From positions 1-31,276 of the IMG/VR virus record IMGVR_UViG_3300007541_000110: 31,276 bases of DNA; one strand, 5' to 3'. Below, one piece after another: positions 1 through 31,276 of this stretch. The notes under the pieces are model-generated. The model saw only the letters and a program-made list of their open reading frames with translations, was not told the origin of the DNA and did no database searches. Both the position numbers and the translations under genes were made by a program. How positions within the stretch are numbered: the first letter of the stretch is position 1; every line of letters begins with the position of its first letter. This stretch comes from a virus.

Positions 1-270
1 GTCTCTCCTTGGATACCTTGCGGACCTTGAGGACCAGTAGCACCAGTTAAGCCAGTCTCTCCTTGGATACCCTGTGGTCCTTGAGGACCAGTAGCACCAG
101 TTAAGCCAGTCTCTCCTTGGATACCCTGTGGTCCTTGAGGACCAGTATCGCCAGTTAAGCCCGTCTCTCCTTGGATACCTTGTGGACCCTGAGGACCAGT
201 CTCTCCTTGGATACCTTGCGGACCTTGAGGACCAGTAGCACCAGTTAAGCCAGTCTCTCCTTGGATACCT
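1..270 (-). repeat. 54-bp tandem repeats encoding Gly-X-Y collagen units
   Basis: Units begin at 1, 55, 109, 163, 199 and 253, each opening with gtctctccttggatacc on the plus strand. Units at 1, 55, 109 and 199 are 54 bp; the one at 163 is 36 bp, having lost exactly 18 bp (6 residues); the one at 253 is partial and diverges after about 26 bases. Copies differ at only a few positions. The array probably continues left of the window. Near-identity at DNA level, not just protein level, points to recent expansion by recombination or slippage. Confidence 0.95.
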
Positions 271-443
271 TGCGGACCAATGGGACCAGTTGCATAATCT
301 AAAGTAGACCATTCGCTGGACCCATTTCCAATCTTAAATTTTTCAGTATCAGTTTCAATCCCAAGTTCGCCAACAGCGAGGATTGGATTGGCTGATGTCC
401 ACTGCGCCGCTGTTCCACGGCGAAGTTGAATAACTACTGCCAT
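1..443 (-). CDS. Collagen-repeat tail adhesin, N-terminal part (runs off left edge)
   Basis: Probable receptor-binding or tail-decoration protein. ATG at 443; the reading frame is still open at base 1, so the C-terminus is missing. The first ~50 residues (beginning [15 protein letters not shown], with [12 protein letters not shown] further on) resemble the small beta domain at the N-terminus of Bordetella phage Mtd and many phage fibres (Mtd_N type). A linker containing DYATG leads into Gly-X-Y repeats: an 18-residue unit [18 protein letters not shown] repeated almost exactly, with one 12-residue short unit. Collagen-like Gly-X-Y runs form trimeric stalks in phage fibres, so this is probably a trimer with a distal tip domain outside the window. 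The start overlaps the upstream stop by one base (TAATG), implying translational coupling. The domain match is by eye. Confidence 0.85.
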
Positions 444-1429
444 TAAACTCCTCCTGCATCAAATGGGGCAATACCACCATAGTTTGTATCTGGTTCGCCA
501 CCATCAATATTGCCAGCGGCAAGTAACGATCCTCCACTAGGCTGCGCTGCTTCCCACCGTTGATTTGTTGTACTGTAGGTTAATACATCTCCATTTATTG
601 GCTCTGGAATGTAAACGTCTGACAACTCTTCTAGTTCATTATAGTTGTGAATCTTAACAAAGATACTTCCAGCTCCACCACCAGCTGATTTAACAACCCA
701 ACCTACAAATGTACCATGATTAGGGGCAGTTGGTAAAGATGTTTGCCAACCCCCAGCAACCGTACTGCTTAGATAGATTGGTTGACCACTTGAATAGATG
801 TTGGTATTTAATCCTTGTAATAGACCGTAAACTTGAATATAACCATCATCTCCGTGTGCAAGATTTTCACATGCCAAGCCAACAGTTGGAGCTGATGTTG
901 CTTCTGAAGTGGCAATAGCCTTGGTTACTTGTAAGGTATCTGTTCCCTGAGAACCAGATACATATACAATGTCACCCTTATTAATAGTTACGTTAGACGA
1001 ATTGTGAACTCTTTGATAAAGTCCAGTACCTAAGTGAAACTCAACCCCATTGGTCGTTTGTAGAATGGCCGTATGGTAATCTGTATCCCAAGATAACTCA
1101 CCAGGATTTAAAGTTGGGTCTGTTATCGTCGTGTCTAACGTAAGCGAACCAGTGTTTACACCAGTAACGGTAATGTTATCGGTAAGGCCAACAATGTAAG
1201 AAGAACCTGTAGATGTAACTACAATTTCGTTTTCTGTTCCACTAACAGTAACACCGCCAGCACCAGCTGGTGCGGGAACCCACGAAAGATCTGCATCACT
1301 CCAAGTTAATACTTGACCATTTGTTGCCGTTCCCTGTCTTAAAGCCGAAACGGGATGCGTATGCGTCTTTAACGTTAAGGAGATGTCAGAAAACTTTTTA
1401 TTGATCGGGTCGTTTACGTTTGGTCTCAT
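443..1429 (-). CDS. Putative tail-fibre or tail-appendage structural protein
   Basis: A 328-residue protein of virion-fibre character: rich in Gly, Ser, Thr, Asn and Val, no membrane segment, almost no Cys. An N-terminal stretch with [12 protein letters not shown] and a [16 protein letters not shown] segment (a common phage-fibre repeat of the 'NGQVLTW...W.P' type, seen again near residue 280 as [20 protein letters not shown]) flank a central beta-rich domain. The C-terminus has a [14 protein letters not shown] motif often seen in structural proteins of marine phages. It starts 32 bases inside the upstream gene and ends in a TAATG overlap with the collagen-repeat adhesin. It probably forms part of the same adhesion device. 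The exact role is unknown. Confidence 0.75.
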
Positions 1430-1961
1430 TTTTATTCATAGCCTTATATGCTCTGTTTAGCTCTGGATCCTTTGCCCTAAGATAGGCAACTACCTCCTTA
1501 AGCTCTGTAGAAGATTCATCGTCAAGTGCTTCCCTAAGAAGCTTTGCCTCTTCTTTCTTTGCTTCTGGAATAAAGCCAAACAGTTTTCTAGTTACTGTAC
1601 CAAGGCCAAGATACCAAGCTCCTATCACAACAGCTACAATCAACGCAGTCCACAAACCAAGCTCAATTAGTTCCTGCCACTTTGGAGTAGCATCAACTAC
1701 TTGCGAGGTTTGTAAGATCGTGTCTTTGGCTTTCTCAAGGATCTCGGTCTGTTGCGAAATCCCTTGATGGGATCTTTCGACAATTTCTCTGAGTCTTGGT
1801 GGAGTTTGTTCTGTTGCTTCGATGATTCCTTCATAGTTAGTTATTGCTTCTTGAGCTAGGTCTTGAATATCAAATGAGTTTGTTTGAATTCGTTTTACCT
1901 GACTACAACTGCATAAAACTAGTAGTGTCATCATTATCATCAAGATGCGGTATGTTGTCAC
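1398..1961 (-). CDS. Membrane lipoprotein, candidate spanin (o- or u-spanin type)
   Basis: I choose the GTG at 1961 rather than the upstream TTG at 1985 because GGAGG (1968-1972) lies six bases before it. The 187-residue product then begins MTTYRILMIMMTLLVLCSC: a short positive N-region, a hydrophobic core and a lipobox-like L-C-S-C with Cys19 as the likely lipidated residue. Residues ~30-95 are polar and probably helical (EGIIEATEQ, QQTEILEKAKDT). A second hydrophobic segment at ~102-119 (LWTALIVAVVIGAWYLGLG) is followed by a charged tail. Outer-membrane lipidation plus an internal TM is the layout of unimolecular spanins, although those normally end near the TM. The start is embedded 59 bases inside the preceding TM/coiled-coil gene, as in Rz/Rz1 pairs. 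Function is inferred from architecture only. Confidence 0.6.
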   Translation of the reverse strand: MTTYRILMIMMTLLVLCSCSQVKRIQTNSFDIQDLAQEAITNYEGIIEATEQTPPRLREIVERSHQGISQQTEILEKAKDTILQTSQVVDATPKWQELIELGLWTALIVAVVIGAWYLGLGTVTRKLFGFIPEAKKEEAKLLREALDDESSTELKEVVAYLRAKDPELNRAYKAMNKNETKRKRPDQ

Positions 1962-2205
1962 TACGAACCTCCGATCCTCTAACAAGCGATAACGATAGCG
2001 ATTGCAAATAATTGCGTATGTCGTGAACGTGTCTTTCTAACTTGCTAATTCTGTTATCAAGGCTTTTGTTTTCATATACCTTGAGTTGACTTAATGACTT
2101 GATCTCGCCTTCTAACCTAGCAAGTCTACCAGCTAGCCAAACAGCACAGCCTACAAGCGGAATTACAATGGAACCAATGACGGCTAGAAGTGCTTCAACC
2201 GTCAT
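1903..2205 (-). CDS. Small membrane protein: candidate holin or i-spanin
   Basis: A 100-residue protein with one N-terminal TM segment (~residues 4-27, ALLAVIGSIVIPLVGCAVWLAG), then a charged helix with heptad-like spacing (RLARLEGEIKSLSQLKVYENKSLDNRISKLERHV), then a polar tail. TM plus coiled coil fits an inner-membrane spanin (Rz type) or a small one-TM holin; the sequence does not decide between them. Its ATG overlaps the upstream fibre stop by four bases (ATGA), and its 3' end overlaps the following lipoprotein gene in another frame, as in spanin pairs. In T7 the holin gene (17.5) also follows the tail fibre, and Rz (18.5) is close by. Confidence 0.65.
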   Translation of the reverse strand: MTVEALLAVIGSIVIPLVGCAVWLAGRLARLEGEIKSLSQLKVYENKSLDNRISKLERHVHDIRNYLQSLSLSLVRGSEVRSDNIPHLDDNDDTTSFMQL

Positions 2206-3629
2206 AGTGTCACCACGCCAGCCATTTCTAGTTTAATCGCGATTGCGTGTGTAGACGTAACGCTTGGATCAATTCCTGGGGGTACAGATCTAACAATATC
2301 ATATCGCCAACCAGTTCCAGATCCGCTATATGTGTCGTAGGTTGGTGATGGTCCTGATACAATTGGGGAAGACACACCAAGTGTTAGAGTAACACCAGCA
2401 GCAACCCTAACAAAGAAGGTTCCACAAGTAACTCTATAATCAGCATCATCACGCCTTTGCTCTCTGGTATAGTAGAAACCAACTGTTTGGGTTCCATTGT
2501 TTGTGACCGTAAAGGATTGGCTGGTGCCTGCTCCTGTAATTGCGGTCATCGTGAGCGGACCAAGATTTGGGGGCGTAATCTGCGTTTGGGCAAGTGTTGT
2601 TGTTCCGCTCGTAAGATTGAACTGACCATAGCTTACAGTATTTGATACCGTACTATGGCTATACAAGGTCTTTCCAGAGGTCAGATCGACATCATCGCCA
2701 AAAATTGTCTTGCCTGTTACACTCAACGATCCTTGATTGCTTGCATTTGTAGCCTTAACTATAATTCCACTGGTTGAAGAGTTGGCCTTGACTGTAATTC
2801 CACGACTATTTGCAGTATCATCAGCAAGTACCTTTACATCATAGCCAGTACCAAGCATTGAGTTTGATAGAATACCAGCTGTAAAAGTTTTCTGTCCAGC
2901 GATTGTTTGGTCATCCGCAAGCGTTGCAATTATGTTTTTTGATCCTACACTCAGTGATGATACATCTAGTTCGGGATGGACTGTAACGGCTGTGTTTGTA
3001 ATAGAGATACCGTTTTTCTTGACATTGGATCCATCTCTAGCCTTAAGTCTTAGTGTGCTGGAGGCACCCGTAGATGCTATATCAGCGGAACCGCTAAGTA
3101 AAACATCTGCTTGGAATGTCTGATCTTCCACAAAGGTTTGTTCGTTTCCAGTAGAAACGTTACCAGCCGCCGTGTCCCAAGTTGTACCGTTCCATACACC
3201 AAGCGATGAATTAACGGTATCATACCAAAGAAGACCAGTATCATCCGCATGAGGGGTTGGATCTGATGCGTGATAGAAGATTCTACCAGCCTTATCAAGA
3301 ACACCCCTCTCATTAAACATATTAAGTATGACACCCGTGCTATCCTCGAATGTAAGATAGGTTAACGGAGTTTCATCTTGTCGAATCTTTAGTGTACGAG
3401 TTGTTGCATTCCATCTCAATCCCGTGCCTGAAGGGGTTAAATTGTTTATTGTATTATCGGTATTAACAAGAAAAACAATTTCTTTGTTATGATTCACTGA
3501 GTTGTCTAGACCAGCCTGCGAAAGAGTTTGCACGGTCCATGAATTATCGCTAGTAGTATACTTCCAGGTAAGAGAACCCTCTGTGTAAGGCTCGTTATCG
3601 GCTGGACTTGTTGGAAAGCTAATTGCCAT
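2202..3629 (-). CDS. Putative tail-fibre protein
   Basis: A 475-residue structural protein that I assign to the fibre or adhesion apparatus by composition and position. The N-terminus MAISFPTSPADNEPYTEGSLTWKYT is a common opening of marine podovirus and myovirus fibre proteins. Next comes a segment with HADDTGLLWYDTVNSSLGVWNG, typical of short beta repeats in phage fibres. Residues ~180-330 carry loosely repeated strands of the type SLSVGSKNIIATLADDQTIAGQ and NQGSLSVTGKTIFGDDVDL, as in beta-helical shafts. The C-terminal ~150 residues (SQSFTVTNNGTQTVGFYYTR onward) look like a globular tip. It begins immediately after the T7-type fibre adaptor, so it may attach to that adaptor. Confidence 0.75.
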   Translation of the reverse strand: MAISFPTSPADNEPYTEGSLTWKYTTSDNSWTVQTLSQAGLDNSVNHNKEIVFLVNTDNTINNLTPSGTGLRWNATTRTLKIRQDETPLTYLTFEDSTGVILNMFNERGVLDKAGRIFYHASDPTPHADDTGLLWYDTVNSSLGVWNGTTWDTAAGNVSTGNEQTFVEDQTFQADVLLSGSADIASTGASSTLRLKARDGSNVKKNGISITNTAVTVHPELDVSSLSVGSKNIIATLADDQTIAGQKTFTAGILSNSMLGTGYDVKVLADDTANSRGITVKANSSTSGIIVKATNASNQGSLSVTGKTIFGDDVDLTSGKTLYSHSTVSNTVSYGQFNLTSGTTTLAQTQITPPNLGPLTMTAITGAGTSQSFTVTNNGTQTVGFYYTREQRRDDADYRVTCGTFFVRVAAGVTLTLGVSSPIVSGPSPTYDTYSGSGTGWRYDIVRSVPPGIDPSVTSTHAIAIKLEMAGVVTL

Positions 3630-3630
3630 G

Positions 3631-4446
3631 TTATGATACTCCTAATACTGGTGCTGACATATCTACCCAAAAGCCAACACCATCTACGGGAAAGGCGGGG
3701 GATTTAGGAAGCCAGATATATACGCGACCGTTTGTAAGGCTGTACCAGATAGAACCAAACTCAAACTCTAATGTTGAGGGAATCCACTGTGGACCCACCT
3801 CTTGTGCAAAGAATGTTCCACCAAGTTCTCCAGATCCAATTTGAAGTTGGCTTGGAAGAATCTTTCCATCAAGACCAAGAGTGGCAATTCCAGTAGCAAC
3901 GCCAAGTTGTGTGGTTACGTTTAGGTCAATCTGATCATCGACGTAATCCTTGTCTGCATAATTCGGATCATCAGATCTCGGTACAAGATCAAGGGTGTCG
4001 TGAATTTCCTGAATGGCACCAAGCAGTTGGGCTGTATTGACATTGAACTGCGATGCCGTTAGTCTTGTACCAGTAAGCCACGTAACTAATGGAGAAGAAT
4101 AGACTTGCTTTCTAAACACTCTAATCTTTTCACCAGCAGCTATGGGCGGAAGATATACTGTAGTGCCGTTGTCTAAGGTTACGGCATAATTCTCTGGAAT
4201 AGTAATTTCAGTGATGGTATTAGTCGCCTCATCAATAGTAATCCACGATGATTGAACAAGTCCAAGTGCCCTGTATTCCCTTGTGCTTACATTGGATAGA
4301 CCAAGCAGTGTTGGTACGTCCTTTCTAAATACAGAAATCTGATCCTGTATATCGAAAGTATCCAAGAAGTCAATGGGTGCATAGGATACTGGGACTTCGT
4401 AATTCGTATCGAAATACGTATTTGTTAAGTCTGTATTTGTCGGCAT
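3631..4446 (-). CDS. T7 gp17-like tail-fibre N-terminal (adaptor) protein
   Basis: A 271-residue protein whose first ~150 residues match the N-terminal tail-attachment domain of T7 gp17 (Phage_T7_tail family): a FLDTFDIQDQISVFRKDV strand region, then KIRVFRKQVYSSPLVTW with LTGTRLTASQFNVNTAQLLGA, which corresponds to the T7 'PLVDFTDGSVLTA..LN' region. A short collagen-free linker (YADKDYVDDQI) and a C-terminal region follow. It is much shorter than T7 gp17 (553 residues), so the receptor-binding part has presumably moved to the following genes, as in adaptor-plus-fibre systems. GAGGTAAC lies just before the ATG. It directly follows the nozzle gene, with no internal core genes between. Confidence 0.88.
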   Translation of the reverse strand: MPTNTDLTNTYFDTNYEVPVSYAPIDFLDTFDIQDQISVFRKDVPTLLGLSNVSTREYRALGLVQSSWITIDEATNTITEITIPENYAVTLDNGTTVYLPPIAAGEKIRVFRKQVYSSPLVTWLTGTRLTASQFNVNTAQLLGAIQEIHDTLDLVPRSDDPNYADKDYVDDQIDLNVTTQLGVATGIATLGLDGKILPSQLQIGSGELGGTFFAQEVGPQWIPSTLEFEFGSIWYSLTNGRVYIWLPKSPAFPVDGVGFWVDMSAPVLGVS

Positions 4447-4447
4447 G

Positions 4448-7069
4448 TTACCTCTTTGAGGAATTCTTTCTGTTAAAGATACTTCTAAATTCTATCTGCG
4501 TGATGTTGCACGGAGACGGTGTATCGTTGATGATGTCAATCACGGTATCCTCAGATACCCCAAAGATCTTCGATACGAAGATTCCATCGACATCGATATA
4601 CCCAGAGTCTGTTAAATTCGTTGCCGAAAACTCAGACTCAAGTGGATTAGTTCTATTCAATCTGGTTGCTACAACCTTATAGGAACCAGTATTGTGGTGT
4701 CTTGTTGTCATTGTCTTGAGATTTAAAACGCCTTCAACAACTTGATTATCTGCTCTATATAGAACGGTTGACAATCTAGCAAGCATTCTAAAACCAACAC
4801 CAACATACACGGCTTTTCCATAGTATTGTGTAATGTCGATCCCACCGTAGTAGAAAATTGATTGACCAGCCGAGTTTTCTCTCTCAGTAAGTTCAATCAT
4901 TTCTCCTTCAACCCAAAGATATACATTTCCATCTGGAAGAATATATGGAATCGTGATTTGTTCCGTTTCTTCATTTATACTACCAGCTGATAAAGTAAAG
5001 CAAAGCATTCCGTCAAGTCGAGGTACGTCGACGTCTTCTCGCTCAAGTAGATTCTTATAGATAAACCATCTATCGCCATCAGTACTTGTCTTTACAACAG
5101 CATACAGGTAGTTATCCCATACATTGATTGAGTATGCTTCGACATCCTGTGGAAGTACATATCTCCAGAATGCAGACTGTACAATCTCATTGCTAGAGAA
5201 TCTGTTTCCGTAGATATAAATGTTCTGCTTTGCATCAGCATCTACAGCAATGACATAGTTTTGAGACGTGGCAACACATATAGAACCTATGTTTGTTGGT
5301 AGGTAGTCTGGAATTGTTGATGACAACTCTAGTGCCGTGTTAAATTCTCGACTGTCTGCATTAAAGTAAACATATAGTCTCGATGGTGCATAGAAGTAAA
5401 TCTGCGAACCAAGCGTTACTGGGTCGGTTCCCTCGAGAGTTGTGTAGAATGTTGTGCTTGAAATCTCTGCCGTTAACGGAGAGATGACGTTATCATCTCC
5501 CTTAAGTTCAAACTGAACGCTACCACGGCTGTTGATAAACATATACTTATTGAACGGCAACATTGCCGTGATCTCTGAGTAGGTGTTGCTTGCTGCACGA
5601 ATGTCAATTGGATCTATGTATGTAATGTTTGACGGATCATCAAGCCATAGATTCTCGAGGTCTCCAAGTCTACTGGAGAATACTACATCTCGCGCAGAGA
5701 AGAAGATTCTATCTCTGAAGTTGCATAGTGAGTTGATCTCGACATGCACAGCCTCGTCATTTTCCATGAATGGAGACGGTCCTGGGTTTGAGTCTCTGTC
5801 TCCATTTAGTCTTGGTGTCCAATCAACTGGCTGAAGAGTCCATCCAGTATCCGTATAGGTAAGACGCTGAGGCATTCTGTTCTTGTCAATGACGGAACAG
5901 TAGTCTGGAGTTCTAACACGCTGGGTATAGGGCACACCAGCGCCGTCAACCGCAGGACCACTATGCGCCGTGGACTCTAGACCCTCTGGAAAGGATACAA
6001 TTCTATAGTATCCAGATCGCATTTCAAGATATGGTCCATCGCAGAAATAGATCTTTCCATTTCCATCGATGGTTCCTGCATACTCTGTCTTGCTGTCATA
6101 CAGCAACTTGAGCATGTCTGCTGCACTTGTGTCTGAGGTGTCTGGATTTCCGTTGTTTGCAAACCAGTCATTTAGGTCTGGTGGAAATCTAAGTTCATTG
6201 AAGGCTGCGACTGATTGTCCAAGCCACGGAGATTCAAAGTCTCCATAGATGAAGTCTTCAACTGGAATGAACTTGTTAGTTAGATTTGGATCCTTAGTAA
6301 GAGCAGCTGGAAACGAAGCATCATAGTAAAGACGGCTATCTCCACTTACCTTGCTTACTTTAGCGGAGGTAAAGTATGTAACCTTTGCTCCAATTACATC
6401 ATCAATATCGGTTTCTGCTCCAGTAAAGTCAACTGTCTTTCCAGAAGTTCCAGATGTGAATCCAGCCTTTACTGCTGTGTTTAGAAACAGAAGATTCAAT
6501 CCAGTCTGCAGTGTCTTGAGCGTCTTGTCGCTTGAGTAAACGACATAATCTCTACTTACTCTGGATAGAATGCCGTTTGCTAAAGCCTGATCGTAGACCG
6601 CCTTTGTGTTGTTATCTCCATAGGATGCTGCAGCTACCTTTACTGGATATCTAACATCATCGCTATCGATAGATGCCGTATCGGCATCGTCTACAACGGC
6701 AAGATCAGCATCCGTTGGATCCCACTGGTTGGCGGGAGTTACTGATGTCCACGAATTGTCTGATACCTTCATAATATAGATAAGATTTGCTGCTGGATTT
6801 ACAGCACTTCTATCTACGATAATTAAAAAGCGTCTTTCTCTATCTACTTGAAACCACACAAACTCTGGTTTTGCCGACGATGGCAGAAAGCTTAGGTCAT
6901 ATCCTCCGCTTCCAGACAACACGGTAAAGCCAGGTCTCTTTTCAATTGATCTTTCCAAGGTAACTAGACAGTTGTCCAGCTCCTCGGCTTCAAATGCCGT
7001 TCTTCTGGAAGCTGGCTGTCTGCTCACCCCACCACTTAGTGTTGGAATTGAGATGATAGCTGGTTGCAT
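4448..7069 (-). CDS. Tail tubular protein B (nozzle, T7 gp12-like)
   Basis: An 873-residue protein recognised as the T7 gp12 homologue. The N-terminus (AIISIPTLSGGVSRQPASRR, then DNCLVTLERSIEKRPGFTVL) is the hallmark of this family, comparable to 'NLKGGISQQP...' in T7. It is a little longer than T7 gp12 (794 residues). In T7, gp12 forms the hexameric nozzle below the gp11 ring and is the attachment platform for fibres. The long beta-rich body includes PRLNGDRDSNPGPSPF and the region around FRDRIFFSARDVVFSSRLGD, both typical of nozzle proteins. The start overlaps the gp11-like stop (TAATG), and the T7-type fibre adaptor starts two bases after the stop. Confidence 0.95.
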   Translation of the reverse strand: MQPAIISIPTLSGGVSRQPASRRTAFEAEELDNCLVTLERSIEKRPGFTVLSGSGGYDLSFLPSSAKPEFVWFQVDRERRFLIIVDRSAVNPAANLIYIMKVSDNSWTSVTPANQWDPTDADLAVVDDADTASIDSDDVRYPVKVAAASYGDNNTKAVYDQALANGILSRVSRDYVVYSSDKTLKTLQTGLNLLFLNTAVKAGFTSGTSGKTVDFTGAETDIDDVIGAKVTYFTSAKVSKVSGDSRLYYDASFPAALTKDPNLTNKFIPVEDFIYGDFESPWLGQSVAAFNELRFPPDLNDWFANNGNPDTSDTSAADMLKLLYDSKTEYAGTIDGNGKIYFCDGPYLEMRSGYYRIVSFPEGLESTAHSGPAVDGAGVPYTQRVRTPDYCSVIDKNRMPQRLTYTDTGWTLQPVDWTPRLNGDRDSNPGPSPFMENDEAVHVEINSLCNFRDRIFFSARDVVFSSRLGDLENLWLDDPSNITYIDPIDIRAASNTYSEITAMLPFNKYMFINSRGSVQFELKGDDNVISPLTAEISSTTFYTTLEGTDPVTLGSQIYFYAPSRLYVYFNADSREFNTALELSSTIPDYLPTNIGSICVATSQNYVIAVDADAKQNIYIYGNRFSSNEIVQSAFWRYVLPQDVEAYSINVWDNYLYAVVKTSTDGDRWFIYKNLLEREDVDVPRLDGMLCFTLSAGSINEETEQITIPYILPDGNVYLWVEGEMIELTERENSAGQSIFYYGGIDITQYYGKAVYVGVGFRMLARLSTVLYRADNQVVEGVLNLKTMTTRHHNTGSYKVVATRLNRTNPLESEFSATNLTDSGYIDVDGIFVSKIFGVSEDTVIDIINDTPSPCNITQIEFRSIFNRKNSSKR

Positions 7070-7728
7070 TACAGTCCTCTTCGTCTATAGTTTGTCCAGT
7101 TAGTATAGGGATATCGATATGTCGAGTACCTAGCGTCTGGATTAACTTCAAAAATGTTTCTGTTCTTGTCGGCTGAATCGCTCTGCTTTGCCTTGATTCT
7201 AGACATAAGCTGGAATTCAGCAAGGCTACGATCAGCATCCGAATCACCCTGAACGAGCATCTGATATCGACGCATAGCGTCACCAAGAATAGACCTCTGC
7301 GCTGCGGTGTCAAGTTGTTCCCACTTAAGTAGGAAGATGACATCGACAACATACTCCTCATTGACATTCCATATGTCGGTGGAGTCGGTCATATTGAATA
7401 GCTTTGCTGGAGATGTCTCTGTAAGCCTTGCCTGAATGACGTAGTTGTCTTCATTGATGTGCTTGCTTACGAGAGTTGCGGAAATTACTCCAGCGTAATC
7501 ATCCGTTGGATTTGTGATAAAGATGTAGCCATCATTATCTGGAGTGTATACCTTACGAATCTTATTGTCATTCTGTCCCTTGATCTGATAATCTAGGGAT
7601 AATTGATCCAATAGAAATTCAGAGATACCTGTGTCAATCCCCGATGCTTCTTCGAGATCTGACACTAGGCTTTCTCCAGCTGATAGCAGCATCATATTCA
7701 CTGCGTCTAGTCTAGTTAAATAACCCAT
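7069..7728 (-). CDS. Tail tubular protein A (T7 gp11-like)
   Basis: Head-tail adaptor/tail tube protein, 219 residues from the ATG at 7728, which has AAGGA seven bases upstream; a longer in-frame ORF opening at 7764 would begin inside the terminator region. The N-terminus TRLDAVNMMLLSAGESLVSDL corresponds to T7 gp11 '...[20 protein letters not shown]', and the TAAQRSILGDAMRRYQMLVQGD region is also typical of gp11. In T7, twelve gp11 subunits form the ring between portal and nozzle. The gene is the first after the capsid terminator and is coupled to the nozzle gene by TAATG. Its expression probably needs readthrough of that terminator. Confidence 0.93.
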   Translation of the reverse strand: MGYLTRLDAVNMMLLSAGESLVSDLEEASGIDTGISEFLLDQLSLDYQIKGQNDNKIRKVYTPDNDGYIFITNPTDDYAGVISATLVSKHINEDNYVIQARLTETSPAKLFNMTDSTDIWNVNEEYVVDVIFLLKWEQLDTAAQRSILGDAMRRYQMLVQGDSDADRSLAEFQLMSRIKAKQSDSADKNRNIFEVNPDARYSTYRYPYTNWTNYRRRGL

Positions 7729-7753
7729 AGTGTTTTCCTTATATGTTGGGGAG

Positions 7754-7781
7754 AAAAACCACACTCCCCCTTTCGGGGGAG
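7754..7781 (-). terminator. Rho-independent terminator after the capsid gene
   Basis: Read on the minus strand: perfect 7-bp stem CTCCCCC/GGGGGAG (7781-7775 and 7770-7764) closed by a GAAA tetraloop, followed by TGTGG and a run of five T (7758-7754). It lies between the major capsid and the gp11-like gene, exactly where T7 has its terminator T-phi. It probably lowers tail-gene transcription relative to capsid. Confidence 0.88.
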
Positions 7782-7794
7782 CATGGCTGTACGA

Positions 7795-7811
7795 CGATAC
7801 CGTGGGTATCG
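7795..7811 (-). other. Second hairpin upstream of the capsid terminator
   Basis: A perfect 7-bp inverted repeat, cgatacc (7795-7801) and ggtatcg (7805-7811), with a 3-base loop. There is no T-run directly after it. It precedes the intrinsic terminator by 13 bases in the direction of transcription. It may act as a pause, an RNA-processing site or a stabiliser of the capsid mRNA 3' end. Confidence 0.6.
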
Positions 7812-7821
7812 AAGAGATTTA

Positions 7822-7834
7822 GGATCACCTCCTT
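7822..7834 (-). promoter_or_regulatory. Orphan extended Shine-Dalgarno in the capsid 3' region
   Basis: On the transcribed strand the sequence is AAGGAGGTGATCC, a perfect 13-base complement of the usual bacterial 16S rRNA 3' end. No ATG, GTG or TTG falls at a usable distance downstream (next bases TAAATCTCTTCG), and the nearest annotated start is ~95 bases further, beyond two hairpins. A second purine-rich run, AAAGGAGGG, lies ~45 bases upstream (about 7876-7884). The 7729-7911 interval otherwise holds the two hairpins and no convincing gene. Confidence 0.6.
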
Positions 7835-7911
7835 CAAAAGCGGACAACAAGCTGTGAAACAAACACGTTGTCTTGCCCTCCTTTCCTGTTGAGGTGAAGT
7901 TAGATCTGAAC

Positions 7912-9243
7912 TTAGGCGTATGGGAAGTCGTTTGCTGCGGTCTCCACGTACTCGCGGGTAAGACCAGCGATTTCGCGAAGCATTGCGCGGGCCATAGCTG
8001 CCTCTGAGCCACCGCTTCCTGCACCATCAACTTGTGCAAATACCGCACCAGCACTGGTGAATAGCTTGTTATCAGCCTGATCCCAGGCCGTGTCGGTATC
8101 GGTATTGGTTGCGGTTGGACCAACGAGAACAGCCGCGCACTCTGGACGAAGAACGCCAGTGCCGTTCATGCTGCTAGCAACAGTGAAGGTGGTGTTTCGG
8201 CGGATGTCATCGACGGTGTCGACCTTGAGACCCTGAAGCTTGAGTGCAGCAACAGCGCCTCTCTGGAAGACAACACCAACAATACCAGCGTTGCCGTAGC
8301 TGAGGTTATAACGAGCCTCGCCAACTGCGCCAGCAGTGTAGTTGCTGACTGGAAGGTGGTTGCTCTTGATGATCTTTGCGCCCATGTAGTCGAGGCTGTC
8401 CATGAGGCCGTTGAGACCCTGGGAGAGCTGTGCGCCAAGGCCACCAGCCTGAGCAACGCCACCGAACATTGGCTGTAGGTAGTTTGGATTTGCCGCGTCG
8501 GTACGAGCAACACCAAGGGCACGAATGTCCTGGAATGCGCGTGGAGTTACGGCAAGGTAAACGCCTTCGGTTGGAGCGTTGATGGTCTGGAGGTAGACAA
8601 GGAAGTCCTCGACTGCCTGAAGAGCCTTGAGTGCAGCATTGGTGCGCTCGTCGCTGGTGCCAACTGAGATCTGATTGCCAAGGAACTCGAACTCTGGTGC
8701 AATGAATACTGGACCAGTTGGAACACCGCGTGGGTCGGTGAGTGAGTATGAGCCAGCATCGTTGGTGCCTGACCAGTTGAAGTCTTCCATACCAGCACGG
8801 GCGATGTATGCAGCAATCTGCTTGTCGCGGGTGTTGGCAAGGGTAAGACCAGCCTGACGTGCGAGTTCTGAGCGGAACTCCCACTGGGTCTGCATGAGGT
8901 CGACATTGTCCATCTCAAAGTGTGCTGCGATTGGACGCTTGTCAAGCTTGATAGCAATGGTGGTGCTGACTGAGTCGGTACCGCCAGTAAGCTCTTCGCC
9001 TGCTGCCCATGCTGGCTTGAGGTTTACGGTGCCAGTGAGTGGGAACTCCATTGAGACACCGCTTGAAATGGTTCGGCTCTCAACGAGAGACTCGAACATG
9101 TTGTATGCATCGTATGCGTGCATGACTTCGCCTGACCAAACTGAAAGCCAAAGCTTGTTTGCTCCGGCGATTGGTCCTGAAATGCCTGCATCAACGTTTG
9201 AGCGATAAACTAGATCGCCTGCTGCGAGATCTGGATATGCCAT
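7912..9243 (-). CDS. Major capsid protein (T7 gp10-like)
   Basis: A 443-residue HK97-fold-type major head protein of the T7 group, about 100 residues longer than T7 gp10A (345). Family features include the N-terminal segment around KLWLSVWSGEVMHAYDAYNM followed by SRTISSGVSMEFPLTGTV (T7 'VFGGEVLTAF...SGKSAQFPVLG'), the DKRPIAAHFEMDNVDLMQTQ strand (T7 'HTEKVITIDGLLTADVLI'), and the C-terminal VTPRAFQDIRALG and GVLRPECAAVLV regions (T7 'GGLRPEAAGAVV'). AAGGA lies ten bases before the ATG at 9243. Codon choice is visibly different from neighbours: GC-rich third positions and few AGA codons, as expected of the most highly expressed gene. Several long out-of-frame ORFs inside it are by-products of that bias. 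Confidence 0.96.
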   Translation of the reverse strand: MAYPDLAAGDLVYRSNVDAGISGPIAGANKLWLSVWSGEVMHAYDAYNMFESLVESRTISSGVSMEFPLTGTVNLKPAWAAGEELTGGTDSVSTTIAIKLDKRPIAAHFEMDNVDLMQTQWEFRSELARQAGLTLANTRDKQIAAYIARAGMEDFNWSGTNDAGSYSLTDPRGVPTGPVFIAPEFEFLGNQISVGTSDERTNAALKALQAVEDFLVYLQTINAPTEGVYLAVTPRAFQDIRALGVARTDAANPNYLQPMFGGVAQAGGLGAQLSQGLNGLMDSLDYMGAKIIKSNHLPVSNYTAGAVGEARYNLSYGNAGIVGVVFQRGAVAALKLQGLKVDTVDDIRRNTTFTVASSMNGTGVLRPECAAVLVGPTATNTDTDTAWDQADNKLFTSAGAVFAQVDGAGSGGSEAAMARAMLREIAGLTREYVETAANDFPYA

Positions 9244-9256
9244 TGTCTTCTATTCC

Positions 9257-10150
9257 TTATTGTAATGAATTAAAGTTTGTCCGCGACATTCTGGTTTCTA
9301 CCTGTGCGCGGAATTTTGGGTCCGAAGCGAAGCGAGGATCGCTACGCTCTGTATAAAATTCGGACTTGCTGGTGTACGGACCCGTTGCACTAGCCGTTGC
9401 CGTTGCCGCGCCAACCTTCGTGCCACCAACCTTTGGTGGTTCATTCGCGGTTGTCTTTGGCTTTGCTGCGTCGTACTTGGCCTTTAGACCAAGAAGTGCA
9501 ACTTCCCAAGAAGGTGTAGCCAGTGCTGCATTGACGGCCTTTTGATCGGCTTCGGTCAGATTCTTACTTGCCCAATCAAATACTCTGGCAAGTTGATCCT
9601 TTCCTCCAATCGCCTGTGCCGCCTTGTCATAGGCTAGCGAGAGACGGGCCTTCTGTCCCTCAAGGTAGTCGTTGATCACATAGTCTGGTAGCTGCGTCTT
9701 CTGCTTGATTGCCGCAAGAGACTCTTCGGAAAGAGTGCCGTTTACGGTAAACTCAGTAGAGTAGGCTGTCCATTCATCCTGTGTCAGCGAGACTTCCTTT
9801 GTCTCTCTGGTCGCTGGCTCTTCAACCTTTGGCTTGTCTGGAATCCGCAGTTCCTCTGGAATCACTGGAATTGGATCTTCCTGTGGTTGCTCCTGAGCCG
9901 CAGTTTCGACTGGCTGTGAGGGTTCAAGCCGCTTCTTTAGTTCTGAAATCTCCTGTCTTGCCTTTGTATACTCTCCCTGTGCGCTCTTGAGGGCGGTAAA
10001 CCAGTCTTGAGCGGACTTGAAGTTAGAGGGAATATCGATGTTGTTTCGTGTCACGTGGGTTTCAAAGGCAACCGCCTCGCGGTCGACGGGAGTTGAAACC
10101 TCGGATTGTTCAGCAACTGGCTGAGTCGTTGGTTCGATGTTGTCTGACAT
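9257..10150 (-). CDS. Capsid assembly scaffolding protein (T7 gp9-like)
   Basis: A 297-residue, Glu/Lys/Ala/Pro-rich protein immediately upstream of the capsid gene, the scaffold position in T7 (gp9, 307 residues). It has an acidic disordered N-terminus, a coiled-coil stretch (QGEYTKARQEISELKKRLEP), a Pro/Gln/Glu linker, a central helical region and a conserved C-terminal capsid-binding helix region (YTSKSEFYTERSDPRFASDP, then FRAQVETRMSRT). In T7 the C-terminal helices contact the capsid protein, and the scaffold is released on maturation. AAGGA precedes the ATG at 10150 by seven bases. Thirteen bases separate its stop from the capsid start. Confidence 0.92.
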   Translation of the reverse strand: MSDNIEPTTQPVAEQSEVSTPVDREAVAFETHVTRNNIDIPSNFKSAQDWFTALKSAQGEYTKARQEISELKKRLEPSQPVETAAQEQPQEDPIPVIPEELRIPDKPKVEEPATRETKEVSLTQDEWTAYSTEFTVNGTLSEESLAAIKQKTQLPDYVINDYLEGQKARLSLAYDKAAQAIGGKDQLARVFDWASKNLTEADQKAVNAALATPSWEVALLGLKAKYDAAKPKTTANEPPKVGGTKVGAATATASATGPYTSKSEFYTERSDPRFASDPKFRAQVETRMSRTNFNSLQ

Positions 10151-10159
10151 TATTTATCC

Positions 10160-10738
10160 TTAACTGATGGTACAAGTAAATGTATCGATTATGGTGCTTG
10201 TTGGAACGTCGGTAATAGTGAAGGTGTCAACACCAGAAGAGCTTGCAAATTTCTTTGTAAATCCTACGTATTGTCCAGCTGTTGCGGTAATGGCGTCACC
10301 AGATGCAAAATCGGTCCATGTCGCATCATTTAAAATATAATCGTCTGGCCTAAAAAGTGTATTGGAGACCTTATAGGCGGCACTAGAATACGTGTTTTTG
10401 GTATAAGTTACTCTTGTATTTAAACCACTAGTTACCCGTACAACGTTGTTTGGCTGTAGTGAGAACACTACACCAGTAATGTTTTTCCAATCATAGGATG
10501 GAGCAATATAGTCACCAACCGCTGGGATGGTTAGTATTCTTTCATCTGGCTTGTTACAACCAAGTTTAGTTAGAATACCCTTTACAACCTCTTTGGCATC
10601 ATCAAGTGAATTGAATTTACCAACATAAACTGAATGATTTACCTTTAAAGATACTTGTCCATCCGAATTAGTAATATACTCTACGCGATGCAGATATGGA
10701 ATATCAACCATTGCGCCTAAAGAGCGTAATGTACTCAT
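10160..10738 (-). CDS. Uncharacterised protein between portal and scaffold
   Basis: 192 residues, function not recognised. It sits between portal and scaffold genes and overlaps the portal stop by four bases (ATGA), so a role in the virion or in assembly is likely by context only. The N-terminal ~65 residues (YLHRVEYITNSDGQVSLKVN, then FNSLDDAKEVVKGILTKLGC) look like a small beta-alpha domain. The Thr/Ser/Asn-rich remainder (DYIAPSYDWKNITGVVFSL and onward to FTITDVPTSTIIDTFTCTIS) looks like a beta-sandwich. No signal peptide or membrane segment. T7 has no gene at this position except the small 8-9 junction, so this is an accessory structural candidate. Confidence 0.7.
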   Translation of the reverse strand: MSTLRSLGAMVDIPYLHRVEYITNSDGQVSLKVNHSVYVGKFNSLDDAKEVVKGILTKLGCNKPDERILTIPAVGDYIAPSYDWKNITGVVFSLQPNNVVRVTSGLNTRVTYTKNTYSSAAYKVSNTLFRPDDYILNDATWTDFASGDAITATAGQYVGFTKKFASSSGVDTFTITDVPTSTIIDTFTCTIS

Positions 10739-12285
10739 TGCATTATTTCTCCAAGCAGCTGTTCCTGAATTGCTGGATCTTGTAGCGCGGTCTGTGCTGC
10801 ACCGCCAACAGCCTGAGCAACACCCTGTCCCATAGACTGGGAAATGCCCATCTGTGTCTGCATATTTTGAGCCTCTTGACGCTCCGCTCTTACTGTTTCC
10901 TCATCCTTTACCCAAAGTCTTGGATCAAATCCAAGCGAAGAGATCAACGCTCCAGCATATGCGTCCCATCTAAAGGTAGCTACTGCTTCTGGAGGTAGGT
11001 TTCTAACCATCTCTCCAAGCTGCATGAGCTTCTGTAGATCAGAGTCTCTGCTAAGAGCCTGAAGTCCTGTGATTATCTGGGTATTTAAGGTGCCGTCTTC
11101 AGCAAAGAACTGCTCTTCCAGACCTGGGTCAAGCAGACCCTTGTCAATCATAAGAACAATTGTTCTGGCAACAATCGGTTCCATTAGAGTTCTTGCAATA
11201 GACGAGAATGCTCCACCAAGAACTGTTTCCAGTTCCGATCCGATCATTCTTACGGCTGTTGCCGTAACTCTATCGCCAGAAGGAATGGCCTGAGCGGCGG
11301 TAAGGAATGCCTGACCAACCTCTCTACGCATCTCTTCTACTGCACGGGATGCCGATTGAACCTGTGGGTTCATTGTTGCCGCTGGAGTAATCGTGAAGAT
11401 GTCGCCAGATCGTGCGGATACAAACGATCCATTACGATATGGAGCAACATCGTCTACTTCAGTTACACCAGTTGGATCAATACCGATCCAGAATGTGGAG
11501 GACGCGGCAAGACCATCAACCAAAGACTTGGTATATCCCTCGAGAGACATGAGATCTCCGTAGATATCCTCGCAATGTGACCGTCCATAGTTCTCACCAG
11601 GAAGCGCAAGCCATCGAAGTACTGCAAATGGAGGAACAATATACTCTCCCTGCGATACAACGTTACCTTCACTATCTTCCTTGGTGTATGTCCACACGCC
11701 ATCCTGAAGTAGGTACTGACAGTAGAATGTTTTGAATCCGTGTCTGTTATCAAGCTGTGCCTGATCCCAACGAATCTCGTCTGGATCAACCACCTCGTAT
11801 TCCTGATGGATTACTTCGATGACTTCTCCAGAGATGTTACGTTGAACTACGTATTGATCTAGTCTATACAGGGAGAAGAAGAAGTTATCGTCCATGATCA
11901 GCAGGGCATCGCCTGCAATAATTAGTGACTGTAGTGCTTGGTATACAATCTCTCGTAGATTTGTTGAGATCAGCTTTCTATAAACCTGGTATGATAAGGA
12001 TTCAAGGTATGTTCCAACTTCAGTTGGTGCTTCCGATCCATCAATCATACCAAACTTAAAGAATGGCGTGTCATTCAACGGCATCAGTGCCGATAGGATT
12101 CTAGACGCAAGTCCAGTAACCCCTCTACTACCTACGGAATTGTAAGGCTGAGGCAAGGGTCTACCCTCATCCCAGCTATCTGGTGGCATTACCAATGGAA
12201 TGGTGATCGCCGCACAAGCCCTAGCTCTATTCTTCTTGCTTTCCCGATTCCCATCTAAAAAGTCGAATCGGTATCGGAGATTCAC
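10735..12285 (-). CDS. Portal (head-tail connector, T7 gp8-like)
   Basis: A 516-residue protein of the T7 gp8 family (536 residues in T7). Family features: RKKNRARACAAITIPLVMPP-like opening, QPYNSVGSRGVTGLASRILSALMPLNDTPFF (T7 'FQSLGATGVNNLASKLMLALFP..T.FF'), and the C-terminal half with RREVGQAFLTAAQAIPSGDRVTATAVRM and EELETVLGG-type helices. It forms the dodecameric DNA channel at the capsid vertex. The start is a GTG at 12285 with a GTGA overlap to the preceding gene. The Gln-rich C-terminus (QNMQTQMGISQSMGQGVAQA) is the usual flexible tail. Confidence 0.95.
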   Translation of the reverse strand: MNLRYRFDFLDGNRESKKNRARACAAITIPLVMPPDSWDEGRPLPQPYNSVGSRGVTGLASRILSALMPLNDTPFFKFGMIDGSEAPTEVGTYLESLSYQVYRKLISTNLREIVYQALQSLIIAGDALLIMDDNFFFSLYRLDQYVVQRNISGEVIEVIHQEYEVVDPDEIRWDQAQLDNRHGFKTFYCQYLLQDGVWTYTKEDSEGNVVSQGEYIVPPFAVLRWLALPGENYGRSHCEDIYGDLMSLEGYTKSLVDGLAASSTFWIGIDPTGVTEVDDVAPYRNGSFVSARSGDIFTITPAATMNPQVQSASRAVEEMRREVGQAFLTAAQAIPSGDRVTATAVRMIGSELETVLGGAFSSIARTLMEPIVARTIVLMIDKGLLDPGLEEQFFAEDGTLNTQIITGLQALSRDSDLQKLMQLGEMVRNLPPEAVATFRWDAYAGALISSLGFDPRLWVKDEETVRAERQEAQNMQTQMGISQSMGQGVAQAVGGAAQTALQDPAIQEQLLGEIMQ

Positions 12286-12614
12286 TGTGGTGGTTCTCCG
12301 TACTTAAGACCCTTTAGCAGGGCTGCAGAGAAGGCTGAACTAAGCTTTGGTTTTCCAGACTCCTCCTTCTCCTCCTGAGCCTCGCGCTCATCAATGATCT
12401 GCTGCTCGGCAGCGTTAATGTCAGCGATTCTCTGAGCCTCTTCGGCGGCAATACGCTCTTTCTCTGCCCTGGCCCGTTCTTCTCGCGCCTGCTCATCGGC
12501 AATAGCCTGAAGACGGCGCTTCTCTTCCTGTTCGTCTTGATACTTTCTTTCTTCTAGAAGGGCGGCTTGTCGCTCTGCTGCGGTCATGCCACCATCAATT
12601 CTTGGTGAACCCAT
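12282..12614 (-). CDS. Charged coiled-coil protein upstream of portal
   Basis: A 110-residue protein that is almost entirely Glu, Lys, Arg, Gln and Ala, predicted as one long helix (residues ~10-85, including REERARAEKERIAAEEAQRI). It ends in a less charged segment (KPKLSSAFSAALLKGLKYGE). Function not recognised. Similar short charged proteins precede the portal in several T7-like marine phages, so a role in portal or head assembly is possible. It overlaps the portal start by four bases and the preceding stop by one (TAATG), so it is translationally coupled on both sides. Confidence 0.75.
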   Translation of the reverse strand: MGSPRIDGGMTAAERQAALLEERKYQDEQEEKRRLQAIADEQAREERARAEKERIAAEEAQRIADINAAEQQIIDEREAQEEKEESGKPKLSSAFSAALLKGLKYGEPPQ

Positions 12615-13300
12615 TATAGAGACCTTTCTGTGTATGCTTTTCGCGGAGTAAACATTCTTTCTGCATATTCTAGAATAGATGCCTTGTTTTCCTCAAACCT
12701 TTTGCGTTGTTCTTCCGCATCCTTTTGAGTTTGAGTCTGAAACTTTTCTCTAGCTACAGAGGATTGAGACAGGTAATCTTCTTCAGACAGTCTTGCACCC
12801 ATAAATGCAATTTGTGTTTTGCCCCAAGGAGTAAGAATATTTCCGCGCCGTGAGGTGGCTCGTTTAATTGAATAATTTAAGTTTCCAAATGTTACAGTTT
12901 GCGCAAAATCTGGCTTAAGAAGTTCTTCTGGTGCAAAGCTGCGGCCTACAATGGACAAAATATTTCTACTAGCCTGCCCAAGTTCATACATTTTAACATA
13001 ATCAGCACCTCTACCTAAGTTACGAAGCCTTCTCATCTCTTTACTTTGTGCCTTATATCTTTCTACCTCTTCTACAAGAAAGCCACGAAGCTGCTCTTCT
13101 GCTTTTTGTCTTTGTTGCGTATAGTCTTTTGCTCTTTCTTCATATAGGCTTGAAGTACGTTCATAATACTTCGCAAGAGCGGATTGCTCTGGCGTAAATT
13201 CTGCTTGCCTATAGGATGCTATGGCATTTCTAAAATAGTCTTCTGAAACATCTCCTCTTGAGTACTGATCCATCAATCGTGAGATTTCATCTGATGTCAT
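12614..13300 (-). CDS. Uncharacterised helical protein, possibly virion-associated
   Basis: 228 residues from the ATG at 13300, chosen because AGGAG stands seven bases before it; an ORF opening at 13333 would run into the upstream gene. Highly charged and Gln-rich, mostly helical: EISRLMDQYSRG, then a long helix with YEERAKDYTQQRQKAEEQLR, a small central region (GNLNYSIKRATSRRGNILTP) and another helix. No membrane segment or recognised catalytic motif. It lies in the block leading to the portal, and its composition resembles internal or assembly proteins. Role unknown. Confidence 0.75.
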   Translation of the reverse strand: MTSDEISRLMDQYSRGDVSEDYFRNAIASYRQAEFTPEQSALAKYYERTSSLYEERAKDYTQQRQKAEEQLRGFLVEEVERYKAQSKEMRRLRNLGRGADYVKMYELGQASRNILSIVGRSFAPEELLKPDFAQTVTFGNLNYSIKRATSRRGNILTPWGKTQIAFMGARLSEEDYLSQSSVAREKFQTQTQKDAEEQRKRFEENKASILEYAERMFTPRKAYTERSL

Positions 13301-13478
13301 TGTTCTTCTCCTGAAGTTTAACGATTGATTCAAGCTTTGTCACGATATCCTCGCGACCAGCACTATAGGCCATGTCTCTAGCAAGTAACTCAGAGCTTCG
13401 ATTTGGCTCGTATGGTTGTCTGATTACCATTTCCCGAAGGAGTGGTATCCACTTTGGATCCAGGTACGGATACTTCAT
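13287..13478 (-). CDS. Small uncharacterised protein
   Basis: 63 residues beginning MKYPYLDPKWIPLLREMVIR and containing a helical YSAGREDIVTKLESIVKLQE segment. Pieces of this kind, a 'WIP-LR' motif followed by an 'AG..DIV..LE' helix, occur in small genes next to the portal in other T7-like phages, but I cannot name the family. AAAGGA lies about eight bases before the ATG at 13478. It overlaps the previous gene by 89 bases in another frame and the next by 14, an unusually compressed arrangement. I call it real because of the SD and the protein-like sequence outside the overlap. Confidence 0.6.
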   Translation of the reverse strand: MKYPYLDPKWIPLLREMVIRQPYEPNRSSELLARDMAYSAGREDIVTKLESIVKLQEKNNDIR

Positions 13479-13629
13479 TTGCCAATTCCTTTAGTTTAGC
13501 TAGTTCTTCGACAAGCGTATTCATGGCCTTGACAAGAACTCGAACGGTTCTGCCAAACTCCTGAGGAGTTACTGGCAGACCCTTCTCGAACTTGATTCTA
13601 ATTTGTTCTTCGATTTCAATCTTATTCAT
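13390..13629 (-). CDS. Small uncharacterised helical protein
   Basis: 79 residues. An N-terminal charged helix (MNKIEIEEQIRIKFEKGL), a PVTPQEFGRTVRVLVKAMNT segment, and a helix ending ELAKLKELANE are followed by a disordered Ser/Gly/Asn tail that coincides with the overlap with the next gene. The ATG overlaps the RNR stop (ATGA), and the RNR 3' end supplies a GGAGG-like sequence. Function not recognised. The ~30-residue tail overlapping the next gene probably has little constraint of its own. Confidence 0.65.
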   Translation of the reverse strand: MNKIEIEEQIRIKFEKGLPVTPQEFGRTVRVLVKAMNTLVEELAKLKELANEVSVPGSKVDTTPSGNGNQTTIRAKSKL

Positions 13630-15503
13630 TTGATCTCACATCCTCCTGCGGTGCAGGCCATGTCGTGTGATGATGTTGTGGTGTCTTCTGCTTCGTACAA
13701 AGGAAGCTGACTAAAGTCTACAACCACCTTTGGAAAGGCGTCGTATTCTTCGGCTGTAATAGCCTCGAACGGTGCCTGCTGATATGTGTGTTCACTCTTT
13801 GGAAGGAATGAGATACCAGATAGGTGATCGAAGTCTTCATATACCCTTGCACCAAGCCGAAGGAATTCAGCATCGGTGTAGTTGATAGTTACCGATGGCT
13901 TGTGTTCGCAATAATAGTCTGCGTAAATTCTCCACAGAATTAGATGCGTCTCGGCATCTAGATCCTGAGTTGTCTTGGCTCCATCAGGTGCCTTCATGGC
14001 AAAGGAGAACACGGCGGTTGAGTCTGGGTTGTTGACCTCGTCCTCGCATGGTACTCCTTGATCCTTCATAAGATTGTACAGTGGATCCTTCTTATCAAGC
14101 CTGACTCGTCGGATGTAGTGCGGTGCATACTGTGGGTGCAGACCAGACGAGCAACCAGCAAGACAAGATGTTGTGCCCTCTGGCTTCACACAGGTGATTG
14201 CCTTGCTTGGTTCAACATCGATCTTAGCTGACCATTGTAGGTTTACATCCTGAGCAACGTCCCGAATATCCTGAAGGAACTGGATCAGCTCATAGGGTGA
14301 TACAGCACCGCTTGTAAACAGGTTGTCAAAGATGCCAGTCATACTGACACCAAGCAGTCTTTCGTCTTCACAGTTCTGCTTCCATTGTGGGCGCAGATAC
14401 GGGAAGTAGGTAAACTTAGATTGAACGGTACCGATGATGGTAGCCATTTCAATCTTGCGTCTGATATCCATCTTTGAATCATTCTCTCGAATGACGATGG
14501 TCGATAGGTTGCAGAACTCCATTGGTCGAAGGATGATCTCCGAACATGGGTTGGTACCAAGCTTGGTGCCATCTGGTACAGATCGGCCATGCTTTGAGCA
14601 AACCTTCTCAAGCGCCTCGCGGTTTAGGATACCACGCTCTCCACTATAGGAGTTGTACAGCGAGGTCCACTCCTCTAGGAAGCGGCCAAGGTTTGGCTTG
14701 CTGTTGTATACAGCTGAGTTGTTTGCAAGCGACCGATAGGAGTGTGACTCCCACCAGTTGCCAGACTTGGCATTAGCCATGTCGTGATCGTCAAGATCCG
14801 ACAGCGAGATCATTGCACTGCGACGAACACCACCAACGATAACTGAGTTGGCAATGACGCAGCAGATGTCGTGACACTCGAGGCTAGAAAGTCTACGACC
14901 CTTAGCCTTATTGAAGGTACCAACTAGGAACTTGAACACAGCCTCGAGGGGTGCGGGACCAGATGCTCGACCACCGAAGGTCTTGAGTCTTGCACCCGCT
15001 GGTCTTACTAGGCTGCAGTCCCATGTTGGATGGATGCCATTATAGAGATCGTTGATTAGTTCAAGCATGGCATTGCACCAGCCTTCACGGGAATCCTCAA
15101 CGACAATCTTCTTATCGGTTCTCTTGATTTCCGATGCGATGATCGGAAGCTTGTCAGTGCAGCGGCGTTCGACTGAATAGCCGACACCAGTACCACACAT
15201 CAGAATATACATAAGCTCTGAGAATGCCTTGGGATCATCAATCTCAAGGTAAGAGCAGTTGTACATTGCGGTATGATCGCGATCCAGTGCTGGACCAGCA
15301 GTCATAAGCGCTCTCATGCTTGGAAATACCTCGCGGTTCAATACAGCCTGACGGATATCTGGCCTCTCTAGGAGAGCAGGCTCCTTGTCAGACATGTAGT
15401 TCCACCAACGGTCGACAGTCTCTTCCCAAGTCTCACGCCGATTCTCCGACTCAAGCCAACGGGCATAGCGGGAAACGGCGATAAAGTTTTCAAACGTATT
15501 CAT
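13626..15503 (-). CDS. Class II (adenosylcobalamin-dependent) ribonucleotide reductase
   Basis: 625 residues from the ATG at 15503 (AGGAG ten bases upstream; a TTG three codons earlier sits too close to it). It reduces ribonucleoside triphosphates to deoxy forms using a B12 radical, in the cytoplasm. It matches the monomeric Lactobacillus-type RTPR: first redox cysteine in YNCSYLEI (C83), the active-site block TNPCSEIILRPMEFCNLS with N318, thiyl-radical C320, E322 and second redox C331, and the C-terminal reducing pair in ACTAGGC (C617, C622). It is somewhat shorter than the ~739-residue L. leichmannii enzyme. A B12 enzyme working alone, with no NrdA/NrdB pair, is common in marine phages. It follows dUTPase closely, and both lie downstream of a candidate phage promoter. 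Confidence 0.95.
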   Translation of the reverse strand: MNTFENFIAVSRYARWLESENRRETWEETVDRWWNYMSDKEPALLERPDIRQAVLNREVFPSMRALMTAGPALDRDHTAMYNCSYLEIDDPKAFSELMYILMCGTGVGYSVERRCTDKLPIIASEIKRTDKKIVVEDSREGWCNAMLELINDLYNGIHPTWDCSLVRPAGARLKTFGGRASGPAPLEAVFKFLVGTFNKAKGRRLSSLECHDICCVIANSVIVGGVRRSAMISLSDLDDHDMANAKSGNWWESHSYRSLANNSAVYNSKPNLGRFLEEWTSLYNSYSGERGILNREALEKVCSKHGRSVPDGTKLGTNPCSEIILRPMEFCNLSTIVIRENDSKMDIRRKIEMATIIGTVQSKFTYFPYLRPQWKQNCEDERLLGVSMTGIFDNLFTSGAVSPYELIQFLQDIRDVAQDVNLQWSAKIDVEPSKAITCVKPEGTTSCLAGCSSGLHPQYAPHYIRRVRLDKKDPLYNLMKDQGVPCEDEVNNPDSTAVFSFAMKAPDGAKTTQDLDAETHLILWRIYADYYCEHKPSVTINYTDAEFLRLGARVYEDFDHLSGISFLPKSEHTYQQAPFEAITAEEYDAFPKVVVDFSQLPLYEAEDTTTSSHDMACTAGGCEIK

Positions 15504-15508
15504 ATATC

Positions 15509-16018
15509 TCAAACTCCTGTCGAGCCAAAACCACCAGTCCCACGGGGGGTGTGATCTAGTTCCTCGACGCTACAAAACGATGGTGACTTGAATTCAATAA
15601 ACAAAAGCTGGGCAATACGATCACCATCCTCAATCGTAAAGTCCTCAGTTCCCTCGTTTCGTAGAAGAACGCAGATCTCTCCACGATAATCTGGGTCGAT
15701 AAGACCTGGTGAGTTGGCGACTGTGATGCCATGCTTCATAGCCAAGCCAGACCTAGGAACTACCAGTACAGCCATTCCTTCTGGAAGAGCTAGCTTAAGA
15801 CCTGTAGAGATCTTTTTAGTTTGATTTGGCTGTAGGATAATTGAATCAATTAGATCAGCCCTAAGATCCAAGCCAGCACTACCTAAGGTAGCCTTGCTAG
15901 GATAGCCATGCTTGCCAACCGAAGCATAAATAGTATTCTCCTTAGCGTAGACCTGAGAGTCTACCTTAAGGCTTGTTGGATTTCCGAATGTTGTTGTGTT
16001 GGCTGTATAGCTTTCCAT
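15509..16018 (-). CDS. dut: dUTPase (dUTP diphosphatase)
   Basis: 169 residues from the ATG at 16018, with AAAGGAA just upstream; a longer in-frame opening at 16078 would overlap the exonuclease and the promoter. Hydrolyses dUTP to dUMP and PPi, keeping uracil out of phage DNA and giving ThyX its substrate. All five motifs of the homotrimeric family are visible: I SAGLDLRA (47-54), II PRSGLA (88-93), III PGLIDPDYRGEICVLLRNEG (104-123), IV GDRIAQLLF (132-140), V RGTGGFGSTG (159-168). The ~40-residue N-terminal extension before motif I is polar and not recognised. Confidence 0.96.
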   Translation of the reverse strand: MESYTANTTTFGNPTSLKVDSQVYAKENTIYASVGKHGYPSKATLGSAGLDLRADLIDSIILQPNQTKKISTGLKLALPEGMAVLVVPRSGLAMKHGITVANSPGLIDPDYRGEICVLLRNEGTEDFTIEDGDRIAQLLFIEFKSPSFCSVEELDHTPRGTGGFGSTGV

Positions 16019-16027
16019 GTCGTTCCT

Positions 16028-16052
16028 TTCTACTTCTCGTCTAACGTTCGTT
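16028..16052 (-). promoter_or_regulatory. Candidate phage RNA polymerase promoter (site A)
   Basis: In the 35-base gap between the exonuclease stop and the dUTPase start. On the minus strand it reads AACGAACGTTAGACG, then AGA, then AGTAGAA. 22 of 25 bases are identical to site C (28692-28716) before the RNA polymerase gene, in the same orientation. No sigma70-like -35/-10 pair is obvious. It would drive dUTPase, RNR and the structural genes. Confidence 0.6.
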
Positions 16053-16053
16053 T

Positions 16054-16773
16054 TCAACGGAATTCCTGGGGCAACCACCCCATGATTTCCTCACCCTCCC
16101 GCAGGATTCGGACGGCAATGCCCATTGCAATAGCCTTGTCTAGGGTGTATGCCCCACCATCTTTGTTAGGTCTTTGCTCGTACTGCGATAGCACAAGAGC
16201 TGTCCAGTTTTGGGTAGGTGTCGAGTCCAATAACTTATCTGCCTTTTTTGGTCCAAGCTTCCAGATTCCTGCCACATTGTCGGTTGAATCCCCAGTCAAC
16301 CACTGTCGATAGAACCACCGATCAGCCTGTTCTAGTGTGGTTGTTTGAATTTCGATGGGGAAATCTGAGTCTTCTAGCCTTGGTACCCACCAAAGTCCAG
16401 GAACTTGCTGAAGATCCTTGTCGATTGTCACGCAAACCATGCGGCCTGCTGACTTCTCAATACCCATCAGATCATCGGCCTCGAGGTTATCTGCCATTAC
16501 GACAGGGGTAATGTCCTTAAGAATATCTAAAGCATAGCCCATGCAGTCTGGCTTTGGTCTAGCGTTGCGGTGTTCCTTGTACTCTGGTAGGTACTGCTTT
16601 CTAAAGTTATCGGATCTGCTGCACGATAAAGCAACAGCACCGATGGTACAGTTTGGCGGGGTCCAGCGAATCAGATCGTCCCGCAACCTATCCTCTAGGA
16701 AGTCAGCACCCTCGGCATCAGCCCAGAATGCAGCACGGTAGGCAATGATGTCTCCGTCTAGGATTGCTTTCAT
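16054..16773 (-). CDS. 5'-3' exonuclease (T7 gp6-like, FEN/PIN fold)
   Basis: A 239-residue structure-dependent 5'-3' exonuclease. In T7, gp6 removes RNA primers, degrades host DNA and aids recombination. Metal-binding acidic residues of the PIN/FEN fold are in place: LDGD (D6, D8), EADDLMG (E98, D100, D101), TIDKD (D118, D120) and TGDSTDN (D162, D165). The last is followed by the helix-hairpin-helix-like GIWKLGPKKADKLL that binds duplex DNA. It is shorter than T7 gp6 (300) but complete. It follows a small CxxC gene with an ATGA overlap and is followed by candidate promoter A. Confidence 0.9.
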   Translation of the reverse strand: MKAILDGDIIAYRAAFWADAEGADFLEDRLRDDLIRWTPPNCTIGAVALSCSRSDNFRKQYLPEYKEHRNARPKPDCMGYALDILKDITPVVMADNLEADDLMGIEKSAGRMVCVTIDKDLQQVPGLWWVPRLEDSDFPIEIQTTTLEQADRWFYRQWLTGDSTDNVAGIWKLGPKKADKLLDSTPTQNWTALVLSQYEQRPNKDGGAYTLDKAIAMGIAVRILREGEEIMGWLPQEFR

Positions 16774-16964
16774 AGCTCTAGCCCCTCATCAAGTTTGGCA
16801 CGAAGGCGTTCGATTTCGGCAAGAAGTTCCTGATTGCGAACCGCGACAATCTCACACGCATGACAACCGCCTTCGTATCCATTCTTGTAGCGGTCAAGTT
16901 GCTCATATGCCTCGTCACGCTCTTTGATGAGATCATCTAAATCATCGTACCTTGGAATCACCAT
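16770..16964 (-). CDS. Small CxxC coiled-coil protein
   Basis: A 64-residue protein with two helices (DDLIKERDEAYEQLDRYKNG and NQELLAEIERLRAKLDE) flanking a Cys pair in GGCHACEIV. A single CxxC could bind zinc as a dimer or be redox active; nothing more specific can be said. GGGAGG stands just before the ATG at 16964, and the 3' end overlaps the exonuclease start by four bases. Function not recognised. Confidence 0.7.
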   Translation of the reverse strand: MVIPRYDDLDDLIKERDEAYEQLDRYKNGYEGGCHACEIVAVRNQELLAEIERLRAKLDEGLEL

Positions 16965-17287
16965 GAACCTCCCACATAGAAACCGTTATCGGCACAAACT
17001 CTGAACCACTTAGTCAAATCATTTAACTCTTGACTGTCACGCTGATACTTCTTGTATTCCTCTAGGCTATCTGCAATGTGCCGAATCACCGTGTTGTTAA
17101 TCATCTCGGTATACAGAGAGACGTTGGCTATATCCAGCACAGTCCAGTAGTACTGCTTACCCCTGATGCTGTTGAGATCGTCGGTATTTCTAACCAACGA
17201 CTCGGTACCAACAAAGGCATCGTTATCTGCAAGAATGTTTTCACCATCCTTGTATTCCTTATATGCAACTAGGTCAAGCCCCATCAT
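16958..17287 (-). CDS. Uncharacterised protein
   Basis: 109 residues from the ATG at 17287 (GGAG about six bases upstream); TTG at 17290 and ATG at 17284 are alternatives. The sequence opens GLDLVAYKEY and contains RGKQYYWTVLDIANVSLYTE and KKYQRDSQELNDLTKWFRVC, mixed alpha/beta, rich in Tyr and Trp. Conserved-looking aromatic residues suggest a folded small domain. No family recognised. It overlaps the dNMP kinase end by 14 bases and the next gene by 7. The position, within the nucleotide-metabolism block, is the only functional hint. Confidence 0.7.
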   Translation of the reverse strand: MMGLDLVAYKEYKDGENILADNDAFVGTESLVRNTDDLNSIRGKQYYWTVLDIANVSLYTEMINNTVIRHIADSLEEYKKYQRDSQELNDLTKWFRVCADNGFYVGGSW

Positions 17288-17975
17288 CAAACTCTCCGAA
17301 TAGATCCTCTAGACTAATCTTCTCATCTCGGTAGAATGCTGCACATCCAGCGCAGTCACACTTATCTCCCCACTTATGGGGCGATAGACCAAGCATGATT
17401 GGGAAGCGTTCGTTAAGCTTTCTCTCAAAGGCAGCGGCAGATCCATCGTTGTGAATCACCCACTCGAACATGTCCATATGGTCCTTGTCTCCGTTCTCGT
17501 AGTTGTTTGCTACTGCCTCTGACTCATGGTTGCGCCACTCTGCATCGTGATCCTCGAGCTTTCTATCGCCCGCTGAGATGAACATAACCTCGGCACCGAT
17601 TGCTCTACCAAAGTTAATCTCATTCAGGTAGCGGCAGTCATCAACGATTACGACCCGCTCCTTCCAGAAGGTATCTGGATCATTCATGTTATCCATATCC
17701 TTCTTCTGAATATCAAGAAGCGAATTCATAAACATCTTTACCCAGTGATCTGGATCCTCGGCTCTCTTGGCTGCGCCAATATCCTGACAGAAGTCACGAT
17801 ACTTCTTTGGATCTGCATCCTTGGACAGCCCAGCCATCTCGGCTGCGTCCTTGATTGCCTTTGCAAAAGGAAGAATGACTGGGTTCATGTCATGCTTCTT
17901 GGCAAACTTCGATAGTAGATTTGCCGCAGTTGTCTTACCAACCCTGGCCTTTCCAGCAAAAAACACAACGATCAT
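17274..17975 (-). CDS. Deoxynucleoside monophosphate kinase-like protein
   Basis: A 233-residue P-loop kinase, probably phosphorylating dNMPs for phage DNA synthesis. Walker A is GKARVGKTT (8-16) directly after the first strand MIVVFFA, as in phage dNMP kinases. VVIVDDCRYLNEINFGRAIG is the typical second strand with an acidic pair and the 'DxRf.nE' signature. A lid-like segment (AGDRKLEDHDAEWRNHESE) follows. A C-terminal CDCAGCAAF cysteine cluster is an unusual extra that may bind metal. It lies between the papain-like gene (ATGA overlap) and a small unknown, in the same array as RNR, dUTPase and ThyX. Substrate specificity cannot be read from the sequence. Confidence 0.85.
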   Translation of the reverse strand: MIVVFFAGKARVGKTTAANLLSKFAKKHDMNPVILPFAKAIKDAAEMAGLSKDADPKKYRDFCQDIGAAKRAEDPDHWVKMFMNSLLDIQKKDMDNMNDPDTFWKERVVIVDDCRYLNEINFGRAIGAEVMFISAGDRKLEDHDAEWRNHESEAVANNYENGDKDHMDMFEWVIHNDGSAAAFERKLNERFPIMLGLSPHKWGDKCDCAGCAAFYRDEKISLEDLFGEFDDGA

Positions 17976-18427
17976 TTCAATCCTTTCATATACCTATGTA
18001 GATCCACTGGATGCCAGAACTCTGGCAAGCCAAGCAGTGAACACACGAATGTCGTACAGTTGCGAGGCCGTGTAAGACCAAGATACTTTCCAATAAAGTA
18101 GTAGAAGACAGCATCCCACACCGTCGTATCCGCGTAGCCGCTTGCAGCATCCATCAAAAGATCTAAGTCGACATTCATATAGTGGAATGGAACTTCTTCT
18201 ACTAGGCAATCACTAAACAGCTTTAGCTTGTGAAGCCTTGCTTCATCAGCAACGGTTAATGTCACCGTTGTTGGCGTTGTATAGTTAAAAATAGGAGCAA
18301 CATGTGTTATCTTACTTCTACCAACAAGCTGCGTTAGCTTTCCCCACCAGCCTTGATACTTTGAAAAATCAAAGAAACCAACACTAATGAGTATCTGCCC
18401 AGTTGTTTCCGACGTTGAACTCGGCAT
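17972..18427 (-). CDS. Putative permuted papain-like (NlpC/P60- or YiiX-type) protein
   Basis: About 151 residues if the ATG at 18427 is used; a TTG at 18448 is an alternative. Neither has a good SD, and recognisable sequence begins only near ISVGFFDFSKYQGWWGK, close to the DNA polymerase stop at 18384, so a start near there is possible. The His in SKITHVAPIF (H42) followed much later by Cys in RPRNCTTFVCSLLGLPEF (C124) is the His-before-Cys order of circularly permuted NlpC/P60 hydrolases. Such enzymes cleave amide or thioester bonds. No signal peptide. It could be a lysis enzyme, a maturation protease or a host-modifying enzyme. The family assignment is by motif only. Confidence 0.6.
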   Translation of the reverse strand: MPSSTSETTGQILISVGFFDFSKYQGWWGKLTQLVGRSKITHVAPIFNYTTPTTVTLTVADEARLHKLKLFSDCLVEEVPFHYMNVDLDLLMDAASGYADTTVWDAVFYYFIGKYLGLTRPRNCTTFVCSLLGLPEFWHPVDLHRYMKGLK

Positions 18428-20093
18428 TGATAGGCATTTTGATTCCAAGTCTGGTACCCGCTTCTATTGCAGAATCGGTGATGATCTTGCCTGCCGCATC
18501 TGCAATGTCTGCGGGACAGGAGAACTGTAACTCGTCATGCACATACGCTAGTTGCTTGACCTTGTTACCGAATGACTTACGAAGATTGATGTCTGCTAGA
18601 ATCATCCAGTACTTGCTGACCACGGCACCAGAACCCTGCAACAGGGTATTGAGTGCAGCGTGGGCAGACCGTACAGGTGCCTTGCGTCCATCCACTAGAG
18701 TAACGGTAGAAGACTTGGCCACCTGAAACTCGACATCGGCCTTGACCTTGGCAAGTGCGGGCAACTCCTTAAGGAACTTGTCCTTCAGAGCCTTGCCCTG
18801 CTTGGCAGAGCCGTCGATGATCTTGCCAACCTTGGCATCGCCAGCCCCGTACAGGAAGCCGTAGATGAATGTCTTGGCGTTGCTACGAGTTGGCAAACCA
18901 GCCTTCTCCTGATTGTGCGTATGGATATCTCCGTTGAGAATGACATCGGCATACGCACCGTTGTCATACTTGTGCATATAGTGGGCAAGCATTCTCAACT
19001 CAAGACCGCTGAGGTCTGCGCCAAGAAGTACATCACCCTCGTGTGGAATCCATAGCTCTCTTGCCTTGTGATCGCCAGATACCTGAGCGAGATTAGGCTG
19101 AGAGTGGGTACATCTGCCAGTAGCGGCACCCTGTACATTGACAAAGCCATGCACCTTACCGTCTCGGCTGTGAGATGCACGGGTAATCCAGTCATCTACC
19201 TGACCCATCAACTTGATGGTGTCGAAGTACAGTACAAGATGCTTTGCTTCTGGATATTCAAGATCCTTGAGAACATTGGCATCAACATTGGGATTGCCAT
19301 TGTCAGTCTCTGGTGCAACCCAGCCGTACTTCTCATACAAGCGCTCGGCAATCTGCTTACGAGATCCAGGATTGAATACTTCGATCTTATCCTTGAGTCG
19401 CTTGCCAGTCTTCTCTGAGAATCTGACATGCACCTTGTCTGGAAAGATCTGACGCATCTCGTCTTCGATCTGCGCCTTGGTCGATAGCAGTTCGATACGA
19501 AGAGCATCGCCCTTGGATAGATCAAAGCCAAAGCCGTTGGACTGCTGTCGTTTGATGATGTCGCTGGCCATATGCTCGAGCTGAACAACACGCTCGTACT
19601 TGTTTGCCTTGATCCAAGTCTGCTGTGTATTGTAGATCTGATTGGCAACATGGACATCTTGAACGCAGTAGTCGATCATCTCCTGCGTCAACTCTGACCA
19701 CGTACCCTGATAGTTGATCTTCTCACAGCCAAGGTACTTGCCCCACATCTCCAGCGAGTTACCGCCAAGTGGATGATTGCGAAGGTCTGGATACATAAGC
19801 TTGCTTACGATAAGCGAGTCATAGATCTTAGCCTTGCCAGTATACCCAAGCATTCTCTCCAAGCACTCAAGGTCAAACCCGTACAGGTTATGACCAATTA
19901 GCAGTTCAGCTTGGCCAAGGTAGGTGAGGAGTGGAGTCGATAGGTCCGCGCCAGTCCAAACCCTCACATCCTGAGTGTCGATGTTCTTCGTCACAACGAC
20001 ATGAACAACCGAACATTCCTTGGATGGCTGACCCTTGCTGTCCAACGTCAGTTCCATAAGGGCATCCGACTCGATATCCAACACCAGTTTCAT
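18384..20093 (-). CDS. DNA polymerase, family A with 3'-5' exonuclease (T7 gp5-like)
   Basis: 569 residues from the ATG at 20093 (AGGAGA five bases upstream). The replicative polymerase. Exonuclease motifs: LDIES (D6, E8), GHNLYGFD (D74), YCVQD (D146). Polymerase motif A is ADLSGLELR (D360, E365), motif B RSNAKTFIYGFLYG (R403, K407, Y411), motif C YVHDE (H519, D520). All catalytic residues are present, so it should be active and proofreading. Position Y411 equals T7 Y526 / E. coli Pol I F762, the Tyr state associated with fast, lytic phages. It is ~135 residues shorter than T7 gp5 (704), and the missing length falls in the thumb where T7 carries its thioredoxin-binding insertion. It follows the primase-helicase, as in many T7-like phages. 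Confidence 0.97.
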   Translation of the reverse strand: MKLVLDIESDALMELTLDSKGQPSKECSVVHVVVTKNIDTQDVRVWTGADLSTPLLTYLGQAELLIGHNLYGFDLECLERMLGYTGKAKIYDSLIVSKLMYPDLRNHPLGGNSLEMWGKYLGCEKINYQGTWSELTQEMIDYCVQDVHVANQIYNTQQTWIKANKYERVVQLEHMASDIIKRQQSNGFGFDLSKGDALRIELLSTKAQIEDEMRQIFPDKVHVRFSEKTGKRLKDKIEVFNPGSRKQIAERLYEKYGWVAPETDNGNPNVDANVLKDLEYPEAKHLVLYFDTIKLMGQVDDWITRASHSRDGKVHGFVNVQGAATGRCTHSQPNLAQVSGDHKARELWIPHEGDVLLGADLSGLELRMLAHYMHKYDNGAYADVILNGDIHTHNQEKAGLPTRSNAKTFIYGFLYGAGDAKVGKIIDGSAKQGKALKDKFLKELPALAKVKADVEFQVAKSSTVTLVDGRKAPVRSAHAALNTLLQGSGAVVSKYWMILADINLRKSFGNKVKQLAYVHDELQFSCPADIADAAGKIITDSAIEAGTRLGIKMPINAEFNVGNNWADTH

Positions 20094-20262
20094 TGAATCT
20101 CCTATCTGTTTGAGCCAACATCTGATCGGCAATGTTGGCAATCTCTTCGATGGTTAACCTGACTGCGCCGTCTCTGGTAGTACCAGGATGATACGTCATC
20201 GCAAGTACCGATCCAGCATACTGCGCCCACATTAGATATCGCATGTCATTGTACTGGCTCAA
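19906..20262 (-). CDS. Small ORF bridging primase-helicase and DNA polymerase
   Basis: Reads from a TTG at 20262 (AAGGAGAGG about nine bases upstream) or an ATG at 20244. The first ~57 residues fill the 152-base gap between the primase-helicase stop and the DNA polymerase start. They look protein-like: MWAQYAGSVLAMTYH, then a helix RLTIEEIANIADQMLAQTDR, a pattern frequent in small phage proteins. The remaining ~62 codons overlap the polymerase in another frame and look like shadow sequence. Either the gene really is 118 residues with an unconstrained tail, or the true stop has been lost. Function unknown. Confidence 0.45.
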   Translation of the reverse strand: MSQYNDMRYLMWAQYAGSVLAMTYHPGTTRDGAVRLTIEEIANIADQMLAQTDRRFNETGVGYRVGCPYGTDVGQQGSAIQGMFGCSCRCDEEHRHSGCEGLDWRGPIDSTPHLPWPS

Positions 20263-21973
20263 AGACTACCTCTCCTTCGTCGTTAGTAGCAAAGTCAATC
20301 TCACGCATACGACCACTGGTACGGTCATAGTAGATGGCAGTTGCCACACCAGCACGACCAGTCAGTCGATTCTTAAGCACACGAACGAGAGTTGTATTAG
20401 CCTTGATTGGATCTGTATTCTGTCGATCACGCTCAAGCGCAACAACAGTGTTTGGAACAGATGCAAGCGCACCTGAGCCGCGCAGATCCTGCAGGGTAAT
20501 ACGATCACCCTCCTCGTATGCCTTGTCTGTCTTCTTAAGTTGAGAGACGATGTCGACATGCACACCTGTACGGACAGCGAGTGAACGCAGTTCCTTCATC
20601 AGGGTGTCGATAATAATTCGCTCTGAACCACCGCCCTCAATGTCCTTGTTATCCATGCCCATTAGTCCCGCAGCAGCGGCAGTAATGTGGTCGAGAACAA
20701 TGACATCTACCTTAAGAGACACAGCCATGTACTCCATCCTAGCGAGTAGGTTAGCCATAGCGTTGTTGCCAAGGTGATCGTAGATATACAACGCCGTCTG
20801 CGATAAACGTCTCTTCGCATCTGCATACTCCTCATCTGAGAACTGGTCGACAATGTCGATGTCGATTGGCTGCTTGCCCATACGAACACGCAGTTCGTTC
20901 ATCATTTGTGCCGCACGGATTGCCCGCACTGGCTTGTTAATCATCAAGCTAATCATGTCATCCATAGTCTCTTGGGGTGATTCCTCGAGCATGATCGCAC
21001 CGACAGACCGACCCTCTTCAAGGTGATGGTGCATCAGTTCGCGAAGGATGGTTGACTTGCCTGATCCAGTACCACTAGCCCATAGCGTAATCTCTCCGCT
21101 ACGCTGACCGATAAGAAACTCAGACAGCCTGTCAAAGGGAAAGGGAAATACCTTTGCCTGTGAGACATCAATGGTGTCGATGATTCTCGACACATGGAGG
21201 ATCTCGTCTGGGCTATAGACTTGAGCCTCCCAGATAGCAGACACGACAGCCTTACCGTTTGAGTTGACAAGACACTCGTTGGCATCCTTCATGGGAAGAC
21301 GAGCAATCTTGCACTTACCTGGCGGCAGTAGTTCTGATACCTCACGCGCTGCCTGTTGCCCTGCATCGTCCATGTCGAAACATAGCACGACTTCCTGATA
21401 GGAAGACACGAATGACAGGTTGTCCTTGATTGACTTGGCAGCAGACTTGGCACCACTTGGTACAGATACCACTGGCCATGTGTTGCCAAGCAGTTGGCAC
21501 ACAGTCATGCAGTCGACCTCACCCTCGGTGATGACAAGACGCTTGCCGCCTACCTTCCACTGGTTCTGACCGAAGAGTTGAACACCCTTGGTATTGCCCT
21601 TCCAGTAGAACTGCTTGTCAGGACCGCGAATATGCTGGGCACAGATCTCGCCATCCTGACTGTAGTAGTTGGCGATCTCACACTCCTTGCCGTTGATGTT
21701 GGCTGACTCGTAACCATACTGGCGAACAGTCTTGTCATCAATCCGTCGATGAGGAAGCGCATCACATCTGCCATTAATCTTGTTGAACTCTGTCATCTTG
21801 ATCGGCTCCTTTACAGTAGGTGCATCGCCATTACGATGATACCCGCAGCAAAAGCAGTGAGTATGACCGTCATCATAAACGGCGAGGTTGTCTCCTCTAG
21901 TATCGTTTCCACTTGCCCGACAACGTGGGCAAGCATCTCTTGCAATAACCGTAGATTCATTCTGTGTTTCCAT
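20246..21973 (-). CDS. Primase-helicase (T7 gp4-like)
   Basis: 575 residues from the ATG at 21973 (AAGGA just upstream). It unwinds DNA at the fork and makes primers. N-terminal zinc ribbon CPRC (15-18) and CFCC (40-43) for template recognition; TOPRIM primase domain with VITEGEVD (E150) and CFDMDDAG (D200, D202); then the RecA-type hexameric helicase: Walker A ASGTGSGKST (299-308), Walker B VIVLDH (424-429), and a C-terminal RGSGALASVPNTVVALERD block typical of motif H4 with its Arg finger. The tail is acidic (NDEGEVVFEPVQ), as in T7 gp4, where it contacts the polymerase. Length agrees with T7 gp4A (566). Confidence 0.97.
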   Translation of the reverse strand: METQNESTVIARDACPRCRASGNDTRGDNLAVYDDGHTHCFCCGYHRNGDAPTVKEPIKMTEFNKINGRCDALPHRRIDDKTVRQYGYESANINGKECEIANYYSQDGEICAQHIRGPDKQFYWKGNTKGVQLFGQNQWKVGGKRLVITEGEVDCMTVCQLLGNTWPVVSVPSGAKSAAKSIKDNLSFVSSYQEVVLCFDMDDAGQQAAREVSELLPPGKCKIARLPMKDANECLVNSNGKAVVSAIWEAQVYSPDEILHVSRIIDTIDVSQAKVFPFPFDRLSEFLIGQRSGEITLWASGTGSGKSTILRELMHHHLEEGRSVGAIMLEESPQETMDDMISLMINKPVRAIRAAQMMNELRVRMGKQPIDIDIVDQFSDEEYADAKRRLSQTALYIYDHLGNNAMANLLARMEYMAVSLKVDVIVLDHITAAAAGLMGMDNKDIEGGGSERIIIDTLMKELRSLAVRTGVHVDIVSQLKKTDKAYEEGDRITLQDLRGSGALASVPNTVVALERDRQNTDPIKANTTLVRVLKNRLTGRAGVATAIYYDRTSGRMREIDFATNDEGEVVFEPVQ

Positions 21974-22145
21974 TGAGTTCCTTGTAGAAGCAAACGATTC
22001 GTCCCTCGGCAATCTCCGTCAGAAGATTTAAGATACCCTCAACGGCTTCTGCGTCTTCGTCATCTGGGATAACGACAGGTAGGTTGTCATTTAGGATGTC
22101 GATCTGTTCAGCAAGTAGTCTCACATCAATGGGCGCTCGCCTCAT
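21957..22145 (-). CDS. Small uncharacterised acidic protein
   Basis: A 62-residue protein (MRRAPIDVRLLAEQIDILND, then EDAEAVEGILNLLTEIAEGR) made of helical segments. Function not recognised. It overlaps the deaminase-like stop by four bases (ATGA) and the primase-helicase start by 17, so it is translationally linked to both. It is real by tight packing and protein-like composition. Confidence 0.7.
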   Translation of the reverse strand: MRRAPIDVRLLAEQIDILNDNLPVVIPDDEDAEAVEGILNLLTEIAEGRIVCFYKELNGNTE

Positions 22146-22501
22146 AGCCTTACCAATACTCCGTTCTCATTCGTATACCATATGTCCTTGAATGTCTCGC
22201 AGCACCACCCAATGCAGTACTTGCAAGGGCGAGACATTCCAATGTTGCCAGTTGGAGAGATCCTTAGATTGACTAGTGTGCAATCTCGAGGATCAATACC
22301 TCTATCAATGTGGATTAGAGCCGACAACTCAGAGTGAATTGTCGGATACTTGTATCCCTTCTTGGCTGCAAGAGGATGAGTCTTTGCCCGATTCTCTTCG
22401 CCCACACTAACAATTCGACCTCGGTCAAGGAGAATACTATAGTGTGTTCTGACGCTTGGCTTGCAGATTCGTGCAAACCTAAGCAAATCTTCCAGATCCA
22501 T
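22142..22501 (-). CDS. dCMP/cytidine deaminase-like zinc protein
   Basis: 119 residues from the ATG at 22501 (GGAGAGA about eight bases upstream; an ORF opening at 22549 lies inside ThyX). The zinc motif of the cytidine deaminase superfamily is present: PTIHSELSAL (H56, catalytic E58) and SRPCKYCIGWC (C93, C96). Most family members have HAE or CAE; here it is HSE. dCMP deaminase turns dCMP into dUMP, which the adjacent ThyX methylates, so position supports that activity. It lacks the larger allosteric part of T4 dCMP deaminase (193 residues). Action on another base cannot be excluded. Confidence 0.8.
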   Translation of the reverse strand: MDLEDLLRFARICKPSVRTHYSILLDRGRIVSVGEENRAKTHPLAAKKGYKYPTIHSELSALIHIDRGIDPRDCTLVNLRISPTGNIGMSRPCKYCIGWCCETFKDIWYTNENGVLVRL

Positions 22502-23180
22502 TAGTAAGTTCTCTCCATGAAATTGGAAACAGCGCAGAACAGATTGCATCTACCCGTTCTGCATACAACTGAACCTCACGTTGTGCGTGACTGTCTACTC
22601 TCAATCCATACATTCTAGCCCAAGCATACAGGCTACCAGTCCAGATCCACTCAGTCATCATGCTCTGAGGCAATACCATTCTTGCCTGCTCGGCACAGAT
22701 ACCAGAGGCGATCATGTCCTTGTACAGCGTGTCAGCCTTACGATAGGATTGAATAGTATTCTCCACAAAGCCAGGGCTATTGTCATGTACTTCTGATGAA
22801 CTGCCCTGCTTTACATTGTCTGCCTGTAGTCTATACATGTCGGGATGCCAATAGGTTGGCGATGCCTTGACGTATCTGCGAGACACCTCGTTCCAAGCAA
22901 AGCCTACCTGATGCTTCTGCAATTGTCGTGCAATGAAGATAGGCGCAGCAAACCGAAGCTTCACCATACAATGTGAGAAGGGACTCCAATGATTGTGTTC
23001 AGCAAGATATCGAATGAGTCTTGCGTTCTGATCTACCGTGAATACATCGGCTGTTTTTGACATGCTGACTCTTGCCGCATCGCATACAGCCTCATCATCT
23101 CCCATACGGTCCACTAGTGAAACGATTTCCTGATGCTTGATTACATACGACTCTTGACTATCGAACTCAATGACCTTCAA
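22479..23180 (-). CDS. thyX: Flavin-dependent thymidylate synthase ThyX
   Basis: 233 residues starting at a TTG (23180) with AAAGGAGA at the right distance; a longer frame to 23228 would run into tRNA-Arg. Makes dTMP from dUMP using FAD and methylene-THF. Family regions: HNHWSPFSH (62-70), the signature block RQLQKHQVGFAWNEVSRRY (85-103), and RMVLPQSMMTEWIWTGSLYA. The classical ThyX motif RHRxxSxxxxSxR appears here as KHQxxFxxxxSRR, a variant I also associate with other marine phage ThyX proteins. It lies directly after the tRNA genes and a promoter-like core and overlaps the deaminase-like gene by 23 bases. Confidence 0.95.
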   Translation of the reverse strand: MKVIEFDSQESYVIKHQEIVSLVDRMGDDEAVCDAARVSMSKTADVFTVDQNARLIRYLAEHNHWSPFSHCMVKLRFAAPIFIARQLQKHQVGFAWNEVSRRYVKASPTYWHPDMYRLQADNVKQGSSSEVHDNSPGFVENTIQSYRKADTLYKDMIASGICAEQARMVLPQSMMTEWIWTGSLYAWARMYGLRVDSHAQREVQLYAERVDAICSALFPISWRELTNGSGRFA

Positions 23181-23192
23181 TGTGGTCTCCTT

Positions 23193-23202
23193 TCTAACGT
23201 TC
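23193..23202 (-). promoter_or_regulatory. Promoter-like core (site B) at the tRNA-Arg/thyX junction
   Basis: The 10-base core GAACGTTAGA shared by sites A and C occurs here on the same strand. Its first five bases are the last acceptor-stem bases and discriminator of tRNA-Arg; the thyX Shine-Dalgarno follows at once. Flanks (AAGGAGACC) do not match A and C, so this may be a weak promoter or a chance match. Confidence 0.35.
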
Positions 23203-23271
23203 CTGAGTGGACTCGAACCACTGGCCATTCGCTTAGAAGGCGAATGCTCTATCCAACTGAGCTACAGGAAC
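23198..23271 (-). tRNA. tRNA-Arg(UCU)
   Basis: Complete cloverleaf on the minus strand, 74 nt. Acceptor GTTCCTG/CAGGAAC (7 bp), D-arm GCTC...GAGC, anticodon arm TTCGC-CTTCTAA-GCGAA with anticodon UCU (reads AGA), T-arm AGTGG-TTCGAGT-CCACT, discriminator G. The 3' CCA is not encoded. All stems pair perfectly. Last of three tandem tRNAs, four bases after the previous one. Confidence 0.95.
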
Positions 23272-23275
23272 ATAG

Positions 23276-23348
23276 TGCCGCCCGTGGGACTCGAACCCAC
23301 ACTGTACAGATTTTGAGTCTGTTGACTCTGCCATTGGTCTACGACGGC
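23276..23348 (-). tRNA. tRNA-Leu-like (anticodon CAA), short variable loop
   Basis: Minus strand, 73 nt. Acceptor GCCGTCG/GGGCGGC (one G-U, mismatch at the seventh pair), 3-bp D-stem GAC/GTC, anticodon arm ACAGA-CTCAAAA-TCTGT giving anticodon CAA (reads UUG), variable loop of 5 nt, T-arm GTGGG-TTCGAGT-CCCAC, discriminator A, no CCA. Bacterial tRNA-Leu normally has a long variable arm; this one is class I, so its true charging identity is uncertain. Confidence 0.85.
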
Positions 23349-23353
23349 GTGAA

Positions 23354-23431
23354 TAGTAGGGGTGGGAGTCGAACCCACATGAGCGCGATTATAAGTCACG
23401 ACCTTTTACCAAATCTATCAGGCACCCTACC
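23354..23431 (-). tRNA. tRNA-Ile(UAU)
   Basis: Minus strand, 78 nt. Acceptor GGTAGGG/CCCTACT (G-U at the first pair), D-arm with CCT/AGG stem and a large loop containing GG, anticodon arm CGTGA-CTTATAA-TCGCG with anticodon UAU (reads AUA), T-arm GTGGG-TTCGACT-CCCAC, discriminator A, no CCA. First of the three tandem tRNAs. Confidence 0.88.
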
Positions 23432-23443
23432 GTGAATGAATGC

Positions 23444-23461
23444 CCCCGTGTTTCCACGGGG
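23444..23461 (-). other. GAAA-loop hairpin before the tRNA cluster
   Basis: A perfect 7-bp stem CCCCGTG/CACGGGG with a GAAA tetraloop on the minus strand, in the gap between the small gene ending at 23471 and tRNA-Ile. There is no T-run after it, so it is not a standard terminator. It may be a processing signal for the tRNA transcript or a partial attenuator. The loop and stem style match the capsid terminator. Confidence 0.6.
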
Positions 23462-23470
23462 ACACTCGCA

Positions 23471-23677
23471 TTACCAAGCATAGTTATTGGCAAAAGCCAT
23501 AATAGACTCGGACGCGCACTTGAACGCGTTGACTGGGATAATGAACTCATCACCAGTTTCGGTAATGAGGATGACGTTATCTGGCTTGTCACTTCCCATC
23601 ACAAACTGAAGTTCGCCATTAAGAAGTGCAACGCTAAACTCAACAACATCATACTTAATCTCTGTGTTTTCGCTCAT
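23471..23677 (-). CDS. Small uncharacterised protein
   Basis: A 68-residue protein with a beta-rich middle (FSVALLNGELQFVMGSDKPD, then NVILITETGDEFIIPV) and a short C-terminal helix. No family recognised. It overlaps the RusA stop by four bases (ATGA) and is the last gene before the hairpin and tRNA cluster. It may be a small DNA- or RNA-associated accessory protein, but nothing in the sequence shows this. Confidence 0.7.
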   Translation of the reverse strand: MSENTEIKYDVVEFSVALLNGELQFVMGSDKPDNVILITETGDEFIIPVNAFKCASESIMAFANNYAW

Positions 23678-24036
23678 AGTTCATTAACCTCTACTGTAAA
23701 GTAACCTTCGTCTGCCCATTCCTTACGGGCAGCAATCTTGACAATTTGATTATCGTCTAACCAGACGATACCATTACACGAATCCAACACAGCCTTGACA
23801 TAGTTGTCAATATCTGGTCGTGGGTAATCCAACTTGGATGTCTTAGGTCTGGTGGGGTAGACCCCGATGGTGACATCAATAGGTCCAGCCATCGGGGTCC
23901 ACTCACCTAATACATCCACTATGATTGGTTGTACATCCTGACGAAAGGTCTTGTACGGACCTGAATAGTAGGATCCCCACTTGCTGACTCTCGGGCGTGA
24001 AGCCGCGACAGGGCTAATGGGAAACACCCACTGCAT
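23674..24036 (-). CDS. RusA-type Holliday junction resolvase
   Basis: A 120-residue endonuclease that resolves branched DNA, expected to act on recombination and replication intermediates before packaging. It has the RusA layout: an N-terminal strand (WVFPISPVAASRPRVSKWG), then the catalytic RPDIDNYVKAVLDSCNGIVWLDDNQI-type region with D75, D77 and D94/D95, where E. coli RusA has D70, D72 and D91, and a basic strand (KIAARKEW). E. coli RusA is also 120 residues. In T7 this job is done by gp3, an unrelated endonuclease, so this is a replacement. It follows SSB with a TGATG overlap. Confidence 0.92.
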   Translation of the reverse strand: MQWVFPISPVAASRPRVSKWGSYYSGPYKTFRQDVQPIIVDVLGEWTPMAGPIDVTIGVYPTRPKTSKLDYPRPDIDNYVKAVLDSCNGIVWLDDNQIVKIAARKEWADEGYFTVEVNEL

Positions 24037-24587
24037 CAGAATGGAACCTCGTCATCCGTAATGCCTACGGCAGGCTGAACCACAGTTGGCTCAGTCTTGC
24101 TTGGGGTAGGAGCAGTCTCACCCACAAACCCGCCGTCAATAGCATCGAACCCGTTGGTACGTGGACTATAGTCATCGCTATTCTTCTCAATGATCTGAAC
24201 ACCATTAAGATAGAATGACATAGCCTTCGTTGGCTTAGTCAGTACAACAGGAGCAAGCTTAAGACGAACAATATCACCCTTGAACGGAACAGCTGTAGTG
24301 TACTGTGCCGACGCATCTTGACACGGGAACGAACCCTTGTCAATGTGTGTCTTGCTCTTGAACTTGATGGTCTTGGGTGAGTCTTCATCCTTCTGATAGA
24401 TTCCATTGATCTTCTTACATCCGTTCTCCGCTGCAATACGCTTAAGTTCTGCCTCGAGTTCGGGGGTGAGTTCCACCGAAACATTATGATTGGCAGACGC
24501 CTCGCCAAACTGTGCGTCAGGCTTTGAAAGCGAAGACCAAGTCACGACAAGCTTACCAGTGATAATGTTCTTGATACGATCAGCCAT
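24036..24587 (-). CDS. Single-stranded DNA-binding protein (T7 gp2.5-like)
   Basis: A 183-residue OB-fold protein assigned by size, position and features. The N-terminal half (GKLVVTWSSLSKPDAQFGEA through KTIKFKSKTHIDKG) corresponds to the T7 gp2.5 ssDNA-binding domain with its aromatic and basic residues. LKLAPVVL and MSFYLNGVQIIEK are core strands. A Pro/Thr-rich linker leads to the acidic tail GITDDEVPF ending in Phe, the same logic as T7 gp2.5, whose acidic C-terminus with terminal Phe contacts polymerase and helicase. T7 gp2.5 is 232 residues. AAGGAG stands just before the ATG at 24587. Confidence 0.88.
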   Translation of the reverse strand: MADRIKNIITGKLVVTWSSLSKPDAQFGEASANHNVSVELTPELEAELKRIAAENGCKKINGIYQKDEDSPKTIKFKSKTHIDKGSFPCQDASAQYTTAVPFKGDIVRLKLAPVVLTKPTKAMSFYLNGVQIIEKNSDDYSPRTNGFDAIDGGFVGETAPTPSKTEPTVVQPAVGITDDEVPF

Positions 24588-24790
24588 TAGTCAGCTCCTT
24601 CTACAGTGTTCTGTTCCGAAACGATACCGTACTCCTTCTGCTTCTCTTCAAGACCTTCGATTACAACAACCGTCTCCTGCGCCCACTTCTGGAGAAAGGC
24701 AATGACATCGTTAAGTCTGTTGAGATTCATTCCAAGATACTCGATAACCTCATCCGCCGTCACAATCAACTTCTTCTCTTCGGTTTCCAT
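24587..24790 (-). CDS. Small uncharacterised helical protein
   Basis: A 67-residue acidic, mostly helical protein (TADEVIEYLGMNLNRLNDVI, then QETVVVIEGLEEKQKEYG). No family recognised. It overlaps the metallopeptidase gene by 41 bases and the SSB start by one base (TAATG). Its position directly before SSB suggests a replication-related accessory role, unproven. Confidence 0.65.
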   Translation of the reverse strand: METEEKKLIVTADEVIEYLGMNLNRLNDVIAFLQKWAQETVVVIEGLEEKQKEYGIVSEQNTVEGAD

Positions 24791-25133
24791 TTACCAGCAA
24801 CTCAGACAACTTATTCAGTGTCTGCTCCATAGCAGTCTCCCATTGATCGGTAGGAGACTTGATTGAAAAACCCGCTGCCGATTCCAGCGGGAACATGAAC
24901 AGATGCATCAGTTCATGCACAATGGTTTCCTCGACATCACCATCCATGATATTCTTCATAATCTTGATGGTGCTAGTCATGTGATTTGGGTCGTACTCAT
25001 TAAAGCCGTACACCTTACCGTCCGACTCATCCATATCTGAGTAATAACCCCACTCAACCTTGATCTTCCAGTTGGTCAGACCAAGATCCTTCTGCCACTT
25101 ACGGGTAATCTTTCTGACCTGTTGAAGATTCAT
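24750..25133 (-). CDS. Putative HExxH zinc metallopeptidase
   Basis: A 127-residue protein with a gluzincin-like helix: EETIVHELMHLFMFPLES, where H73, E74 and H77 form the zinc site, and a later helix AMEQTLNKLSELL whose Glu could be the third ligand. An N-terminal helix (QQVRKITRKWQKDLGL) and a strand (NWKIKVEWGY) precede it, as in the small SprT-like or ImmA-like phage peptidases. Whether it cleaves host or phage proteins cannot be told. Not a lysis enzyme by any visible signal. It overlaps the metallophosphoesterase stop by four bases (ATGA). Confidence 0.75.
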   Translation of the reverse strand: MNLQQVRKITRKWQKDLGLTNWKIKVEWGYYSDMDESDGKVYGFNEYDPNHMTSTIKIMKNIMDGDVEETIVHELMHLFMFPLESAAGFSIKSPTDQWETAMEQTLNKLSELLVNGNRREEVDCDGG

Positions 25134-25789
25134 AGATCAAGCAACTCCAGATAGGGATGCCCATCAATAACAACACCGCATGAAAGGATTGGCTTCTTCA
25201 TATAGGCAGATCCATACTTCATTGCTGGGTGTTCACGGTCAACTCCAGACCCAACACTCATTCCGAAGATACGAGAGGTTGGTCCACAGATCCAGTTAAT
25301 ACTGGCTACACTGTGGAAGTGACCAACCACAACAGACTGAAGCCGCATCTTTGCAGAGTTGAATGCAGGATATACTCCACCAGAACCAACACCATGATAA
25401 TAGTGAACACCGTCGATGTCAACTGACGGAACCCAATCCCATTTAGGTGTGCCATACACATCCTTATAGGTGCGAAGATAGTGGTCTGGAATACCAGCAT
25501 CAGCAGCAAGTCGAGCAACACGCTCGTCGTGATTGCCAATGGTTACAGTAGCCTCTGGAAACGCCTTGATCCACTTCTTTAGTTCAGTCATAGCCTGACG
25601 GTACTCATCCATTGCGGCGGGATTTTCAGGATGCTTCTTGTGAAAGGAGATGGACGCGTGGTCCACGACATCACCGATAAACACAGTACGGTTGGTGTCG
25701 TACTTCTTCTGAATCTTCTTCACAAACTGCATATACTTAGGATGTACAGCAGGACAGTGAAGATCACCGATTACGAGAACTCTTGCCAT
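25130..25789 (-). CDS. Calcineurin-like metallophosphoesterase
   Basis: 219 residues from the ATG at 25789, the start that places the first conserved strand at the N-terminus; an in-frame opening at 25930 would overlap the preceding gene completely. Metal-binding motifs in order: VIGDLHCP (D9, H11), FIGDVVDH (D40), IGNHDE (N86, H87), and GHFHS (156-160). Phage members of this superfamily are mostly of unknown substrate: nucleotides, RNA 2',3'-cyclic phosphates, protein phosphates or DNA ends are possible. It lies between early small genes and the SSB/RusA replication block. The catalytic set is complete, so it should be active. Confidence 0.9.
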   Translation of the reverse strand: MARVLVIGDLHCPAVHPKYMQFVKKIQKKYDTNRTVFIGDVVDHASISFHKKHPENPAAMDEYRQAMTELKKWIKAFPEATVTIGNHDERVARLAADAGIPDHYLRTYKDVYGTPKWDWVPSVDIDGVHYYHGVGSGGVYPAFNSAKMRLQSVVVGHFHSVASINWICGPTSRIFGMSVGSGVDREHPAMKYGSAYMKKPILSCGVVIDGHPYLELLDL

Positions 25790-26003
25790 ATCGTTTGGTC
25801 CAATCCTCTTTCCACTGATCGGCAAGAGACGGAAGAGGTTCACCGTCAGCCTGCTGTATGGGAGAGTACACATCAATCTCTCCACGCCTATGTGCCTGTT
25901 GAATGGGCGACAGGTGAGACACATCGTCATACCTGTACACCTTACCAGTCAGTTCAATCTTGGGTGTCTTCTTTTTCTTCGACGAAGATGTCGACTTTGA
26001 CAT
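25764..26003 (-). CDS. Small basic protein with duplicated SPIQQA motif
   Basis: A 79-residue protein. The N-terminus is a Ser/Lys tract (MSKSTSSSKKKKTPK). The middle carries the hexapeptide SPIQQA twice (HLSPIQQAHRRGEIDVYSPI and again before DGE), spaced 16 residues apart, suggesting an internal duplication of a short binding motif. The tail (DQWKEDWTKRYGKSSRNR) is basic. It may bind nucleic acid or an acidic partner. It overlaps the preceding small gene by 50 bases and the metallophosphoesterase start by 26; AAGG stands seven bases before the ATG. No family recognised. Confidence 0.65.
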   Translation of the reverse strand: MSKSTSSSKKKKTPKIELTGKVYRYDDVSHLSPIQQAHRRGEIDVYSPIQQADGEPLPSLADQWKEDWTKRYGKSSRNR

Positions 26004-26205
26004 GGTCTACCTTCTTTGCTTTTCGTTGCTGCAAATAATTCTTAAGATAAGACAAAAACATCAGGTTCATAAAGTTGGTTGTACAGAAGTACACCAAGTT
26101 GACTGGTGTTTTCTTTCTGTTGGACATGGCTTTATAAATCTGCTTTGCCGCCTCCTCTACGGTACCTTCATTACATATAATAAAGACGGGTGTATCTTCT
26201 TTCAA
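25954..26205 (-). CDS. Small uncharacterised protein after RNA polymerase
   Basis: An 83-residue protein from a TTG at 26205 that overlaps the RNA polymerase stop by four bases, so it may start by reinitiation; there is no clear SD. It begins with a strand-helix pattern (DTPVFIICNEGTVEEAAKQI) and continues KTPVNLVYFCTTNFMNLMFL and a basic helix (YLKNYLQQRKAKKVDHVK). The hydrophobic stretch is too broken for a confident TM. An ATG at 26127 would remove the first 26 residues. No family recognised. Confidence 0.6.
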   Translation of the reverse strand: MKEDTPVFIICNEGTVEEAAKQIYKAMSNRKKTPVNLVYFCTTNFMNLMFLSYLKNYLQQRKAKKVDHVKVDIFVEEKEDTQD

Positions 26206-28631
26206 TGGAAGAAGTACTCGCTTTCCAATACCTGATTGATATCCAACTCACCAACTGGAGGAACTGGTGGAAGTTCGATACCAAGATAGTCTTCGAGTTC
26301 TTCCTTCATTGCTTGCAACGGATTGCTACTATGAAGATTGACGAACTCTCGTCTAGTGATTCGTCTCAGATCATCCACCTCCGTAGCATACACTCCATAG
26401 GAGTCATGGATGAAAGAGAACGATGACATACCGCACTCTGTTGCACAGGCATTGATCGTTCGATACATATGACTGGCATCAAGAGAGTGGATTGTATTGG
26501 GTGAGATGCCATTCGTTGCTCGTAACTTATCCACACAACCCTTCTTTGATAGGGCGAATAGATAGTTTCGCTTAGTCGACGTGAGCGAATCAATGTTTAG
26601 AATGATTCGTTCACGCGGTACATATTCGTGAGCAACCTGAAACCCACATGGAGTTGTCCAGTTTAGTTGCTTGTTCATCTCACACGCAGTCTTGCATACA
26701 GACTTGAGCCACTCCTTTCCCTGATTTGGAATAGTAAGGAGAGTATTCATTGCAGCCTGCACATACTTAGCCAAGGCATTCGCAGCCTTGATACGATCTT
26801 TCTCAAAGACCCAGTCAAGATGTCTGTCGTTGACAAGACCATCAATGATACCGCGAAGGGTAACACCATATGGATCAGTCATTACAGCACGCTTCACTAC
26901 CGAGCGTGATATCTTCCCATCCCAATAGGATAGAAACACATCAGCCCACGGATCGTTATAGACATTGGATTCAAGTTCACGTGTAACCATGTTGGCTACA
27001 TAAGCATACGCATCCTGAGGTTCATCGGCTGGTACTAGATTGACAAGTTTACCGATGATGGGATCGCGAGAGATAGCAGCCCAATGCTGGATACCGTTGC
27101 ATGAACCATCCATATTGACTGGTAGTTGAGTCATGCCGTCAGTACGGCACAACTCGAAGACGGCGGCAAGTCGTTGAAAGGATTGATTCTTCTTAGACTT
27201 GTCATCTGCCCAGAGACTGGTCGTTGCATACGGATCGTCATTGATTGATTGCAACATAGACATGTTGTCATCAACCCACCTGACACGATCAGCAAATGAC
27301 TTCTTATCCTGATCGAACAGATTGGCAACAGTTACCTTCAGCCAGTAGAGTCCACGTTCGGTTTGCTTTACTGGCTTGGCAAACATGATAAGACTTCTAT
27401 CTTGATCGCCTGACTGTGGAGACAATAGATCGGTTAGAGTATACGCCCTAGATCGGAAGTCTACGGTATACGAGTGATAGAAGAAACCATAACCGTCTAG
27501 ATCCCTGGCAAGAGATAGACGCAACAACATTCTAAATCTGTCGTTGGCTCTCTTGTGCCACTCATCCCATAACCTTCTCTTATCCTGCATGACAGTCTCC
27601 ATCATTGCATCGTCTTCTACTCTAGAGAATAGAAGATCGTCCTTCTCATAAGGAGGAAGGTTTGCAATCTTGGAGTTGGACTTGAACAGCGTAGACATTA
27701 CATCAAGTACCCTGGTATTGATTGCCCACTCCGTAGACATCAGTTTGTTTAGACCATCGACTACTTCCTGAGATGGTTTTGACAATCTGAACTGCGTACT
27801 GAACTCGTCATTATACCAGAACACAACATCGCCACGAACAAGAGACTTGCGAAGATGTTCCGTATGCACACCGCCAGTCGCATCTACAGTGTGCTTGATA
27901 GGAGGAACAATCATTGGTCGATATAGAATCTTAGCCCACACTAGAAAGTCAGAGTGGGCTTGCTCAAGACCAGCAAGTACATCGTCACTGAATACGACGT
28001 GAGTTCTTGTGTCGTTTCCAGACAGTCGTACTGTATGTGCGACCGCAATACCAGAAGCAACCACGATCTCAATCATGTGGGCAGCAAACTTTAGAAGATC
28101 CTTCTGCTTGATCTTCTCTGTATTCTTCTTGTGAAACTTGATGAACTGATCGAGTCTCTTCTTAGTCCAGTTCTTCACCGCTCTATTGGCAAGAATCCAA
28201 GCACCCTTGTTTTCCTTTCTGATTTCTTTGATATCAGAATAGCGAACAAGGTCAGAGGCAATACGACGAACTAGATCCTGCCACTCAGTACACTGAGAAT
28301 CTTTGTAGAAGATAAGACCACGAACCAAAGCACCAACGACAATGACAGATACAGTTTGAGGACCGAGATCATAGATGGGTTGAACCCAAGGTCTTGAACG
28401 CTGTGCCTTGGACAGATAATCCATGATCGCATCCGACAACATTGTCGATGACTGCATTACAAAGTTGGATACTGGAGTGTTTGACTCCATACACGAATCC
28501 AGTTTTGCCGTAAAGTTCTCTAGGCTACGCTCAAACATAGCCTCTTCTTCTACTGCATTTAGTAGTAAGCGTCTGGACTTTTCTTCGCTAGGTAGATCCA
28601 ACCATAAAGATCCAACACAAAGGTTATTCAT
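26202..28631 (-). CDS. T7-like single-subunit DNA-directed RNA polymerase
   Basis: An 809-residue phage RNA polymerase (T7 RNAP is 883). AGGAGG lies five bases before the ATG at 28631. Catalytic features match T7: DFRSRAY (391-397, T7 D421 region), MDGSCNGIQHW with D508 (T7 D537), RSVVKRAVMTDPYG with K580 and Y588 (T7 K631, Y639), GISPNTIHSLDASHM, and FIHDSYG with D743 (T7 D812). The enzyme should recognise its own short promoter; candidates are sites A, B and C. Site C lies upstream of this gene, suggesting that the polymerase boosts its own expression once made. The promoter-specificity loop, expected around 670-700, cannot be aligned reliably by eye. Confidence 0.97.
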   Translation of the reverse strand: MNNLCVGSLWLDLPSEEKSRRLLLNAVEEEAMFERSLENFTAKLDSCMESNTPVSNFVMQSSTMLSDAIMDYLSKAQRSRPWVQPIYDLGPQTVSVIVVGALVRGLIFYKDSQCTEWQDLVRRIASDLVRYSDIKEIRKENKGAWILANRAVKNWTKKRLDQFIKFHKKNTEKIKQKDLLKFAAHMIEIVVASGIAVAHTVRLSGNDTRTHVVFSDDVLAGLEQAHSDFLVWAKILYRPMIVPPIKHTVDATGGVHTEHLRKSLVRGDVVFWYNDEFSTQFRLSKPSQEVVDGLNKLMSTEWAINTRVLDVMSTLFKSNSKIANLPPYEKDDLLFSRVEDDAMMETVMQDKRRLWDEWHKRANDRFRMLLRLSLARDLDGYGFFYHSYTVDFRSRAYTLTDLLSPQSGDQDRSLIMFAKPVKQTERGLYWLKVTVANLFDQDKKSFADRVRWVDDNMSMLQSINDDPYATTSLWADDKSKKNQSFQRLAAVFELCRTDGMTQLPVNMDGSCNGIQHWAAISRDPIIGKLVNLVPADEPQDAYAYVANMVTRELESNVYNDPWADVFLSYWDGKISRSVVKRAVMTDPYGVTLRGIIDGLVNDRHLDWVFEKDRIKAANALAKYVQAAMNTLLTIPNQGKEWLKSVCKTACEMNKQLNWTTPCGFQVAHEYVPRERIILNIDSLTSTKRNYLFALSKKGCVDKLRATNGISPNTIHSLDASHMYRTINACATECGMSSFSFIHDSYGVYATEVDDLRRITRREFVNLHSSNPLQAMKEELEDYLGIELPPVPPVGELDINQVLESEYFFH

Positions 28632-28691
28632 ATACCTCCTCTAGGCTTGTTCTGTATGGGTTGATTCACGCAAGGAACGCCCTCGCTTGTG

Positions 28692-28716
28692 TTCTACTCA
28701 CCGTCTAACGTTCGTT
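28692..28716 (-). promoter_or_regulatory. Candidate phage RNA polymerase promoter (site C)
   Basis: Minus strand: AACGAACGTTAGACG, then GTG, then AGTAGAA; 22 of 25 bases match site A. It lies in the 108-base gap between the acidic mini-gene and the RNA polymerase ATG, in the sense orientation, about 60 bases upstream of the ATG. The downstream leader contains a weak inverted repeat (CACAAG ... CTTGCGTG) that may be an RNA-processing hairpin. Confidence 0.6.
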
Positions 28717-28725
28717 GCTCACAAG

Positions 28726-28734
28726 TTATCCACA
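28726..28734 (+). promoter_or_regulatory. DnaA-box-like 9-mer
   Basis: TTATCCACA matches the E. coli DnaA box consensus TTATNCACA exactly and lies ten bases upstream of candidate promoter C. The only other exact copy I noticed (26527-26535) is inside the RNA polymerase coding region. A single box is weak evidence for an origin or for DnaA regulation. Confidence 0.3.
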
Positions 28735-28739
28735 GCGAA

Positions 28740-28889
28740 TCAACGATCCTCCTCCTCGTCATACCAGTCCTCATCATCATCGTCGGGATCTTCGCCAACA
28801 TACTCCCACCCATTATTGTATCCAGCCTCACACCGCTCCTCCCACAGAGCATCGACATCGGGGAAGTACTCGTCATCATCAACAAACAT
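28740..28889 (-). CDS. 49-residue extremely acidic protein
   Basis: Short ORF from the ATG at 28889 to a TGA at 28740, with AAGGAG about ten bases upstream. It begins MFVDDDEYFPDVDALWEERC and ends in DEEEDR. By my count 23 of 49 residues are Asp or Glu and only two are Arg, with five aromatic Tyr/Trp/Phe side chains in the core part, so net charge is near -21. Small acidic early phage proteins often mimic DNA (T7 Ocr, T4 Arn) or bind host RNA polymerase; the position, just before the phage RNA polymerase gene at the end of the early region, fits such a role. No homology is visible to me; this is inferred from charge and place. Confidence 0.7.
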   Translation of the reverse strand: MFVDDDEYFPDVDALWEERCEAGYNNGWEYVGEDPDDDDEDWYDEEEDR

Positions 28890-28893
28890 TAGA

Positions 28894-29139
28894 TCACCAC
28901 TCCTTATTCATAGAGTCAACCACACGGTCAAGAAGTTCAGACTGACAGAAGTCATCAATGTCAAGGTGATTATTGGACTTTGCAGACTTGATCTCCATAG
29001 CCTCGAAATCCTCTACCGATTCAGCGTCAACAAAGTGTAGACCAAGGTCTGGCATAGTGTAGGTAATCCTACCAGACACATAGTAACCCTGCTCATCCAT
29101 TTCAATATAGGTGTTGGTAAAGTACTCGGTACTTGTCAC
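28894..29139 (-). CDS. Small uncharacterised early protein
   Basis: An 81-residue acidic protein from a GTG at 29139 that overlaps the preceding stop by four bases (GTGA). It has a beta-like N-terminal half (YIEMDEQGYYVSGRITYTMP) and a helical acidic C-terminal half (DIDDFCQSELLDRVVDSMNK). No family recognised. It is one of a chain of coupled early genes and is separated from the acidic mini-gene by four bases, so they are probably co-expressed. Confidence 0.7.
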   Translation of the reverse strand: MTSTEYFTNTYIEMDEQGYYVSGRITYTMPDLGLHFVDAESVEDFEAMEIKSAKSNNHLDIDDFCQSELLDRVVDSMNKEW

Positions 29140-29360
29140 TTATTGATATCCTTATGATAGGTGCTGGTAATCTTATACGGACCATTGAGTGAAATACCAG
29201 ACCACACAACTTCAACACGACCATCAATGATAGCCTCGAGAAGTTCCATAAGATCATACAGTGCGTCCTTGATATCCTGATCCGTTTCCTTGATAGTAAC
29301 AAGAGAGACATACTCTGCCTGCTTCTCGAGCAGTGCGAGATTCACGATAGGAACACTCAC
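29136..29360 (-). CDS. Small uncharacterised early protein
   Basis: A 74-residue protein from a GTG at 29360 (GTGA overlap with the preceding stop). A long N-terminal helical region (LALLEKQAEYVSLVTIKETD and DIKDALYDLMELLEAIIDGR) is followed by beta-strands (VEVVWSGISLNGPYKITST). The short alpha-beta fold resembles other early-region mini-proteins only in general form. Function unknown. Confidence 0.7.
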   Translation of the reverse strand: MSVPIVNLALLEKQAEYVSLVTIKETDQDIKDALYDLMELLEAIIDGRVEVVWSGISLNGPYKITSTYHKDINK

Positions 29361-29698
29361 TGGATAGCCTCCTTGATAGCGGTGATGATAGTCTTGCGAC
29401 CATCCTCAGTAGAGAAGAACTTGGTCAGTGCCGAACCAATCATATTAGCGTCGAGAACATCGGAGACAGCGTCGTGGATAACATCCCTATTGTCATCAAT
29501 GTAATCCTTAGTTGCACGACTGACAACCCAGTCACTGATATGCTCGCTAGGATCAAAGTCATACGAGAAGTAGTTCGTTACTGCGTCCGAAATCTCATCG
29601 GAAACCATACTACGATCAATCTCAATCTCGGACTTCTCATTAGCAATGAGATTCTTGAGGTACTTCTCAAACTCATTCACGATATTCTCAGTAGTCAT
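29357..29698 (-). CDS. Uncharacterised acidic early protein
   Basis: A 113-residue, acidic, mainly helical protein (IVNEFEKYLKNLIANEKSEI, then EISDAVTNYFSYDFDPSEHI and KDYIDDNRDVIHDAVSDVLD). No Cys, no membrane segment. GGAG lies about nine bases before the ATG at 29698, which itself is inside the end of the small membrane-protein gene. No family recognised. It is coupled to the next gene by a GTGA overlap. Confidence 0.7.
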   Translation of the reverse strand: MTTENIVNEFEKYLKNLIANEKSEIEIDRSMVSDEISDAVTNYFSYDFDPSEHISDWVVSRATKDYIDDNRDVIHDAVSDVLDANMIGSALTKFFSTEDGRKTIITAIKEAIQ

Positions 29699-29870
29699 TC
29701 TTCTGCATCTCCTTCCAAGTAAGATAGGTCACGAAACCAGCACCGACAGAACAGCACAACCAGAACAGAGACTCCTCCTCAAACGCGTTGAGAACACAGA
29801 CCGCCGTTGCTGCGCTCATAAAGAGCAGCACAAACATATCGAAAGCAAACACCTTGAACTTAGAATCCAT
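29688..29870 (-). CDS. Small two-TM membrane protein
   Basis: 60 residues from the ATG at 29870 (GGAAGG upstream; GTG codons at 29882 and 29879 are alternatives). Two hydrophobic segments, VFAFDMFVLLFMSAATAVCVL (about 7-26) and LFWLCCSVGAGFVTYLTW (about 34-51), are joined by a short acidic loop (NAFEEES), so both termini probably face the cytoplasm. The early position suggests a host-membrane effector or superinfection function rather than lysis. It overlaps both neighbours by 11 bases. Confidence 0.75.
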   Translation of the reverse strand: MDSKFKVFAFDMFVLLFMSAATAVCVLNAFEEESLFWLCCSVGAGFVTYLTWKEMQKNDY

Positions 29871-30411
29871 TGTCAACACCACCTTCCTTTAGATAGCCTG
29901 CGAACTCCATACCTGGCTCGTCAAAGAACCAAGTAATATGAATATCGGGATACATCTCATACAACTTGTGGTAGATACCCTCGGGCGGACCCCAAGCAGT
30001 ATCGAAGGACAGTTCAACACGACCATCCTCGCCATCAATATCGACATAGACATCATCAATATCAATCTTGCCGACATCCCACTTGACACCCCAGTTATCA
30101 CAGCACCAAGAGTACCAGTTGTCAGCACCATACTTGTCCTTGAGACTGTCGAGATGCTTTGCCATCTCTTTAGTCAGTGCATTGTCGAGATGCCACTGAG
30201 TAGTCTCTGCGTCCCACTCATACTGCCTAGAATATTCAAGAACCTGTTCGGCAGTTCGGGGACGGGGACTGATAGTTCCAATCAGTTCCTGCGGCATGGG
30301 CATGATACTCTGAAAGAAAGGAGTATCAGTATTGATGTGGTTGTCGATAAACTTCTTGATAGTATCGGCATCACCACTAATAGTAACCTTATTGTAGCAC
30401 CAGTTCGGCAT
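29860..30411 (-). CDS. Api92-like phage protein
   Basis: A 183-residue protein that I recognise by its opening MPNWCYNKVTISGDADTIKK and the Trp-rich block NWYSWCCDNWGVKWDVG, the signature of the Api92-like (ferredoxin-like) family found in many phages and plasmids. The rest of the fold is visible: FDTAWGPPEGIYHKLYEMYP and ITWFFDEPGMEFAGYL near the C-terminus. The family's biochemical function is not known. It is intact and of usual length. It lies in the early block between small unknown genes. Confidence 0.85.
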   Translation of the reverse strand: MPNWCYNKVTISGDADTIKKFIDNHINTDTPFFQSIMPMPQELIGTISPRPRTAEQVLEYSRQYEWDAETTQWHLDNALTKEMAKHLDSLKDKYGADNWYSWCCDNWGVKWDVGKIDIDDVYVDIDGEDGRVELSFDTAWGPPEGIYHKLYEMYPDIHITWFFDEPGMEFAGYLKEGGVDNGF

Positions 30412-30413
30412 TG

Positions 30414-30611
30414 TCAGATCTCCTTTACTTCGATGACTTCGGAATCAACAGACTCGAGCGTTTCCTCGTGGACACGCTCCCACATCATATCATATTTGCG
30501 CCTATTGAACTCTGCCATAGCATCATCTTCAGAGTTCACATCCTCTACAACGATTTCGTACACACAGTTCACAGTCTCAAGTTGTTCAACAGTAATCACA
30601 TAGTCAGGCAT
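30414..30611 (-). CDS. Small early protein, possible paralogue of the upstream neighbour
   Basis: 65 residues from the ATG at 30611 (AGGA seven bases upstream; a frame opening at 30749 is inside the upstream gene). A strand-helix pattern VYEIVVEDVNSEDDAMAEFN is followed by a helix and a C-terminal acidic strand, SVDSEVIEVKEI. The order and spacing resemble the upstream gene (MSFYVEADSLEEAIELW, then VWDSETTEISIDEE), which suggests tandem duplication. Function unknown. Confidence 0.7.
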   Translation of the reverse strand: MPDYVITVEQLETVNCVYEIVVEDVNSEDDAMAEFNRRKYDMMWERVHEETLESVDSEVIEVKEI

Positions 30612-30810
30612 TACGATTCCTCGTACTTTCTTCATCAATGGAGATCTCGGTAGTCTCGCTATCCCACACATCAATATGATCGAAGTCGAAAGACCAAGGA
30701 TCTTTCTTCCACAGTTCGATGGCTTCCTCGAGAGAGTCAGCCTCAACATAGAAACTCATATCTCCCCAGGAAACTTCCGTGTAGTTGCACACGATATCAA
30801 ACCTAGGCAT
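30604..30810 (-). CDS. Small early protein with strand-helix motif
   Basis: A 68-residue acidic protein, MPRFDIVCNYTEVSWGDMSF then YVEADSLEEAIELWKKDPWS and FDHIDVWDSETTEISIDEES. The 'F.VEA.S.EEAI' strand-helix is frequent in small phage early proteins of unknown function. It overlaps the following gene by eight bases. It looks like a diverged copy of its downstream neighbour. No catalytic motif. Confidence 0.72.
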   Translation of the reverse strand: MPRFDIVCNYTEVSWGDMSFYVEADSLEEAIELWKKDPWSFDFDHIDVWDSETTEISIDEESTRNRNA

Positions 30811-30949
30811 TGGCAGATTCCTTTCTCATAAGATGGACAAGATACTGACGAGCATCATCCTCGTCACGAAACCCATCGACAATCTTATTGTTGTGTACAA
30901 CAAGCCACCAACCACTGTCGTGATAGACACACCACAAACCATTAGACAT
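30803..30949 (-). CDS. 48-residue early protein
   Basis: 48 residues from the ATG at 30949, chosen because AAGGAG stands about seven bases before it; the in-frame extension to 31003 overlaps the upstream gene. The sequence (GLWCVYHDSGWWLVVHNNKI, then DGFRDEDDARQYLVHLMRKE) is two strands and a helix, a compact beta-beta-alpha fold. 'Strand, then D-E-D-A-R-Q-Y helix' resembles a minimal form of the two genes downstream. It overlaps the neighbouring genes by eight bases on each side. Confidence 0.65.
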   Translation of the reverse strand: MSNGLWCVYHDSGWWLVVHNNKIVDGFRDEDDARQYLVHLMRKESANA

Positions 30950-31271
30950 TAGTCTTCTCCTTGATACGATCAGCGATACCCTCGAAGGAACACCCACCAT
31001 CATTCAGCATAGAGATGTCGATGAAACGCATACCAAGATCGCTCAACTCACCGACAAACTTATTCCACTCGACACTGGTAGTTGAGGACACCTTTGGCAT
31101 AAGAGTAGACGAACCATCCTTAGTATCAGTGAAGATAAACTCATACACCTTGTCACCTGGCTTCAGATACAGAGGCAGATCAGTATCCTCATAGGTATAG
31201 CGACAGATTGGACTGCCATCGGGAGCCTCATGCTCACACATATCCTTGGTAACATGCAGTACACAGTTCAT
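30942..31271 (-). CDS. Uncharacterised early protein at the right edge
   Basis: A 109-residue protein starting at the ATG at 31271, five bases from the window edge, so its SD is only partly visible. Four cysteines (MNCVLHVTKDMCEHEAPDG, PICRYTYEDTD, NDGGCSFEG) and a beta-rich centre (GDKVYEFIFTDTKDGSSTLM) suggest a small folded domain, possibly metal-binding, but no standard Cys spacing is present. No family recognised. Confidence 0.7.
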   Translation of the reverse strand: MNCVLHVTKDMCEHEAPDGSPICRYTYEDTDLPLYLKPGDKVYEFIFTDTKDGSSTLMPKVSSTTSVEWNKFVGELSDLGMRFIDISMLNDGGCSFEGIADRIKEKTNV

Positions 31272-31276
31272 AGGAA

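Follow-up and report, generated by a model that had tools for sequence, protein, structure and literature searches.

A very small and highly acidic protein encoded before a T7-type RNA polymerase gene: a conserved phage gene and a possible nucleic-acid mimic

Background

The open reading frame (ORF) that lies just before the T7-type RNA polymerase (RNAP) gene of a virus from IMG/VR is only 49 codons long, and raises the questions of whether it constitutes a gene and of what a product with almost half acidic residues could do during infection. The window, i.e. the whole stretch of DNA analysed here, corresponds to an IMG/VR virus record 31,276 bases long, in which all ORFs longer than 221 aa lie on the minus strand. 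The RNAP gene is followed by those of a gp2.5-like protein, a thymidylate synthase, a primase/helicase and a DNA polymerase, and further genes encode a ribonucleotide reductase, a head-tail adaptor and a tail protein. The gp2.5-like protein (24036-24587) shows a weak match to PHROG 112 (E 8.7e-06) and none to Pfam at E up to 0.1, and its C-terminal tip is DDEVPF, which we take to resemble the tip of bacterial SSB. Upstream of the RNAP gene are small genes of mostly unknown function, one of them with an Api92-like ferredoxin domain (PF18406, E 8.8e-08), the acidic ORF being the last of the series. In the 64.7-kb record of a relative, the small genes upstream of the RNAP sit between it and an ORF of 3247 aa (23,242-32,985).

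An earlier examination of the DNA without database searches (hereafter the sequence-only reading) had proposed an easily missed small gene at the end of the early region, preceded by a strong Shine-Dalgarno sequence, with a product looking like the DNA-mimic antirestriction proteins or RNA polymerase inhibitors of phages. Its assignment to the end of the early region comes entirely from gene order, the ORF being the last one before a T7-type RNAP; this order and the analogy with T7 suggest an early expression. The features discussed below are located in Table 1.

Table 1. Location of the acidic gene and of neighbouring features in the window
Feature	Position	Strand	Remarks
Acidic 49-aa protein gene, MFVDDDEYFPDVDALWEERCEAGYNNGWEYVGEDPDDDDEDWYDEEEDR	28740..28889	minus	ATG start; conserved in L002 (= L003)
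Shine-Dalgarno AAGGAG	28900..28905	minus	ends 10 nt before the ATG, within the last codons of the upstream 81-aa gene
Upstream 81-aa gene	28894..29139	minus	stop 4 nt before the start of the acidic ORF
113-aa gene	29357..29698	minus	relatives upstream of the slot in L007, L008, L009 and L082 (4/9 loci searched)
TGTGGATAACTTGTGA with the perfect DnaA-box sequence TGTGGATAA	28719..28734	minus	just after the acidic gene
Stem-loop GCGAGG-GCGTT-CCTTGC	28670..28686	minus	between the acidic gene and the RNAP gene
T7-type single-subunit RNA polymerase, 809 aa	26202..28631	minus	PHROG 414, E 1.3e-159; right flank of the slot

Results and discussion

A gene with an extreme composition

The product of the ORF would contain 13 Asp and 10 Glu (23 acidic residues, 47%), two Arg, no Lys and no His, for a net charge of -21 (K+R minus D+E), in agreement with the sequence-only reading. 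Among 3604 distinct six-frame ORFs of 40-80 aa, drawn from the window and loci L001-L126 and each read from its first start codon, it ranks first for acidity; 34% D/E is reached by 10 of these ORFs, 40% by three and 46% by one. The homologue from L002, described below, enters this set at 31% D/E, there being an upstream start codon in its frame. On its minus strand the window has 42 non-overlapping ORFs of 60 aa or more, whose D/E content has a median of 14.1% and a maximum of 26.6%. As to the strong Shine-Dalgarno sequence announced beforehand, a good AAGGAG is present, at a slightly wide spacing from the start codon (Table 1).

The search for conserved homologues revealed a 48-aa protein, 94% identical to that of the window, in the records IMGVR_UViG_3300036770_008710 and IMGVR_UViG_3300035670_000195; the two relative loci fetched (L002 and L003) are identical in sequence and count as one independent relative. 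Frameshifts, which the sequence-only reading named as evidence against a gene, were not seen in this relative, the single indel being the loss of one whole codon with the frame kept. In L002 an extra 73-aa gene is inserted between the 81-aa gene and the acidic ORF, which has thus a different upstream neighbour and a separate AAGGAGG, ending 6 nt before the ATG and located inside the end of the 73-aa gene. The comparison of the two acidic genes gave a dS of 0.27, a dN of 0.026 and an omega (dN/dS) of 0.10, a rough estimate from one sequence pair, and the nine substitutions lead to three amino acid changes where 7.1 would be expected at random (p = 0.0018).

Together, the homologue with its in-frame codon loss, the different neighbour, the separate Shine-Dalgarno sequence and the low omega show that 28740-28889 is a genuine gene, under purifying selection. 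A chance, untranslated ORF is scarcely credible: its shortness and the lack of matches in the libraries searched would suit such an explanation, but the omega of 0.10, the in-frame indel and the ribosome-binding sites found in two gene contexts stand against it. The proposal of a genuine and easily missed small gene in the presumed early region is thereby upheld by the homologue and the omega, as well as by the first rank in acidity and the clade-wide slot presented below. An ORF of about 50 codons preceding an RNA polymerase gene is thus maintained by selection, although the family libraries searched contain nothing that matches it.

Searches in databases and structure prediction

No match to the window protein was retrieved from Pfam, PHROGs (E up to 1), NCBIfam (E up to 0.1) or PDB sequences (E up to 10), nor, at E up to 10, for this protein or its counterpart in L084 from 50,697 records of GenBank phages. 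In all these family and database searches, low-complexity and bias filters penalise acidic sequences, so that distant relatives were possibly overlooked, and the confirmed matches to the relatives' homologue span residues 1-32 only. Genome scans gave 21 pattern matches with the slot family described below and 30 matches with the RNAP, none of either being confirmed. No published description of the 49-aa protein was recognised in literature searches.

AlphaFold2 models of the window protein (three rows, two of them distinct) have a mean pLDDT of 59.4 and a pTM of 0.26, and the single-chain model, of low confidence, displays helices at residues 5-8 and 12-21 only. Owing to this low confidence, the model offers no fold whose charge pattern could be set against that of DNA. 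For the slot family (eight rows), the models are likewise of low confidence (pLDDT 56.0, pTM 0.20), with helices at 12-22 and 31-36.

An acidic slot upstream of the RNAP gene across the clade

Related loci were collected by scanning viral contigs with the RNAP (one locus in a first scan, 68 in another and the best 80 of 202 in a third) and, in two scans, with the slot family (5 and 11 loci). The slot was assessed on the 91 loci that include the RNAP start together with 600 nt or more of preceding sequence, 57 of them non-redundant, and was scored as the most acidic ORF of 40-90 aa in the stretch, any start codon being accepted. An ORF with at least 34% D/E occurs within 600 nt upstream of the RNAP gene in 10 of the 10 non-redundant loci whose RNAP is at least 48% identical to that of the window (window included). 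The same holds for one (L097) of the 47 more distant non-redundant loci, whose RNAP is no more than 43% identical to that of the window; two others, L013 and L048, reach a D/E fraction of 0.30. Such an ORF is therefore mostly missing near the RNAP gene of these distant phages (46 of 47), which counts against the mimic reading presented below.

The same threshold was reached in 0/50, 2/47, 2/46, 1/44 and 4/41 of the control stretches taken further upstream (total 9/228), in 1/56, 0/55, 0/55, 0/55 and 1/55 of those taken downstream, and in 0/57 on the opposite strand. Acidic small ORFs hence occur elsewhere too, as the upstream controls show, and acidity by itself is no proof of mimicry.

In eight of the ten clade loci, the slot is filled by a second family, characterised by the core FIDEYHC-x-DYW followed by an acidic tail. 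This slot family was found on 12 contigs as nine distinct proteins (L007, L008, L009, L082, L083, L084, L085, L092 and L133, plus identical copies), with FIDEMHC and WIDELNC as core variants. Residues M1, D11, I19, D20, E21, C24, D26, Y27 and W28 (L084 numbering) are invariant in the eight aligned members, and the eight proteins computed contain 34-44% D/E and 0-2 K/R. The conservation of this aromatic core suggests a specific partner or docking site rather than bulk charge. When 10 early proteins of the window were compared with nine clade loci, relatives of the 113-aa protein were found in four of them (Table 1) and relatives of a 66-aa protein in eight; the other eight proteins, including the acidic one, had no match in these loci at E up to 0.05.

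More distant phages (L013:3539-3688, L018:3853-4044 and L048:3825-3986) encode, just before the RNAP start or overlapping it, small proteins that are rich in Cys (CxC/CxxC) and end in acidic tails. Merging them with the acidic proteins described here was considered and set aside, as none has a match above the Pfam cut-off or to a PHROG at E < 0.1.

One family or two

The window protein and the slot family share their position, within 600 nt upstream of the RNAP gene, and a D/E content of at least 34%, but the core FIDEYHC-x-DYW is absent from the window protein. Alignments between them gave a best pairwise z of 1.5 (family-wide max-z p = 0.38, sum-z p = 0.29, gap open 10), and the score of the window protein against the slot family profile ranks 1369 of 3001 among composition-matched shuffles. 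Aligning FVDD..EYFPDVDAL with FIDEYHCTDYWVDTDAL is tempting by eye as a sign of homology, and fails against composition-matched shuffles. The window protein may have diverged beyond recognition, or it may be a replacement.

The DNA at the end of the gene provides a clue on their position. At least TGTGGATAACTT coincides with the end of the acidic gene, or directly follows it, in the window, L002, L084, L085, L092, L131 and L133, and it overlaps the stop codon of this gene in L084, L085, L092, L131 and L133. It is absent from the end of the acidic gene in L007, L008, L009, L082 and L083, and was therefore present in five of the ten slot-family loci read. This shared DNA favours the same place for the window gene and the slot-family genes. 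The clade-wide slot offers two sequence families for side-by-side testing. Hairpins with NCGTT loops and different stems were also predicted by folding in L002, L007 and L008, comparable in loop to the stem-loop of the window (Table 1). A replication origin was considered from the DnaA box and rejected, the window having 10 matches with at most one mismatch (two perfect) for 8.8 expected.

The acidic gene travels with the early cassette

Identity between the window and L002, read in blocks of 150 columns, is 0.78-0.95 from position 31,276 to 30,377 and 0.84-0.97 from there to 28,894. In the slot it is 0.92 over the first 109 aligned bases and 0.78 over the last part of the acidic gene with the intergenic stretch, and it falls to 0.61-0.77 in the first kilobase of the RNAP gene, whose dS is 1.12 for 0.27 in the acidic gene. 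The acidic gene thus goes with the early cassette and not with the RNAP allele, which argues against an obligate partnership with this allele.

This bears on an alternative that we consider doubtful, in which the protein would be an adaptor for the phage machinery and bind the neighbouring phage RNAP or replication proteins, like the acidic tails of SSB. The acidic ORF upstream of the RNAP gene in all ten clade loci and the conserved aromatic core of the slot family are in its favour. It is weakened by the association of the gene with the early cassette rather than with the RNAP allele, by the other small gene that intervenes between the acidic ORF and the RNAP gene in L007 and L009, and by the acidic tip already carried by the phage's own gp2.5-like protein.

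A possible polyanionic mimic of nucleic acids

Our preferred reading, held tentatively, is that the acidic protein is an early host-takeover polyanion mimicking nucleic acids and working like gp5.9, Ocr or SPO1 Gp44; it is put forward because charge, size and place fit and because these three proteins provide precedents. The conserved frame and purifying selection, the first rank in acidity, the acidic slot of the clade and the association with the early cassette also count in its favour, while the low-confidence models, the alignments reported below and the conserved aromatic core of the slot family count against it. T7 gp5.9 is a small acidic DNA mimic that competes with DNA on RecBCD and MukBEF and blocks both (PMC9836394, PMC7617805). 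The region of SPO1 Gp44 that is probably disordered consists of 57% Asp/Glu and interacts with the beta and beta-prime subunits of RNAP (PMC8208478). Ocr, likewise acidic, mimics DNA and enables T7 to overcome EcoKI and BREX (PMC7261183).

In the small product, a single short helix at about residues 12-21 would probably lead into a flexible tail rich in Asp, Glu, Trp and Tyr. Carrying a charge like that of DNA or RNA, this polyanion could attach to the basic surface with which a protein contacts nucleic acids, and would thereby block or retune this target around the switch from host transcription to the phage RNA polymerase. The likeliest target would be a host enzyme: RNA polymerase, a nuclease, or a protein of defence or of chromosome organisation. 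The analysis establishes the gene, its extreme charge, the purifying selection, its place and the clade-wide acidic slot, from which we infer the early timing, the disorder of the tail, the charge mimicry and this class of target. The 49-aa protein would then be a newly found small acidic phage protein of an already known functional kind and, if the mimicry is true, a very small and unusually acidic charge mimic, exceeding Ocr, gp5.9 and p56 per residue (net charge per residue, by the same computation: -0.43 for the window protein, -0.24 for Ocr, -0.15 for gp5.9, -0.12 for p56 and -0.08 for gp2).

None of the known proteins could be equated with it. T7 gp5.9 is similarly phage-encoded, acidic and of comparable size (52 vs 49 aa), but contains 25% D/E and five K/R where the window protein contains 47% D/E and two Arg; it is a parallel coiled-coil dimer, while the low-confidence single-chain model of the window protein shows short helices, its gene adjoins an exonuclease gene and not an RNAP gene, and the alignment does not exceed shuffles (p = 0.79). 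Residues 56-122 of SPO1 Gp44 share the extreme Asp/Glu content, are probably disordered and act in a host-takeover setting (PMC8208478); Gp44, from a Bacillus phage, is however a protein of 27 kDa and three domains, with a folded N-terminal domain in addition to the disordered acidic region that binds RNAP. The host RNA polymerase inhibitor T7 gp2 is small and comes from a phage whose RNAP is of this type too, but is weakly acidic (16% D/E, net -5), and its alignment does not exceed shuffles (p = 0.22). DNA mimics differ widely in structure, gp5.9 and Gam being unlike in sequence and fold (PMC9836394), so that the failed membership tests weaken the statement that the protein is an Ocr, not the statement that it works like one. 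The sequence-only reading is thus supported in part: the DNA mimic, antirestriction protein or RNA polymerase inhibitor that it proposed is compatible in size, charge and place, and lacks an alignment above shuffles, a family match or a confident fold.

A function like that of Ocr proper, in antirestriction or anti-defence, guarding the incoming DNA from type I restriction, BREX or similar systems, is quite unlikely. Charge, small size, presumed early expression and the documented action of Ocr on EcoKI and BREX agree with it, Ocr being also an acidic protein from the T7 early region. Ocr is nonetheless a DNA-shaped dimer of 117 aa with 29% D/E, more than twice as long as the window protein (49 aa, 47% D/E), which has no Pfam match and no alignment to Ocr above shuffles (p = 0.84); moreover, the window ORF is the last before the RNAP gene, while T7 gene 0.3 is the first coding gene.

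A uracil-DNA glycosylase inhibitor of the phi29 p56 kind is highly improbable. The size is similar (49 vs 56 aa), and the p56 pattern E-x(2)-Y-x(0,2)-G (PMC10303552) occurs as EAGYNNG at residues 21-27, but it also occurs in 14.7% of composition-matched shuffles and in none of the four slot-family proteins tested, and p56 aligns with the window protein no better than with shuffles (p = 0.245). The ESI motif of the Ugi type, searched with the strict published pattern, is not found in the window protein.

The runs of Asp, and the D-x-D-G-like stretches of the slot family, could also indicate a metal-binding or general buffering peptide with no specific nucleic-acid enzyme as target. We judge this very unlikely, as the window protein has no D-x-D-G-like stretch and the slot family alignment, by our reading, lacks canonical EF-hand spacing.

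A more specific version of the mimic is unlikely as a whole: in this T7-type clade (contigs up to 68 kb), probably with planctomycete-like hosts, the slot would be kept for a mostly disordered polyanion of about 50 residues, supplied by two families that are unrelated or diverged past recognition, and this minimal acidic plug would close the nucleic-acid channel of the host RNAP so that transcription passes to the phage enzyme.

Other observations in the relatives

An exported-looking protein ending in APTPGVVALLGLAGLVSRRRR is encoded at L127:9222-9863 (record G002, 22221-22862) and in L144-L147, i.e. in five of the 12 clade records searched, some of them fragments; the other four proteins are 58-60% identical to the first, and the tails were read in four of the five records. 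A search of 50,697 phage records at E up to 0.01 retrieved nothing matching it, and NCBIfam returned other CTERM models alone, below their cut-offs. The tail resembles PEP-CTERM sorting tails and would suggest a host with exosortase-type sorting, perhaps from the Planctomycetota. Upstream of the slot in L083 (2819-3535), a secreted-looking protein of 239 aa contains a dockerin type I domain (PF00404, E 2.7e-8, above the cut-off), and the record of a relative carries three tRNA genes, Arg-tct, Lys-ttt and Leu-caa (L129:7533-7761).
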